Shown here piece by piece: positions 1 through 64,000 of a DNA stretch of 64,000 nt (position 1 is the stretch's first letter; each line of letters begins with the position of its first letter). The position numbers and the translations under genes are program-made. Source of the stretch: a virus; the IMG/VR virus record IMGVR_UViG_3300020198_000887, positions 78,295 to 142,294 of that record; one strand, given 5' to 3'. Under the pieces are notes generated by a model. It worked only from the letters and a program-made list of their open reading frames with translations. It was not told where the DNA came from and made no database searches.

Positions 1-60
1 AACATTTTTTTGAATACTATTATAGTCCGATGCTATAATTAAAGATCCTTGTCCTATCAT
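1..60 (-). CDS. Partial CDS, N-terminus of a virion protein (runs off left edge)
   Basis: The reverse strand reads an ATG at 60-58 followed by 19 more open codons up to the window edge. The 20 residues are MIGQGSLIIASDYNSIQKNV. A good ribosome binding site (AAGGA, about 7-8 nt upstream) decides the start. The xxIIxxxYNxIQxxV pattern matches residues 8-21 of the 2205-aa protein that starts at 7760 (PVIITEYNLIQSKV), so this is probably a second member of that structural family, lying downstream in the same transcription direction. Only the head is visible, so function cannot be assigned beyond likely virion protein. Confidence 0.65.
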   Translation of the reverse strand, partial: MIGQGSLIIASDYNSIQKNV

Positions 61-200
61 TACATATCCTTTTACGAAAATCCAAATCCATTTATGTTAT
101 AACTAATGTATAACCATCTATTGTAGTTCACATGCAGTTCGTCACTAAAACTGGCTTGCTATTAATATTTAATGACTCGCATATTGCCTAGTATTAATCC

Positions 201-221
201 GACTAATTTCTGAAATTAGTC
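201..221 (-). terminator. Perfect hairpin overlapping a stop codon
   Basis: GACTAATTT and AAATTAGTC form a perfect 9-bp inverted repeat around a 3-nt loop. It overlaps the stop codon (216-218) of the 203-aa gene. No T-run follows on the minus strand, so this may be an mRNA-end or processing hairpin rather than a classic intrinsic terminator. Confidence 0.45.
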
Positions 222-827
222 CAACCTAAACCCGAAACTAATGCGTGGAGCATTAGGTGAATATACACAATGCCAGAAATAACTAGAATTGGTTATTTCA
301 AACAATCTAACAGTCCATCCTTTATTATCCCAATCCGTTACAATAGTTTTTGTTTCGTCGTCTGACTTTATATATTTAAAATATGACCCATTTTCAATAG
401 GTGAATACGCAATATATAACCGATAACACGGTGCATTGCTATTAGTGTGCCACCCCATAAATCCACCCTTCGGGTATAAAAAATTACCACTCGGTGAACG
501 TACTTTTAATCCAGTAACTGTCTCAACATATTCCATTAGTTGTTTAGTTATTGCAACAGGTGGGAATGATATTTCGCTTAACTTAGACACTACATTAACA
601 TCAAGTATAGATTTTCGCCAATTAAGAGAATTTAAATCATGATTCAATATAAACTCGTCGCTCACACCAGGATAAGTTTGGTCAGTTGGGTCACACAATA
701 CCCTTGAAAATTCATACTCAGTTGAATCATGTGTCGGATTTATATAAAAAATAGGTCTTGATAATACATCATCCACATAGGCAGTTAATGCAGTTTCTAA
801 TTCACCTGTCAATTGATATTTTTTCAT
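216..827 (-). CDS. 2OG-Fe(II) oxygenase-like protein (cupin/DSBH fold)
   Basis: 203 aa. The C-terminal half resembles the double-stranded beta-helix of 2-oxoglutarate/Fe(II) dioxygenases: MGWHTN at residues 124-129, a distal WHCVYS with H186, and PRISFGFRL with R195 placed where the 2OG-binding Arg normally sits. The usual HxD iron ligand is HxN here (H127, N129), so activity is uncertain. Family members hydroxylate proteins, sugars or nucleobases; the substrate here is unknown. The start overlaps the stop of the upstream 105-aa gene (ATGA), so the two are translationally coupled and belong to the fibre operon. It may modify a fibre or host-surface component, but this is inference. Function confidence is moderate; the CDS itself is secure. 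Confidence 0.6.
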   Translation of the reverse strand: MKKYQLTGELETALTAYVDDVLSRPIFYINPTHDSTEYEFSRVLCDPTDQTYPGVSDEFILNHDLNSLNWRKSILDVNVVSKLSEISFPPVAITKQLMEYVETVTGLKVRSPSGNFLYPKGGFMGWHTNSNAPCYRLYIAYSPIENGSYFKYIKSDDETKTIVTDWDNKGWTVRLFEITNSSYFWHCVYSPNAPRISFGFRLD

Positions 828-1141
828 AATGCTACTTCCTCCACTGCATCCAGCGGGGTATCAGGATTTATAATCTTGTATAATTCTGAATCAACCCTAT
901 ACGGGTTTGAATTATACTGTTCTTGCAATTTATTCCATAAATCATGAATGAGTTCGTCGGTTGGCTGTCCTATATTTGTTATTCTCCACTCAACAATGGC
1001 GGCATCTGAATTATATATGTATTGTCTCCCATCTGGTGCCAATGTTACCGTACAAGAAATAATCACATCACTCCCAATACGAATATTTTTATATTTACGT
1101 TCTAAAACGTATGAAAGTTGGTCTAAAGTTAAAGTTGTCAT
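824..1141 (-). CDS. Small protein of unknown function, tail-fibre operon
   Basis: 105 aa. It is preceded by a strong GGAGG ribosome binding site, starts 1 nt after the stop of the 2205-aa gene, and overlaps the next gene by ATGA, so it is a genuine operon member. It contains a DxAIVEWRITNIGQPTDELI segment (residues about 46-65). The W-x-I-x-x-x-x-QPT-x-x-E/L pattern recalls small tail-associated proteins and fibre-assembly chaperones of phages. No catalytic motif is visible. Its position directly downstream of a huge fibre-like gene fits a chaperone or assembly helper, but that is inference only. Confidence 0.6.
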   Translation of the reverse strand: MTTLTLDQLSYVLERKYKNIRIGSDVIISCTVTLAPDGRQYIYNSDAAIVEWRITNIGQPTDELIHDLWNKLQEQYNSNPYRVDSELYKIINPDTPLDAVEEVAL

Positions 1142-1142
1142 G

Positions 1143-4100
1143 TTATCCTCCGTTATGTATTACTTTAAGCAATGCAGTTTGTGCTGTTATTTCAAATGCT
1201 AGGCGTTGTGCCTGGCCACCAAACGTAAACTTAGCACGCAATGTCCTAATCACATGTCCATCTGGCATGGTAATGTTGCATTGTGTATTATTTTTTCTGA
1301 CTATAGTCTGATTAGTAAGTGGTCCATACTGAATATTACTAACACTAATTACTACTCCCGAACTATCACACATTTGAGAATACAATACTTCTAATTTATA
1401 ATACGGTATTTTATTATCACTAATTTCTGGTGCTTTGGATATAACAGTAATACCATTAACCACAGCATTTACTGGCAAGTCGATGTTTACTAGCTCATTA
1501 TCACGAACTTCCATTGATACGGTAACCATTGTGTTGGCAAATGTAATATTGCGTGGATTGGTACGGAATCCTGCAACTGTACCCGCAAGACCCATATATC
1601 CAGACATAAATGCATCGTTATCGTTATTTGCGTTACTTTCCGTATAGTGTGGAATCAGTGAAATCCCATTAATGAACGATTGTAGTTTGCCGGAATTGAT
1701 AGTGGCAGACGAAAAGGTCTTGGCCCCAGCAATCAACGTTTTAACTTCTGGCAACGCAGTTGGGGTGGTTGTATTACCAACCAATGCTGTTTGGGCTTTA
1801 AACTTTGCATTAATAGGATACACCGTAGACACTGGTATTGTGCAATTTTCATCAGTATACAACTTAACAGCAAACAGCTGGTCTTCTGTAGTATTATAAT
1901 CACCAACCGTTGGTATTTGGACGTTTGCAACATTTGACATTACGGGTGCGATTCCACGTGTTAATCCACCAAACCGTGGGAACGTTTGGTTATCATATAT
2001 CACTTTCCAATATACATCAGAATTAGTGGCAACTGCGGCATTGAATGATAATGTTTCACCGGCGGCGATTGCCAACGGCTTTTTCGAGCTGTCATTTATA
2101 ACAATGGTATCACTAGTACATAACAACGGACCGGTCACTGATTCAGTGTGTAATTCTACATACACGGTCTCCTGGCCTTCTGTTATTAAATCCACCGTAA
2201 CTAACGCAGTCCATACCATCGGACTACCAGTTACTACAAACGAACCATTATCATTAAATCCTTGTCCGGAAACCGCCAACCAATCCCCGGTGTCTGACCC
2301 TGTAGTGTATATAAATTTAGGATATACTAATGTTCCTTGTTTAAAATACTGGTTCGTAAAAGTAAATGTTACTAGATCACCCTCATTAACAACAAGTGGG
2401 GTGATCGTTAGCGTCCCACTTGGGTCAAACAATGACGTATCATTGATAGTAATTGTATTACTTGTTGCCACTGTTACCCCAGCAGTATCTTTAAACACCC
2501 ACGCGAACGTCTGACTCCCTTCTGTTGCATGATCTGCAACCACTGTATGCTTCCATGTAATAGTTGGCTGGGTAACCGTGAATGTGCCAGCTATGGCAGG
2601 AGCAGTTCCATCTGGGGATAAATCGTTATCCCCGGCTGTTCCACTATGAAAAGCAGTCAATACAGTACCAACTACAATATTTGCAACTTGAATTGTTGTT
2701 GTTATTAAGCTGCCCTCCGACGGCTTTGATGGTGAAATAGTTACTGCATAAGAAGGGGCCTTAGAGGTATCCTCTATGGTAAATGTCGAACTTCTTCGTA
2801 GTACAGGTCCACCAAGAACATCCATAACTTCAATGAATGCAGTTTCATATCCTTCTGTTTTGAGGTCTGGTGATACCTCAAATTGCCAAGTCATTGCACT
2901 TCCACTTGTTGAAAATGAGTAGATATTACCAGTTTTAGTGAGTGATGGACCTGATAATAAAGCATAATCAGTCCCATATGTCGCAGACCCACCAAATGAA
3001 AGATACATTGTTGAGTTTGATGCCACATTTGCAACATTTAATGTAACAGAAAATGTTTTATTTGTGGTTTCATTTATATTTCCCGATGCAGGTGAAATAG
3101 TCATCCCATATGATGGATTTTGCGAAGTGTCTAAAATTAAAATACCCTGACTTGTTTGAACTACCGGACCAGTTTTTGACCCAGTTCTAAGCTGCACCTC
3201 AAATGTTTCACCACCCTCGGTTTTATTATCAGTTAATGCAGTAATCGAAAAATTTCCTGCACCGGAACTATCAAGTATCAATTCTGCGCTTCTTTTATTC
3301 AAATCAAACTCATCCAACCCTGCCGCATCTGGAATAACCCAAAAAAGTACGGTATTTTTTGGAACATTCACTGTAGTAACAGTGAATTCAACCCCCGTTG
3401 TTCCTTCACCAATCATAGTAGCAGACTGCGCTAGGTTATAAACTTTCTGTGTTTGAGAATCATCTTTTATGATAACGCCGCTGCTTGTTTGTCTGATTGT
3501 ACCATCATACCCACCTGTTCTAACTTGCAATTCAAATGACATATCACCTTCAGTAATAACATCTGCGTTAGCAGTTAACGTTACCTTACCAACATTGTTT
3601 GTAACTGTAAATGTGCCACGAACTTTGCTTTCAACAAAATCATCCGCCGTTAATTTATCATTTGATAACGTCCAATATAAAAGTGCATTATTGGGTAAAT
3701 TTGTAGTATAAATTGTAAAAGTAACCCCTTTTCCACCCTCGTTTATTTGCGATTGACTAACATCAATCGTAATAGTTGGTTCTACAAATGTATCTGTTAT
3801 TGTTGTAACTTCACTCGTTTGAACAATCAGTCCAGCAAACCCACCAGTACGTAGTTGAATAGCAAATGATTCGGTATTTTCTGGAACACCATCTGCAGCG
3901 GCGGTTCTCACAATACTCGCTTTTCCAGTCGTATCGACATTAACAGTGCCGGATAATTTATTATCACTAAAATCAGTTGGTTGAATAACTCCAACTGGGG
4001 TTGTCGTCCAGTATAATGTTTCACTCGGTGAAACATTTGTTGTGGAAACTGTAAATGTTACAGTATTATTAGCTCCAGTTTCACCAATAGTTGATTTATC

Positions 4101-7100
4101 CCGAATAATATTATAAGTTTTAACTGTTGGGATGGTTGGGGTTAATGATAGATCATTAATTTCTATTTCAGGACTGGTTCTTAATAACGTACTAGTTGGA
4201 CCTGCATCAGATCGTAATTCAATACAAAATTTTTCAGTACCTTCGGATTTATAGTCAACACTCATCACACGGGTAACCGTTGCGGTTCCATCAGATTTTA
4301 TTAAAAATGTGCCAGCATCTAAGCTATCACTAAAATCAGCTGCTACAACAGAACCTACCGTAGATTTGGTAGTCCAATACAATCGTGTATTAACTGGTAT
4401 GCCTTGTGTATATACTGTGAAAATTACCCCAGATGGACCTAGAGTAGTCGGCCCTTCATATACAAGTCCGGTGTCCGCTGTAATAATATATTGTGATGGG
4501 GTTGTAGTTGATGTATCATTTATCAATATACCTGGGGCACTCGTCGCCAATAGCGACCCTGCCCCATTTCTAATTTCCACTTCAAACGATTCACCACCGG
4601 TTTCGGTTAAACTATCTGCTTTTGCAGTTATAGTAAACGATCCAGCCCCATTTGTGATTGTAACTGGCCCTGATAAGGTATTAGATGTAAAATCATTAGC
4701 GGTAATATTCGTACCAACTAATGTCCAATATAACGTGCCATTAACCATAGTTGTTGTAGTCACAGAAAATAATACACTAGCCCCTGCACCACTCTCATTG
4801 ATGGCAGTAACCCCCAACGAGGAGACCGTTGTATTCGCAGCAACTATTGCATCAGTTATACTTGTCATTTGGCTAGTATAAACTGCTGACCCATTTTGAG
4901 TTGTTTTCAACTGAATTGCAAATGATTCAGCTGTTTCTGATGTCAAATCTATAGCTGCCGTCCGAATGATAGGTTCCGATGATTGATTGTTATAAATAAC
5001 AACGGTACCAGACAAGGTATTGTCACTAAAATCTGCTGCAGTCAATTGTGATGTTGACGCAAGAGTAGACCAATATAAAATAGTACCATCGGGGATCCCA
5101 GTTGTATATACATCAAATGTTACGCCTTGTCCTTCTGCAATCGATGAGGTATTTCTTTCAAGTAAATACGATACGACAACTGGGGTGGTGGATAAGTCAC
5201 TAATTACAACCGCACTGCTTGTCTGTACCACGGGTCCAGCAATACTCCCAGTTCTTAACTCTATGCAGAATGTTTCTTCACCTTCAGTATACTTGTCAGG
5301 ATTGGCAATTCGAATAATAGATGCAGAATTATTTTTGATTGTCACTTGCCCACTTGCCAAATAGTCAGAGAAATCAGAGCTACTTACATCCCCAGATTTC
5401 GGCAATGTGGTCCAATACAATGTTGCCCCATTTGGAACGTTTTCAGTTATTATATTAAATGTTACACCAGTACTTCCTTCACCAATCTTGCCAATATTTT
5501 GTATAATATTATAAGTTGGGGTTAATGGATTTGTAGTGAATGAAGTATCCTTAATTATTATACCAGCACTTGAAGTTTTTATCGGGCCAGTTATTGACCC
5601 TGTTCTGATTTGAACTTCAAACGACTCATCCCCCTCGGTTGTGATGTCCGCCCTTGCTATACGGGTAAAAGTACCAGTGTTATTTGTAATAATTACTGTA
5701 CCACTATTCAAGTTATCAGTAAAATCATTAGCAGATACATTTGCACCTGATACTGTCCAATACAAGGTAGAATCAGCAATATTCACTGTATTAACAGTAA
5801 AAGTAACTTCTGTGGTCCCATCTTCATTGATTGTGGTTTTATTTGGTGTTACTGTATACGATGAAAGTGCATCAGTTATACTTGTCAATTCACTTGTTGC
5901 AACAATGCTACCAGTTATACTATTAGTTCGTAGTTGTATGGCAAACAATTCTGCACCCTCGGGAGATAAATCCGACACGGCTTCCCTAGTGATTATTCCA
6001 CTATTATTATTAATTTCAACTGTACCAGATAATGTGTTATCACTAAAATCTGCTTCAGTAATCCCAGCACTTACACTGGTTGTCCAATATAATGTGGTTG
6101 GACTCGGTAATCCGGTAGTAGTTATTGTAAATACTGCACGGCCACCTTCAACAATAGCCGGTGCATTTCTTGTAATAACATATGGCGATGCACCAGCCAG
6201 ATCATTTATTTTTACACTTGCGCTAGTTGCTTTAATTGGACCAGAAATAGAATCTGTCCTAATTTGTATTTCAAATACTTCCGTACCTTCTACAAGGAGA
6301 TCAGCCTTTGCAATACGTGAAATTGTCCCAACATTGTTACTAATTACGACAACCCCACTTAAAGATTCATCTACAAAGTCATTTGCGGTTATCCCATTAC
6401 CAGAGGTTGTCCAATATAATACAGTATTACCAGGTACATTCACTGTGTTGACAGTAAAAACAACTTGGGTTTGGCCTTCTATTATCGAATTACTAGCTGG
6501 TGTTACCGAATATGATCTAGCAATATCTTGTATATCTGTAATTTCACTTTGTGCAACAATTGACCCGGTAGTTGAAAATGTTCTTATTTGAATAGCGAAT
6601 GATTCAGTGTTTTCAACAGCTAAGTCATCTTTTGCTATTCTAGTAATAGTACCGCTTCCATTGTTGATAATAACGGTACCAGTATAGGTTTCATCACTAA
6701 AATCTGCCGGGGTTAACCCAGTACTCGTGCTTGTTGACCAGTATAATATAGTACCAGAGGGAACATTGGTTGTGGTAACCGTAAACACTACGCCAACCCC
6801 ACCTTCGGTAATTGCGGTTGTGTTTCTAGTCACAGTATAGGTAGGCACAACAGCAGGAATTACTGGCGCAACAGTCACAGTGCCACCAGTAAATGTGCTA
6901 ATTGCAGCTGGTCTTGCAACAGTTACATTATGCCCAGATGCCCGGCAAATCTTCATCGAACTCAACAAATTCCCATCGATGTTTGGATCACCACTACCAT
7001 CTGCGATGTCAGAAAATTCAATTGTAAATATAACTTGTGCAGAAGTTGTTCCTAATTTTGCATAAACAGCATATCTGTTAAGCTCAAATGATGGGGTAGA

Positions 7101-7760
7101 ATCATATTTTTCATATACTAATTTATTAGTTTGTGTTAAATTAGCATATCCAACTGATGTGGTAGTTGAATAATTTATATTTCTAGTTTGAAGCCTGCTA
7201 AATGATATGACACCAATCCCATCTAACAAATTTGTCCAAGAAGTATTTTTAGTGGTAGATGACCCACCAGTCCGCGATGCCGAAAATTCAAACGAGCTAC
7301 CAGCATTGAAATACCACCTGGCAGCATTTTGGTTTTCAAAATTCACAGTAATTGAATGAGTTAATGTATTATTCCATGCTGACGTTCTGGAAGCCGACAC
7401 CAATGGTTCACGTGTTGATTGACTTAATGGTGCATCTAATGCCCTATCTCGGTGAATCAATTCAGCCATTGTTAAATATGAATTAGTTGTTGCTGCCGTA
7501 ATTGATGTATTTTTATACACCGTTGGAATATTCCCAGATTCATCAATCCCGGTCTGATGTTGGCGGACACGAAGCATATCTGAACGCAATACATTCCACT
7601 GATCAGCGGAAATCAATGGTTTTGTGCTTTCATTTATCTGTGAACTGTATACAGTTTGCCCATATCCATAATCATCCGCCCCAACCCCTAATACGTGTGC
7701 AACTTTTGATTGAATTAAGTTATATTCAGTTATAATAACTGGAGTTTTTTGTGTGGCCAT
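1143..7760 (-). CDS. Giant virion/fibre protein with about 14 Calx-beta-like repeats
   Basis: 2205 aa. The N-terminal ~300 residues (PVIITEYNLIQSKVAHVLG near the start) look like a virion attachment head, shared with the partial gene at 1-60. Residues from about 305 to 1890 are about 14 modules of 105-120 aa. Each has an N-terminal xITEG/INEGG strand, an xLYWT strand, a ADFSD...SGTV segment, and an ExxxFxIQLRTGSxxGxxxxTS ending, which is the Calx-beta pattern (calcium-binding beta-sandwich used in adhesion). Modules 11-14 are more diverged. The last ~250 residues are distinct and repeat-free. The gene lies downstream of the fibre paralogues and upstream of the 105-aa gene. A role as a long adhesive fibre or whisker on the tail is likely. 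Which modules still bind calcium cannot be said from sequence alone. Confidence 0.8.
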   Translation of the reverse strand: MATQKTPVIITEYNLIQSKVAHVLGVGADDYGYGQTVYSSQINESTKPLISADQWNVLRSDMLRVRQHQTGIDESGNIPTVYKNTSITAATTNSYLTMAELIHRDRALDAPLSQSTREPLVSASRTSAWNNTLTHSITVNFENQNAARWYFNAGSSFEFSASRTGGSSTTKNTSWTNLLDGIGVISFSRLQTRNINYSTTTSVGYANLTQTNKLVYEKYDSTPSFELNRYAVYAKLGTTSAQVIFTIEFSDIADGSGDPNIDGNLLSSMKICRASGHNVTVARPAAISTFTGGTVTVAPVIPAVVPTYTVTRNTTAITEGGVGVVFTVTTTNVPSGTILYWSTSTSTGLTPADFSDETYTGTVIINNGSGTITRIAKDDLAVENTESFAIQIRTFSTTGSIVAQSEITDIQDIARSYSVTPASNSIIEGQTQVVFTVNTVNVPGNTVLYWTTSGNGITANDFVDESLSGVVVISNNVGTISRIAKADLLVEGTEVFEIQIRTDSISGPIKATSASVKINDLAGASPYVITRNAPAIVEGGRAVFTITTTGLPSPTTLYWTTSVSAGITEADFSDNTLSGTVEINNNSGIITREAVSDLSPEGAELFAIQLRTNSITGSIVATSELTSITDALSSYTVTPNKTTINEDGTTEVTFTVNTVNIADSTLYWTVSGANVSANDFTDNLNSGTVIITNNTGTFTRIARADITTEGDESFEVQIRTGSITGPIKTSSAGIIIKDTSFTTNPLTPTYNIIQNIGKIGEGSTGVTFNIITENVPNGATLYWTTLPKSGDVSSSDFSDYLASGQVTIKNNSASIIRIANPDKYTEGEETFCIELRTGSIAGPVVQTSSAVVISDLSTTPVVVSYLLERNTSSIAEGQGVTFDVYTTGIPDGTILYWSTLASTSQLTAADFSDNTLSGTVVIYNNQSSEPIIRTAAIDLTSETAESFAIQLKTTQNGSAVYTSQMTSITDAIVAANTTVSSLGVTAINESGAGASVLFSVTTTTMVNGTLYWTLVGTNITANDFTSNTLSGPVTITNGAGSFTITAKADSLTETGGESFEVEIRNGAGSLLATSAPGILINDTSTTTPSQYIITADTGLVYEGPTTLGPSGVIFTVYTQGIPVNTRLYWTTKSTVGSVVAADFSDSLDAGTFLIKSDGTATVTRVMSVDYKSEGTEKFCIELRSDAGPTSTLLRTSPEIEINDLSLTPTIPTVKTYNIIRDKSTIGETGANNTVTFTVSTTNVSPSETLYWTTTPVGVIQPTDFSDNKLSGTVNVDTTGKASIVRTAAADGVPENTESFAIQLRTGGFAGLIVQTSEVTTITDTFVEPTITIDVSQSQINEGGKGVTFTIYTTNLPNNALLYWTLSNDKLTADDFVESKVRGTFTVTNNVGKVTLTANADVITEGDMSFELQVRTGGYDGTIRQTSSGVIIKDDSQTQKVYNLAQSATMIGEGTTGVEFTVTTVNVPKNTVLFWVIPDAAGLDEFDLNKRSAELILDSSGAGNFSITALTDNKTEGGETFEVQLRTGSKTGPVVQTSQGILILDTSQNPSYGMTISPASGNINETTNKTFSVTLNVANVASNSTMYLSFGGSATYGTDYALLSGPSLTKTGNIYSFSTSGSAMTWQFEVSPDLKTEGYETAFIEVMDVLGGPVLRRSSTFTIEDTSKAPSYAVTISPSKPSEGSLITTTIQVANIVVGTVLTAFHSGTAGDNDLSPDGTAPAIAGTFTVTQPTITWKHTVVADHATEGSQTFAWVFKDTAGVTVATSNTITINDTSLFDPSGTLTITPLVVNEGDLVTFTFTNQYFKQGTLVYPKFIYTTGSDTGDWLAVSGQGFNDNGSFVVTGSPMVWTALVTVDLITEGQETVYVELHTESVTGPLLCTSDTIVINDSSKKPLAIAAGETLSFNAAVATNSDVYWKVIYDNQTFPRFGGLTRGIAPVMSNVANVQIPTVGDYNTTEDQLFAVKLYTDENCTIPVSTVYPINAKFKAQTALVGNTTTPTALPEVKTLIAGAKTFSSATINSGKLQSFINGISLIPHYTESNANNDNDAFMSGYMGLAGTVAGFRTNPRNITFANTMVTVSMEVRDNELVNIDLPVNAVVNGITVISKAPEISDNKIPYYKLEVLYSQMCDSSGVVISVSNIQYGPLTNQTIVRKNNTQCNITMPDGHVIRTLRAKFTFGGQAQRLAFEITAQTALLKVIHNGG
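2090..6860 (-). repeat. Array of about 14 Calx-beta-like coding repeats
   Basis: The recurring xLYWT codons appear on the plus strand as CCAATATAA/CCAGTATAA-like blocks near 6735, 6412, 6080, 5757, 5413, 5069, 4723, 4375, 4010, 3670, 3340, 2990, 2650 and 2320, a period of about 325-365 bp. Copies are well diverged at DNA level, so the array is old, although short stretches such as GTTATCACTAAAATC recur. Confidence 0.8.
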
Positions 7761-7783
7761 GTGGCTCCTCTATGTTTAAAATA

Positions 7784-9313
7784 TTATAAAATTACAGCTT
7801 CAACAATTTTAACGTCGTCGGTTGTATTAGATTCTAATGCAATAGCAAAAACATTTTCCAGTAATCCTGCCACACAAGCTACACCGCCATTAGCGGCAAC
7901 TAATCGGTCGCCTTTTGAAACTTTGCCAGCAACTTTTACGGGAACACGACCTTTCAAGGCAATATATATTCCGCCTTCTAATTCACTATTCATCATGTAT
8001 GCTGGATTTTTGGACACAGTTCCCAATGCTCTTGCCCCAAGAACGCCAGCGGTCACTTCCCGGTCACCCCCCACCATAACTACAGTACCAACATCATAAT
8101 CTTCATCTGCTAAGTATTTTTCGGCCAAGTCAGCATAATATGCAGTGGTTGCTGTACCAACAAAATAATTTGCCAGAATGGAACCAGCAGTAACATTTAT
8201 CCCATTTATTGATTGGTCAGCACTTGTTCTGGCAACTATGGTACCTGATGAAACTGTTGAACTCGCAGTTTTATATGTCCCACCGACATTTAAAGAATCT
8301 GCTTGTGTTGCAGTACCTGAAAATACATTTGCAAACACCGTACTAAACTTAGATGTGATTGACCCGATATTTGATATAAGATTTTCACCGGCCAATATAT
8401 CAGACCCTTTCAACTTGAATGGTGTTTTTGTTATATTGTTAACCGTTGTACTAAAAATAATGGTGTCGCCATTTGTATTAACAATTGTTGGGATTGATTG
8501 ATTTTGTGGATCATTAAATACCTTCAATTTAGCAACTGGATTTCCAACTGTATAACCAACATCTGCAAAATTAACTACTGCAGTAAATGTAGCATGATTT
8601 GCTCGTATAAACTCAGCGGCATCATATCGTACATCAGAAATGTTTAATGAATCCGCTGATGCAGAAGTTCCAAATAATCGAAATTTTGCTACCCCTCCGG
8701 CAGCATCAGTTACACCATTTACATCAGTGTTTATAAGCGTAATACCAGAATGGACTGTCGTGAACCCAGAAATAGCAGTGGATGCATCTAAATCGAATGC
8801 CCCCCGTTTATTAATTATAAAAACAGTGGTTCCATCAACAACCGCTTCAATAATTGTATGATTTTCACCACCTGTTGCAGAAGTTGCTTTAACTGTTCTA
8901 GTTCTCATCTCGGTGATATTGTTCCCAGATGACTGTGGGCCAACTAACACGAATTGAGATCCATTCCACGCATTAAGTTGTTGATTTGATGTGTCCCACC
9001 AAAAATCACCCTCTGTTAATCCGGTTGGCTGTGTTGATCCAACTTCTGCACCACCGGTGGTTCTCCATTTCAAACTATCATAAAATTTTAACTTTTTAGT
9101 GCCACTATCAAACCAAATTTGCCCGCTTATTGCCCGCGATGGCGGGGTTACATTGGCAAAATTTTCTAATAAAAATACAATATTCTCGTTTTGAGCCTCA
9201 CCGTATCCAGCATAGTTTTTACCAATTAGTTTAATATCCAGTGTTGTATCAATTGTTCCATCAGCTACTACGGTTACTTGATTTCCATTATATTTGTTGA
9301 TGATATATGCCAT
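7784..9313 (-). CDS. Tail-fibre/virion protein, paralogue A (ADLAEKY-type C-terminus)
   Basis: 509 aa. Residues 1-~130 form a domain shared with the next two genes: SYxINKxxG, TLxLIGKNxxxYGE, NENxxxLLENFAN, PPxRxIxGQxWFD, and a second copy-like GDFWWDTxxxQLxxWNG. This probably anchors the protein to the virion. The middle is beta-rich (VxGT/ATxAxSLNVGG repeats). The C-terminal ~120 residues begin YYADLAEKY and carry GTVVMVGGDREVT and NPAYMMNSE, a tail common in fibre proteins of T4-like aquatic phages and probably a trimerisation or chaperone region. A late-promoter box (CATAAATA, 9338-9345) and a GAGGAAA ribosome binding site precede the start. Probable host-recognition fibre. Confidence 0.75.
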   Translation of the reverse strand: MAYIINKYNGNQVTVVADGTIDTTLDIKLIGKNYAGYGEAQNENIVFLLENFANVTPPSRAISGQIWFDSGTKKLKFYDSLKWRTTGGAEVGSTQPTGLTEGDFWWDTSNQQLNAWNGSQFVLVGPQSSGNNITEMRTRTVKATSATGGENHTIIEAVVDGTTVFIINKRGAFDLDASTAISGFTTVHSGITLINTDVNGVTDAAGGVAKFRLFGTSASADSLNISDVRYDAAEFIRANHATFTAVVNFADVGYTVGNPVAKLKVFNDPQNQSIPTIVNTNGDTIIFSTTVNNITKTPFKLKGSDILAGENLISNIGSITSKFSTVFANVFSGTATQADSLNVGGTYKTASSTVSSGTIVARTSADQSINGINVTAGSILANYFVGTATTAYYADLAEKYLADEDYDVGTVVMVGGDREVTAGVLGARALGTVSKNPAYMMNSELEGGIYIALKGRVPVKVAGKVSKGDRLVAANGGVACVAGLLENVFAIALESNTTDDVKIVEAVIL

Positions 9314-9337
9314 CTGATTATTTCCTCATTCTTTGTA

Positions 9338-9345
9338 TATTTATG
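9338..9345 (-). promoter_or_regulatory. Putative gp55-type late promoter (CATAAATA)
   Basis: CATAAATA on the minus strand, 25 nt upstream of the start at 9313. It differs from the T4 late consensus TATAAATA only at the first base and matches seven other boxes in this window in spacing and sequence. Confidence 0.55.
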
Positions 9346-9355
9346 TGGTTATATA

Positions 9356-11008
9356 TTATATGTTAGTTTGCCAAACCCATACATTAGTAATTGATAATTC
9401 ATATTCCTTTATTACACCAGTATCAATGCATAATATTCTACAAATTGCACCAGATTGATGTTCTGTCGGTGGATATATTTTATTAATATACACACTAGCA
9501 ATCTGCTCATTACTTAAAATTCCGTTATTTATTGTTAATCCCAACGGAGCCACTTTAACTGCTGTTGTCAATGTCACTAAGTTAACAGCATCAGTTTCAT
9601 TAGTAGGTGATGCAACATTTATTAGTTTTTTATTACTAACATTAACCGACCCATTACCCTTTGGTAATAATATTATATCGCCATGTTGTATTATTGGGTT
9701 TACGTAACTTATTGTATCTGAATTAATATTCACATAATCTACTTGCAATGATGTCAATTGGCCAATACTAGTCAACCCGGGTGCACTAGTTACTGTAATT
9801 CCCAATGATGACAAACTTAATACATCTTGCGTTCCTATCTTGTATGATTTTCCACTTATCAACGCCATATTATCAGACGACGTCCATGCTGCAGTTTCAC
9901 CAACCCAATTAAATGTCTTGTCAGTGGTCCCCTTGACAGTAATACCACCACCATCTGCAGTTAAATCAGTTGGGTTATCAACTTTGCCTAATTCAATGTT
10001 TCTATCAACTATATCAATAACGGTAGATTTAACCGTAGTTAATTCACCCTTTACGGTCAAACTTCCCTGAATTATTGCGTCTCCAGTAACATCCAACGTA
10101 GCATTTGGGGTATTTGTGAATATACCAACCCGTTGATGCAATGCATTAATATGCACCCCGGGTAATAATTGATTATTATGCCGTATATTAAATTGAATAT
10201 CTTGGTCTGCCACATTTGAATTTAATTCAAACTTTAAATTACTAACTTTAATTTCGTTATTGCTAGCCGGGCCAAGTACTAATGGCGTTGAATTTATGAC
10301 AGATATTGTACCAACCGTATCAGTATCGGTGTTCGTTTTCATAAAATTTTCGGCATTATATGATGTTCCAATTGAATCTAATAGTGCTGCGGAGGTTTCA
10401 ACCGGTGCTTTGAATTTTATACCAGACAAACTTCCGGAATTAAATCCAATATCTATCAATGTTCCATTATAACCAGGAATGGTCTTGGCTAATGTAAATG
10501 CAGCACTACTAAAAATTCCCAATAATATTTTAGATACATATAATAATACTAATGTATGTTTTATTTGATGTACATCATATACTTCAGTTATAATAAATCC
10601 ACTTACACCCTGTTGTGCAGTATATGCTGGCCCAGCCAATGATAACCCAAATCCATCGTGAAAATACATTTGTCGGCGAGTGGTATCTATCCATAAATCA
10701 CCCTGTGTTAATGTGCTTGGGGCTGAACTTGCAACTACTGTTCCACTTGTTGCATTAAATCCAATACCATTGTATACTTTTAACCGTTCATCAGATGTAT
10801 CAAACCACAGCTGGCCTGCAATTGGCCTTGGTGGTGGTGTAGTATTTGCAAAATTTTCCAACAAATACACCATATTCTCATTAAACAGTTCACCATATGT
10901 ACTAGTATTTTTACCGATCAACGTTAAATCACTAGCAGTTTGGTCAATAGTTCCATCTAAGATATCAGTTAATTTTGACCCATCAGTTTTGTTTATTGTG
11001 TAACTCAT
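9356..11008 (-). CDS. Tail-fibre/virion protein, paralogue B
   Basis: 550 aa. It starts with the same anchor domain as its neighbours (SYTINKTDGSKL, LIGKNxSxYGE, NENMVYLLENFANTTPP, AGQLWFDT). The middle has features of trimeric beta-structured fibres: GIFTNTPNATLDVTGDAIIQG is close to the GIGTxxPxxxLDVxG motif, followed by LTVKGELT and VDRNIELGKVDNPT. There is no tail-collar domain and no ADLAEKY tail. Its ATG overlaps the stop of the 707-aa gene at 11008, so it is translationally coupled to it. Likely one of three fibre components with a common attachment point but different distal parts. Confidence 0.7.
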   Translation of the reverse strand: MSYTINKTDGSKLTDILDGTIDQTASDLTLIGKNTSTYGELFNENMVYLLENFANTTPPPRPIAGQLWFDTSDERLKVYNGIGFNATSGTVVASSAPSTLTQGDLWIDTTRRQMYFHDGFGLSLAGPAYTAQQGVSGFIITEVYDVHQIKHTLVLLYVSKILLGIFSSAAFTLAKTIPGYNGTLIDIGFNSGSLSGIKFKAPVETSAALLDSIGTSYNAENFMKTNTDTDTVGTISVINSTPLVLGPASNNEIKVSNLKFELNSNVADQDIQFNIRHNNQLLPGVHINALHQRVGIFTNTPNATLDVTGDAIIQGSLTVKGELTTVKSTVIDIVDRNIELGKVDNPTDLTADGGGITVKGTTDKTFNWVGETAAWTSSDNMALISGKSYKIGTQDVLSLSSLGITVTSAPGLTSIGQLTSLQVDYVNINSDTISYVNPIIQHGDIILLPKGNGSVNVSNKKLINVASPTNETDAVNLVTLTTAVKVAPLGLTINNGILSNEQIASVYINKIYPPTEHQSGAICRILCIDTGVIKEYELSITNVWVWQTNI

Positions 11009-13131
11009 TATAAGACCCCAGTAAAAATTATATAATTTATGGCTAGATATGGGTTCATAATATCAAATGAAGTACCAATTCTAGATGATATAACATTACC
11101 GCTATTACCCAATCCAAACCCAGTACTTGAACTAGGCATACCATATCCAGGTCTTGCATTGTCATCATCCATTCCATCTGGAATACCGGAAGCATAATAT
11201 TGTGCTTCCCCACTATTTAAGTTATGTTTATGCTCTGGTAGATTTTCGACTAATAATGTTTTGGTTTCACTGCCTGCGCTAGAACCCAATGTATCTGCTA
11301 CTACTGATGATACCCGATTTGCCGAACCGCCACCCGCATCTACAAAAATATCTGGATTATCAATGCTAGGTACAGTTATGTTGTTATCCATATTATCCAT
11401 ACCCAACGCAAATCTCCCACGTAAGTCTGGGAGACAAAATGTATTAGCCCCATTTAGGGCTGAAATTCGATTATAAGTTGTTCCAATAACTTCATATAGC
11501 GCGGAATATTCAGAAATTCTCACTTCACTCCCGTCACATAGTTTGTATCCAGAAGGGACCACTACCCCCGCAAATGGGAATATTGCACCAATCGGAACTA
11601 ATGGGATGTTTGATAAAAAATCTAACTTTGACACCTGTTTAAGACCGGGTGACACTGTGCCTGACCGATAAATCAATAACTTATCATCACTATATGCCAC
11701 GGGTACCTGTGGCTTTGATGTTATAATACTAGTGGTAACACTAGTTTGAAAAATGGCTGTTCCAGTACTAGTTTGCCCATTAAAACTTATTCCAGCACTA
11801 CTTATATCCCCGGTTAGACTGAATACTGTCGGGCTTGCCAACTTTGATGCTGACCCACTTGCGTTTCCAATCAATGTACCAGTAACCGTTCCGGAAAAAT
11901 TGCCAACAAATGAATCTGCGTACACATTTCTAAATTTTCTCGATTCTGACCCAATATCATAACTAGAAGTAGCAGTATCCGTCCCCGGTAATATTACGGC
12001 AGCAGGAGATACCTCACCAAATGAATCTAAGCTATTAACATATAAAGTACCATTACTGTTTATAGCAGAATTAAACCGTGCAGTTTTTTCTACTGAAATC
12101 CCACCATATGTAACAATACTTAAATCATCAGTGGTTGTAACATTGATATTACCGTTGGTGGTAATATTCCCATTAACATCAAGTGCTTCCTGGGGGTTTA
12201 TATTGTTCAACCCAATTCCAACTTTAGCAGATGAGGTCACCCGCATAGCAGTAATGATGTCTGAACTATTTGCTAAATTAAAATCTATGTTTTTGCCACT
12301 ACTCTTTGAGTACAAAACAGAAGAATTTTCATTTGTTATTAAACTGAAACTTGAATCACCACCTATACTAATGCCATCATTGGAATTTATTTTTAATGGC
12401 ACAGTCAATGGGGTGATATAATCTGTACGTACAAACTTTGTAGAATCAACCGTGACCCCATTAATAACCAATGCGTTTGCCTGACTTGCAGTTCCCCAAA
12501 ATTTTACAGGCGTAGATGTACTATCAGAATCTATATTACTTAAATTAACACCATGCTTGATTATTGGGAACCCACTTACAGTAGTTTTTGGTACAAATGT
12601 TTCTTTACTAATTATTACCAACAAATAATTTGATGCATAAAAGCAAATTACACTATGACTTATATTACTTGTATCAATAATAATATCAATCACCGGACCA
12701 GTCTTTAATCCCTCACTAAATTGTGGGCCGACTAATAACCAATTAGATCCAGAAAATATATACAATTGATGATTTGTTGTGTCAACCCACACATCACCGG
12801 TGGTACTACTTTCAATTGTTGGCGTACTACTGGATTTTTTTACTGACCCGGCTGGCATCCACAGCTCACCATCCCATATTTTAAGTAAATTTATTTTAGT
12901 ATCAAACCATAATTGACCAACGGTGGGTGGCGCTTGTCCAATTTGTGTACCAGGGGCAAATGGTCCAGAAAAATTTTCCAATAAATGTAAAAAGTTTTCT
13001 GCAATATATGGGGCATACCCAGAAAAGTTTTTACCAACAAATGTCAGGGATGTTTCTTGATTAATTTGTTGGTCATTTACAGTAATCGGAGTATTGGAGT
13101 TTGGATCTGTATGTTTAACTGTATAACTCAT
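11008..13131 (-). CDS. Tail-fibre protein with tail-collar domain, paralogue C
   Basis: 707 aa. The N-terminal anchor domain is shared with the two downstream paralogues (LTFVGKNFSGYAPYIAENFLHLLENF, GQLWFDT). The centre has GIGLNNINPQEALDVNGNI and repeated GNxTTNGNI-type beta turns. The C-terminal part holds a phage tail collar domain: VPIGAIFPFAG, VPSGYKLCDGS, SALYEVIGTTY, and FCLPDLRGRFALGMD, a region of about 60 residues typical of short tail fibres and collar proteins (pfam07484). The remaining ~120 residues include LLVENLPEHKHNL and end in MNPYLAINYIIFTG, also typical of collar fibres. Probable receptor-binding short fibre. Confidence 0.85.
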   Translation of the reverse strand: MSYTVKHTDPNSNTPITVNDQQINQETSLTFVGKNFSGYAPYIAENFLHLLENFSGPFAPGTQIGQAPPTVGQLWFDTKINLLKIWDGELWMPAGSVKKSSSTPTIESSTTGDVWVDTTNHQLYIFSGSNWLLVGPQFSEGLKTGPVIDIIIDTSNISHSVICFYASNYLLVIISKETFVPKTTVSGFPIIKHGVNLSNIDSDSTSTPVKFWGTASQANALVINGVTVDSTKFVRTDYITPLTVPLKINSNDGISIGGDSSFSLITNENSSVLYSKSSGKNIDFNLANSSDIITAMRVTSSAKVGIGLNNINPQEALDVNGNITTNGNINVTTTDDLSIVTYGGISVEKTARFNSAINSNGTLYVNSLDSFGEVSPAAVILPGTDTATSSYDIGSESRKFRNVYADSFVGNFSGTVTGTLIGNASGSASKLASPTVFSLTGDISSAGISFNGQTSTGTAIFQTSVTTSIITSKPQVPVAYSDDKLLIYRSGTVSPGLKQVSKLDFLSNIPLVPIGAIFPFAGVVVPSGYKLCDGSEVRISEYSALYEVIGTTYNRISALNGANTFCLPDLRGRFALGMDNMDNNITVPSIDNPDIFVDAGGGSANRVSSVVADTLGSSAGSETKTLLVENLPEHKHNLNSGEAQYYASGIPDGMDDDNARPGYGMPSSSTGFGLGNSGNVISSRIGTSFDIMNPYLAINYIIFTGVL

Positions 13132-13134
13132 CTG

Positions 13135-13743
13135 TTAAACCCCCACTAACCCAGTCAAACTTTGGATACGAACTGTGTAATCAATTTGTATCAATCTATT
13201 AAGAGATTTTTGAACTGGATGAAATATAACATGGGTTAATAATAAACTTTGACCAGTTGAACTATATGACTTCAACCCAAGTTCATCGAAAATATACGAG
13301 CTATCAGAGTTTGTTGAATTGTCGAATGCACTTTGACCATCCGGCTCACCATAATCTAACAAACACGTAATAAAAACATCGGTATAATTGGTACCAGTTA
13401 CATGACGTGTTTCTATAAAATTTCTGGTAGGGTCAACATTATTACTCGATCTATCATCAACCACTTTGGTGTATGTTTGATTATACAAACTCGCATTTGC
13501 CCCAGACCCGTTTGGTGTTAAATATGTAATTATACCAGTTGGGTCAACCGTTGTACCGCCATTTCCAAATGCCATTTCATATATAAATCCTTGCCCACTA
13601 TTAGCAATACTTTGTGCTAACCCAATACTAATATTTTCATAATGAATGGCATTTCTCTTATTAACAAATACCTCTGTAGTTTCTGGATCCCACAGTTTAA
13701 TATGACCTTCTACATGTATTCCTGTTGTTTCTTTACTCTGCAT
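13135..13743 (-). CDS. Virion structural protein of T4-like aquatic-phage type
   Basis: 202 aa. It contains EGHIKLWDPETTEVFVNKRN, AIHYENISIGLAQ and IYEMAFGNGGTTVDPTG, a pattern I recognise from a conserved structural protein of cyanophage-type T4-like phages; the exact role is not known. No enzyme motif is present. It lies between the giant 4673-aa gene and the fibre paralogues and may link fibres to the baseplate. A late-promoter box (GATAAATA) lies 22 nt upstream of the start, so this gene probably begins a separate late transcript for the fibre genes. Confidence 0.65.
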   Translation of the reverse strand: MQSKETTGIHVEGHIKLWDPETTEVFVNKRNAIHYENISIGLAQSIANSGQGFIYEMAFGNGGTTVDPTGIITYLTPNGSGANASLYNQTYTKVVDDRSSNNVDPTRNFIETRHVTGTNYTDVFITCLLDYGEPDGQSAFDNSTNSDSSYIFDELGLKSYSSTGQSLLLTHVIFHPVQKSLNRLIQIDYTVRIQSLTGLVGV

Positions 13744-13764
13744 GATACGCTCTCTTTATCTGTA

Positions 13765-13772
13765 TATTTATC
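13765..13772 (-). promoter_or_regulatory. Putative late promoter (GATAAATA)
   Basis: GATAAATA on the minus strand, 22 nt upstream of the 202-aa gene. Same box and spacing as other late genes here. Confidence 0.55.
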
Positions 13773-13800
13773 TTATCCAATTATCTACCAAGTTATTCAC

Positions 13801-13824
13801 ATTCGCCATATCAATATGGCGAAT
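13801..13824 (-). terminator. Perfect 11-bp hairpin overlapping stop of giant gene
   Basis: ATTCGCCATAT and ATATGGCGAAT form perfect arms around CA. The TGA stop of the giant protein (811-813 of this kilobase) lies inside the hairpin. No T-run follows, so it may protect or process the mRNA end. It resembles the arrangement at 201-221. Confidence 0.5.
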
Positions 13825-16800
13825 ACCAAATACCAGGGGTTGTTTTTAAGAAGGTGGCAACTTCAGATATATCAGAATTCATATCAAGCGTAACATTCCA
13901 CGCTCTCCCAGTTCGTTTGACAACGGTAATATGTGTACCTGCTTCCAATTTGTTAGTTAATACAATTTCACTAGCAACCCCATCGACCGCAAAGTCCGCG
14001 TCAAAATTAATGTCTCCCTCTGGACTATCCATATGTTTACCAACGTTATGAACTTTATATGGCGCTTTTTTCAATCTAATATTCCCTATAAAAAACTCCC
14101 ATTTAGTCGAATCATCCGCAAACATCATAGAACTGGTATGTTCTGTTACGCATTTATATGTGTAACTCCCATTAACGACAAGTGTTCCAACGGTATACAA
14201 TACATTGGGCACCCATGGGGTATTGTTGGCATATCCACCAACAAATACCTCAATAGAATTACATTGTCCATAATCTAATGGAATACTTGACCGATAATCC
14301 CATACATTGGTCGATTTTTCGGGGATAAATTTCAATGGCACAATTGTTGTTCCATCTGAAACTATCTGTTCAGTAATTGTATGATCACGATATGGAATTG
14401 TTTCACTAGTTCCAATATCCTGGACATTTGCACCAACACTATGCATTAACGGGGTTCCCGTACCTAATGTTCCACGACGCAGTTGACTCAATACATTCCC
14501 ATTTTTGTTGAAATATTCAATTCGTTCACCACGTATTTCAATTATCCCAGGTCTGTTAAGCAATGGGTTTGGTTCATCAAAGTTGCTTGCATCACTTACT
14601 ATTATACTAGTATCATTCCATTTCAAATCGTGTGCTAGTGTAGTTTGTTTAGACAAACTTAGCCGTTTAAAATGTGTTCTATTCAACATATCTTTAAACT
14701 GCATATACGAAATACCACTTTTTAATATATTGTTACTATATGTTATAATTGTAAATGTGTCATTCACTTTAGATTTTTTACCCAATGTGATACTACGTTT
14801 ATCTGAATTCAACTTATAATCCACACTCGAAGTTAATAAACTATCATTTTTTATAACCCAGACATAACTGTCGTCCATTACTGCATTTTCAAGTGGTATC
14901 ACACCACCTTTAATATTCACATATGAATAATATGTTGGTGAATAAAGATCTACTAATATATCACTTACATTAAAACCAGTTTCGTGTGATATAATATTTT
15001 CATGTTTATATGAACTTACTATACTGATAGTTTTACCGGACTCATGCTGGTCAGTAAATTGTATTTTAGCACTTTCTGTGTGGGTGGCAGGAATATAAAA
15101 ATACTCATTATCACGTGTAATACTTACAATCATCTCTTTATTATTATATTTTTTATATACACGCTTGTTTATAGTAATACTAATACAAGACAAATCAACA
15201 GTATAATCAGATGACACCTTCAATTTATTACCATCAACAATTACTTCGAAATCTTCGATGTTTACTGTATGTGGTTGGAACTTTATGGCATCTATTACAT
15301 ATGTTAAAATACTATTTTTAATAGTATAATAATTATTAACAGGAGCTTTCAATACCTTGTTCCCCACAAACACCAACATTTTAGATTCAACTGGCAATGA
15401 GTCACCAACAACACTTTGAATATTGTACGGGACCCCGGCAGGTCTACCATCCGCGATTATATTTTCTGTTTTTGTAACTGCAAATGAATACAGTTCCCCA
15501 TCAAACACAACGTACGTCACCAATGAATCATTCGCAGGTGGTATTGCTAAATTGATTTTTACAAACCCATTTTCTTTACTAACTGTATAAGAAACATTCA
15601 CCCCGTTGACATATACCATTGCATTAATATTGGTTTTATATGACACAGTTGTTAAGATTCCAGTAGTTTCACCAGTTGAAATAACCGAATTAATATCTAA
15701 AATTTTGACCCCATTTACACCAAAACTGTATATTGATACAATATGATTAATCGGTGGTGGGGTTACAAATGTTATGGAATTATTTCTTAAATTAACAATG
15801 TAATCAACTCCTTGTTCTTTTATAGTAGAAGTAGTTCCATTTGATACCTTTACAATTACCGCCTGCGAATTGTTTATTTGATGTGTCATTGTATAAGTTT
15901 TACTAACCCCATCAGTAATAAAATTATCTATTTTAATACTCGCCGATCCCGAATAGGATTTTTCAAATACTTTTATTGCAACCGCATCAACAACCTGCCC
16001 AGGAACAACTTCTTCTGTAGCAGGACTAGTAGTGGGGGTAACAAATCCATCACCATCTACAATAATATCATCTGCATTAATACCAACTGCGCTTTGATAT
16101 GCAAGATCACCACCAACCAATGTGGTATCATAATCATACTCACTTGGGTTTGGGGCACCATCACTTGTAATTTTTCGTAAAATTATTTGGTCACTATTCT
16201 TTATAACAATAGGCTGAATAATACCATCTATGTCACTATATGAATTAGGAATAGTCACAGTATGTCTAACCCCATCAGCAACCCAGGATGCCATCCTAGC
16301 ATGTTTATTGGTTTGTGATTCTGTGCCATAATATGGGTCATCAATTTTAATGCCATTATGATATACGTTTATAACCGTACCAGCTGTTGGAATGTATGGT
16401 AATGTAAATTCGTGTTCATTAGCAGATGTCATAACAATATAATCATCAAAAGTGGGATCTTTACTATCCCATCTATCTGAATAATATGGGATTGAATCCC
16501 ATCCACCAGTTTGTGCAAATCCCAACCCAGATACAATAACACCACCATAATCAACCCCTGACATCAACTGTGCCAGGTCATTACCTAACTCACCAGATGT
16601 TGGATTATAATAATATTGTATTCTGTCTGATGCATTTAACAATGACCAATCCTTGACATATGTAACACTAATTTTAGATTTCACAGCAGGAGCACTATTA
16701 AATGTTATAGTTCCATAATAAGAAGTATATCCACGAGTTTTAGACTTACGAATATCCATTTTATAATTAGATTTTACTACAGTTTGACCATCAACTATTA

Positions 16801-19800
16801 CTGATGTATTTGTTAATATCAAGTTTGGTGCCCACGTTAATGAGAATTGTAACCGAGTTCCTGTTCCAGTAAATTCTTCTGTTTCCTGTAATTGTGTTAT
16901 AAAATATGTTTGTGTTATCCTATCAAATTTGATTTTTAGCATATTAGAACGTACAACACCATCCCCAATTGTCGCAATTGCGGTTGCAGAGACCCCATTT
17001 TCTGATAAGCCACCTTCTATTTTTACGTGTGGTGCCTGTAAATACCCAGATCCGTTTGATACCATTACAATCCGTGTAACTTTACCGTGTGCAATATATG
17101 CTTTTGCGATGGAAGTTGATTTTGAAGCACCAACTATAGTTACAATTGGTTCATTGATATAACCAGACCCACCATCAATAATTGTGATACTAGTAACAGA
17201 AAACCCAACATTATCTGCCCAATGTCGCCATGGATATGTGTCCAACGTTTCATCATGTGTGATAGTTGAATTATTAACAGATAATAATAGATGTCTATTA
17301 TACAAAGGAGGTACATCAAAATCAGTAGTGGATACCCCACCCATATCCAATTTTTCATATGAACTAATATATTCCCTAATCTGTGTTCTATATGGTTTTA
17401 CTTCTGCTACGTAATCTTCAAAATTTTGAAGATTATCATTTCGATACCCAGATGGTTGATGTAATTCACCAACATTATGTTTGGCTTTTACAAAACTAGT
17501 TTTGAAAACCCAGTCAACATATGTTTGTTCGCTTAATGCATATCTAATACTTGTAAAAAACAAATTTAAATAATGGTGTTTTAAATTATCAATGAATATA
17601 TTATTTTTAATAACATTGAATATAAATCTAAGTTCAATAGATGCATTATCATCATAAGTTCCACTATCAAATAATATTCCATCATATCCACTACCTGTGT
17701 TTGAAAATTCATATAATGAAGATTTAAATTGTATAGTGCCCTGCTGACTACCAACGACTCTGTATGACATCGTCCAATCAACCGAAATTGCATCAGAATA
17801 TTTTACCAACAATACCCATTTGCCATTATTGGTTAGTCTAACTTTTACCAACTCACCAATTTTAACAGTTTTACTACTTATATCAGCAAATGTATCCACT
17901 GAATGGTGTATTTTAGTATGTTTGGTGTAATCATCCGCATACCAATCAATATATTCCCAATATTCAGATACATCATATGATTGTGACTTTACTTTTGACC
18001 ATAATTTGTTAATTGGGTCATATGAATATATCCCCCATTTGTCACCAGACTGTGAATCACTGTATACCAAAATAGAATAATCCCGCACAAACAACACAGT
18101 ATTATTATCATAGCCGTTACCACCAGATATAACATCAACACCTGTTATTTGACCAGCTGAATTTATTTTAGTTTTTAACACTGCCCCCTTCCCACTACCA
18201 ACTACTTCAATATATGAAACATTTTTATACCCATTTCCTTTGTTTATAATAGTTACATCAACAATTCTTCCATCGACGATAATCGGCGTCAATACTGGAC
18301 GCTTAAATAACGTAATATTAGTTAATTGCAATTCTTCATATGTATCAACAACTGAATCATATAGCCCACGGGTAGTTGATGGATAATTGTCATATCTACT
18401 TAGTATTGAAATATCCCTAGTGTCTGTTATTAAATTGGCTTTTAATACGGCATTCGTTTGAACGATTAACTGTTTTAAAATTTCAAACCGGTTAACAAAC
18501 ATACTTTGTCTAGGAATAGCTTCGATACCATACCGAAGTTTTGGTGGGACCCCCATATCAGGTACTAATCTATTTGATTCGTCCTTCCCACATAAACTAT
18601 CAACCCACTTTTCTTCTATTCTTGATGGGATAATAGTCGTGGTATCACTACTAATAATTTTCCACTCAGTATGAATATTTTGGTCTGTTTTATCACCTGT
18701 CCAATATTCAACCGATAGCACCACATCATTATCATTAAGTAATGGTTTTATGTTGGTTAGACTAAATGAATTAGTACCTGTCAATGCAAGATACTGCCGA
18801 CCAACACCACGTGGGTTCGCTATTATTGAAGATGCATCATATGATGATATCCGTCTTCCAGCTACATTCGGAATGGTTTTTTTGTTTTTAACCCAAAAAT
18901 AATATGTATTTTTAAATGTTTGGCTTATGTTGTCATATTTACGAACTATACTATATGATTTATCACCATATAGTGTCATTCCACTAATATTATTAACCAA
19001 CCCTTCCTCAGTATCGGCTAATTTATCCCACAAAGACGGAAGTGTCGTAGTCTCAACCCATTCATATATGTCAATGGATGCACCATATGCCAATGTGTTC
19101 CACGTATTAGTTCTATATAAAATATTATCATCATAACTATTGACAAATTTTGCTGTTCTTAAATCCCACCATACTCGCCCAACATATGATTTAGTCCATG
19201 CCAGCCCATCATCAACCGTAACACCATCCGTTCCCTTAGAATATATAGCCGGATCATAAAATGTTTTGTAATCAATCTCTTCCTCAACTACCCCAGCAAT
19301 TTTGCCTTGAATTGGATCGATTATATCAAGATAGGTAATTAATTTATTTGAATTTTTATTATACAAAAATGCTTGTTTAATTTTGGTAACGTCTGGACGT
19401 GGAACTTCTGTATGTTTCATCGTCCAAGAATATGAATTTAATGAAAGTTTTGTATATTCATATACTTTCCCTGAAATTACGGATTGATCAATTCCAAAAG
19501 GAGCACCAACTAATATAGTATTTCTACTTACTGCAACACTTTTACCATAATATTCTGCATCATGACATTCAACTTCCAACGATTCACCAAATACCCAATT
19601 AGTTAAATACCTATCATAGATATCAACCCGGCCACTGTTTGGCTGTTTAGTGACAAACAATGTTGTTTTATTATCAAATGTCGTATTATCATTAAACGAT
19701 AATGATTGCTTGCTATCAGAATTTTCACTGTACACAACCAATGTGTTACTACCATTCATAAAAAATACTTTACTTCCAAAATGTTGCATTGATTCTGGCA

Positions 19801-22800
19801 AAATGTTAACCAATGTGCTCGTCAATTCCCCATCCTTAGAATAGATTGAAACCTTCCCAACTTCTACCAGGTTAATGTTTTGGTCTGGGACATTCATAGA
19901 ATAAACTGCATCTGAAATAGCAACAAATTCGCCATCGCCCGATATTGATATACTATTCCCATCGGCAATCGTCTGTTCAGCAATGGTTGACCGTAAAATA
20001 ATTGAATCATCCGACACAGAATAAACTTTTACGACACCCCCAATAGACGTTGTATTTGGTGCTGCAATAACCAATGTTGAATTATCGTTGCTAAAGTGGA
20101 GTTCAGTACCAAATTTACTATTTTCGCTACCGACTAATACTTGAAGATAATCATATTGCCAAGCATATTTTATAAATTGAATTTTACCAGATGGGGTGTA
20201 ATCTGGTTTAGCGCTGAGTTCTATGGTAGCTGCATCAATTATCCGCATAACAGAATGCCCATTGAACCCGGCACCAACAATAATATCACCAACTTCAATT
20301 CCAAGGGCAGATGAAATAACTAATGTTGTACCTGCACTTCCATTTGGGTTGTAGTAAGAAGTAGCATTAATAATTGGATTGAAATCAATTTTATACACAC
20401 GACCACTATTATCAGATGACCCAGGGGCACCAACATATAATGTGTCGTTTCTAAAAGCTATACTATGTCCGAAGTTTTCATTTGCACATGGTCGTGGACT
20501 CATAACTACATGCAATAACGAATACAATTTCGTTTTTGAATCCTGTTCATAAATGGCAACTACACCATGATTTAATAAATTACTAGGTTTTAATTGTGGG
20601 GCAACTTCAAGAAGTGATATTTCCATCCATTCACTATTATATGCATCTGGTTCGTGGTGCATACCTATCTCGCCCAACGCTGTATACAATCTGTTATTAT
20701 AACTTACAACCGACCGGGCGGCATATGAATAATCCGTATTATATTCACCAAGATACGAATTATTAGAATATGAGGCAGAAGAATACCCAATTGCCACCCA
20801 TTTGCTATCACCGGAAAATACCATATCTGATATAGTCGATACAATAGAATATGTAAGTGTTATACTACCAGTGGCAGTAGTCAATTGAACTTCACCACCA
20901 TTAACAGTCAATGATACTTTTATTGTGGTTGTATTTACAATAGCTGCTATATAATAGCGTGTGTCACTTATTAGTCCACCAACTGAATTTGCAAATCGTA
21001 CTTCTTGCCCTACTTGAAATATAGCTGCATTAGCAATGTGTATAGTATTTACAGTAGACGTGGTTTTTAGAATTACAACAGAACTCTGTAATTTTTTCGC
21101 ACTGCCAGAAAATGAATCCGAAACAGTAATTTTATTACTATATTTGTCAATACTCAATATATAATAACTACTTTTATTATCCAACCCACCAATACTATTA
21201 CTAAAAGAAATCATTTCACCCACTGATAGTGGCTCGACTGTTTCAACAGATATTAAATTAGTCGTTTCCTCTGTGTAATACACCCCCATCATATCTTCAC
21301 TAATGTAAGGCTGTGTCAACAATTGACTTCTCGACCATTGGTTTCTTATACCTGATTTTAAATTCAATATTATTTCGTGTGAAGCGGTTGCAACTGCGGC
21401 TATATTTGCATTATCATTTAATGCAACCCTTGTTCCAAACCCCAAGTTGTATATTTGATTTACATTTTTAATAGTATCTTTCTTATACACAGGATTATAC
21501 TCAATAACCCCCCATTTATTACTGCCAGTGTTATCAATCCATCGCATATCGCCAGGCATTGTTCTAGAATAATTTAAATCTATGTCATCAATAGTTTTTG
21601 TTCTTTTACTAACCAGTTTATATATTATAATTTTACTTTGTTCATTGAATATAGTAATATCAATGGCAGCTTTTATTATGATACTAGTTAAGTTAATATC
21701 AGATATTTTGTAAAAACCACTAAACAAAGAAATATTATTAATGCCAATGTAATCACCGACTTGCAAATCAACTAATTTAGTTGTTATAATTTTTATAGTT
21801 GTACCAGATGATGTGACATTTAATACATCAATATTTGCATTAACTAATTGGTATACATCCCAGCTAACTGGGTCCCACGGTGTTCCACCGAATGTATTCC
21901 AAATATAATCACCCAGTGAAAATTCTGAAATATTCTTTGATAATAATTCATCCATCGATGATATAACAAATTGTACATCCATTGTTCTAACATACCCAGG
22001 GGTTCTTAATAGAGTTTGATTTTTTGTAGTTACCGGCCAAGGATTAGAATTATATGCGGGTGGTTTTAAATAGACATCTGATTCTGATTGTCTTATAATA
22101 AAATCAAATGGGGTATTACCAGTTACGTTAGCAAGTTGAATTCCCTGTGGATTTATTTTAAATTTGTCTTCTTGTAGTACAAACTCAATATTTTCATACG
22201 CAGAGCTGGCACCGTACTGCCCAAGTCTGAGTGCCCATTCTTCATAAAATCTTAAACTTTCTTGACCATCCGAACTTAATACATCAAATAATTTATTAAG
22301 AACATTTGCTGTCCCCTTCTCAGGAAGCATCCCTTGATAAAATTTAAATTCACTAACATCATTTTGAATAATATTTTCTAGATATTGCCGCTTTTGATAC
22401 CCAACCAAATGCTGTGCCATTTTTTGTTGTCCAATATCAAAATTGTCGCTATCTAAACTATAAAAATCTTCAAATTGGCTTGCTTTATAACTCCAGTTTG
22501 GTAATAAGCTAGGTTCTGGTTTTTTTGTAAGACGAACCCATCTTGCATCATCGAATGTTTCTGTTCCTGGGTTAAATTTATTTGCACTGTAGTAATATTC
22601 TTTATATTTTACAACATCACCCATTGCATAATTTTGCCATGCAACCCATTCTTGAATATATGCTTGGTCAAATATAAATCCAGGAATAGAAAATGTCCCA
22701 TTCCAATTCATACTAACGTATCCAGATAACTTTATTCTTTCTTGCTTGTACCCACTTACTGGGTTGTAAATAGTGTCGTTAAATATTGTATTATTATCAA

Positions 22801-25800
22801 ATATAACAACATGCTCTTTTTGAACCAAATAAAAACTAGCCCCAAATATTCCATCACCATTTGTTGCTGTATATGAAACTATATTATTTTCAACATATGA
22901 ATTCATGAATTCATCTGAAATTGAAATACCATTTACATCCACTAGTTCATATTCATTAAATTGGTTTCGTATATCTTCAACAGAACTTAGGTCAGTTTTA
23001 AACTTAATTCCATACGCACATGGACTCAATGATAATACAGAGCTACCAATAATACTCCTGCCGCCAACCTTTTCAAACAAATGAAAATCAAACTGGGCAG
23101 TGCCAGTAAATGACATACGTGCTTTATAATATTCACCACTGAATACTACTAATTCCCCAAATGAATAATCAGTATATGGTTTCCATAAAGTCCAGTTCTC
23201 ACCACTAACTGCCCAGTTTTGTAATGTCCAGAACATAAATTCGTTGACACTAGTTAACCAGTTGGCAACATGTGATACCGTTGTTCTAAATTCATCAAAA
23301 ATAAATCCTACGTCCTGTAAATATTCACTATACCCCAACATAAAATCAACGACTTCTTGAACACCCCCCAAAACAGTGCCATATGGCAACACAAAAACTT
23401 CCCGTTTATCTACCTTCGTTTTTATAACTGCGTCACACCCACCAATTGATGGTAATGATGGCAATGCCACATATCGTAATGGGTCAAATTCTTCACCAGA
23501 GGTATGTGATTCGATAACCCGGTAAAATCTTCCATAATATAAAACAATTTTTCCAACAACATATTCGTTAGTAGGACCCCAAGTTGAATAACTTTCAGAA
23601 ATCCCGCCAACTGTTATAGTAGAACCGCCTGGATTAAATTTATAATAATTAAAATATGGTTGTTTTTTACTATACCCGGTTATCTCATATCCAGAATCCA
23701 ACTTGGTAATTATTATCCCACTATACGTTAGTTTTTTTACACTTGACGACGAGTTTAAAATAATGTCATAATTTTCTTGTGGTACAAATATACCAGATGT
23801 CGCCATTGGATTTTTTGAATCAAGTATTAGGTTAAACTTTTCTTTACTAGTAAAGGCACCCACTCTATATGATAATTTAGCAGTGATATTTGATAAATTA
23901 AATTTATATTTGTTATATGTTGTTACATTGTCACCACTAATATAATTAACAAGATAGTTTATTATTCCAGATGTTTTAATAGATGCGCCGTTAGCATATA
24001 CACTAGGAATTTTGACATCAGATGGCTTCATTCTTACACCAGTATCTTTATACACCAGCTGTCCAGCCAAATTTCGAACTATCCTAGATCTATCAAAAAT
24101 CAACCCAAATACTTTTGATGGATTCATTAATATTAACGTCAATACAACACTGAATGAATAATGTGAACTTCTTCTCCATGCAGCCTCTACCGGACCAACA
24201 TCCCCGAACACATACTCACTAGATGAAACCTGTGAATAGTTCCCTGTAACTATTCCGGTTTCAAGTGGGCTTCTGATTACACCATTCTCGTCAACTGGAA
24301 TATAGTCTAACAAGAATAATTTTTTATACTTTGGAAGGGTAATGATTTTCTTACCCGGTTCTTTCACTAATCCATTACGTATATCTTCCCACATTACTAA
24401 ATTGTTACTTGTATATGGCGCTGGTCCATACGCAGATTTCCACCATTGTGGTTCATCCGAAAACCCAAGCATTTCCCACGGTCTGATACCTGGTTGATCA
24501 GTATCCAACATCCACCGGTATATACCTCTCCAATACCCAGGAACTATACTTGTTTTATCAAATGTTTTGTATCCATCATAATTATAAGTTATCGAATGTT
24601 GTTTATCATACCCGTGTTGTTTTTTATAATCTCTGCCAATATTTTGCATCCAACTATAAAAATTAGAAGACAATATGTTATTAAATTCTTGTAGACTGTA
24701 ATCAGTTTTTCTATTAAAACTTGGGATAAAATCCGTTATATCAAAAATAGAAGGATCATAAGATACTTTTATATTGTTATAAATTCGTTTTTCTAATTCT
24801 AGTATCAGGTCATCACGATAATCACCATATGCCAAAATTTGGCTTCCATCATGCCCTTGAATTATACGGCGATGATATATGAATGATGTATCATCATAAA
24901 TCAGTGGGTCATATGTTGGTAATATACCCAATTTTGAGGGGGTTTCTGGAATAAAACACCCATTTGTATTTTCATATTCGTAAACACTAATGATATCCCC
25001 ATCTGACATATCCGCAGAAATTACGACAAATCCGTCAGCGTCAAATTCATATTGATGTTCGTGTAATAACTGCTGATTATTCAAATAGACCAACACAGCT
25101 TTATTTGACAATTCAGTCAAATTGAATATCTCACTCAATGGATATTTTTTGATTCTATAGTCAAATACCGTGAAATCTGTTTTTATGTTTGCACCATACG
25201 GGACCATATCACTGAAATAATACGGAGAACTTTTTGGTGAATTTTTATTCATGTCTTGTAGTATCAAGTCAACATGTTGTCTAGGTTCAGCATGAACCCC
25301 AAGGCTTGCGGCAACTGACAAAAACTTTCTTTTAAATTTATCGTAATCAGCCCTACTTTTTTCAATTGCCCGAATAATATTATGTTCAGATGATGCAATA
25401 TGGTAGGTTGATAAACTGGCAGGGCCACTATGCTGAACAAATCTAGTTCCATATGGAGCAGTATTCCCAAGATCTCGCAAATTACTGACCCCTGGATATT
25501 TTCCAGTAAATGATATCAAATTATCAACTATGGTATTAACATGGTCAATAACTTCCCCTAGTGTAAATTCATAAATTTCCTCATTTAATGGGTTATTTTG
25601 TAAATTTAACGGCGGTTCATAAAACCCATTTTTATTAATTGGTTGTTTTGCAAATGCCCTAATGGTCAACACATCCGATTCGGCAAAAGTAACTAATTTG
25701 TTATCCAAAATGATTCTACCATTACTTTCATATGTCCACTCCGACGTGTCAAGTCTAATACCATTTTTGTAAACTCTCAATATTAAATCTTTCAAATCAT

Positions 25801-27832
25801 CAATGTCATCATATATGTCCAATCGGAATTTGTCAGTCAATCCTGAATTTTTGTAAATTCTCACCGCAGCCTGTGTAGTATGTGATATGTTCTTCTGCCA
25901 TCCATTCACATACGCAGTGTCTCCATTTGCATGTGTTTTTACAAGATATCCATCATTTATTATTTTATTAATTACGTTTTTATTTCTTTTATAATCAAAC
26001 GAATCAAAAAGAATGTTGAAATTAAAAACAATATCACCAATATTGTTTATATTTTTATAAGACAGCGGGAAGCCCAATGTTTTATCATCGATACCACTTC
26101 CTACTTTATAAGAAAATAGTTTTGTTCCACTAAATGTTGTGCCAATATAGGTATTAGAATCACCAAAACTTATTTTATCAAATCCGACAATATCAAATAA
26201 CGGTGCCTGATTTATTGATGTTTTTTCTTGGGCTTTTATCCAGGATTCCCCGTTGAACCAATACATAGTTCCTTTATTATGAATCCCGTCTCTGATTAAC
26301 ACTGACTGATTTACGACCGGAAAATTTTCTTTTACTAATCGTATTTGTTTTTGTAATTTCCCGTTAATACTAGTTTGCGTCAAATCAATAAATTCAACTT
26401 TATAAACATTATTTTTAACTAATACATCAGTATCCGCGGTGAATAAAATACGTTGTCCATGTACTAACTCAATACCATCAATATTGTACCCAGTCGCCCC
26501 TTCGATAATTGAAAATACGTCAGTTGTAAACGTGTCAATAAGATCAACATCATTTCCAGCAATTGTTCCAAAATTATACAACTTCAAACTAGCTTCAAAT
26601 TCTATAATTGGTCTAGTTGCTCGTAATAAATTATCAATTGTGACAACATTATCATTAATTGATGCTGTTTTTTCAATTATGTCTTTATGAAACCATCTGT
26701 TAAGTCTAGCCCATGGGTTTTTATCAATACTTGCCCGGTTTATAACAATATAGTCTTGTTTATTAGCATAAGCGGTTGCATCATTGAATGGTGTATTATC
26801 AAATGGTGTTGTGTCGAACGGGATATTTTGTGATGTTGTATAATCACAAATCACTTCAGTATCACGTTCTGGTATTAACACAATTGCAGTACCAACACCT
26901 TCAACGTAATATTGACCAGTAGAATACTCTGCTGGTATAATATTACCACCGAATGATATCTTCATACCATTACTTAATGTAATCCCATCATGGGTTGTAT
27001 ATGCTGATTTACCTATAATCTCATTTTTAACATCCAGTGAGGTGTTTTCAACAATATCATGAATATGAATAACCCCACCAACATCAATATTCACAGTGCT
27101 TTGATAATACAAAACATCAGGAGAATCATATCCCAGTGTCAACTCTATTACCCCATCTTCCACAATTTGGGTAACTGTATCAATAATACCTGGTGTTCGT
27201 CTAGTTTTTATACAAAATGGGTTTCCTACTGCCGAAACTTCAAACCTATATGTTTGTCCCCTATATAATTTTATAAATGGGTTTTTAGTAACACCATTTG
27301 GTGTGAACACGTATGCTGGTGTAATAGTGGTTTCATCAAGAGTTACAGTAAATACACTGACCGTTTTTTCCTTCTGTCCTCGTACAGTAATTATTTCAGG
27401 GCCATATGGTAACCAATAATAATTCTGAAAGTTAACAAATTTATCCCAATCAATATGCGGATCCCAGCTGTAAAACTCTTGTTTGTTTAACCGTGCATGA
27501 TTCGACGTATTTGCATTAAAAATAGCCAATTGGTTAATATAATCTTGGTAATCTTTAAAAAACGTGGTATTACCATTTGTGTCTTTAATGGTGAAACCAG
27601 GTTCTAGCTGATAATTTTGTCTAGTCGGCGTGGCCGCAGCTATAAAAACATCATCACCACCCGTGGTTTTAGAATTTTGTCTGCCAATATACCCATCTAC
27701 CTTCTTGACTGTTCCTGGTTGAACCATGTTATCAATGGTTGATTGTAGAAATTTTTTATTTGCTGCAGTTTTATATATATTAGGTATAAAATTTTCAGAA
27801 ATACTTGATCGTTGATTTTTACTATCGGTCAT
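13811..27832 (-). CDS. Giant 4673-aa tail/baseplate structural protein
   Basis: A single 14-kb gene. The N-terminus has FYSWDPHIDWDKFVNFQNYY, recognisable from very large virion proteins of T4-like aquatic phages. Recurring modules seen by eye: five copies of a W..Y..GDVV.Y...YY.A CBM5/12-like unit (near 23500, 23150, 22600, 20670, 14150); seven FG-GAP-like blades between about 19480 and 21460 (for example FGHSIAFRNDTLYVGAPG); two FxNSxGGL units (about 20880-21240); and GGxGY repeats (about 16980-17190 and 18100-18280). It starts with a 1-nt overlap (TAATG) at the end of gp6. In T4 that position is followed by gp7 and gp8, so this protein may replace or include wedge functions. The modules suggest carbohydrate binding at the tail tip. 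Role is inferred; the CDS is certain. Confidence 0.85.
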   Translation of the reverse strand: MTDSKNQRSSISENFIPNIYKTAANKKFLQSTIDNMVQPGTVKKVDGYIGRQNSKTTGGDDVFIAAATPTRQNYQLEPGFTIKDTNGNTTFFKDYQDYINQLAIFNANTSNHARLNKQEFYSWDPHIDWDKFVNFQNYYWLPYGPEIITVRGQKEKTVSVFTVTLDETTITPAYVFTPNGVTKNPFIKLYRGQTYRFEVSAVGNPFCIKTRRTPGIIDTVTQIVEDGVIELTLGYDSPDVLYYQSTVNIDVGGVIHIHDIVENTSLDVKNEIIGKSAYTTHDGITLSNGMKISFGGNIIPAEYSTGQYYVEGVGTAIVLIPERDTEVICDYTTSQNIPFDTTPFDNTPFNDATAYANKQDYIVINRASIDKNPWARLNRWFHKDIIEKTASINDNVVTIDNLLRATRPIIEFEASLKLYNFGTIAGNDVDLIDTFTTDVFSIIEGATGYNIDGIELVHGQRILFTADTDVLVKNNVYKVEFIDLTQTSINGKLQKQIRLVKENFPVVNQSVLIRDGIHNKGTMYWFNGESWIKAQEKTSINQAPLFDIVGFDKISFGDSNTYIGTTFSGTKLFSYKVGSGIDDKTLGFPLSYKNINNIGDIVFNFNILFDSFDYKRNKNVINKIINDGYLVKTHANGDTAYVNGWQKNISHTTQAAVRIYKNSGLTDKFRLDIYDDIDDLKDLILRVYKNGIRLDTSEWTYESNGRIILDNKLVTFAESDVLTIRAFAKQPINKNGFYEPPLNLQNNPLNEEIYEFTLGEVIDHVNTIVDNLISFTGKYPGVSNLRDLGNTAPYGTRFVQHSGPASLSTYHIASSEHNIIRAIEKSRADYDKFKRKFLSVAASLGVHAEPRQHVDLILQDMNKNSPKSSPYYFSDMVPYGANIKTDFTVFDYRIKKYPLSEIFNLTELSNKAVLVYLNNQQLLHEHQYEFDADGFVVISADMSDGDIISVYEYENTNGCFIPETPSKLGILPTYDPLIYDDTSFIYHRRIIQGHDGSQILAYGDYRDDLILELEKRIYNNIKVSYDPSIFDITDFIPSFNRKTDYSLQEFNNILSSNFYSWMQNIGRDYKKQHGYDKQHSITYNYDGYKTFDKTSIVPGYWRGIYRWMLDTDQPGIRPWEMLGFSDEPQWWKSAYGPAPYTSNNLVMWEDIRNGLVKEPGKKIITLPKYKKLFLLDYIPVDENGVIRSPLETGIVTGNYSQVSSSEYVFGDVGPVEAAWRRSSHYSFSVVLTLILMNPSKVFGLIFDRSRIVRNLAGQLVYKDTGVRMKPSDVKIPSVYANGASIKTSGIINYLVNYISGDNVTTYNKYKFNLSNITAKLSYRVGAFTSKEKFNLILDSKNPMATSGIFVPQENYDIILNSSSSVKKLTYSGIIITKLDSGYEITGYSKKQPYFNYYKFNPGGSTITVGGISESYSTWGPTNEYVVGKIVLYYGRFYRVIESHTSGEEFDPLRYVALPSLPSIGGCDAVIKTKVDKREVFVLPYGTVLGGVQEVVDFMLGYSEYLQDVGFIFDEFRTTVSHVANWLTSVNEFMFWTLQNWAVSGENWTLWKPYTDYSFGELVVFSGEYYKARMSFTGTAQFDFHLFEKVGGRSIIGSSVLSLSPCAYGIKFKTDLSSVEDIRNQFNEYELVDVNGISISDEFMNSYVENNIVSYTATNGDGIFGASFYLVQKEHVVIFDNNTIFNDTIYNPVSGYKQERIKLSGYVSMNWNGTFSIPGFIFDQAYIQEWVAWQNYAMGDVVKYKEYYYSANKFNPGTETFDDARWVRLTKKPEPSLLPNWSYKASQFEDFYSLDSDNFDIGQQKMAQHLVGYQKRQYLENIIQNDVSEFKFYQGMLPEKGTANVLNKLFDVLSSDGQESLRFYEEWALRLGQYGASSAYENIEFVLQEDKFKINPQGIQLANVTGNTPFDFIIRQSESDVYLKPPAYNSNPWPVTTKNQTLLRTPGYVRTMDVQFVISSMDELLSKNISEFSLGDYIWNTFGGTPWDPVSWDVYQLVNANIDVLNVTSSGTTIKIITTKLVDLQVGDYIGINNISLFSGFYKISDINLTSIIIKAAIDITIFNEQSKIIIYKLVSKRTKTIDDIDLNYSRTMPGDMRWIDNTGSNKWGVIEYNPVYKKDTIKNVNQIYNLGFGTRVALNDNANIAAVATASHEIILNLKSGIRNQWSRSQLLTQPYISEDMMGVYYTEETTNLISVETVEPLSVGEMISFSNSIGGLDNKSSYYILSIDKYSNKITVSDSFSGSAKKLQSSVVILKTTSTVNTIHIANAAIFQVGQEVRFANSVGGLISDTRYYIAAIVNTTTIKVSLTVNGGEVQLTTATGSITLTYSIVSTISDMVFSGDSKWVAIGYSSASYSNNSYLGEYNTDYSYAARSVVSYNNRLYTALGEIGMHHEPDAYNSEWMEISLLEVAPQLKPSNLLNHGVVAIYEQDSKTKLYSLLHVVMSPRPCANENFGHSIAFRNDTLYVGAPGSSDNSGRVYKIDFNPIINATSYYNPNGSAGTTLVISSALGIEVGDIIVGAGFNGHSVMRIIDAATIELSAKPDYTPSGKIQFIKYAWQYDYLQVLVGSENSKFGTELHFSNDNSTLVIAAPNTTSIGGVVKVYSVSDDSIILRSTIAEQTIADGNSISISGDGEFVAISDAVYSMNVPDQNINLVEVGKVSIYSKDGELTSTLVNILPESMQHFGSKVFFMNGSNTLVVYSENSDSKQSLSFNDNTTFDNKTTLFVTKQPNSGRVDIYDRYLTNWVFGESLEVECHDAEYYGKSVAVSRNTILVGAPFGIDQSVISGKVYEYTKLSLNSYSWTMKHTEVPRPDVTKIKQAFLYNKNSNKLITYLDIIDPIQGKIAGVVEEEIDYKTFYDPAIYSKGTDGVTVDDGLAWTKSYVGRVWWDLRTAKFVNSYDDNILYRTNTWNTLAYGASIDIYEWVETTTLPSLWDKLADTEEGLVNNISGMTLYGDKSYSIVRKYDNISQTFKNTYYFWVKNKKTIPNVAGRRISSYDASSIIANPRGVGRQYLALTGTNSFSLTNIKPLLNDNDVVLSVEYWTGDKTDQNIHTEWKIISSDTTTIIPSRIEEKWVDSLCGKDESNRLVPDMGVPPKLRYGIEAIPRQSMFVNRFEILKQLIVQTNAVLKANLITDTRDISILSRYDNYPSTTRGLYDSVVDTYEELQLTNITLFKRPVLTPIIVDGRIVDVTIINKGNGYKNVSYIEVVGSGKGAVLKTKINSAGQITGVDVISGGNGYDNNTVLFVRDYSILVYSDSQSGDKWGIYSYDPINKLWSKVKSQSYDVSEYWEYIDWYADDYTKHTKIHHSVDTFADISSKTVKIGELVKVRLTNNGKWVLLVKYSDAISVDWTMSYRVVGSQQGTIQFKSSLYEFSNTGSGYDGILFDSGTYDDNASIELRFIFNVIKNNIFIDNLKHHYLNLFFTSIRYALSEQTYVDWVFKTSFVKAKHNVGELHQPSGYRNDNLQNFEDYVAEVKPYRTQIREYISSYEKLDMGGVSTTDFDVPPLYNRHLLLSVNNSTITHDETLDTYPWRHWADNVGFSVTSITIIDGGSGYINEPIVTIVGASKSTSIAKAYIAHGKVTRIVMVSNGSGYLQAPHVKIEGGLSENGVSATAIATIGDGVVRSNMLKIKFDRITQTYFITQLQETEEFTGTGTRLQFSLTWAPNLILTNTSVIVDGQTVVKSNYKMDIRKSKTRGYTSYYGTITFNSAPAVKSKISVTYVKDWSLLNASDRIQYYYNPTSGELGNDLAQLMSGVDYGGVIVSGLGFAQTGGWDSIPYYSDRWDSKDPTFDDYIVMTSANEHEFTLPYIPTAGTVINVYHNGIKIDDPYYGTESQTNKHARMASWVADGVRHTVTIPNSYSDIDGIIQPIVIKNSDQIILRKITSDGAPNPSEYDYDTTLVGGDLAYQSAVGINADDIIVDGDGFVTPTTSPATEEVVPGQVVDAVAIKVFEKSYSGSASIKIDNFITDGVSKTYTMTHQINNSQAVIVKVSNGTTSTIKEQGVDYIVNLRNNSITFVTPPPINHIVSIYSFGVNGVKILDINSVISTGETTGILTTVSYKTNINAMVYVNGVNVSYTVSKENGFVKINLAIPPANDSLVTYVVFDGELYSFAVTKTENIIADGRPAGVPYNIQSVVGDSLPVESKMLVFVGNKVLKAPVNNYYTIKNSILTYVIDAIKFQPHTVNIEDFEVIVDGNKLKVSSDYTVDLSCISITINKRVYKKYNNKEMIVSITRDNEYFYIPATHTESAKIQFTDQHESGKTISIVSSYKHENIISHETGFNVSDILVDLYSPTYYSYVNIKGGVIPLENAVMDDSYVWVIKNDSLLTSSVDYKLNSDKRSITLGKKSKVNDTFTIITYSNNILKSGISYMQFKDMLNRTHFKRLSLSKQTTLAHDLKWNDTSIIVSDASNFDEPNPLLNRPGIIEIRGERIEYFNKNGNVLSQLRRGTLGTGTPLMHSVGANVQDIGTSETIPYRDHTITEQIVSDGTTIVPLKFIPEKSTNVWDYRSSIPLDYGQCNSIEVFVGGYANNTPWVPNVLYTVGTLVVNGSYTYKCVTEHTSSMMFADDSTKWEFFIGNIRLKKAPYKVHNVGKHMDSPEGDINFDADFAVDGVASEIVLTNKLEAGTHITVVKRTGRAWNVTLDMNSDISEVATFLKTTPGIWYSPY

Positions 27833-30800
27833 TAATTACTCCAATTTGATGAACTTAATATGGTTTGTTGTGGGATACTAGAGTTCACAGTTGTACCACT
27901 TAATGATTTTATGTTACTTGTCGTCAATCCAGCCACAATTTCAATATCATCAACGGTCGCACCATTGACAAATAATTGGTTGTTTGCTGATTTGATTTCA
28001 AACAAGTTACCAAAGGTTAACCCAGATTGCTTTGGAACTATGACAAAATTAGAAATATTAGGCGCTACTGAATTCATTACATGGGTGGATAATTCAGAAA
28101 AATAAAACGTATCCCCAAAATCCCAATTTTCAATTGAAAAGAAATTGGTAATAGCCGTGATTACCCGGGTTTTAATGTCATTGTCAGAAATAACCACCCC
28201 CGGAGTTTTTGTCACTTTAAATGTTGCTTGTAACTCGACATCTGCCAGTGCGCCAAATAATACTTTATAGCCTACCGTATGATATATTACTTCATCTGAT
28301 ATTGCTTTTATTAAATTCAATTTCGGAGATAATGTGTTATACAATTCGTCGGTACTCGGCGGCAATGGTTTTGATGTAATTGCACCGCGAACCCACTGTC
28401 TGTATGCTATATCATAATCTTTCGTTAAAACATATACATCTATTAAATTACTAACCCCTGGATCTATGCGTGATTCGTAATCAGCAGTATGTGTGTACTG
28501 GAATTTTAACCCACCCCTACCAACACATACCTTGTAATCCAATGATGCAACCAATTCACCATTTGTATATTTTTTTACTACATTGGTATCAACAAAATAA
28601 AAACATTGCCCTTCTACTTTCTCCGAATAAGCCAATGCTTCAGATTGCTTAATTATTACTACATCTGATGAATTATCAATATATCTGTATTCTTCTTGTC
28701 CGTATGAAATTAAATATTTTTCTTGAACAATATATTTGTTTTTTAATGGTATGTTTTCATTTGGTTGAACTATTTTAATAAACAATTCAGGATCATCAAC
28801 CACCCCGTTGTTGTCGCTATCAGCAAACGTAATTATTACTTTTTTAGTATCAATATATCCATCTATTCCAACATACTCAGACACAATATCCCATTTCATA
28901 TCAGTAGTATATGGAAGTGTTAAATTTGGCTGATTATTAATGCTCAGTACACTTATTAAATCACGAACTAATTTGTTTTTCCGGGTGTCATAAACTTTAT
29001 TATTACTATCAAAATAAAATCTTATCTCTTTGTCGCTCTCAAATACATATCTAGATTCCCGACTGGTTACTGTATAATATTCATTGTCAGTTGTGAACAA
29101 CAACAGCCAACTTGCATCTTTATGCGCATTATTTGCACTACCTTGATTACCTAGACTAAATTCACTTTTATAATCTAAATTTAATTCATACACAATCTTC
29201 CATGTTTGGGTAATTGAATCATACCGCAACCCAAATGGCTTATTTGCAAATATCAAATCTATCATACCAGATATAACATCAGAACTTATAACTGTTCTCC
29301 AAGATGGTATTATTTGACTAATTATCGGTCTTACTGGGGTTGATGGCAACGTAATATTCAATAATATCGGACCTTCACCATTAGACAACACTTTCGTCCC
29401 ATTTCCGGAAACCGACACAACTTCTGCCCACAACGAACTTTCTTTCCCTATTCCAGTAGTCGTAACTAATGCATTTGAATTCAATGTGTCAAAATAATAC
29501 CCAGTAGGTGCATTAAATTTCACCAATGCTCCAGATTTTATATATTTTAAATTATTATTCGTGTATTTCCCAACTTGTTGAATATCATTGTTATTATCTG
29601 TGATATACCCAGTTACCGATGAAGGATCACTCGTAATTGTCGCCCATTCACTTCCCAAATTATCAGTAACATTGTTAATATAATTAATATAATAAAAATT
29701 TCTTAGTTCAGTCTTCTTAATAATATTAAAAATTTTATTATATATCACACCTTCAATATCAGTTTTAGTTGCATAATTAAATGATATTGAATTCACATAA
29801 ACTTCCTTATAAACAACCCCATCAGTCGCAAACAAATTTGTTGAGCTATATTTTCCGGTTGGGTCAACCAAATCAAAATATCTGCTTATACCACTCGCTG
29901 ACCTGTTAACTGCTTTGACTTTTAGTACTTGCTGATTTACTGATAGTGGGCCAATATTATAATCTTCGCCAGTAATCATTCTGTTTTGGGTATAATATGT
30001 TGCAGGTGCATTTGCTTTTACACTGGCGTTTGTTTCTGCAGTGGATGCATTTGATACGGAATATGTTAAACCCAAGGTCAACGTTAATGTTTCGCGCTGG
30101 CCATAGGATGATATATATGGGATTGTAAGTGAAATATTTTTTATATCTCCTGGGTTAATAGTATATGACATTCCATTACTAATTCTATAATAAACTCTAA
30201 AATCACCAAGAGGAATGTTCCCAAAAGTTCCATCACTAAATTGCAAACTTACAGAATCACCGGTTTTTGTAATAACACTAAAAATATTTCTTACATTTTT
30301 ATTTAAACTGTTATAGATAATGTTGTTCCCTTCTAAACTAGGTACTGGGGTCCATTCTTCCGATTCATACCCATTTTTATCCAATCTATATAACCATATA
30401 TCGGTATTGTTTATTCCCTGTGTAGTAATGTCCATCGACTCGGTGGTACTAGGTTGTGAAATGTTAAAATTACCATATTTCATCACGCCCTGTGTAAAGT
30501 TAAAAAAGAATCCGGTACGAGAACTTCCGAATCCCATCCCGTCATCACGGTATATACACGCAGGTTTGTTACCTAATTTAGGTGTTTCTTCATAGATATA
30601 CGATTCACCATTGAAAGTAGTACTAGTTACTTCAAAACTCATAGACCGACCAGACACAGTTTTTGAAAAACTATACACCGGCACATCTATGTTAGATGAA
30701 TTAAATCTATATTGTTCGGTAGGAATTCCATATATGACAGCTTTATCGGCTGGATTCCCAAATTGTTGTGTGCCTAACATCGCAGCGTTCATGACTTTAA

Positions 30801-31269
30801 TAAATTGGTCGTGCCAATTTGTGTTAGAGGTAGCATTCCAACCAACTACTTGGTTCGCAACATTTCTCCCATTGCTATCAATAACGGTTTGTGATGTTTG
30901 GACACTTGTGATTTTTAACAACCCAGTAGCAGCGGCATTTCGCTTGACGTTATACCCAACTAGTCTAGCTAACCGTAATATACTTTCCCGGCGTTCTGCC
31001 AACTCTAGAAAATTTTCACGTGCGTTTAAGTCAACCCGGAATGCAATGCTTTGCCCTAGAAAAGCAATTAAATCAATAAGTGCCAAATATTCAGAACTCT
31101 CAATATAATCATTAAAATCTTCTGGATAATTTTGTCTAATATAATCAATCATAGTTCTACGCAAATTTTCAAAATCGTAACTTTGAAAATCCGCATTTCT
31201 AAATGACTGATAAACCTTCTTCCAATCTTCAGCTACCAATAATCTATTCTGTCTGTCTAGTGCACTCAT
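27832..31269 (-). CDS. 6: Baseplate wedge subunit gp6
   Basis: 1145 aa, longer than T4 gp6 (660 aa). The N-terminus shows the hallmark NADFQSYDFENLRRTMIDYI, YPEDFNDYIESSEYLALIDL, GQSIAFRVDLNARENFLELA and RLARLVGYNVKRN, typical of gp6 / baseplate-J family wedge proteins. gp6 forms the hexameric ring of the wedge that holds the baseplate around the hub. The C-terminal region (KVTKTPGVVISDNDIKTRV, FSIENWDFGDTFYFSEL) matches the baseplate-J ending. The extra length lies in the middle. Start at ATG 31269 with AGGA upstream; a late-promoter-like AATAAATA lies 20 nt upstream. It is followed by the giant gene with a 1-nt overlap. Confidence 0.9.
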   Translation of the reverse strand: MSALDRQNRLLVAEDWKKVYQSFRNADFQSYDFENLRRTMIDYIRQNYPEDFNDYIESSEYLALIDLIAFLGQSIAFRVDLNARENFLELAERRESILRLARLVGYNVKRNAAATGLLKITSVQTSQTVIDSNGRNVANQVVGWNATSNTNWHDQFIKVMNAAMLGTQQFGNPADKAVIYGIPTEQYRFNSSNIDVPVYSFSKTVSGRSMSFEVTSTTFNGESYIYEETPKLGNKPACIYRDDGMGFGSSRTGFFFNFTQGVMKYGNFNISQPSTTESMDITTQGINNTDIWLYRLDKNGYESEEWTPVPSLEGNNIIYNSLNKNVRNIFSVITKTGDSVSLQFSDGTFGNIPLGDFRVYYRISNGMSYTINPGDIKNISLTIPYISSYGQRETLTLTLGLTYSVSNASTAETNASVKANAPATYYTQNRMITGEDYNIGPLSVNQQVLKVKAVNRSASGISRYFDLVDPTGKYSSTNLFATDGVVYKEVYVNSISFNYATKTDIEGVIYNKIFNIIKKTELRNFYYINYINNVTDNLGSEWATITSDPSSVTGYITDNNNDIQQVGKYTNNNLKYIKSGALVKFNAPTGYYFDTLNSNALVTTTGIGKESSLWAEVVSVSGNGTKVLSNGEGPILLNITLPSTPVRPIISQIIPSWRTVISSDVISGMIDLIFANKPFGLRYDSITQTWKIVYELNLDYKSEFSLGNQGSANNAHKDASWLLLFTTDNEYYTVTSRESRYVFESDKEIRFYFDSNNKVYDTRKNKLVRDLISVLSINNQPNLTLPYTTDMKWDIVSEYVGIDGYIDTKKVIITFADSDNNGVVDDPELFIKIVQPNENIPLKNKYIVQEKYLISYGQEEYRYIDNSSDVVIIKQSEALAYSEKVEGQCFYFVDTNVVKKYTNGELVASLDYKVCVGRGGLKFQYTHTADYESRIDPGVSNLIDVYVLTKDYDIAYRQWVRGAITSKPLPPSTDELYNTLSPKLNLIKAISDEVIYHTVGYKVLFGALADVELQATFKVTKTPGVVISDNDIKTRVITAITNFFSIENWDFGDTFYFSELSTHVMNSVAPNISNFVIVPKQSGLTFGNLFEIKSANNQLFVNGATVDDIEIVAGLTTSNIKSLSGTTVNSSIPQQTILSSSNWSN

Positions 31270-31288
31270 AAGTTTGTCCTAATAAGTG

Positions 31289-31296
31289 TATTTATT
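31289..31296 (-). promoter_or_regulatory. Putative late promoter (AATAAATA)
   Basis: AATAAATA on the minus strand, 20 nt upstream of the gp6 start. First base differs from the T4 late consensus. Confidence 0.45.
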
Positions 31297-31317
31297 GAAT
31301 AAAATTATATGTGTAGT

Positions 31318-31761
31318 TTATCTTATAGATAACCCAGCAGTTTGATCAAACTGCAATTGCATTTTTTGTGAAATATTATATTGTAAAAACCTAAGAGTAC
31401 ATTCAATCCGAATACCAAATTCGTATCCAGTAACCATTACCCGTTCGGTTTGCAAACGTGGATCAGAATTCATTATTTTATTAACATTTTGAATAATTAA
31501 TGCCTTTGTTTGGTCGGTTAATGGTTCAAAAATTATATCCCAAATAATCGCACCAAAGGTAGGTTGCATCAATCGTTCACCTTGTCTTATTTGAAAATGA
31601 TTTAATAAATCTTGCTTTATCAATTCAAAATCATATAATTTAAAATTTTCGGTGTTTGCATTCACTGTGCTAAACCCTTTATACATTTTAGGAACTACTT
31701 GATTTTTGACATTTGATGCTTGTAATGATATCTTATTATATAAATTTTGATTAGAACTCAT
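31318..31761 (-). CDS. 25: Baseplate wedge subunit gp25
   Basis: 147 aa, close to T4 gp25 (132 aa). The core LYDFELIKQDLLNHFQIRQG, ERLMQPTFGAIIWDIIFEP and NKIMNSDPRL matches the gp25/GPW family (T4 gp25, P2 gpW-like TssE relatives), which joins gp6 and gp53 and starts sheath assembly. AGAGGAA precedes the ATG. It sits 3 nt after gp5 and upstream of gp6, an order typical of T4-like phages. Confidence 0.92.
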   Translation of the reverse strand: MSSNQNLYNKISLQASNVKNQVVPKMYKGFSTVNANTENFKLYDFELIKQDLLNHFQIRQGERLMQPTFGAIIWDIIFEPLTDQTKALIIQNVNKIMNSDPRLQTERVMVTGYEFGIRIECTLRFLQYNISQKMQLQFDQTAGLSIR

Positions 31762-31764
31762 CTT

Positions 31765-33327
31765 CTATTCCTCTGTACCCTTAATTTTAGCAAATGTATC
31801 AGTAATGGTTGAATATTTTTTCCACAACTCTGCCGCTGATTTCGTTGTTTCATTGGGGGAATCATCAGTAGATTGGACCGTGTCAAAGAATGGACTTTTG
31901 GTCGTGTTGTACCGCGTTTCACCATCCCGGTCAGTATTTGCACTAGAAAATCTTAGTGGATCTAAATTTTCATGGTGGGGGTACGGTTCCTGTGTTGGTA
32001 TTCTTTTTAATATAGATGTATAATAAGCCGTTTCATCAACGTCTATATTACTTTTTGGCAATGCATATCGGGTTAACCGAGTTGCGCGGGCGGCGGTTGG
32101 TCCATTCATATGAATTTTACTCGCAGTTTCTTTATGTTCACCACCAGAATTTAAATGTAAATTATTTTTTGTAGTAATCTTCCCATCATTGCCAATTATT
32201 ATGTTAACATCACTCGCTGCTTCTACATGAAATGCCCCATCAGCATGCATATTAATATTTCGCGTTGCCTGAATATTCACATCACGCCCTGCAAAAAAAT
32301 TAAAATCTTGCTCAGTATGAATGCTGACAGAATCACTAGCATAAATGTCAATTTTCCCATTACTGGTCAATTCGATCCAAGATGTACCACGGCCATTTCC
32401 AATATAAATTAAATCTTCCGAATTATGTAGTAAAATTTGATGACCAGTTCGTGTCCTAAGTCTAATTAATTCATTATGTGGTATTGATATATCACCATCT
32501 GTGTCATCTTGCTCAACTGCTGCATATGATGGCCCAGCTTCTGCCGCAGATGCTTTTCTCAGAAACTTGTCATCTCCATCATCCATTACAAAAGTTGACC
32601 CACCCAATCTACTAACTGGTGCATTTCTAATTCTATGCTCCATTTTCCCAATTGGTCCGCGTCTTGCATTTTGTTTTTTATCCAACGGTCCTGGTGTACT
32701 AATACCAAACACCATGCTCGGTGTTTCTCGTCTGGCACTACTAGTTGTAATACCTCTGGTATCATCATATAATAATCCACTGTCATGTAATGCTACTGCA
32801 ATTGGATGATATGGTTTTTTTACTTTAGTAGGATCCATGGGTGTATTATTGACTTTTTTGTTATACTCTGATACTGGTGCCCTTGTATTTGGATCTATGT
32901 CATCTGGAATATTGGATATAAAATTAGTAGCAGCTAATCCAGGAACCATAAAATTCATATTCTCATCCTGAACACACCCTATCCAATAACCCATTTTTGG
33001 GTCCCCATCAATGAATATAACGACAACGGTAGTACCTGGGTCTGGTGGAATCATCCACATACCATAACTTTTTTGTGTATTATTATGGTCGTCTGGAATA
33101 TCCTCCCCTGCAACAGCATGCTCCACGCCAGTAACGCCATAAAATGGACTCATATACTTTACCTGATGTGTTTGTCCTTCCGATGAGGTATTACCAACTG
33201 GGCGTAATATTTCAACTTCTAATATACCCATGTATGTTGGGTCTAAATGGCTCACTACCTTTGCTAAAAACGGCCCCGGCCTTGGACTTGATTGTGATTT
33301 TGGTACGAAATCTTCATTATGCGCCAT
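31765..33327 (-). CDS. 5: Baseplate hub spike gp5 (no lysozyme domain)
   Basis: 520 aa. The N-terminal ~130 residues form the gp5/VgrG OB fold: FLAKVVSHLDPTYMGILEVE, VKYMSPFYGVTG, DPGTTVVVIFIDGDPKMGYW. The C-terminal half has the repeats of a trimeric beta-helix needle (HTEQDFNFFAGRDVNIQATR, NINMHADGAFHVEAASDVNI), with LIYIGNGRGTSWIELTSNG before it. T4 gp5 carries a lysozyme domain between these parts; I see no lysozyme motif here, only a charged linker. The spike punctures the outer membrane. AAGGA precedes the ATG. It lies upstream of gp25 and downstream of the 775-aa hub-associated gene. Confidence 0.88.
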   Translation of the reverse strand: MAHNEDFVPKSQSSPRPGPFLAKVVSHLDPTYMGILEVEILRPVGNTSSEGQTHQVKYMSPFYGVTGVEHAVAGEDIPDDHNNTQKSYGMWMIPPDPGTTVVVIFIDGDPKMGYWIGCVQDENMNFMVPGLAATNFISNIPDDIDPNTRAPVSEYNKKVNNTPMDPTKVKKPYHPIAVALHDSGLLYDDTRGITTSSARRETPSMVFGISTPGPLDKKQNARRGPIGKMEHRIRNAPVSRLGGSTFVMDDGDDKFLRKASAAEAGPSYAAVEQDDTDGDISIPHNELIRLRTRTGHQILLHNSEDLIYIGNGRGTSWIELTSNGKIDIYASDSVSIHTEQDFNFFAGRDVNIQATRNINMHADGAFHVEAASDVNIIIGNDGKITTKNNLHLNSGGEHKETASKIHMNGPTAARATRLTRYALPKSNIDVDETAYYTSILKRIPTQEPYPHHENLDPLRFSSANTDRDGETRYNTTKSPFFDTVQSTDDSPNETTKSAAELWKKYSTITDTFAKIKGTEE

Positions 33328-33338
33328 AAAAATCCTTG

Positions 33339-35666
33339 TTATTTAAATTTATCTGAAACAAAACTAGTCACGTCCTTTGTTAATTCACCAGCCGCATTTC
33401 CTATTGAATTTAGGGGGTCATCGGCAACGTCTTGTAAAAATCCGTTAATATTCTTTAGTCCATGTGCCAATCCTTCTTCGCCTTGTTTAATTACATTCCC
33501 TAAATTAAACAATTCATTAGGGGTTGATTCGACATCCGATTCCTGCAATGGTATTCGGTATCCTTGAATGGTTTGCGTGAATTTTCCTTGTTTAAAGTTA
33601 TTAGTCACTATAGTAACTCTATACAACCCACTCCACGACATAACCGGACTAGTTTTAGTTTGATTTTCAAAACTATATAAACCAGTTGTTTGATTTATAT
33701 CAATTGGTGTTCTAAATTTAACAACTATGTGTACCTCGCCATTTTGATAATTAACACTACCATCTTCATTTATATTTGTATATTGCGTTGGTCTAGATGT
33801 ATAATTCCCAAGTCCACTATGTGCTATAAAATATGGGTCCCCTAATATTTCCATATTTAATGCCATCATGTCACCTTCACGTGTTATGGCATCATGAAAA
33901 TTTCTCGCTGCACGATTTGCGGCTCCTTGTATACCACCACCACCTTGACTTTCAGATTTAGATCCAACCGATATGTATTTTACAATTGTTGGGATGACAC
34001 CCAATGTCATATCAATAATTTTACCAGGTAACAAAAATATGCTGCTCTTTCCGTCACTAGCCGCCCCCCCAGTTTTTTCTTGGGTTTTTACATCTTGGTT
34101 ATTTTTTCCAGCATCTGCCTCCAATACATATGCAAATGAAGCAGAAAAGTCAATATCAAACCTTAATACATCAACATTTTTGCCAGTATACAAATACTCA
34201 TAATGTTTTACGGTTTGTTTCAACAATGAATTTATCCCTGGTGCCTTAACATTTGCCGGGGCCATCGCACTCACATGGTGATTTGCTGGAAGAATACGGT
34301 AAACAACAACCCTGGCTTTTTCCCCAGTGTTTTTTTGTTCTTTATCTGAAAGATCATATACTTGAACATCCACACGCCACCATTTTCTATATCCTTCTTC
34401 AGTCATATTTTCAGTTTTTAATGCTTCGGTTGGATATGCGCTCTGTAAGATAACTTGATTTATAGCATTTACAATATCGGTATTCTGCCTAAACCGCATA
34501 TCACTATTACTTTGGTCAACATTATTATTTCCACGAACATATAACTGACGTTTCTCATCCCATACAGCATTGTCCTTTGGGAATGGCGCATCCCCTTTTT
34601 TGGTTTCATCGAAACCCATTTTGGCTTTACCAATAAAGTTACAACTATCTACAGATTGCACTAATGTATCATTTATATCACTTCTGGAAACACCTAGTTT
34701 AGCTACTACGTTACCATCTGTTTTTTCAACAGCGTGTGTTGCAGCATTACCAGACGCAGGCGCAGCTGCATCGGCTTTAGATGGGTCTGACGATACTTCT
34801 TCTGGGAATAATATTACAATCTCATCGGCTACCTCGACCAACCCGTCTTTTTTAAGCTGCTTATTGCGTTGATTCAATACAGCTTGCAGACTTTTTTCCC
34901 CGGTTTGTAATACTTCTTGCACGGTCACGCCATTAACAGACACATCGCTTTTAAAATTTCCATATTGTTCTGTATAGGCTTTTGTATTAGTTGGTACACC
35001 CTCACAAACATATACCGTACCTGTTTCTTTAATTTTTGACGAAATAGTGGAAAAATTGAATGGAATGTATCTAGTAGAGTTTTGAATATTAACTAATGCT
35101 CCATCTTCTTTATTACCCCTAAATTCAATCTTTAATAAAAATGGTGCTGACCGCCAATTATCATAATGAGAATCCCATGCGGCCTGTTGACAAGCAATAG
35201 GAAACAAACCCATGCTATATGGCTCAGTTATTTCAAATGTGAGTTTGGCTGTATTTGTGTTAGACCCATCAACATACCCAATTTGTGTCATGAATGATAA
35301 ATTTTCAATAAAAAAATCAAACGACCCAAAAATAGTTTTTATTCTATTGTATGGGTCAGCATTTGCGGATTTGCATATTAAATTATCTAATGATGCTCCC
35401 TTAATATACGAATCATCTGGATTGTTTAGTTGTTCTTTCGTCAGCGGTGCCAAACTCAGCACGTAGTCATACGTTGCATAACTATGTAATGGATTTGGTA
35501 GTGGCAAGTTTAGTTCTGGAACTTTTGTAAATTTTAAACCAACAGAAGATAGCATTTCCGAAAACGAGTCTACTACCCCAGATAAGCCAGTTACATTTCC
35601 TATATCTGATACCGTATTTGAAACAAATTCTACTGCATCAGTTGCTGCATCTGTCAATATACTCAT
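33339..35666 (-). CDS. Baseplate hub-associated structural protein
   Basis: 775 aa. The region KLTFEITEPYSMGLFPIA, NWRSAPFLLKIEFRGN and RYIPFNFSTISSKIKETG resembles a baseplate-hub-region protein of T4-like aquatic phages found next to gp5 and gp53. A late segment, WSGLYRVTIVTNNFKQGKFT followed by QTIQGYRIP, is a typical ending for tail proteins that carry a LysM/hub-like beta fold. It may stand in for gp27, whose place in the T4 set is next to gp5, but sequence alone does not prove this. A Gly-rich break lies near SESQGGGGIQGAANRAA. It lies between gp53 and gp5 with short gaps, in one operon. Confidence 0.65.
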   Translation of the reverse strand: MSILTDAATDAVEFVSNTVSDIGNVTGLSGVVDSFSEMLSSVGLKFTKVPELNLPLPNPLHSYATYDYVLSLAPLTKEQLNNPDDSYIKGASLDNLICKSANADPYNRIKTIFGSFDFFIENLSFMTQIGYVDGSNTNTAKLTFEITEPYSMGLFPIACQQAAWDSHYDNWRSAPFLLKIEFRGNKEDGALVNIQNSTRYIPFNFSTISSKIKETGTVYVCEGVPTNTKAYTEQYGNFKSDVSVNGVTVQEVLQTGEKSLQAVLNQRNKQLKKDGLVEVADEIVILFPEEVSSDPSKADAAAPASGNAATHAVEKTDGNVVAKLGVSRSDINDTLVQSVDSCNFIGKAKMGFDETKKGDAPFPKDNAVWDEKRQLYVRGNNNVDQSNSDMRFRQNTDIVNAINQVILQSAYPTEALKTENMTEEGYRKWWRVDVQVYDLSDKEQKNTGEKARVVVYRILPANHHVSAMAPANVKAPGINSLLKQTVKHYEYLYTGKNVDVLRFDIDFSASFAYVLEADAGKNNQDVKTQEKTGGAASDGKSSIFLLPGKIIDMTLGVIPTIVKYISVGSKSESQGGGGIQGAANRAARNFHDAITREGDMMALNMEILGDPYFIAHSGLGNYTSRPTQYTNINEDGSVNYQNGEVHIVVKFRTPIDINQTTGLYSFENQTKTSPVMSWSGLYRVTIVTNNFKQGKFTQTIQGYRIPLQESDVESTPNELFNLGNVIKQGEEGLAHGLKNINGFLQDVADDPLNSIGNAAGELTKDVTSFVSDKFK

Positions 35667-35667
35667 T

Positions 35668-35970
35668 TTAAATACCTAATACATTTCGCAACTTACTATT
35701 TTTTGGTATGTATATGCTCACCCCTGGTTTAAAATCAAATATGGGATCTTGCAAGACGTCCAAGTTTCGCTGAATAAAAACCCACCACAACCCAGGATCA
35801 CCATACAAATCATATGCTAACAAGTCGGGACGGTACTTATATTGCGCTTCAATTGCATATAAATAATCATCTGGTTCAGAACTAACCGGACGAATTTTTA
35901 ATATATCCAAGTAATCCTGTGTAATACTGGTTCTAGACCAAGGACTGTTATTGCTGTATAATGCTGCCAT
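35668..35970 (-). CDS. 53: Baseplate wedge subunit gp53
   Basis: 100 aa. YLYAIEAQYKYRPDLLAYDL, YGDPGLWWVFIQRN and IFDFKPGVSIYIP match the gp53 family of T4-like phages; the C-terminal FKPGVSIYIPK resembles a LysM-type end. T4 gp53 (196 aa) completes wedge assembly with gp6 and gp25; the shorter form is usual in cyanophage-type relatives. It lies 2 nt from the upstream gene's stop and just before the 775-aa gene. Confidence 0.8.
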   Translation of the reverse strand: MAALYSNNSPWSRTSITQDYLDILKIRPVSSEPDDYLYAIEAQYKYRPDLLAYDLYGDPGLWWVFIQRNLDVLQDPIFDFKPGVSIYIPKNSKLRNVLGI

Positions 35971-35972
35971 AA

Positions 35973-36971
35973 TTAAATGAATCCATATGCACCGTTTAAA
36001 TACCCGCCAGTGACAAATCTATCTAAACTAAACTTTCTTACACTATCACGACTATAAACAGGTTGTAACGTAACTGTAAATTGGCTGTTAGTAGGTACAT
36101 GAGCAACCCCACCAGATGTAGTTCCACCTAATCCAAGAGAGCCGAACACCCCAGCAACCTGGCTTACACCGCCTGCCATGTTTGTTATTGAACTTGTTAT
36201 CCCACTTAACCCCGCAATCGTTTGTCCGTTTGCTGTTGCTAATCCACCAATAGTACTACTTAATCCACCAAACGAATCGGCAATTCCTGCGATTTCACCA
36301 GCCATGCTACCAGATACATTGCATCCAATGTAATCACAATCGTTTGGTAGCGTTGTAGTAAACCCAGTAACCACCACCGGGATATTTTTTAAAACATAAT
36401 TTCCATATCCATTTAAATACACAATAGGCGGTGGATTACCAGCTTTTGCATCGGCACCAGAAAACATTTTAGTCATTGAACGCAAATAATGAACTGCAGC
36501 AATCCAGTATAATGCTTGGGTAGAATCCTCCACGGGCATCGGCGCATTGATAATAATCTTCCCAGGATCACTATTTTGATACGCGTGAAAAGAATAATTA
36601 GAATGGGTTGGTGAAACAGGATTATATTTTGCCGAATGGTCAAGTTGAACTATTGGTGTATATGGGAATATCAATCCACCTGCTGCATTTAATGGGGATA
36701 GCACTGGACTAGTTCTGAAACTAGACCATTTTGGCAAACTCAATCGCACACGCCAATCATCAGAATTGGAATCACTAAATGATGCAATTGATGACATAAT
36801 ATCACCAATCGCTTCACCAGCTGCTGGAATATTGATACCCCGTATTGCAGAACCAAGACTATCTGCATTTGATATATTAGATATCAAATTACTAGCAGTA
36901 TTTGCAGCATTACTAAACGATGTTATTGCATTACCAACATTACCCATTGTGGTTTGTAAATCTTGAGCCAT
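35973..36971 (-). CDS. Baseplate/tail-tube protein, gp48/gp54-like
   Basis: 332 aa from the chosen ATG at 36971. A longer frame opens at 37151, but AGAGGAA lies just before 36971 and a late box 21 nt upstream, and the longer form would overlap the gp55 promoter. The core DWRVRLSLPKW, GLIFPYTPIVQLDHSAKYN, THSNYSFHAYQNSDPGKIII and YWIAAVHYLRSMTKMF matches the gp48/gp54-type baseplate proteins that start tail-tube polymerisation. Flanking Ala/Gly/Ser-rich stretches (SSTIGGLATANGQTIAGLSG) are low complexity. It is the first gene of the minus-strand block, divergent from gp55. Which of gp48 or gp54 it corresponds to is open. Confidence 0.7.
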   Translation of the reverse strand: MAQDLQTTMGNVGNAITSFSNAANTASNLISNISNADSLGSAIRGINIPAAGEAIGDIMSSIASFSDSNSDDWRVRLSLPKWSSFRTSPVLSPLNAAGGLIFPYTPIVQLDHSAKYNPVSPTHSNYSFHAYQNSDPGKIIINAPMPVEDSTQALYWIAAVHYLRSMTKMFSGADAKAGNPPPIVYLNGYGNYVLKNIPVVVTGFTTTLPNDCDYIGCNVSGSMAGEIAGIADSFGGLSSTIGGLATANGQTIAGLSGITSSITNMAGGVSQVAGVFGSLGLGGTTSGGVAHVPTNSQFTVTLQPVYSRDSVRKFSLDRFVTGGYLNGAYGFI

Positions 36972-36991
36972 TATTATTCCTCTGTATGCTG

Positions 36992-36999
36992 TATTTATA
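36992..36999 (-). promoter_or_regulatory. Late promoter TATAAATA
   Basis: An exact match to the T4 late consensus TATAAATA on the minus strand, 21 nt upstream of the 36971 start. It opens the whole baseplate block. Confidence 0.75.
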
Positions 37000-37085
37000 T
37001 GTGGAGCGTAAACCGGTGGGAACTTTAGGCGTGTAGCAGTTGACCGATTTCGATTAAGTCCTAATATTATTTTTTGTTTAAGGAC

Positions 37086-37113
37086 TTGACAAAATTGCAT
37101 TTTACGGTACAAT
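37086..37113 (+). promoter_or_regulatory. sigma70-like promoter for gene 55
   Basis: TTGACA (37086-37091) and TACAAT (37108-37113) separated by 16 nt. The predicted transcript starts near 37120, upstream of the chosen gp55 start at 37136, but downstream of the alternative ATG at 37112. Confidence 0.7.
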
Positions 37114-37135
37114 GATAGAACATAAGGACATTTTA

Positions 37136-37966
37136 ATGAGCATAAACCCAAGAAACTATCTTAACAACAAGGATTTACTTTTAGAGATTCATCGTTCAAA
37201 ATCATCATACTGTTTTTTTACAAAACCAGAATACCACCAATATGACATCATTTTACCCAGTTTGGATAAAATAAATATTCGGACAATAGCTGATGCCAAA
37301 CGTTCACACGCAAAACGATTAAGCGATGCAGAATTTATAAAAAGAAAAGCGTTAGGTGAAAAAACCAAACAAACAGATTGTGAAGTAAACTATAAAAAAA
37401 TAAACAAAACTGATTTAATTTTTAGAATTATGTCATATGACCATATTCCAATCAATAACATCAGAAAGAAAAATCCAAAAAATGAAGCAGACAAAAGGGA
37501 TAAAGTAAACTTTAAACCATTTCAACATTGGAAATTTGATGAGCATGATAATCTTGTTTGTGTTGGCAAAAGCCATTGGAAAGGTGATATAGAAAATGGT
37601 TTTTTTGATGCAAATGCAGGGAAAATGACTGATAATCTAGCAAAGATGATGTTAATGATGTGTGAAAGATATGCAACAAGAGGAAACGTGCGTGGCTATT
37701 CATATAACGATGAAATGAAAGGTCAAGCAATACTACAACTTGTCAGTATCGGATTACAATTTGATGAATCAAAATCTGATAACCCATTTGCATATCTTAC
37801 ATCATGTGTTATTAATAGCTTTGTAAGAATCATCAATGTAGAAAAACGACATCGTGAAATCAGAGATGATATCCTAGAAATGAATGGACTGAATCCTTCC
37901 TTCACCCGCACAAATTCAGGTGATTACGAAGCAAATGAACGAAGATACTCCGACGATTACGATTAA
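37136..37966 (+). CDS. 55: Late-transcription sigma factor gp55
   Basis: 276 aa from ATG 37136, chosen because AAGGA lies 7 nt upstream and the promoter would place the transcript start after the ATG at 37112. Region GYSYNDEMKGQAILQLVSIG and FDESKSDNPFAYLTSCVINS and FVRIINVEKRHREIRDDILE is the gp55 sigma-70-region-2-like core. gp55 replaces host sigma on RNA polymerase and reads late boxes such as TATAAATA. The N-terminal ~150 residues are less conserved, and the protein is longer than T4 gp55 (185 aa). An intrinsic terminator follows. It is transcribed divergently from the late baseplate block it would activate. Confidence 0.9.
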   Translation: MSINPRNYLNNKDLLLEIHRSKSSYCFFTKPEYHQYDIILPSLDKINIRTIADAKRSHAKRLSDAEFIKRKALGEKTKQTDCEVNYKKINKTDLIFRIMSYDHIPINNIRKKNPKNEADKRDKVNFKPFQHWKFDEHDNLVCVGKSHWKGDIENGFFDANAGKMTDNLAKMMLMMCERYATRGNVRGYSYNDEMKGQAILQLVSIGLQFDESKSDNPFAYLTSCVINSFVRIINVEKRHREIRDDILEMNGLNPSFTRTNSGDYEANERRYSDDYD

Positions 37967-37980
37967 TCAGTTTCACCCAT

Positions 37981-38007
37981 AAAAACTGCACTACGTGCAG
38001 TTTTTTT
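37981..38007 (+). terminator. Intrinsic terminator after gene 55
   Basis: CTGCAC-TAC-GTGCAG stem, preceded by AAAAA and followed by a run of seven T. Lies 15 nt after the gp55 stop. Confidence 0.85.
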
Positions 38008-38029
38008 CGTTCATTAATTACTCTGGATA

Positions 38030-38058
38030 TTGACTTCACAGATTATCTGTGGTATAAT
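38030..38058 (+). promoter_or_regulatory. sigma70-like promoter of gene 47 with operator-like dyad
   Basis: TTGACT (38030-38035) and TATAAT (38053-38058) with a 17-nt spacer. The spacer contains a perfect dyad CACAGAT-T-ATCTGTG at 38037-38051, sitting exactly between -35 and -10, where a bound repressor would block RNA polymerase. Confidence 0.75.
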
Positions 38059-38087
38059 GGTACTATTCATATTTTGGAGATTATCTC

Positions 38088-39101
38088 GTGTCACAATTAT
38101 TTAAAAAAGCTGCGTGCTTTACCGACATTCATTATGGTGCAAAAAGTAATAGCGAAATTCACAACACCGACTGTTTAGATTTTACTAAATGGTTTATCAA
38201 AATGTCAAAGCAGCATGGATGTGACACTTGTATAATTTTAGGTGACTACCATAACAATAGGTCAACGATGAATATACGAACAATGGATTATATCCTTAAA
38301 AGTTTTGAACTTTTGAGTAACTGTTTTGAAACAGTATACCTAATTCAAGGAAACCACGACTTATTTTTCAAAGACAACCGTATTGTGTCCAGTATAAACT
38401 GGGCAGCACATATAAAAAATATAACAATTATAGATAATATAACATCAATCGGTAATGTTACATTATGCCCCTGGTTAGTTGGTGATGAATGGAAGTCATT
38501 AAAGAAAATATCTGGAAAATATATATTTGGACACTTTGAACTACCAGCATTCTTTATGAATTCATTAGTACAAATGCCAGACCACGGAGAAATTAGTCTA
38601 GAACATTTCCAAAATTATGAACTTGGTTTCAGTGGGCATTTTCATAAACGCCAATCTCGTGGAAATATGCATTACATTGGCAACGCATTTCCACATAATT
38701 ATGCAGATACCTGGGATGATGAACGCGGAATGATGATATTAGAATGGGGTGGAATACCAGAATATTATACATGGCCTGACCAACCAACATATAGAAATGT
38801 CACTTTAAGCCAGTTAATCGACAACTCTGATTCAATATTAAAACCAAAACAGCACTTACGAGTCACATTAGATATTGATATTAGTTTTGAAGAAGCCAGT
38901 TTTATTAAAGAAAACTATATCACAGAATATAATCTCAGGGAAATGACATTGATTGCCGAACGGAAAGTATCTGAAATCAACACTGACATCGATGTACAAG
39001 CATTTGAAAGTATCGATACAATTGTCGCCAATCAACTTATTAACATCGAATCTGATACATTCAACAAGTATTCTCTATTAGAAATTTATAACGAACTATG
39101 A
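38088..39101 (+). CDS. 47: Recombination nuclease subunit gp47 (SbcD/Mre11-like)
   Basis: 337 aa, the same size class as T4 gp47 (339 aa). All calcineurin-type phosphoesterase motifs are visible: FTDIHYG (residues 11-17), ILGDYHNNR, IQGNHDLF, GHFELP and GFSGHFHKRQ. With gp46 it forms the Mre11/Rad50-type complex that resects DNA ends for recombination-dependent replication. The start is a GTG, supported by GGAG 8-10 nt upstream. Its stop overlaps the ATG of gp46 (ATGA), so the two are translationally coupled. It has its own promoter with a dyad in the spacer. Confidence 0.93.
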   Translation: MSQLFKKAACFTDIHYGAKSNSEIHNTDCLDFTKWFIKMSKQHGCDTCIILGDYHNNRSTMNIRTMDYILKSFELLSNCFETVYLIQGNHDLFFKDNRIVSSINWAAHIKNITIIDNITSIGNVTLCPWLVGDEWKSLKKISGKYIFGHFELPAFFMNSLVQMPDHGEISLEHFQNYELGFSGHFHKRQSRGNMHYIGNAFPHNYADTWDDERGMMILEWGGIPEYYTWPDQPTYRNVTLSQLIDNSDSILKPKQHLRVTLDIDISFEEASFIKENYITEYNLREMTLIAERKVSEINTDIDVQAFESIDTIVANQLINIESDTFNKYSLLEIYNEL

Positions 39102-40864
39102 TAATAATAAAAGAACTCACTGTAAAAAACTTCATGAGTGTTGGTAATGCTGCACAAGCAGTGACCTTTACATCAGAAAATATAACACTCGTCTTAGGTG
39201 AAAATTTAGACCAGGGCGGGGATGATGCAGGTTCAAGAAATGGTACTGGCAAAACAACCATTGTAAATGCATTAAGTTTTGCATTATACGGAGTTGCATT
39301 AACAAATATCAAAAAAGACAACCTTATCAATAAAATCAACAATAAAAATATGTTGGTGTCATTAACATTTGAAAAAGATGGGGTTGACTACAAAATAGAA
39401 CGCGGTAGAAAACCTGCTATTTTTAACTTCATTAATGTCAGTAACCCAATGGCATCCAGTGTTAGTCAAGGCGAATCAAGAGATACTCAAGAAGATATCA
39501 ACCATTTACTAGGAATGAGCCATGATATGTTTAAACATATATTGGCACTTAATACCTATTCTGATCCTTTTCTGTCAATGAGATCTAGTGACCAACGAGT
39601 TATAATTGAACAACTTTTAGGCATTACATTACTGAGTGAAAAATCCGAAGCGTTGAGCAAAGAAATTAAAAAAACAAAAGATTTGATTTTTCAAGAAAAT
39701 GCAAATTTAGAAGCAACAAAAAAAGCAAACGAAAAAATTCAGAATAGCATCGATACCCTGGTACTAAGTCAACGCGCGTGGAATTCTAAGCACAATACTG
39801 ACCTAGAGAAAATAGTAAAATCAATCGTTGATTTAGAAAGTCTTGACATCAATCGTGAACTCGAATTACACAGTGAATGGAAAATATATTCCGAATTTCG
39901 AACCAAATATAATAGTTTATCAAACGAAAAAAATACACTAGCAAATGCAGTTTCACAAGGGGCAAAAAACCTGGATAAATATTCATCTGAATTAGATATA
40001 TTATTCAGTAATAAATGCCCTATATGTAACCAAGAGTTGCACGATCATAAACACGATGAATTATCACAGATTGTCAACGCTAATATAACCGAATCACAAA
40101 AATATTACAATAAAGTAATAACAGATTATGAATTAATCATTAAAGATTTAGATGAGTTAGGTATGATGTCTGAACCAACTAGTACCTTTTATAACACCAT
40201 CGAAGAAGCGTTAACCCACCAAAATAACTTGCTGTCATTAACTACCCAACTCAATACAAAAGTAGTTGAATCTAATCCGTATGATGAACAAATTATCGAA
40301 TTAAAAAGTGAAGCATTACAAGACCTAGACTGGGACCATATAAATGAGCTTAATAAATTAAAAGATCACCAAGAATTTTTACAGAAATTATTAACGAACA
40401 AGGATAGTTTTATTCGTAAAAAAATTATTGACCAAAATCTTGCATATCTAAATAATAGATTGACATATTACCTTGACAAAATGGGCTTACCACACACCGT
40501 TATATTCCAGAATGATTTATCGGTTGAAATAACCCAACTTGGTCAGGAACTAGACTTCCACAATCTCAGTCGTGGTGAAATGACTAGGGTAACACTTGGA
40601 TTAAATTTTGCATTTCGGGATGTTTTTGAAAGTATATATTCAACTATTAATCTATTATTCATAGATGAACTAATTGACAATGGTTTAGATGCAAGTGGTG
40701 TTGAAAATAGTATTAGTATTATGAAACACATCAGCAGGGAACGAAATAAAAATATCTTTTTGATTAGTCATAAAGATGAACTATCAAACAGGGTCAACAC
40801 CATTTTAAAAGTAATCAAAGAAAATGGATTTACTGCATATCAATATCCAGAATATAATGATTGA
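39098..40864 (+). CDS. 46: Recombination nuclease subunit gp46 (SbcC/Rad50-like ATPase)
   Basis: 588 aa. Walker A is GTGKTT near residue 50, preceded by VLGENLDQGGDDAGSR, an expanded loop also seen in cyanophage-type gp46. The coiled-coil middle carries a zinc hook, CPICNQ (near residue 310). The C-terminal lobe has the ABC signature LSRGEMTRVTLGL, Walker B INLLFIDELIDNGLD and the H-loop IFLISHKDE. It drives ATP-dependent movements of the gp47 nuclease. Start overlaps gp47 by 4 nt. A gap of 27 nt separates it from the next gene. Confidence 0.93.
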   Translation: MIIIKELTVKNFMSVGNAAQAVTFTSENITLVLGENLDQGGDDAGSRNGTGKTTIVNALSFALYGVALTNIKKDNLINKINNKNMLVSLTFEKDGVDYKIERGRKPAIFNFINVSNPMASSVSQGESRDTQEDINHLLGMSHDMFKHILALNTYSDPFLSMRSSDQRVIIEQLLGITLLSEKSEALSKEIKKTKDLIFQENANLEATKKANEKIQNSIDTLVLSQRAWNSKHNTDLEKIVKSIVDLESLDINRELELHSEWKIYSEFRTKYNSLSNEKNTLANAVSQGAKNLDKYSSELDILFSNKCPICNQELHDHKHDELSQIVNANITESQKYYNKVITDYELIIKDLDELGMMSEPTSTFYNTIEEALTHQNNLLSLTTQLNTKVVESNPYDEQIIELKSEALQDLDWDHINELNKLKDHQEFLQKLLTNKDSFIRKKIIDQNLAYLNNRLTYYLDKMGLPHTVIFQNDLSVEITQLGQELDFHNLSRGEMTRVTLGLNFAFRDVFESIYSTINLLFIDELIDNGLDASGVENSISIMKHISRERNKNIFLISHKDELSNRVNTILKVIKENGFTAYQYPEYND

Positions 40865-40891
40865 TATCATTCAACTTAATATAATAACAGT

Positions 40892-41242
40892 ATGGTAAGA
40901 AGAGTAGAACCAAAACAAGACTATGCACAAAGAATTTATAGTTGGCAATTAGAGCAGATTCCGTCCGATGATGAAACGCATGATAAATTAATCAACGCGT
41001 TTCAACAATATTATAAAGCAAATCTACAATGGATCCAATCTGGGACAAAACGATCAGCGCAAGATGCAAGGTATTGGTTGATGGAGATTCATACCCTAAC
41101 CAAACACCAACGTAAGTTTATTTTGGGCTGGATTAAAACAATCTCTGATAAAACCAACGCCGAACGCTCGTATAAATCAACTACGAAAAAACACAGAAAA
41201 CTAGCACAAATCCAGGGTAGAGCAATCCCAGACGACGAATAA
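40892..41242 (+). CDS. Conserved-looking hypothetical protein
   Basis: 116 aa. The sequence is helical and basic, with Tyr/Trp-rich stretches (YAQRIYSWQLEQIP, HQRKFILGWIKTISD). No catalytic motif and no transmembrane segment are seen. It lies 27 nt after gp46 in the same direction, with only a weak ribosome binding site, and may be read from the same transcript. Function unknown; it could be a nucleic-acid-binding accessory protein given its charge, but this is only a guess. Confidence 0.65.
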   Translation: MVRRVEPKQDYAQRIYSWQLEQIPSDDETHDKLINAFQQYYKANLQWIQSGTKRSAQDARYWLMEIHTLTKHQRKFILGWIKTISDKTNAERSYKSTTKKHRKLAQIQGRAIPDDE

Positions 41243-41305
41243 CTACAAAAAACCACTATCACCGTAATTTATTGTCCTAAATATACAGGAGTATGGAATT
41301 ATGGT

Positions 41306-42010
41306 ATGGATTACGGGCATTGGTTATTCAACGTTGATTTTAATCCAGAAGATTGGTTTGGGTTTATTTATATAATCACTGAACTTGACACTGGGCGAAA
41401 ATATATAGGAAAGAAACAATTTTTTAACACAAATAGAAAAGTTGTTAAGGGAAAGAAAAATAAAAAAAAGGTAATTTCCGAATCAAATTGGAGGATTTAT
41501 ACTGGGTCTTCCAAAAATTTAAATTTTGAGATCTCTATTAAAGGTAACTCTAACTATATATTTGAAATATTATCATTACATAACTCCAAAGGCTCATTAC
41601 ATTATGCAGAAGTTGAATATCAAATTACACATAATGTTTTGCGTGAATTATTAGATGATGGTATAACCAAAAAATACTTCAATAGAGCTGTTTCAGGGGT
41701 TAAATTTATACCCCCCGCAGAAACTATGGATGAATCTAGAATATCAATTAGTAAAATTTTAGCAGGTGATGATTACACACAAGGTAAAATGACAATTGCT
41801 GATTACGATAACTGGTTTGAAAACCATCATACCACTATTTCTGAAGAAGTGTATGGTTTTGAAAAAACTGAAAAATTAAAAAAATTATTAAAAAATTACT
41901 CAATGGCAAACACACCTGTTAGCAAAGGCACCCGCAGCAAACCATCCACCCCAACCGAAAAATCAAAACCCCCAACCACAAAAAAAGTTAATAAAAAGGT
42001 TGCAAAATAA
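41306..42010 (+). CDS. GIY-YIG-like endonuclease family protein
   Basis: 234 aa. GFIYIITELDTGRKYIGKKQ (residues 19-38) is the GIY-YIG signature (here FIY...YIG), followed by a basic stretch, SNWRIYTGSSKNL, and an Asn/Glu-rich continuation (YIFEILSLHNSKG, LHYAEVEYQITHNVL) with the E expected of the metal-binding site. The family includes homing and repair nucleases (T4 I-TevI, Seg proteins, UvrC N-terminus). The Lys-rich C-terminus (SKPSTPTEKSKPPTTKKVNK) is typical of a DNA-binding tail. The only in-frame start, ATG 41306, is about 14 nt from AGGAG, a loose spacing. It lies between a small gene and the candidate structured RNA. Confidence 0.7.
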   Translation: MDYGHWLFNVDFNPEDWFGFIYIITELDTGRKYIGKKQFFNTNRKVVKGKKNKKKVISESNWRIYTGSSKNLNFEISIKGNSNYIFEILSLHNSKGSLHYAEVEYQITHNVLRELLDDGITKKYFNRAVSGVKFIPPAETMDESRISISKILAGDDYTQGKMTIADYDNWFENHHTTISEEVYGFEKTEKLKKLLKNYSMANTPVSKGTRSKPSTPTEKSKPPTTKKVNKKVAK

Positions 42011-42028
42011 TGCGACTTACAGTATAAT
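42000..42028 (+). promoter_or_regulatory. sigma70-like promoter for the candidate ncRNA
   Basis: TTGCAA (42000-42005), 17-nt spacer, TATAAT (42023-42028). It begins inside the last codons of the GIY-YIG-like gene. The predicted start is about 42035. No open frame with a ribosome binding site follows, so its product is probably an RNA. Confidence 0.65.
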
Positions 42029-42034
42029 AATCAC

Positions 42035-42463
42035 ATTAATACATAATTATCTAAACAAAACTAATTTTTAGGCAAAGATAGGCATTACACTTCTGAAATA
42101 CTCGCACCGGTAGATTGATAGGTGCCGTTGGCAATGGAATGTTCTTCGCATTGGGCGCAACAGCTGGGCAGAAGCAGCGACTTTACTGACTACCCACACC
42201 GCGTGTTGTGGATGCTGATTGGATACGCCTTCTGTAAAACCAATTTCGGTAATTTGAATATCATGAAAAGGCTAAAAGACTGGGTAATTCCCAGACGTAA
42301 TAGGAATACGACTAGAGTGTTTTCCTATTGCCACCGTTGGAACGTAAGAAACAAAAAGCGCACTTCGAGGTAACGGCCAACCGCCTCTGTAATCAGTGTC
42401 ACTCTAGGTAATGAAGTCAACTCAGATGAAATTATGTTTTTGCTCCCAATTTGGGGGCAAAAA
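42035..42463 (+). ncRNA. Candidate structured non-coding RNA (undescribed)
   Basis: This stretch lies in a 618-nt gap without a credible gene. A hand count gives 142 G+C in 42101-42400 (47%), clearly above the surrounding coding DNA. Helices seen directly: 42104-42108/42121-42125; 42132-42136/42149-42153; 42156-42162/42204-42210 (7 bp, one G-U); 42218-42222/42240-42244; 42280-42284/42290-42294 with TAATT loop; a 10-bp stem 42297-42306/42322-42331; 42367-42370/42384-42387 enclosing CGG-CCAA-CCG; and 42437-42447/42453-42463. The loop of the 10-bp stem (42312-42319, CTAGAGTG) is perfectly complementary to 42400-42407 (CACTCTAG), a long-range pseudoknot. A loop-loop pairing 42169-42174/42229-42234 is also possible. 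It has its own sigma70-like promoter. I do not recognise tmRNA, RNase P, a tRNA or an intron. Ends are approximate. Confidence 0.6.
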
Positions 42464-42538
42464 TCCAGTAAATCGTAATCTAGATGAACAGTTAAGATAA
42501 TAATTATTTTTAATATGTGACGAACGACAGTGAGGAAC

Positions 42539-42558
42539 AGGGGAATTTATTCCCCTTT
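42539..42558 (+). terminator. Hairpin after the ncRNA region, weak terminator
   Basis: AGGGGAA-TTTA-TTCCCCT stem (7 bp), then TT. The T-run is short, so termination would be weak. It may end the ncRNA transcript before the late promoter at 42600. Confidence 0.5.
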
Positions 42559-42599
42559 GTCAAGATCAACATACATGAAAGGAATAGTATAAAAATAGT

Positions 42600-42607
42600 T
42601 ATAAATA
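42600..42607 (+). promoter_or_regulatory. Late promoter TATAAATA
   Basis: An exact T4-type late box on the plus strand, 22 nt upstream of the 42629 start. Confidence 0.75.
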
Positions 42608-42628
42608 TTAGATACGGAAAATGATATT

Positions 42629-43396
42629 ATGAAAATTCATGAAATAATTTATAAAACTACATTAACTGAAGCACTAGGTAACCTAGCCAAAACTGCTACT
42701 GCAGCAGCAGCTAAAAAAGCAGCAGCAGTAGCAGCTGAAAAAGCAGCCAAACCTACTGCAGCAGCAGCTGTGTTATTTAGTATGTTAAAAGCAATTGGTA
42801 TATCTGCAGTTCCTATCTCTGATTATTATAATGAGATGGAAAAGGCGGAAAAAGCATTAGAAGCAAATGAGATTACTAAATCGCAATATGATAGCTATAG
42901 AATGGAACAACTGACCATTTTAATCGAACAATTGGCAATAGGATTAAGTGGTTATTTTGTTAAAAATATTACTTATGGTAAATTACTGCCGGTTTTCAAA
43001 AACTGGATGCCAAACCTAGCTAGATCAATGCAAACCATAAACACAATTGGTGAAGTTGCATTTGTATCTTGGTTGGCATCTGATAGAGGTAGAAAATTCA
43101 TTGCTACCTACTTAACAAATGAATATATTGTGCAATTGGTTGGTGGCGGATCTGCAAGACTATTGGATTATTTCGAAAGTTTGATTCCTGGGTTTAACAC
43201 TGAACATGCATTAAGCCCATACAACAAACCTACTAAAACCACACAACAAAATACCCTATCATATGTTCCAGCAGCTGCTGCTGCGTTGGGAACAAAAACT
43301 CCAACCGACCAATCTACTGGAAGTGATGAGTATATTGATCAAAATATGAAACGAGACCCTAAAGATTATTGGAATGTAAAACCAACATTACAATAA
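42629..43396 (+). CDS. Putative internal head protein with capsid-targeting-like N-terminus
   Basis: 255 aa. The N-terminus MKIHEIIYKTTLTEALG resembles the short propeptides of T4 internal head proteins, and LTE|A fits the gp21 protease preference for (L/I)xE. This is followed by an Ala/Lys low-complexity stretch (residues about 22-48) and then helical, moderately hydrophobic segments (AVLFSMLKAIGISAVP, LIEQLAIGLSGYFVKNITYG), which could insert in a membrane. The tail is Thr/Pro rich. It has its own exact late promoter and is isolated on the plus strand, convergent with the gp51-like gene. Packaging in the head and injection with DNA is an inference; function otherwise unknown. Confidence 0.6.
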   Translation: MKIHEIIYKTTLTEALGNLAKTATAAAAKKAAAVAAEKAAKPTAAAAVLFSMLKAIGISAVPISDYYNEMEKAEKALEANEITKSQYDSYRMEQLTILIEQLAIGLSGYFVKNITYGKLLPVFKNWMPNLARSMQTINTIGEVAFVSWLASDRGRKFIATYLTNEYIVQLVGGGSARLLDYFESLIPGFNTEHALSPYNKPTKTTQQNTLSYVPAAAAALGTKTPTDQSTGSDEYIDQNMKRDPKDYWNVKPTLQ

Positions 43397-43603
43397 TGGA
43401 AGTTGTGTGTTTTTTGTTACTTCGATATTATCATTGATAATTTTGTTAAGTATTTCTCTATCTTCGAATGTGTATCTATCATGTAAATCATTGATAGATA
43501 CACCACCTCTCATATACCAACTAATTCTGAACATATCTTCTTTCAATTTTAAAGCTTGATTATCCAGCCTAATTAAATATTCTGCTAGTTGTTCCGCTGT
43601 CAA
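43388..43603 (-). CDS. 51: gp51-like baseplate hub assembly protein
   Basis: 71 aa. SWYMRGGVSINDLHDRYTFE and REILNKIINDNIEVTKNTQL resemble the short gp51-like proteins that follow gp26 in cyanophage-type T4-like phages. In T4, gp51 (249 aa) is needed catalytically for hub assembly; the short form is usual in such relatives. It lies 5 nt downstream of gp26 on the minus strand, matching the T4 order 26-51. Its 3' end overlaps the 3' end of the convergent 255-aa gene by 9 nt. Symbol is given on context and weak similarity. Confidence 0.55.
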   Translation of the reverse strand: MTAEQLAEYLIRLDNQALKLKEDMFRISWYMRGGVSINDLHDRYTFEDREILNKIINDNIEVTKNTQLPLL

Positions 43604-43608
43604 TCCAA

Positions 43609-44433
43609 TTAGGCTTTTGCGAAAAAACTTGATTGATCTAGATCTATCATAATTTCACCTTCGGCATCGCATTCCCCACATTTTACTTTATATGGTGGAA
43701 TTTGTAATGCTTCCCGATTTTTATTGAATTTTTCTTTAATAATATCAAACACTTCTTTATCGCAATTGTTGATCCATTCTAGAATGAATGAACGATCTGT
43801 TACAACAACATCAGATGTTTGGACTGATTCAATACTTGCGTAAATCAATTCATTCTGAAGAATCCCTAACTGTTTGAATAATGATGCAATAAGTTTCTGC
43901 TGTTCATCTTTGTTATCATTATTATAGTGTGACAATTGTTGCTGTAATTCAAAATTTCTTAATGAAAACTCTGTACTTTGACGATATGTTAATGGTTGTA
44001 ATTTTATAGTTAAATCATTTATGACTATTTTGTTGTCATAAATGAATGATGAAAAATGGTCTATCAAGGTTGACAATTCTATATCATAATCATTTTCTTC
44101 ACCACAACTACGGCATTTTTGTGTAACTGTGAGTTTATTACCAAACGTAGCAATTCTGATTGCTGATAAAATTAAATCAGTATCTAGACTTGTTATTTCC
44201 CATGCATCTTTGATATTTGGACAACAACTTTCTATAACTTTTACAATACTTTCGCCGGACAATAATGCATCTGGTGTTTTCATTAACAATTCATCCATTC
44301 CTGTCATGCCAAATACTGGCATATTAGACACATCTCCAGTCAACGACCCAATCTTATTATAAACACCATTTGATGGCAGTTTAACAAAGATTTTTGGCTG
44401 TCTAAAATATTTTTGTAATGGATTTTGGCTCAT
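43609..44433 (-). CDS. 26: Baseplate hub subunit gp26
   Basis: 274 aa, somewhat longer than T4 gp26 (208 aa). FVKLPSNGVYN, MPVFGMTGMDELLMKTPDAL and SGESIVKVIESCCPNIKDAW match the T4 baseplate protein family gp26. Two Cys pairs, CRSCG (residues about 110-114) and CGEC near the C-terminus, probably bind zinc. It forms part of the baseplate hub. A late box TATAAATA lies 26 nt upstream, and with the gp51-like gene it forms a two-gene island on the minus strand within plus-strand genes. It is divergent from the tape-measure-like gene. Confidence 0.85.
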   Translation of the reverse strand: MSQNPLQKYFRQPKIFVKLPSNGVYNKIGSLTGDVSNMPVFGMTGMDELLMKTPDALLSGESIVKVIESCCPNIKDAWEITSLDTDLILSAIRIATFGNKLTVTQKCRSCGEENDYDIELSTLIDHFSSFIYDNKIVINDLTIKLQPLTYRQSTEFSLRNFELQQQLSHYNNDNKDEQQKLIASLFKQLGILQNELIYASIESVQTSDVVVTDRSFILEWINNCDKEVFDIIKEKFNKNREALQIPPYKVKCGECDAEGEIMIDLDQSSFFAKA

Positions 44434-44444
44434 ATATAACTCCT

Positions 44445-44452
44445 GATAAATA
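44445..44452 (+). promoter_or_regulatory. Putative late promoter (GATAAATA)
   Basis: GATAAATA on the plus strand, 41 nt upstream of the 44493 start. It overlaps the leader of the divergent gp26 transcript. Confidence 0.4.
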
Positions 44453-44458
44453 TAACAG

Positions 44459-44466
44459 TATTTATA
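44459..44466 (-). promoter_or_regulatory. Late promoter TATAAATA for gp26
   Basis: An exact T4-type late box on the minus strand, 26 nt upstream of the gp26 start at 44433. Confidence 0.7.
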
Positions 44467-44492
44467 TACTAAAATTTCCTCGGGATTTATTT

Positions 44493-47400
44493 ATGGCAGA
44501 CCTTGACGACAGAGACAAAGAAGCATTATTACGCAGAGTTAACGAATTAGTAACGGCCAATCGAACCAACAGTAAACCAGCGGCCAATACTGGTGGACTT
44601 GGTGAATTAGAATCGGGTAACATGATTAAAACAGTTTTTGGTGTAGCCCAAGACGGGTTAGGTAAGTTGGCAGATGGCTCGATGGGCGCTGCTGACGCAT
44701 TGCATCTCACAACAGGTCTTATATCGCAATTTGGAACAGTTGCTGGGTTAGCTGGTAGTGCATTAGATAAACTTGGAACCGGAACTATAGCAGTAAATCA
44801 AGCATTGAATGAAACTGGGAAGTATGGGGTAAACCTTGGGAATGATTTAGGTCTATTCAATTCATCGGTAAAACAAGCTGGACTAACTATGCCAGAATTT
44901 ACCAGATTAGTTGAACGCAACGCTACACATCTCGCTGGGTTGGGTAGCAACATGAATAAATCAGCCCTGGCATTTCTCGAAATAGCCGAAGGCGTTAGAA
45001 CATCAGATGTAGGCAAACAATTACAAGAAGCAGGGATGAGCGCTGAGGAACTAGCAAGCGCAACTAGATCTAGTATGATTAGTCAACGTGCAATTGCACG
45101 TGATGATGCAGCATCCAAAAGAGAAAGCATAGAATCTGCACTCAGATTCGCACAAGAACTAAACAAAACTGCGGATATATCAGGAAAAAGTAGAAAAGAA
45201 GCCGAAGAATTAGTAACACAACAACAAAAACGTTCCGAAGTGGAATCTGCTATGTTCTTAGGTGGAAAGGACTATGCCGCCGCCACAACACTCGCACAAA
45301 CATCAATGTCAAAATGGGGTAAATCCCTAATGGAAGCATATGGTGATGTTGTTACTGGTGGTCCAAAAGATGCTAGAGGCAGTAATTTACAAACCGCACT
45401 GGGCAGTGAGGTTGTTGCAGCAATGCGACGACTTGATGCAGCCAATAAAACCAATAACAAAGAAGCGCAGGAAGCAGCTAGAAAACAACTCGATGCTGCA
45501 ATGATTGCTCGAACAAATTCTGTAGAATTTCATGAAACAAACCGCCAACTTGCTGGGAAATATGGCGAATATAGTCAAATGTTATCATCTTTGCAATCAG
45601 ATACCAACAGAACAGCAGCTGCCTATCAAGCAGGAATGGCTGAACTTGCGCAAGAAAAACCCGGTACAGAAATAACTCCAGAAATGGCTGTTGACACCGC
45701 TGCGTTTAAACAACAAATGGACCAAGCTGGTAAAAAAGTTAACGAGTCTGGTGAAATAGTCGACAACTCACCCGCAAAACTGGGCAGAACCATTAACGAC
45801 ATTGACATGGCATTAAAAAATGGGACAGCTATGCTAGTCGGGAGTTTCCAGGATCTTAATAATAAAATTGGGAATACTGACGGAATAAATTCTTTTCAAT
45901 CAAAAATGCGTGATTTATCATCACCTGAAGGTGTAATAACCGAATTTAATAAAAAATTATCAGACGCTTCAAAAGTAGTAGGTGTAGCAGTCGATGAATT
46001 TAGAAAGAAGTATGATATTCCGGAATATAACCCTACACCACCCCCACCAACTACGAAAGAAAGCAAAGGAGAGCGAGCATCTGGGACGTTAGGTGAGACT
46101 GGGCATCCAGTTGAACTTAAAGATTCGATATTGAAAATTCACAAAGGTGAAACAGTTGTTACACCAGAACAGATGAAAAATCTCATGAGTAATATTTCAA
46201 ATTCTGGTGCACAGCACGCAATGCGTGAATCACACGAACTATTGAAAACAATTACTTCTAATATCACACCAGGTGGTGGAAGCAATATTACTAAGATGTC
46301 AGATGAGGCACTTGCTGCGAATTCACGTATAGTCGCATCGGAAAATGAATTGCAACAAAAAATGGCGCAAACGGTCGCTGCATTAGGAAAAGAACATCCT
46401 GAAAAATCATTGATGGAATTGGTTAAAATGAAAAATGCCGATCCAGAAATAAATCAGACAAAGGAGGATTTCAACAAACTTAACGCGGAAATTCAGGCAA
46501 GGGTTTCTTCATTATCAAAGACCATACGTGATACTGGCATAAATGAAATAACAGCCACTATTTCAGAAATGGTTAAATCTAACAATAACGTGTCCAACAT
46601 GGCACATGAACAGTACCATGTGGAACGGTTGGGCGTTCAGAAAGCTTTCAATGATAAAGAACGAGAACAATTAAAAACACACATTCAACAAGTATTATCA
46701 TCACTGAAAGAGATTGTACCATCGGATTTCGGCACTAACAACGCCCTGGATGAACTTTCAAAACTGTCATCCACTTTACAAAATACTACGAATATTGGTA
46801 ATTTTACGACCGAAATATCAAAATTAACCGGGATAAATCCGGCTGAGATTAACGCCGACGATTTTAAAAATGAAATCACACAATTAAAAAATAATATTGG
46901 TGATGGTGGCAAAGATGTTAATAATGTTATTTCTGAACATTTCAAATTTTACAAAAATAGTAATATCAATTTTCACAAAGATTTAGACGCCGACAATGCC
47001 GACTGGGACCGGCAACGACTAGCAGATACACGACAATGGAAATTGGAAGAAGGTAAATCAGCCGAGCAGTTAAATGCTGAGATTTTAGCAAATAAAAAGC
47101 AAGAAAATGCGAAACTATTTGAAGAAGCAGAACGCGCAAGAACTGTAATCGGAACATCCGTTGCCGGGATTGGTGAAGATGCAATCGCAGCAATGCTGCC
47201 AGCAGGTGACACTCTCGAACGATATTACGTTGACTTAGATGGAAAACTTCAAAATTACGCAGCAGACAATGCTAAAAAAATTGAAGAATCATCTAATGCA
47301 TATAGCGAAATAAAATTACCGGACGTTACTGCGTTTTCAGAAACAACCAAATTATTGAATGATACATCCAACATAATTTCATCTAACGCCGCTGATTCAC

Positions 47401-48533
47401 TATCGAATGCCAAAGAAGAAGAAGAATCATCTCTTATGTTGTTAAGGGATGTTGGCGAATCCAAGGACTGGGTATTCTACAAGGTGATTGATACAGTTTC
47501 TGGGCTCGTCAAAGAAATAACTACCGATGAGAAATCAGCACGTGACTACATCAAAAAAAATACACATCAAAATGAGGAAGTTAGGATGTCAACCCTGTTA
47601 TCTTCACTTGCCCCACCAGGTGGTTTCAGTCATCATAGAGCGGTATCCAATGAAGTTGGTGATCTTTATGACCCCTCTAAGATTAGAGAAAAAACCCAAT
47701 CTACCAACAGCCAACCCGCTGAAACTAAACAAAAAGAAACTAGTATTTTTGAAGACATCGGGAACTTTTTTAGTTCACAAAATAAACCTGCTGAAACTAA
47801 ACAAAAAGAAACTAATATTTTTGAAGACATCGGGGACTTTTTTAGTTCACAAAATAAACCTGCATATAGTTCAGGTAATGTTAAATATGGGGTAGTCCCA
47901 CCCGAGGTGTCCGCTGAATTTAACCGAAATAAAGATAAATTAGCAGAAGAAATTAGCACTGAACAAGAGATACAGGCATATCGTAAAAAAGTTCATGAAA
48001 GTGGGATGTATAGTGAAGAAAGCAAAAAATCACTTCCAAAACCAGATTATACAAAATTAAATGAACTTCTCGCTAAGAAACATGGTGGGTCGATTTCAGA
48101 AGACAGTAAACTAGTAATCCCACAAACAGCAATTAATAAACCAACAAAAGTTGGATCAGTACCTGATGCAGGAAAAATTGCAACCGAGCAGCTTAATAAA
48201 AATCTTGGGACATCAACATCTGAATGGTTGAGAAATTTAAAAACTAATTTTGGTAAGAAACACGTAACAGCTACTGAAAAACCACCATTATCCTCTAACA
48301 TTGACAAAGTAAAACAAGCACCATCCAAACCGGACCTACATAAACCTGATGATAAAAAAGATGATATATCAATAAAACCAGTTGCTCATGAAATATCATT
48401 AAAAGACATCAATGACCAACTAATAATGTTAAATATCAGTATAAAACATCTGATATCGCATTCTGAATCCATTAGCGATGCAGCGAGCAAAACAGCAAAA
48501 CAGACCAGAACTATCAGTGGTTCTAGGGTTTAA
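44493..48533 (+). CDS. Putative tail tape-measure protein
   Basis: 1346 aa from ATG 44493 (MADLDDRDKE); a longer frame opens at 44418 but overlaps the gp26 start and both late boxes. The protein is long, helical and Ala/Gln/Lys rich, with a Gly/Ala hydrophobic segment at about residues 80-120 (LISQFGTVAGLAGSALDKLG). A short GHPVELKDSILKIHKGETVV segment resembles the loop found late in tape-measure proteins. T4 gp29 is 590 aa, so this would mean a longer tail or added domains. The C-terminal third has two 24-aa tandem copies (47715-47858). Being next to the gp26/51 hub genes and before the portal supports a tail role; the call is by length, composition and context. Confidence 0.6.
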   Translation: MADLDDRDKEALLRRVNELVTANRTNSKPAANTGGLGELESGNMIKTVFGVAQDGLGKLADGSMGAADALHLTTGLISQFGTVAGLAGSALDKLGTGTIAVNQALNETGKYGVNLGNDLGLFNSSVKQAGLTMPEFTRLVERNATHLAGLGSNMNKSALAFLEIAEGVRTSDVGKQLQEAGMSAEELASATRSSMISQRAIARDDAASKRESIESALRFAQELNKTADISGKSRKEAEELVTQQQKRSEVESAMFLGGKDYAAATTLAQTSMSKWGKSLMEAYGDVVTGGPKDARGSNLQTALGSEVVAAMRRLDAANKTNNKEAQEAARKQLDAAMIARTNSVEFHETNRQLAGKYGEYSQMLSSLQSDTNRTAAAYQAGMAELAQEKPGTEITPEMAVDTAAFKQQMDQAGKKVNESGEIVDNSPAKLGRTINDIDMALKNGTAMLVGSFQDLNNKIGNTDGINSFQSKMRDLSSPEGVITEFNKKLSDASKVVGVAVDEFRKKYDIPEYNPTPPPPTTKESKGERASGTLGETGHPVELKDSILKIHKGETVVTPEQMKNLMSNISNSGAQHAMRESHELLKTITSNITPGGGSNITKMSDEALAANSRIVASENELQQKMAQTVAALGKEHPEKSLMELVKMKNADPEINQTKEDFNKLNAEIQARVSSLSKTIRDTGINEITATISEMVKSNNNVSNMAHEQYHVERLGVQKAFNDKEREQLKTHIQQVLSSLKEIVPSDFGTNNALDELSKLSSTLQNTTNIGNFTTEISKLTGINPAEINADDFKNEITQLKNNIGDGGKDVNNVISEHFKFYKNSNINFHKDLDADNADWDRQRLADTRQWKLEEGKSAEQLNAEILANKKQENAKLFEEAERARTVIGTSVAGIGEDAIAAMLPAGDTLERYYVDLDGKLQNYAADNAKKIEESSNAYSEIKLPDVTAFSETTKLLNDTSNIISSNAADSLSNAKEEEESSLMLLRDVGESKDWVFYKVIDTVSGLVKEITTDEKSARDYIKKNTHQNEEVRMSTLLSSLAPPGGFSHHRAVSNEVGDLYDPSKIREKTQSTNSQPAETKQKETSIFEDIGNFFSSQNKPAETKQKETNIFEDIGDFFSSQNKPAYSSGNVKYGVVPPEVSAEFNRNKDKLAEEISTEQEIQAYRKKVHESGMYSEESKKSLPKPDYTKLNELLAKKHGGSISEDSKLVIPQTAINKPTKVGSVPDAGKIATEQLNKNLGTSTSEWLRNLKTNFGKKHVTATEKPPLSSNIDKVKQAPSKPDLHKPDDKKDDISIKPVAHEISLKDINDQLIMLNISIKHLISHSESISDAASKTAKQTRTISGSRV
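47715..47858 (+). repeat. Tandem duplication, 2 x 72 bp in tape-measure-like gene
   Basis: Two nearly identical 72-bp copies (47715-47786 and 47787-47858), encoding PAETKQKETSIFEDIGNFFS... and ...NIFEDIGDFFS.... Few base differences, so the duplication is recent. Confidence 0.9.
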
Positions 48534-48544
48534 GGAAAATTTTA

Positions 48545-51500
48545 ATGTCATGGAAAAAATATTTTACACCTGTGCCAGTAGGTAAAGAGCTAAGTCCGTT
48601 AACTAGCCTTGGTAACACATCAAAAGCAGGTCCTGCACGAACCAATTATTCAAGTTATTTACCTGATGTATACACGGGTAGTCCAAATAGGATTGAGAGA
48701 TATCAACAATACGAAGTAATGGACAGCGATCCAGAAGTTAATGCGGCCCTTGATATTTTAGCAGAATTCTGTACACAAAAATTGAAGAATGGAAAAAGCC
48801 CATTTACTGTTAAATGGCATAATAAAGCTTCTAATTCTGAAGTGCGAATTCTATCTGAATACCTACAACAATGGAATACGTTACAACATTTTGACACTAG
48901 AATTTTTAGAATTGTGCGTAATGTGTACAAGTATGGGGATGCGTTCTTTATTCGTGACCCAGAGACCCAAAAATGGTCTTGGGTTGATCCTTCTAAAATT
49001 GTAAAAATAATTATAAATGAAAGTGATGGTAAAAAACCTGAACAATATATTATCAAAGATTTAGCACCGAACTTTGAAAATTTGGTTGTCACTCAGATAA
49101 CACCCAACATAAACCCACGACAAGCTGGTGGTGGGATGATGTCAGGATCAGGATATATGGGAACACAATCTGCACAGCGTGGCACTAGTGGACCATACCC
49201 GAGTGCAAGTTCTGGTAGCAGGTTCGGGTTATCTGAAACAGAATATGCAATTGGTGCAGAACATGTTGTTCATATTAGTTTATCTGAAGGATTAGATAAT
49301 AACTATCCATTTGGTAATAGTTTGTTGGAAAATGTGTATAAGGTATATAAACAAAAGGAACTTTTAGAAGATGCTATTCTAATATATCGTATACAACGTG
49401 CTCCAGAACGTCGAGTGTTTCATATTGATGTTGGTAATATGCCTTCACATATGGCTATGGCGTTTGTTGAACGTGTAAAAAATGAAATCCACCAACGACG
49501 TATTCCTAGTCAATCGGGTGGCGGGCAAAACGTTATAGATAGTGCATATAACCCGTTATGTCTCGACCTGACTACTAGAATACCATTATTGGACGGAAGA
49601 ATATTAAGTTTATCTGAGTTGATAAGTGAATTTGAACATGGGAAAGAGAATTGGGCTTATAGTTGTGACCCATCTACTGGAAAAATCGTACCTGGTGTTA
49701 TTAATTGGGCCGGTATTACACGCCGTAACACTGCGGTAATTAAACTTACATTTGATAATGGTGAAACTTTGATTTGTACCCCAGATCATAAAATACCAGT
49801 ATTTGGTAAAGGATTTGTGGATGCCCAACACTTGACTACCGAAGATAGTTTAATAGCATTTAACACCAAACATGCTGCAATATCTGGTGGCAAAACTAAC
49901 AAGTACCAGCAAGTATGGGACCATGAATCAAAATCTTGGATATGGACACATAGAATGGTTGGTGAATTTTTCAGAGAACGAAACAAACATCAGGAATTTA
50001 CATATTTGGAAGAGCATATAACATCTGTTAAATGCACCATTCATCATAAAGATAATAATAGATTCAACAATGATCCACGAAATTTGACTTATATGAATAA
50101 AACAGACCATGTTTTATATCATTCTGCACAAAAGAAAGAATTTTGGGAAAATATGACTATAGAATATAGAGCACAGATGAGTAGCAAAATTTCTAACACA
50201 TTAAAATCCAGATGGGCCAATTTAACACCAGATGAACGGGTATCTGCTATCTGGAACATTCATTCTGCTCAAAAAAACGCAGTATGGATGAGACAAAATG
50301 ACCCAACTACGTTTAAACAATATAAAGAGAATGCTAGTTTGTCTAGAAAAAAATATATTGATAACCATCCAGAATTTAAGAAAAAATTAAATAACAACCT
50401 TGAATCTAGAATTAAAATTAAGAATCAAGAATTAGATGTAACTTTTTCTATGTTACAGCGGGTTGCTGAAAAAGTAAAAGCGGGAACTACTAATAAAAAT
50501 ACAATTGTTTCATTATGTGATAACGATCAAACATTATTAGAAATGGTTCAAACTGCAAATTTGGAAAAGTTGATACATAAAAATCCGCAATGCAAAATTG
50601 ATTTTACAAAATTTGGTAGTAGTAAATTGGATAGACTTATCACTAAATTTGGATATAAAAATTGGAAATCATTTGTAAAAGAAGTGGATAACTTTAACCA
50701 TAAAGTTGTAAAAATAGAAAAAGTAGAGAACCGGGATACTGGTACTATAACTATTGATGGTACTGAACGCTGGCATGGGTATCATACATTTGCAATTGAA
50801 TCTGGGGTTTTTGTCAAAAACTCAATAAATGAGGATTATTTCTTCCCAATGACAGCAGATGGGCGTGGAAGTAAAGTTGATGTATTACCAGGCGGAACAA
50901 ATTTAGGTGAAATTGATGATTTGAAATATTTCACGAATAAATTATTTCGTGGATTACGTATCCCAAGTTCGTACTTGCCAACTGGCGCAGATGATTCACA
51001 AGCATCATTTAATGATGGTCGCGTAGGAACGGCTTATATCCAAGAATTGCGATTTAACAAATACTGTGAACGATTACAGTGGTTGATTACTGAAATATTT
51101 GACCAAGAATTCAAATTATTCATGAATTCTAACGGGGTGAATATCGATTCCGGATTATTTGAATTAAACTTCAACCCACCAATAAATTTTGCAAGTACAC
51201 GACAAAGCGCACTGGATAGCGAGCGCATTAATACGTTTAACACAATTCAAGCTATCCCATACATGAGTAATAGATTTGCGTTAAAACGTTTCTTAGGACT
51301 CACCGATGATGAAATGGCAGACAATGAACGGTTATGGGCTGAAGAAAATGGGCATGGGCAACCATCACATACCGATTCCGCAGGTGAATTACGCAGTGCA
51401 GGATTATCTGCTGCTGGTATAGAAGGTGATTTAGGTATGTCTGGTGATTTGACCGCACCTGGTGATATTGACAACAACATAGGTGAGTTTGGGCAACCTA

Positions 51501-51559
51501 TGGAGTTTAATGCAGTACCACCCGTTGCAGCAAGCCCAACAATACCCCCTGGTGTATAA
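48545..51559 (+). CDS. 20: Portal vertex protein gp20, interrupted by an intein
   Basis: 1004 aa as encoded; removal of a 421-aa intein leaves 583 aa, near T4 gp20 (524 aa). Portal features: VYTGSPNRIERYQQYEVMDS, DPEVNAALDILAEFC, ILIYRIQRAPERRVFHIDVG, NMPSHMAMAFVERVKNEIHQ before the intein and EDYFFPMTADGRGSKVDVLP, GGTNLGEIDDLKYFTNKLFR after it. The portal dodecamer nucleates head assembly and is the DNA channel. A Gly/Ser-rich insertion at about residues 195-225 is a surface loop. Gene spacing to the upstream tape-measure-like gene is 11 nt, and to the following 79-aa gene 7 nt. Confidence 0.92.
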   Translation: MSWKKYFTPVPVGKELSPLTSLGNTSKAGPARTNYSSYLPDVYTGSPNRIERYQQYEVMDSDPEVNAALDILAEFCTQKLKNGKSPFTVKWHNKASNSEVRILSEYLQQWNTLQHFDTRIFRIVRNVYKYGDAFFIRDPETQKWSWVDPSKIVKIIINESDGKKPEQYIIKDLAPNFENLVVTQITPNINPRQAGGGMMSGSGYMGTQSAQRGTSGPYPSASSGSRFGLSETEYAIGAEHVVHISLSEGLDNNYPFGNSLLENVYKVYKQKELLEDAILIYRIQRAPERRVFHIDVGNMPSHMAMAFVERVKNEIHQRRIPSQSGGGQNVIDSAYNPLCLDLTTRIPLLDGRILSLSELISEFEHGKENWAYSCDPSTGKIVPGVINWAGITRRNTAVIKLTFDNGETLICTPDHKIPVFGKGFVDAQHLTTEDSLIAFNTKHAAISGGKTNKYQQVWDHESKSWIWTHRMVGEFFRERNKHQEFTYLEEHITSVKCTIHHKDNNRFNNDPRNLTYMNKTDHVLYHSAQKKEFWENMTIEYRAQMSSKISNTLKSRWANLTPDERVSAIWNIHSAQKNAVWMRQNDPTTFKQYKENASLSRKKYIDNHPEFKKKLNNNLESRIKIKNQELDVTFSMLQRVAEKVKAGTTNKNTIVSLCDNDQTLLEMVQTANLEKLIHKNPQCKIDFTKFGSSKLDRLITKFGYKNWKSFVKEVDNFNHKVVKIEKVENRDTGTITIDGTERWHGYHTFAIESGVFVKNSINEDYFFPMTADGRGSKVDVLPGGTNLGEIDDLKYFTNKLFRGLRIPSSYLPTGADDSQASFNDGRVGTAYIQELRFNKYCERLQWLITEIFDQEFKLFMNSNGVNIDSGLFELNFNPPINFASTRQSALDSERINTFNTIQAIPYMSNRFALKRFLGLTDDEMADNERLWAEENGHGQPSHTDSAGELRSAGLSAAGIEGDLGMSGDLTAPGDIDNNIGEFGQPMEFNAVPPVAASPTIPPGV
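49559..50821 (+). mobile_element. Intein with HNH homing endonuclease in gp20
   Basis: Codons 339-759 (421 aa) of the portal ORF. Block A starts at Cys339 (CLDLTTRIPLLDGRILSLSE), block B is GETLICTPDHKIPVFGKGF, and the end is GYHTFAIESGVFVKN followed by Ser760 as the +1 residue. The penultimate His usual before the final Asn is Lys here. An HNH-type nuclease lies in the centre (IHHKDNNRFNNDPRNLTYMN, from about residue 498). Flanking portal sequence resumes in frame, so the intein must splice for a functional portal. Confidence 0.9.
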
Positions 51560-51566
51560 ATACAGT

Positions 51567-51806
51567 ATGATTTTACGAGAACTTTTTTACATTGATCCAG
51601 ATACAAGGCGGCAAGCAAATGATTTGAGATATAGCCCTAACCGGGATATTGAAACAATGCATAGAACTGACACACGAAAAACTAGATTGACTTTAGGGCA
51701 AATCAATGAGCTTCGCAAAAATAGCGAAGCTCATATATTGGAACAAGAAAGTGAACTAGAATTTATTCATTCTATGTATGCCACCCCGGTATCACCTCCT
51801 GGATAA
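51567..51806 (+). CDS. Small head-operon protein between gp20 and core proteins
   Basis: 79 aa from ATG 51567, chosen because it lies 7 nt after the portal stop; the longer frame from 51483 lies inside gp20. The RSDTRK-like core appears as HRTDTRKTRLTLGQINELRK, with SEAHILEQESELEFIHSMYA after it; I recognise this as a small protein often found beside portal genes. In T4 the position after gene 20 is held by gp67, a core protein; similarity to gp67 is not clear. Likely virion or assembly role. Confidence 0.65.
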   Translation: MILRELFYIDPDTRRQANDLRYSPNRDIETMHRTDTRKTRLTLGQINELRKNSEAHILEQESELEFIHSMYATPVSPPG

Positions 51807-51809
51807 AAA

Positions 51810-51817
51810 CATAAATA
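51810..51817 (+). promoter_or_regulatory. Possible late promoter (CATAAATA)
   Basis: CATAAATA, about 90 nt upstream of the core-protein start. The distance is longer than for other boxes, so it is less certain. Confidence 0.3.
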
Positions 51818-51835
51818 AAAAATGGGCCATTTTTT
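51817..51835 (+). terminator. A/T-rich hairpin between head genes
   Basis: AAAAAATGG-G-CCATTTTTT is a perfect palindrome ending in six T. In either direction it could act as a weak or partial terminator, attenuating the head operon. Confidence 0.4.
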
Positions 51836-51906
51836 ACGTATTATAGCACTATTTTTATAAGTAGTAGTAAATATAATACAGCCTTACTAATATACAGGAG
51901 ATTAAC

Positions 51907-52716
51907 ATGACTGATAGAGCACAATTTGAAGCTATGCTTGAAGCATTGATCAATGAAGATCAAGAAGCAGCAAAAGAAATTTTCCACAATATCGTTGTTG
52001 GAAAATCACGTGAAATTTATGAAGAATTACTAGAATCAGATTTTGGTGTAATTGATGAATCTGATAAAGACGACGATGATGACGAGGATGATGCTGAACA
52101 AGAATTAGCGAACCCATTTACATCTGACGAAGATGAATCTGACGACGATGAATCTGATGAAGATGACGAAGATGAAGATGACGAAGATGAATCTGACGAC
52201 GATTTGGAAAACCGGGTTTTAGACCTTGAAGAAGCACTTGAGGAATTAAAAGCTGAATTCGACGAATTGTTGGCTGGTGAAGAAAATGAACAAGAACATA
52301 CAGATATGTTCAACGATGAAGAAGATGAATTTGGCGGTGAATTATCTGATGATGACTCTGAAATTAAAGAAATTCATCATTTCCATCATGACGGCGACGA
52401 CTCTGATGCAGAATTTAACCAATTCATGGAATATGTTAATAAAGTTGCTCTTCCGAAACACGGCGAAAGTGGTGTACAAACAAAATCAGCTGTAGCTAGT
52501 AAAAATGATATGGGTGGCACTGCTGCAAACATTGCACAAAGTCGCGCCGCATCAAAAGGCGGCACACAAGGCGGTTTATTAAACCCAACAACAAAACCAC
52601 AAACTGGTGGTAATGTGAACGTTCCAGGTGCTAAATCAGCCACCAAATTAAAACCAGTTAGCAAAGTTTCTTCAGAAAAATCAGCTAACAGCAAAAGTAT
52701 TGTAGGTGGAAAATAA
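51907..52716 (+). CDS. Acidic prohead core protein (gp67/gp68-like)
   Basis: 269 aa. The N-terminal ~45 residues (MLEALINEDQEAAKEIFHNI, VVGKSREIYEELLES) form a helical pattern seen in prohead core proteins of cyanophage-type phages. It is followed by an extremely acidic Asp/Glu/Ser block (residues about 52-100) and a helical ELEEALEELKAEFDELL segment. A His-rich IHHFHHDGDDSD segment lies near residue 157. The tail is Lys/Gly rich. Such acidic proteins fill the prohead core and are degraded by gp21. Its position between the portal gene and gp21 fits T4 genes 67/68. Overlap with gp21 is short (3 nt gap). Confidence 0.7.
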   Translation: MTDRAQFEAMLEALINEDQEAAKEIFHNIVVGKSREIYEELLESDFGVIDESDKDDDDDEDDAEQELANPFTSDEDESDDDESDEDDEDEDDEDESDDDLENRVLDLEEALEELKAEFDELLAGEENEQEHTDMFNDEEDEFGGELSDDDSEIKEIHHFHHDGDDSDAEFNQFMEYVNKVALPKHGESGVQTKSAVASKNDMGGTAANIAQSRAASKGGTQGGLLNPTTKPQTGGNVNVPGAKSATKLKPVSKVSSEKSANSKSIVGGK

Positions 52717-52719
52717 AAA

Positions 52720-53346
52720 ATGTTATATCTCCGAGAAAATCTAAGTTTCAACGAAGCACAAATGGTCGTTGAATCTGATGACAGAGAAGGCAAAAATTTG
52801 TATATGTCGGGTATCTGCATACAAGGAGGAATTCGTAATGCAAATCAACGTGTATATCCTGTGAGCGAGATTAGCAAGGCTGTTAATACCCTTAACGATC
52901 AGATTCAAAACGGTTATTCAGTCCTCGGAGAAGTAGATCATCCAGATGATCTAAAAATTAACCTGGACCGTGTATCACATATGATAACCAATATGTGGAT
53001 GGACGGTCCAAATGGTTATGGTAAGCTAAAAATCCTACCAACCCCTATGGGACAACTAATTAAAACAATGCTGGAAAGTGGTGTTAAATTGGGTGTCTCC
53101 TCTAGAGGGTCTGGTAATGTCAGTAACAATGGAACAAACGAAGTATCAGATTTTGAGATCATCACAGTAGATATGGTGGCTCAACCTTCCGCACCAGGAG
53201 CATATCCTACACCAATATATGAACACTTATTGAATACAAGAGGTGGTTATAATACCTTACGCATAGCGAAAGAGGTGCAGGGTGATCCAATGGCGCAAAA
53301 ATATCTCAAAGAGAACTTATTAGGAATAATAAGTAGCCTCAAATAA
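52720..53346 (+). CDS. 21: Prohead core protease gp21
   Basis: 208 aa, close to T4 gp21 (212 aa). Catalytic motifs of this Ser protease family: VLGEVDHPDD with the catalytic His (residue about 72), and LGVSSRGSG with the catalytic Ser (about residue 127), with VDMVAQPSAPGA after it. It cleaves gp22, gp23 and core proteins at (L/I)xE sites during head maturation. It directly follows the acidic core gene and precedes gp22. Confidence 0.92.
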   Translation: MLYLRENLSFNEAQMVVESDDREGKNLYMSGICIQGGIRNANQRVYPVSEISKAVNTLNDQIQNGYSVLGEVDHPDDLKINLDRVSHMITNMWMDGPNGYGKLKILPTPMGQLIKTMLESGVKLGVSSRGSGNVSNNGTNEVSDFEIITVDMVAQPSAPGAYPTPIYEHLLNTRGGYNTLRIAKEVQGDPMAQKYLKENLLGIISSLK

Positions 53347-53361
53347 TAAGGGGAATCATAC

Positions 53362-54450
53362 ATGTTAGATGCATTAAACAAGTTATTTGAAAACAATGTG
53401 ATTTCTAGTGAGATTAAAGAATCAATTGAACAAGCTTGGGACCGTAAAATTCAAGAAAATCGCGACCAAGTAAGTCATCAATTGCGTGAAGAATTCGCAC
53501 AAAAATACGAGCACGATAAAAGCACCATGATTGAAGCAGTGGACCGTATGGTTACTGACTCATTGCGTGGTGAAATCGACGAGTTTGCTGAAGATCGTAA
53601 ACAATTAGCAGAAATGAAAGTTAAATATGCTAAAAAAATCACAGAAAGCGCTGATGTTATGAAGCAATTTGTAACACGTCAGTTAGTTGCTGAGGTTAAA
53701 GAATTACACGAAGATCAACTGCAAATGGCAAATAAATTTGGTGTATTGGAAAACTTCATCGTTGAAGCTTTAGCTCAAGAAATTACCGAGTTCTACAAAG
53801 ACAAACAAGATTTGGCCGAAACAAAAGTAAAATTACTTCGTGAAGGTCGTCAAGAAATCAAAAACGTGAAAGAAGAATTTGTTCAACGTGCTGCAAAAAT
53901 GGTTGAAAATGTTGTAAATACAGGATTACGTTCTGAAATTACTGCATTAAAAGAAGACATCGAAGCCGCCCGTAAACAAGAATTTGGACGTAAATTATTC
54001 GAAGCATTTGCTGCAGAATATCAAACCAGTTATCTGAATGAAAAGTCAGAAACTGCTAAATTACTCAAAGTCATAGACATGAAAGATTTGGCAATGCAAG
54101 AAGCAGCACGTGCTGTTGTCAAAGCAGAAAAAATCTTAGAAAGTAAACAAGCAGAAATTAGACAGCTTCAAGAAGCAACTGAAAGAAAAGAAATCATGTG
54201 TGAATTGCTAGCACCGTTAAATAGTGAACAGCGTTCAATTATGAGTGAAATAATGGAGAGTGTAAAAACCTCAAAATTAAATGAAAGTTTCGAAAAGTAT
54301 CTACCAGCGGTAATTGCTGGCAAGGCTCCTCAAAAGAGACAGGCACTAGTAGAGGCTAAAGAAATAACTGGAAACAAAATTTCCACAACAAATCGTAGCA
54401 GCGAAGCGGAATCAAATATCATAGATATCCGTAGACTCGCTGGGCTTTAA
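53362..54450 (+). CDS. 22: Prohead core scaffold gp22
   Basis: 362 aa. Nearly all helical and charged, with the N-terminal LFENNVISSEIKESIEQAWD segment typical of gp22. The repetitive Lys/Glu/Gln pattern and RQLVAEVKELHEDQLQMANK are scaffold-like. It forms the prohead core around which gp23 assembles and is then degraded by gp21. Order 21-22-23 is conserved. AAGGGGAA precedes the ATG. Confidence 0.88.
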   Translation: MLDALNKLFENNVISSEIKESIEQAWDRKIQENRDQVSHQLREEFAQKYEHDKSTMIEAVDRMVTDSLRGEIDEFAEDRKQLAEMKVKYAKKITESADVMKQFVTRQLVAEVKELHEDQLQMANKFGVLENFIVEALAQEITEFYKDKQDLAETKVKLLREGRQEIKNVKEEFVQRAAKMVENVVNTGLRSEITALKEDIEAARKQEFGRKLFEAFAAEYQTSYLNEKSETAKLLKVIDMKDLAMQEAARAVVKAEKILESKQAEIRQLQEATERKEIMCELLAPLNSEQRSIMSEIMESVKTSKLNESFEKYLPAVIAGKAPQKRQALVEAKEITGNKISTTNRSSEAESNIIDIRRLAGL

Positions 54451-54467
54451 ATTTAAGGAGAAATTAA

Positions 54468-55628
54468 ATGTCAGAACTACTTAATGGCCGTTGGGCGGAA
54501 ACCAAAGAAGCCCTATTGGAAGGTCTACAAGGAACAAAAAAATCAGTAATGGGTGTAACATTAGAAAACACTCGTAAATATTTGATGGAATCACCAACCG
54601 CTGGTGCTACTTCAGCAGGTAACGTTGCAACTTTAAACCGTGTAATTTTACCAGTAATTCGTCGTGTAATGCCAACCGTTATCGCTAACGAGTTGGTTGG
54701 TGTTCAACCGTTAACTGGTCCAGTTGGCCAAATTAATACATTGCGTGTACGTTACGCAGAAAATGGCAATGGTGCAGTCGCTGGGGAAGAAGCGTTGAGC
54801 CCATTCAAAATTGCAGAAGCCTATTCAGGTGCGGCTAATGGCAAAGCAGCTTCAACCGCTTCATTAGAGGGTTCTGCTGGTAGCAAATTAAGCATTCAAT
54901 TATTGAAACAAACCGTCGAAGCAAAAACTCGTAAATTGAGTGCGCGTTGGACATTCGAAGCAGCACAAGATGCACAAGCTCAACAAGGTATTGACGTTGA
55001 AGCAGAAATCATGGGTGCACTAGCACAAGAAATTACTGCTGAAATCGACCAAGAAATCTTGGCTTCATTGTCTTCGTTGGCTGGTACAGCTTCACAAACA
55101 TATGATCAAGCAAACGTTTCTGGTACAGCCACGTTCGTTGGTGACGAACATGCTGCGTTGGCTATCCAAATCAACCGTGTTTCTAACTTGATTGCTCAAC
55201 GTACCCGTCGTGGTCCTGGCAACTGGGCTGTTGTATCTCCATTAGCATTGACAATTTTGCAATCTGCTACAACATCTGCATTTGCCCGTACTACCGAAGG
55301 TACATTCGAAGCTCCAACCAATACAAAATTCGTTGGTACTTTGAACAGCGCAATGAAAGTTTATGTAAACAGCTATGCTAATGACAACACTGCAGTGTTG
55401 GTAGGTTACAAAGGCCCATCAGAATCTGATGCAGCCGCATTCTACTGCCCATACATTCCGTTGATGTCATCTGGTGTTGTATTAGATCCATCAACATTCG
55501 AACCAACCGTTTCATTCATGACACGTTATGGTTATGTTGAATTAAGCAACACAGCATCATCTTTAGGTAATGCTGCTGATTACTTGGGTAAAGTTGCTAT
55601 TGCTGAAGGAAACGTCAAATTTAGCTAA
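54468..55628 (+). CDS. 23: Major capsid protein gp23
   Basis: 386 aa, short for the family (T4 521 aa). Core features: NRVILPVIRRVMPTVIANEL, VGVQPLTGPVGQINTLRVRY, LSARWTFEAAQDAQAQQGID, VEAEIMGALAQEITAEIDQE and MTRYGYVELS match T4-type gp23 (HK97 fold). A likely gp21 cleavage site is LME at residues 39-41 (KYLME|SPTAG), leaving about 345 aa. It lies 17 nt after gp22 with AAGGAG before the ATG. It ends with a strong terminator, so it closes the head operon. Confidence 0.93.
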   Translation: MSELLNGRWAETKEALLEGLQGTKKSVMGVTLENTRKYLMESPTAGATSAGNVATLNRVILPVIRRVMPTVIANELVGVQPLTGPVGQINTLRVRYAENGNGAVAGEEALSPFKIAEAYSGAANGKAASTASLEGSAGSKLSIQLLKQTVEAKTRKLSARWTFEAAQDAQAQQGIDVEAEIMGALAQEITAEIDQEILASLSSLAGTASQTYDQANVSGTATFVGDEHAALAIQINRVSNLIAQRTRRGPGNWAVVSPLALTILQSATTSAFARTTEGTFEAPTNTKFVGTLNSAMKVYVNSYANDNTAVLVGYKGPSESDAAAFYCPYIPLMSSGVVLDPSTFEPTVSFMTRYGYVELSNTASSLGNAADYLGKVAIAEGNVKFS

Positions 55629-55652
55629 GTTATACCTAGATATACAAACAAT

Positions 55653-55678
55653 AAAGCCACCTTCGGGTGGCTTTTTTT
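55653..55678 (+). terminator. Strong terminator after gene 23 (UUCG tetraloop)
   Basis: AGCCACC-TTCG-GGTGGCT, closed by C-G, followed by T6-T7. The hairpin lies between the stop of gp23 and the convergent endonuclease-like gene and may act on both strands. Confidence 0.92.
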
Positions 55679-55681
55679 GTT

Positions 55682-57121
55682 CTATGTTTTAATAGTAAAA
55701 ATGATGTTACCGCAATCCCAATACCGACGATACTTTGCGTTAAACATATTTTTAGATTCAGATAATGATGCATCAAACGATGGTAGAAATGACGATAAAT
55801 TATGTTTTTGTGTTTTATACCTACTAATAATAATATCACCATTCGTCCAACAATATCCAGGTTGTGAAATGCCTTCTTTTGTAAATCCTGCCGCAAGATA
55901 CCCTTGTCCATTTCCTTTGCTAAAATCACAATAGCTAACAATTACTGAATTCGGTAATTTCCCCTTTAAATACGATACCAGTTTACTAACCCCACCGATT
56001 ACGGTGATATCAGATTTTGTGCACATTCTCAAAATCTCGTAATCATACGCGGAATTATACCTAGATTTTCCTATTGACATCATCATAATTAAATCATCAG
56101 CCAAAAATAATCCAAACGCGATGTATGATGAAATAAAGCCTTGAATATGATATGTATTCAAAAAATCTTTCTCGGTTTCTTTGTCAATTTCTCTTATTAC
56201 ACATTTCCGCCCATGAATTCTTGAATTGATGCCTAACCGTGATTTAATCATCGATTTTATAATTGGTTTTTTAGTATGCCAGTCAAAGTCTGTTATATGC
56301 ATCAATGAATAACCAGCATTGTTTACTGAAATTGTTTTATTAAGATGTCGGTACCTATCTTCTGGTATTCCTAATTCTGGATGGTAGCTATGCCACCACA
56401 ACCCATTTAGTTCTATCGAAAGATTTGCCCTTGGTATCAGGATATCTAATTCTTTTGGGGAAATTAATGTCCTATTTGATATGTCTGTTGTAAATCCAAG
56501 GTCATTTATAAACGAAACAATTTCACATTCTTCAACTGACCGCATAGAAGATGGACGTATTGTAAAATTAAATTTTTTACAATACGACGAAACAGTAGTG
56601 TAATCAATTCCTAATTCGTATGCTATTTCACTTAATGAACGTTTTTTTATATTATATTCGTTGTCCAACCAGGCTTGATTTGACAATTTTTCATGAATTA
56701 CCGGTGATATTTTTGGCCGTTTCCAAATATCTTTCATATCATTTCGTTGACTATTGAATTCGACACCATATTTTTGAATCATCGTTTCTTTTCGTTTAGT
56801 ATTAGCCAGCTGCTTTTTTTCAGAAGGTGTATGCTCTTTAGTTTTGGAAACATTTTTTGAAATATTTTCTAATGTACATTTGCAATTGTTAGCCAACCCA
56901 CATCCAATAAACCCAGTACTTATTCTATCAAATTTTTTGATATTCCCATTCTTGCATATATTAGATTCTTGATACAACGCACTGAATATCATTGATGGCA
57001 AGTGCGCACTATCTATTAACGAATTAGTTAACACCCATTCTAACATACTAGGGTTTTTTAACACTAATTTAACATAATGTTTAGGTTTACATTTGATTAG
57101 ATTTAACAATTCTTCTTTCAT
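55682..57121 (-). CDS. Free-standing homing-endonuclease-like protein (Vsr/EDxHD-type)
   Basis: 479 aa. Middle: a helix-turn-helix-like RSLSEIAYELGIDYTTVSSY, then KELDILIPRANLSIELNGLW and WHSYHPELG, HLNKT and LMHITDFDW, a PD-(D/E)XK/Vsr-like nuclease core as in the EDxHD family of phage homing endonucleases. The C-terminal ~130 residues (RMCTKSDITVIGGVSKLVSY) resemble a GNAT-like tail seen in such phage proteins. The N-terminus has Cys clusters (ICKNGNIKKF, CGLANNCKC). It lies on the opposite strand between gp23 and the next structural gene, a typical site for a mobile gene. It has its own sigma70-like promoter (TTGCAT-17-TATAAG). The exact cut site is unknown. Confidence 0.7.
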   Translation of the reverse strand: MKEELLNLIKCKPKHYVKLVLKNPSMLEWVLTNSLIDSAHLPSMIFSALYQESNICKNGNIKKFDRISTGFIGCGLANNCKCTLENISKNVSKTKEHTPSEKKQLANTKRKETMIQKYGVEFNSQRNDMKDIWKRPKISPVIHEKLSNQAWLDNEYNIKKRSLSEIAYELGIDYTTVSSYCKKFNFTIRPSSMRSVEECEIVSFINDLGFTTDISNRTLISPKELDILIPRANLSIELNGLWWHSYHPELGIPEDRYRHLNKTISVNNAGYSLMHITDFDWHTKKPIIKSMIKSRLGINSRIHGRKCVIREIDKETEKDFLNTYHIQGFISSYIAFGLFLADDLIMMMSIGKSRYNSAYDYEILRMCTKSDITVIGGVSKLVSYLKGKLPNSVIVSYCDFSKGNGQGYLAAGFTKEGISQPGYCWTNGDIIISRYKTQKHNLSSFLPSFDASLSESKNMFNAKYRRYWDCGNIIFTIKT

Positions 57122-57149
57122 GATTAATGGGTTCGCATTCTATTACCTA

Positions 57150-57178
57150 CTTATACCATGAAAATGTAATTAATGCAA
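57150..57178 (-). promoter_or_regulatory. sigma70-like promoter of the endonuclease-like gene
   Basis: On the minus strand TTGCAT (57173-57178), 17-nt spacer, TATAAG (57150-57155), about 30 nt upstream of the start at 57121. Confidence 0.5.
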
Positions 57179-57191
57179 CTAATGTTAAATA

Positions 57192-57199
57192 GATAAATA
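57192..57199 (+). promoter_or_regulatory. Putative late promoter (GATAAATA)
   Basis: GATAAATA on the plus strand, upstream of the 57278 gene (79 nt). Spacing is longer than for most, but no other box is present. Confidence 0.45.
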
Positions 57200-57277
57200 C
57201 CTAGTCATATAGAAACTACTAACGTAGATTTATGCTGTATTCCATAGCGTATGACCTAGAACGTCAAGGAGATAAAA

Positions 57278-58225
57278 ATGGGAAGACCTCTTAGTAAAAA
57301 ATTTTTCGGTAACCGTAATATCGGTTCAACAAGTACAACTTCGGATAATGGTATCGGTGGGGAAGGTGTTGCTAGTGCAGCCATTAGCGTTGCTGGATCA
57401 TACACTACATTACCAACTTTTACGTTTACTGCCCCGCAATTGCCCAATGGGGTAACTGCAACCGGGGTTGTTGTTTCAGAAGTATTAAGCGCAACTATCA
57501 GTGGTGGTACAGGGTATGGAACATCACAAACGTTTGACTTAACTGTTACTACTGCTGGTGGCACAGCAATTATCAATGTAACATCAACCGCGGAAGGTGC
57601 AATTGATACTGTTAATAGCATTACAACACGTGGGACATTTACTTCATTGGGTCCTGTTACCAGTATTTCGGGCGGGATTGGTGATAATGCCGCAGTACCA
57701 GTGCTAATATTTCGTGCATCAGCCGTGACCATAACCGAATCTGGGTCCGGATATACATCAGCACCAACCATCGCTGGTTATACCAGTCGTGGCGGTATCA
57801 CTGTTAATGCAATTACATTGACAACTGATAGCGGAAATGTTGGTTCGTCAACTAACCAAGAAAATGCAATTCAAATTACAGCATGGGTTCCAGAAACTGG
57901 TGCTGCGGGTAATATTTCAGGTAATGGTACATCTGCAGTTACTGGTGATATTGTCCGTCAATGTGGTAGTAAAAAATACATTGTTAAAACTGCACAAGGT
58001 ATCGGTAGAGTATCATTGGTTGCTGCAACACCCGGCGCTGGTGAGGCAACAATTATTGCAATAGATGCAAATAATAACAATTATTATGTAACTAAACTAA
58101 CTACCCATAAAGCACAATTAACACAAATCGATGGTGGTTCAAATTATGTTTATTCATCAGGTGATTTTGCACAGTGGTCATTCGCCAATGCAAGTGGGTT
58201 AATTGTTAAAATAGAAAACGCGTAA
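57278..58225 (+). CDS. Virion structural protein (MGRPL-type)
   Basis: 315 aa. MGRPLSKKFFGNRNIG and DNGIGGEGVASAAISVAGSY match the N-terminus of a conserved structural protein of cyanophage-type T4-like phages. The middle has GGxGY-type beta repeats (SATISGGTGYGTSQTFDLTV, ITESGSGYTSAPTI), and the end SAVTGDIVRQCGSKKYIVKT is also shared within that family. AAGGAG lies just before the ATG. It starts the fibre/virion run on the right side. Precise role unknown. Confidence 0.75.
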   Translation: MGRPLSKKFFGNRNIGSTSTTSDNGIGGEGVASAAISVAGSYTTLPTFTFTAPQLPNGVTATGVVVSEVLSATISGGTGYGTSQTFDLTVTTAGGTAIINVTSTAEGAIDTVNSITTRGTFTSLGPVTSISGGIGDNAAVPVLIFRASAVTITESGSGYTSAPTIAGYTSRGGITVNAITLTTDSGNVGSSTNQENAIQITAWVPETGAAGNISGNGTSAVTGDIVRQCGSKKYIVKTAQGIGRVSLVAATPGAGEATIIAIDANNNNYYVTKLTTHKAQLTQIDGGSNYVYSSGDFAQWSFANASGLIVKIENA

Positions 58226-58235
58226 TGTTGTCACT

Positions 58236-58258
58236 GGGGGGAATACTTTCCCCCCTTT
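58236..58258 (+). terminator. Intergenic hairpin (G6/C6)
   Basis: GGGGGGAA-TACT-TTCCCCCC (8 bp) followed by TTT. It lies between two virion genes and may partly end the upstream transcript. Confidence 0.7.
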
Positions 58259-58272
58259 AAAAGGATTTGTAA

Positions 58273-59247
58273 ATGTCAAGAATATTAAAAGTCAGTCAGA
58301 GTAATTATAGGGTAGCAGTACAATCTGGTGGCACTATTACTTTAGATACTGGATTAAACACCGGCGACGTTGTAATAACTGGTAACTTAACTGTTAACGG
58401 TAATTATACAACTATTAATGTGTCTGACATGAAAGTAGAAGATAACATTCTAGTTTTAAATAAGAATGAAGAAAATGCTGGAATAACACTTGGGCGTTCC
58501 GGTATAGAGATTGAGCGTGGTACACTTAGTAATGCACAATTGTTATTTGATGAAAATGTTCAGCACTGGGACCCAATAACATCTAGTTATATTGCTGGTA
58601 CATTTGTTGTAAAAACGGCGGATGGTGCGTTGTCGGGAGTACAAACTAGTGTTATTACAAATGACGGAACAACTGACATAGTATTTGATTTACAAGGTGG
58701 GCCAGGCGTATTATCGGTGGCACACAGCATCAGTAGTCTAGACGGATTAAACTACGAAGACCGGGTTACATTTGCGGATGCGATACCAAACAAAAAATGG
58801 GTGGAAGGATATATATCATCCGGTGCATATACTATTGGGATGGCAGATGTCGATAAATTATATAAAAAAGACGCACTCAACAATGAACGTTCTAGAGTTC
58901 AAGCATTACTTTCCGGGATTGACATTCGTGTTAATGATGTTAGACGAGCATATATAACAGCATCTGGACTTAATGTAGATAACATAAATATTTATTCTGG
59001 CACTATATCAAATACTTCTGCTACGAACTTAATTTTAACTGCTAATAATAAGCTAGTCGAAGTTGATGCAACCTTGGTACTCGACGACCAAAATGGTAAT
59101 ATACCAACGACAACGATTGGAAAAACAAAAGTGTATTCATTGGCTAATGTTGGACCAGGTAAATCTGGATTGTTTTTTAAAAATGTAAATCATTCAGATG
59201 AATTAATAGCTAAAAATAGAGCAGTATTATTTAGTATGCTTTTTTAA
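58273..59247 (+). CDS. Fibre-type virion structural protein
   Basis: 324 aa. The N-terminal third has TITLDTGLNTGDVVITGNLT, VNGNYTTINVSDMKVEDNIL and VLNKNEENAGITLGRSGIEI, beta-rich trimeric fibre features also found in phage fibre and collar proteins. A QLLFDENVQHWDP motif follows. The remainder is not recognised. AAGGA precedes the ATG. It is in a run with three other virion genes and likely forms part of a fibre or head-tail decoration. Confidence 0.7.
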   Translation: MSRILKVSQSNYRVAVQSGGTITLDTGLNTGDVVITGNLTVNGNYTTINVSDMKVEDNILVLNKNEENAGITLGRSGIEIERGTLSNAQLLFDENVQHWDPITSSYIAGTFVVKTADGALSGVQTSVITNDGTTDIVFDLQGGPGVLSVAHSISSLDGLNYEDRVTFADAIPNKKWVEGYISSGAYTIGMADVDKLYKKDALNNERSRVQALLSGIDIRVNDVRRAYITASGLNVDNINIYSGTISNTSATNLILTANNKLVEVDATLVLDDQNGNIPTTTIGKTKVYSLANVGPGKSGLFFKNVNHSDELIAKNRAVLFSMLF

Positions 59248-59256
59248 GGATAACAC

Positions 59257-59607
59257 ATGGCAATTTCAAACACAACTATTGCATCATCAAATACCGTAGT
59301 ATATACAAGTACCGGGAATAATGGCAATGCCATAACAACAATAATGGTATGCAATACGGCTACATATGACCCATTAAACCCAACCGCTGGACAAACCAAC
59401 TTATTTTTGTATATAGTCCCTGCTGCTGAAGTATCTGGGAATAACACACTGTTAAAACACACTGTGATAAATGGGTTGCCTATCCCAGCTGGTGAAACTG
59501 TGTCATTGGACCAGGAAAAAATTGTATTAGAACACAACGCTAAAATCATTGCGAAAAGTAGTAGTCCAGCAAATTTAGCAATTACAATTAGTTCATTGGA
59601 AGTATAA
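59257..59607 (+). CDS. Small virion-associated protein
   Basis: 116 aa. Beta-rich, Asn/Thr/Ser rich (MAISNTTIASSNTVVYTS, ATYDPLNPTAGQTNLF), with LPIPAGETVSLDQEKIVLE typical of small phage beta-sandwich proteins. No enzyme motif. The ribosome binding site AAGGAT lies directly before it, and it sits between two virion genes. Small head or tail decoration protein is likely. Confidence 0.65.
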   Translation: MAISNTTIASSNTVVYTSTGNNGNAITTIMVCNTATYDPLNPTAGQTNLFLYIVPAAEVSGNNTLLKHTVINGLPIPAGETVSLDQEKIVLEHNAKIIAKSSSPANLAITISSLEV

Positions 59608-59610
59608 CAC

Positions 59611-60612
59611 ATGCGATACCTAAGACAACAAGTTTTAAATCGTAGAACACCACACGACCAACGGTTAACTGTTGATATGTCACATGGTGTTATCATGAAT
59701 ACACCTAACAACTTATTATTACCAAAGGGCACTACTGAGGAACGACCAGTATCACCGTTAAATGGAATGATTAGATATAACATAACTACCAGTGAATTGG
59801 AAGTATACCAAGTTAACAACTGGCGTGCATTGCGATTCAAAGAATCCACCCACATTACACAACAAAATTTAGGAGCTGGTGATAGCGATAATGTTTTTTT
59901 CGGGCCATTAAATCCAGCGCCACCAACGACGGTACAAAGTGGTACAACGTGGGGTGGTCAAAACTTATTAGTTATTGTGGAAAATGTTATTCAATTGTCC
60001 AACATAAATTATACAATAGTTCAGAACCCATCAGTTCCAACGGAATCATATACTGGTTCATTGAGTGCAGAAGCAACTGATGGGGTGGATACACTATATT
60101 TCAATTCAAGCGTTAATTGTTCGGGTGCAACGGGTGATGGAAATACTACAACTATAACTTTTGATTCACACTCACAAACGCCGTTTGCAATCGGCTCAAC
60201 AATTACGGTGACTAATTTTATTCCAGTATCATTTAATGGTGTATATACTGTTTCAGCCTCAGCAACAAATTCGGTTAGCTTCCTCAATGGGGCAAGCGGG
60301 GTGGCATCGTTTTATGGAACAGTTACCAGCAATAATACAATATACACCTCTATAGATTTAGTTGGTGCAGTTGTAACCGGAAATCCTAGTATACAACCCA
60401 ATACTGTAGTAGTGTCATATGAATCTGACCCACAAACCGACGCGCTGATAAAAATAGTGTTAAATAAACCATTGGTAACAGCTAGTATTAACGCCAATGC
60501 GGTAATTACGTTAACAGCGGTGACATATACTGGATCTGGGTACTTTTTAAAATTTAGTTCACCAGTACCAGTTGGCAAAACAGTTACTGTTCTACACGGG
60601 TTTGACCAATAA
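59611..60612 (+). CDS. Virion/fibre protein
   Basis: 333 aa. PLNGMIRYNITTSELEVYQV and NNWRAL is the NGMIRYN-T-x-x-x-EvYq-xxWR motif common in fibre and head-fibre proteins of T4-like phages. A middle ENVIQLSNINYTIVQNPS segment follows, then beta-repeats (VNCSGATGDGNTTTITFD). Starts 4 nt after the 116-aa gene. Probable fibre or attachment protein. Confidence 0.7.
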   Translation: MRYLRQQVLNRRTPHDQRLTVDMSHGVIMNTPNNLLLPKGTTEERPVSPLNGMIRYNITTSELEVYQVNNWRALRFKESTHITQQNLGAGDSDNVFFGPLNPAPPTTVQSGTTWGGQNLLVIVENVIQLSNINYTIVQNPSVPTESYTGSLSAEATDGVDTLYFNSSVNCSGATGDGNTTTITFDSHSQTPFAIGSTITVTNFIPVSFNGVYTVSASATNSVSFLNGASGVASFYGTVTSNNTIYTSIDLVGAVVTGNPSIQPNTVVVSYESDPQTDALIKIVLNKPLVTASINANAVITLTAVTYTGSGYFLKFSSPVPVGKTVTVLHGFDQ

Positions 60613-60632
60613 AACTTTTTTAAGGATTCGCC

Positions 60633-63600
60633 ATGGGCATAGAAATGGGTAGAATTAGCGGCCCTCTCTTATCAGACAATCTGATAAGAAATGGTGTTGA
60701 CTTAGCAGTTGAAACAGATCTTCTATATTTTGATGTAATAAGTGGCAAAGTTGGTATCAACACAGATTCACCAGCCACACTACTAAACATTAGTGGTACA
60801 ACACAGACTACCTCTTTAATTGCCGATACACAAACAGATATTGACAGTTTTATTTTTGTTGGAAATAAAATACAACACATAACTGATAATATCTACATAC
60901 GGCCAAACCAAACATCCAACCCAGTTGTTGTATTGCCTCCCCTGCAATCCCAAAATTTACTGATTGGTCCCAATTTAATAGAAAATACAACCCTAAATAA
61001 TAACATTATTATTAGCTGCCATCCTTCTGGTAAGGTTAAATTTGACACTACCCTTGTTGATGTTGTTGGTAATATTCATTCTACTGGTAATATAACTTGG
61101 GATGGCACTATAACCTTTGGTAGTGATGCAATTGACAGCATCGACTTCAACGCGGGTATTGGTAGTGATTTAATTCCAGATTTGCCTGCATTTTACGAGT
61201 TGGGAAAGAATTATGCAACGGTTGGAAAACTGTATTCGACTAATGTAAAATCATTTAATATAACATCCACTAATTCTATTATAGTCAATGACTTTGATTT
61301 GTTATTAACACAAGGTAATACAATTTATGTTTCTAAAAATGGGGATGATAATAATCAAGGAACACACCTACAAGCAACATTCAAAACAATAAAACATGCA
61401 CTATTAACTGCACAAAATGGGGATGAAATAGTAATATTCCCTGGTGCATTTGCAGAAGATTTCCCACTAATAGTACCACAGGGGGTCAGCGTACGTGGAA
61501 TGAGTACCAATAGTGTGATTATTACACCAACACCATCCACAAATACGAATGATGCATTTTTACTACACGGTGACACTTCTGTTTCATTTGTAACGATAAA
61601 AGATTTCTTTATTAATAATATAACCAATACCGGGTATGCATTCAAGTTTGCACCAGATATCACTGTAAATTCACAAAGTCCATACATTTTTAATATCAAT
61701 GTTAATACATCAGGTACCGTTACTTCACCAAACGATCCACTTGGATTTGCGCATGGTGATGCTGGCGGCGGTGTGTATATCGACGGGGCATTGATAAATC
61801 CTATATCGCCAATATTCCCACCAGTGTTGATTTATTCATCAACTTTTATAACACCGAACCAAGATGCAATAGTTGCAACAAATGGCGCAAAACTGGAATG
61901 TAGCAATGTTGCTACCTATTACGCCAAACGCGGACTTTACCTAAAATCTGGAATTAATGGTGTATCAAATTCTGGATTAACCGCAAGTGTAGTTACAAAT
62001 GGAACCCCAGGTGAATCATGGGCCGCACCGGTGACATTGATTTACGCTGGTAAACTCAATGGAAAAAACTCATATTATCAGGGTGATAACCGTATAAACT
62101 GGACTGGAAGTGAATGGCGATTTTATAATATAACAGTCGGTACAGATGTCTACTATTCATCATTCGATAACGTGGAATACCCTTGGTTAGCAACGTCTTG
62201 GATAGCAACCGGTGCATTACTACCAGTTCCATCATTTACTAGTAACATTTCTCCTAAAAAATTTGGGGCCGAAGTTAGAATTACCAACAGTAAAAATGCA
62301 TATGGAACATATGGTTCAGTTGCAGATGGGTTCGGTACACTTGCGAATTTAACTGGACATACATTTGCATATATTGGTAATAATGGGGATTCACGTAGTT
62401 GGATTGATTCATCGAATCATGACAATGAACTCGTTGTAATAAACGGCGGCGTGATAAATCATGAAAGTATGCAACAACGCGGTACATATCGAGTTGGTGA
62501 TATAATTACCATAGACCAAGACAATAAACACATCACACTCACCGCTAACAATATAAACTTCGTGGATAAAAGTGAGGTAACGATAGCCAGTGAAAATGGC
62601 TTGGCCAATATCAATTCTTCTGGTATCCGCACAGATAATATATTAATCCAATCGAATGATATAAATTCATTGTACGGAACTGTAAAATTTAAATCCGCTG
62701 CTAATAAAATAAATCTGAATAATGATGTCAATGTTGCTGGTAGCATGAATATTACCGGGAATACTGTCGTTAAAGGTAATGTGTTCTTGGGGGATTCGTC
62801 GTTTGATACATTATCCATATTTCCGCTAATCGATCAAACACTATCACCAGATGATAATGCATTGATTTACTCATTGGGATTGGAAGATAAACGCTGGCGT
62901 GATGCATACTTAACAATGCTAAATGTAGATGGTGTTATCACCATTGAGAATAATACCATTACATCTACCACAGACTTGATACTTAACGCAGCTGGAACAG
63001 GTATAATATCAATCGATTCAACTGATGTTATAATATCCAATTTGATGTTGGTTAGTGGTTTTAGCGCATTACATAATATTGCACTATTAAACGAATTTCA
63101 ACATTCTGGCATATCCATTCACACCGGTGATATTACCAGAACTGGAAATACCAATATAACTGGGAATTTATCGGTTACTGCACTTGTTAATTTTGCTGAC
63201 ATTAAATTTGATAATAATGTATTAACTACTACCCTGCTTACAAATGATTTAACATTACTTGCTGATGGCAGTGGTATTGTTTCAATACCTACCAATGACG
63301 TACTAGTAGATAATAATTTAACAGCTGGTCACGCATATTTAAATTCAGCAGTGGTACTTACCACTACTACAGCTACTGAATTATTTGATAATGATATCTC
63401 GATTTACAATAATGTCATTACAACAACAATTTCATCTAATGACTTAATATTAAAAGCACATGGTACTGGTAGAATTTATGTTCCACTTAAAAATGTTGAA
63501 ATAACTAACGATTTAACAATTTCTGGTACATCTACCTTTGGTGCTGTTAATATTGGGACTGCATTACTGCCAAAAGTAGTAACACAGCAGGGTGATATTA

Positions 63601-64000
63601 TACAGACCGGTGATATTACCAGAACTGGAAATACCAATATAACTGGGAATTTATCGGTTACTACACTTGTTAATTTTGCTGATATCAAGGTTGATAATAA
63701 TGTATTAACTACTACCCTGCTTACAAATGATTTAACATTACTTGCTGATGGCAGTGGTATTGTTTCAATACCTACCAATGACGTACTAGTAGATAATAAT
63801 TTAACAGCTGGTCACGCATATTTAAATTCAGCAGTGGTACTTACCACTACTACAGCTACTGAATTATTTGATAATGATATCTCGATTTACAATAATGTCA
63901 TTACAACAACAATTTCATCTAATGACTTAATATTAAAAGCACATGGTACTGGTAGAATTTATGTTCCACTTAAAAATGTTGAAATAACTAACGATTTAAC
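60633..64000 (+). CDS. Large fibre protein with pectin-lyase-like beta-helix (partial, runs off right edge)
   Basis: At least 1122 codons, open from ATG 60633 (AAGGATTC ribosome binding site) to the window end. The N-terminal ~220 residues include KVGINTDSPATLLNISG, a GINT-type fibre motif. TIYVSKNGDDNNQGTHLQAT, TIKHALLTAQNGDEIVIFPG, AFAEDFPLIVPQGVSVRGMS marks a right-handed beta-helix, DUF1565/pectin-lyase fold type. Later parts are Asn/Thr-rich beta repeats with GDITRTGNTNITGNLSVT blocks, duplicated (see repeat). Probably a long tail fibre or a polysaccharide-binding spike. The 3' end is outside the window. Confidence 0.8.
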   Translation, partial: MGIEMGRISGPLLSDNLIRNGVDLAVETDLLYFDVISGKVGINTDSPATLLNISGTTQTTSLIADTQTDIDSFIFVGNKIQHITDNIYIRPNQTSNPVVVLPPLQSQNLLIGPNLIENTTLNNNIIISCHPSGKVKFDTTLVDVVGNIHSTGNITWDGTITFGSDAIDSIDFNAGIGSDLIPDLPAFYELGKNYATVGKLYSTNVKSFNITSTNSIIVNDFDLLLTQGNTIYVSKNGDDNNQGTHLQATFKTIKHALLTAQNGDEIVIFPGAFAEDFPLIVPQGVSVRGMSTNSVIITPTPSTNTNDAFLLHGDTSVSFVTIKDFFINNITNTGYAFKFAPDITVNSQSPYIFNINVNTSGTVTSPNDPLGFAHGDAGGGVYIDGALINPISPIFPPVLIYSSTFITPNQDAIVATNGAKLECSNVATYYAKRGLYLKSGINGVSNSGLTASVVTNGTPGESWAAPVTLIYAGKLNGKNSYYQGDNRINWTGSEWRFYNITVGTDVYYSSFDNVEYPWLATSWIATGALLPVPSFTSNISPKKFGAEVRITNSKNAYGTYGSVADGFGTLANLTGHTFAYIGNNGDSRSWIDSSNHDNELVVINGGVINHESMQQRGTYRVGDIITIDQDNKHITLTANNINFVDKSEVTIASENGLANINSSGIRTDNILIQSNDINSLYGTVKFKSAANKINLNNDVNVAGSMNITGNTVVKGNVFLGDSSFDTLSIFPLIDQTLSPDDNALIYSLGLEDKRWRDAYLTMLNVDGVITIENNTITSTTDLILNAAGTGIISIDSTDVIISNLMLVSGFSALHNIALLNEFQHSGISIHTGDITRTGNTNITGNLSVTALVNFADIKFDNNVLTTTLLTNDLTLLADGSGIVSIPTNDVLVDNNLTAGHAYLNSAVVLTTTTATELFDNDISIYNNVITTTISSNDLILKAHGTGRIYVPLKNVEITNDLTISGTSTFGAVNIGTALLPKVVTQQGDIIQTGDITRTGNTNITGNLSVTTLVNFADIKVDNNVLTTTLLTNDLTLLADGSGIVSIPTNDVLVDNNLTAGHAYLNSAVVLTTTTATELFDNDISIYNNVITTTISSNDLILKAHGTGRIYVPLKNVEITNDL
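63123..64000 (+). repeat. Tandem repeat, period 483 bp, in the fibre gene
   Basis: Bases 63606-64000 repeat 63123-63517 with about five differences (near 63180 and 63205-63215), giving a period of 483 bp (161 codons, frame kept). The second copy is cut by the window edge, so the array may continue. Near-identity indicates very recent duplication or ongoing conversion. Confidence 0.93.

Follow-up and report, generated by a model that had tools for sequence, protein, structure and literature searches.

A class 1-like HNH intein in the portal gene of a T4-like virus, with threonine and lysine in place of the usual aspartate and histidine helpers

Inteins in phage portal genes and inteins without a penultimate His have both been described in mycobacteriophages. 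Kelley et al. (2016) list six portal inteins in cluster C1 and report that Gly, Lys and Ser occur at the penultimate position (PMC5050341). In the case of a native mycobacteriophage intein with Gly at this position, splicing is complete, and the Gly-to-His mutant is slower, with precursor building up; the block-F His is able to assume the role of the penultimate one (PMC5050341). The closest cellular relatives that we found for the intein described here are those of GyrB and GyrA from cyanobacteria and other prokaryotes, which in GyrB occupy the site EGDSAGG/SAKQG (slashes mark splice points) and end in HNFALASGVFVHN before the +1 Ser.

The window that we analysed, 64,000 nucleotides of the virus record IMGVR_UViG_3300020198_000887, carries on its + strand a gp20 portal protein gene (48545..51559) encoding a 1004-aa precursor, or 583 aa if spliced. 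The open reading frame matches phrog_213 (PHROGs, 6e-104) and, on both sides of an insert, Portal_T4 (Pfam, E=9e-98). Alignment with intein-free gp20s delimits a 338-aa N-extein ending in SAYNPL (48545..49558), a 421-aa intein running from Cys1 to Asn421 (49559..50821) and a 245-aa C-extein plus stop codon (50822..51559), whose first residue is the +1 Ser (TCA, 50822-50824). The borders read ...SAYNPL/CLDLTT...GVFVKN/SINEDYFFPM, and the spliced junction lies within the sequence around SAYNPLSINEDYFF. These borders are not guesswork, because intein-free alleles cross the same codon junction without a break. The extent of the intein given in an earlier note on this DNA is therefore exact; the same note placed the site in the portal, which holds, and immediately before EDYFFPM, from which it is in fact separated by three residues (SIN).

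The identity of the insert is supported by profile matches above cut-off to Pfam Intein_splicing (2.2e-9) and NCBIfam intein_Nterm (residues 1-80), the latter falling in the N-terminal part of the Hint (splicing) domain (about 108 aa, 49559..49882), with Cys1 (49559-49561), invariant in the family, and block B TPDH (49778-49789), where T74 and H77 are invariant in the family alignment A4. The HNH nuclease proposed in the earlier note is likewise present, as the motif HH-D-N-P-NL-H-H at intein residues 162-188 (50042..50122), which matches phrog_7545 (PHROGs, 3e-7) and, below the Pfam cut-off, HNH_3 (4.5e-4); in the same alignment, H162, H163, N171, P173, N175, H184 and H188 are invariant or nearly so. 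The region that follows (50123..50683), with predicted helices and a conserved GYKNWK, is probably DNA binding. Alignment with gyrase inteins assigns the last 46 aa (50684..50821) to the C-terminal part of the splicing domain, with blocks F and G, comprising Thr396 (F:4, 50744-50746), His409 (F:13, 50783-50785), Lys420 (AAA, 50816-50818) and Asn421 (50819-50821). An AlphaFold2 model of the intein (54-row alignment) has a mean pLDDT of 88, and Foldseek matches it to the solved inteins PI-PfuI, NrdJ-1, Mtu RecA and Ssp and Npu DnaE at 1e-6 to 1e-3; a prediction of the 1004-aa precursor from 9 sequences reached a pLDDT of 44 and was not used.

With Cys at position 1, TxxH in block B, a C-terminal Asn and a +1 Ser, the window intein has the features that define class 1. 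Two helpers that are common in this class, though not required, are absent: the penultimate His (G:6) is Lys420, as the earlier note saw, and the block-F Asp (F:4) is Thr396, which that note missed. A class 3 intein, a type that lacks a nucleophile at position 1 and carries a Trp-Cys-Thr triplet, is ruled out, as Cys1 is present and F:4 is Thr rather than Cys, and so is a group I intron, the reading frame being continuous and the splice signals lying at the protein level. Our reading, to which we give a probability of about 0.85, is that of a mobile class 1-like intein inserted into the clip-domain region of a T4-like portal, one with a Lys/Thr pair instead of His/Asp, with probably constitutive splicing and with an HNH domain that serves homing.

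In the corresponding mechanism, an N-to-S acyl shift would start at Cys1, the +1 Ser would take the branched intermediate, and cyclisation of Asn421 would be followed by joining of the exteins into intact gp20. Because the block-F Asp and the penultimate His are replaced jointly, by Thr396 and Lys420, this cyclisation would probably be helped by His409 and an altered pocket. Splicing would probably be constitutive, and, on co-infection, the HNH domain would cut intein-free gp20 alleles, repair then copying the intein in. In empty-site alleles, the ligated extein sequence is that of a normal gp20. We infer from sequence that the window intein splices, that it does so completely before the portal assembles and that its nuclease cuts at this site.

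Relatives of the intein are abundant, and they are found in the same host gene. Viral contigs gave 30 in a close search, each of them located in gp20 and with KN/S as its end; a profile search returned 397, the best 80 of which were fetched, and a second profile search added a large group from a different site in gp20, LPG(G/A)/S. After removal of duplicates, the comparison set comprises 102 distinct gp20-family inteins. Cys1, the block-F His, the C-terminal Asn and the +1 Ser are present in all of them (102/102); matching by regular expression finds TP(D/E)H in 98/102 and the HNH pattern in 95/102. In annotated phage records, a related intein was seen in a single gp20, that of one metagenome-derived genome. 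The window intein thus belongs to a large family specific to portals, of which the literature searched, subscription journals lying mostly outside it, gave no description. The earlier opinion that portal inteins are rarer than others is not supported, given the six reported in mycobacteriophage cluster C1 (PMC5050341) and the more than 100 distinct gp20 inteins found here.

The Lys is the norm of this family. Of the 102 members, 86 have Lys as their penultimate residue (Gln 5, Phe 5, Tyr 2, Arg 2, Ser 1, Asn 1, His 0), as do 50/51 at the window's own site, counting the second intein of L028, the single exception there being Gln. At F:4, the portal family (VGTITID; n=102) has 100 Thr and 2 Cys, whereas the gyrase inteins have Asp at F:4 (VYDIEV) and a penultimate His in 77/77 each. 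The Asp/His state recurs in SP-15, two of the LR756508 gp20 inteins, two gp20 site-d copies and loci L354, L356, L358, L360 and L361; Lys without the Asp recurs in the third LR756508 intein, the site-d copy L353, the ribonucleotide reductase intein L355 and the dCTP deaminase intein of Aphanizomenon phage CL131 (L357). Over the aligned set, 87 inteins are Asp/His, 106 are non-Asp/non-His and 0 are discordant. On the best tree, built with both columns masked, the two positions switch jointly 4 times; well-supported branches give 3 independent pairs (p=0.25), too few for significance. The coupling is not universal: in split DnaE inteins, some of which rank with the fastest inteins known, F:4 is Asp and G:6 is Ala or Ser. 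As the Lys is the family norm and is always accompanied by the block-F change, it is part of a changed active site; judged by these alignments, Lys420 is a fixed, coupled feature of that site and not evidence of a switch. More tentatively, and with the odds slightly against the proposal as a whole, this could be a class 1 subtype whose splicing centre has been rewired repeatedly, the block-F Asp giving way to Thr, Cys or Asn along with a change of the penultimate His to Lys, and whose spread through T4-like portal genes, at several sites, has produced over 100 distinct copies; a His would be harmful in such a centre, so that K420H alone would slow splicing and T396D+K420H would restore the canonical arrangement.

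The insert can be read in other ways. The earlier note took the Lys as a sign of slow or conditional splicing and tied it to capsid assembly: with Asn cyclisation slowed by the Lys, the active portal, and hence head assembly, would have to await a signal. Some inteins do respond to conditions, as described for the mycobacterial DnaB intein (PMC6195587), and the start of head assembly needs gp20 (PMC4493910). However, the Lys is normal for the family, also at other gp20 sites, and a second residue of the active site changes along with it. Of the phage inteins without the His, the one that was tested spliced fully, and more slowly once a His was put in (PMC5050341). The missing penultimate His alone does not predict slow splicing, because of this Gly precedent and because the block-F His, His409 in the window and invariant across the portal family, can substitute for it; by analogy, K420H alone may well not be helpful to splicing. 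No regulatory element was found within the gene, and nothing in this sequence analysis points to an assembly switch. We consider conditional splicing unlikely, and the inference from Lys to slow splicing is not supported.

The loss of the His could also be a step towards a dead element, and nuclease sequences have indeed been lost wholly or partly in some members (the first intein of L028, 160 aa and without nuclease, and the second of L095, 218 aa). This is less probable still, given that both domains show low Ka/Ks (window against L002, about 0.07 for the splicing part and about 0.15 for the nuclease part, synonymous sites being almost saturated), that the Lys is near-invariant, that the inteins have recently spread horizontally and that gp20 is essential, as established for T4, so that a non-splicing copy should be lethal. 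Least probable of all, and virtually ruled out, is a permanent portal domain retained in a single chain, which would suit an open reading frame that is one continuous frame: the splice-junction residues are all kept, in 102/102 inteins, the empty sites are exact and seamless, and the insert aligns to the clip domain, with its subunit contacts and terminase docking, where it should block assembly.

A mobile and probably constitutively splicing intein is the reading that we retain, and its mobility is illustrated by the relatives. The search for intein-free alleles called for in the earlier note was run and yielded many, with DNA seamless across the junction, including the window's closest gp20s, L109 (89%) and L117 (85%), which have no intein and are uninterrupted there. 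A search with the C-extein returned at least 80 loci, all intein-free among the matches listed, which is not an estimate of prevalence. The distribution of the intein on the gp20 tree is patchy and requires at least 3-4 changes. At the DNA level, the inteins of L068/L072 and L089/L090 are 99.9% and 99.8% identical within gp20 flanks of 76-80% identity, and those of L006/L008 are 94% identical against 65-70% for the flanks; on these identities, near-identical inteins in diverged gp20s are the result of recent horizontal transfer, seen in the relatives and not in the window copy itself. Over 115 alleles, the +1 serine codon is TCN in 48/50 intein-bearing and 22/65 intein-free alleles, the other 43/65 intein-free ones having AGY. 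On the tree, this association comes down to 3 independent pairs on starred branches, which is not significant and is confounded by descent; the AGY/TCN difference may mark nuclease-resistant alleles.

By alignment, the window site corresponds to M328/S329 of T4 gp20, in a numbering that agrees with R338, K342 and T349 in PMC4493910; site d lies at the inner clip loop, and the channel loop contains site c, at A353/D354. An unspliced insert at the window site should, to judge from this position, leave no working dodecamer. Altogether, gp20 has at least 8 insertion sites, including TGGG/, VVYDA/ and three in LR756508. Two inteins share one gp20 in L023, L028, L074, L095, L097, L280 and L353, three do so in LR756508, and the L033 gene is also multi-intein (two or three); in some cases, only about 10-30 residues of spliced protein separate neighbouring inteins.

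Other mobile or split elements were observed in the same virus record. In the window, a free-standing homing endonuclease gene (55682-57121, - strand; phrog_3339, 1.9e-96) directly follows gp23, the major head protein gene, on the opposite strand. Outside it, in a DNA polymerase B (L189/L190, G000:C1 at about 56.2-57.9 kb), the YGDTDS motif apparently holds two inteins two residues apart (YGD/..VHN/TD/..), the second of which looks naturally split, with a stop and then a separate downstream frame ending in NNILIHN/S. A Clp-type ATPase (L193, G000:C1 at about 44-46 kb) is apparently broken at Walker A by a naturally split intein (GPTGCGK/C..., the second frame ending in IIHHN/T).

All together, gp20, a marker gene of T4-like phages, emerges as an intein hotspot in environmental phages, with genes that can be mistaken for chimeras or broken copies. 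Through the joint F:4/G:6 switch, Asn cyclisation without a penultimate His becomes open to a simple, direct test, and the portal family may yield splicing domains with a different active site.

The clustering of sites in gp20 resembles that of the haloarchaeal MCM inteins, which occupy four neighbouring sites in the channel/active region of one gene; at the MCM-d site, a Ser/Pro difference between invaded and uninvaded alleles just downstream (PMC10643990) recalls the codon bias at the gp20 +1 position. The MCM inteins differ in host gene and domain of life, and the gp20 +1 difference is one of synonymous Ser codons. The huge phage LR756508 has its three inteins in the same host gene as the window, the third bearing HNH and ending in KN/S; they differ in lying at three other sites, the first two being short (150 and 141 aa) and ending in HN, and a search with the third found one locus only. 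The mycobacteriophage C1 inteins share the portal host, and some mycobacteriophage inteins have, like the window's, another residue (Gly, Lys or Ser) for the penultimate His (PMC5050341). The gyrase inteins, although in another host protein, align with the window intein over its full length (25-34% identity; GyrB about 435 aa, a similar size) and share with it the Hint/HNH order, the NH-V-IE motif before block F and the end G(V/I)FV-N/S; they differ in keeping F:4 Asp and the penultimate His where the window intein has Thr and Lys.
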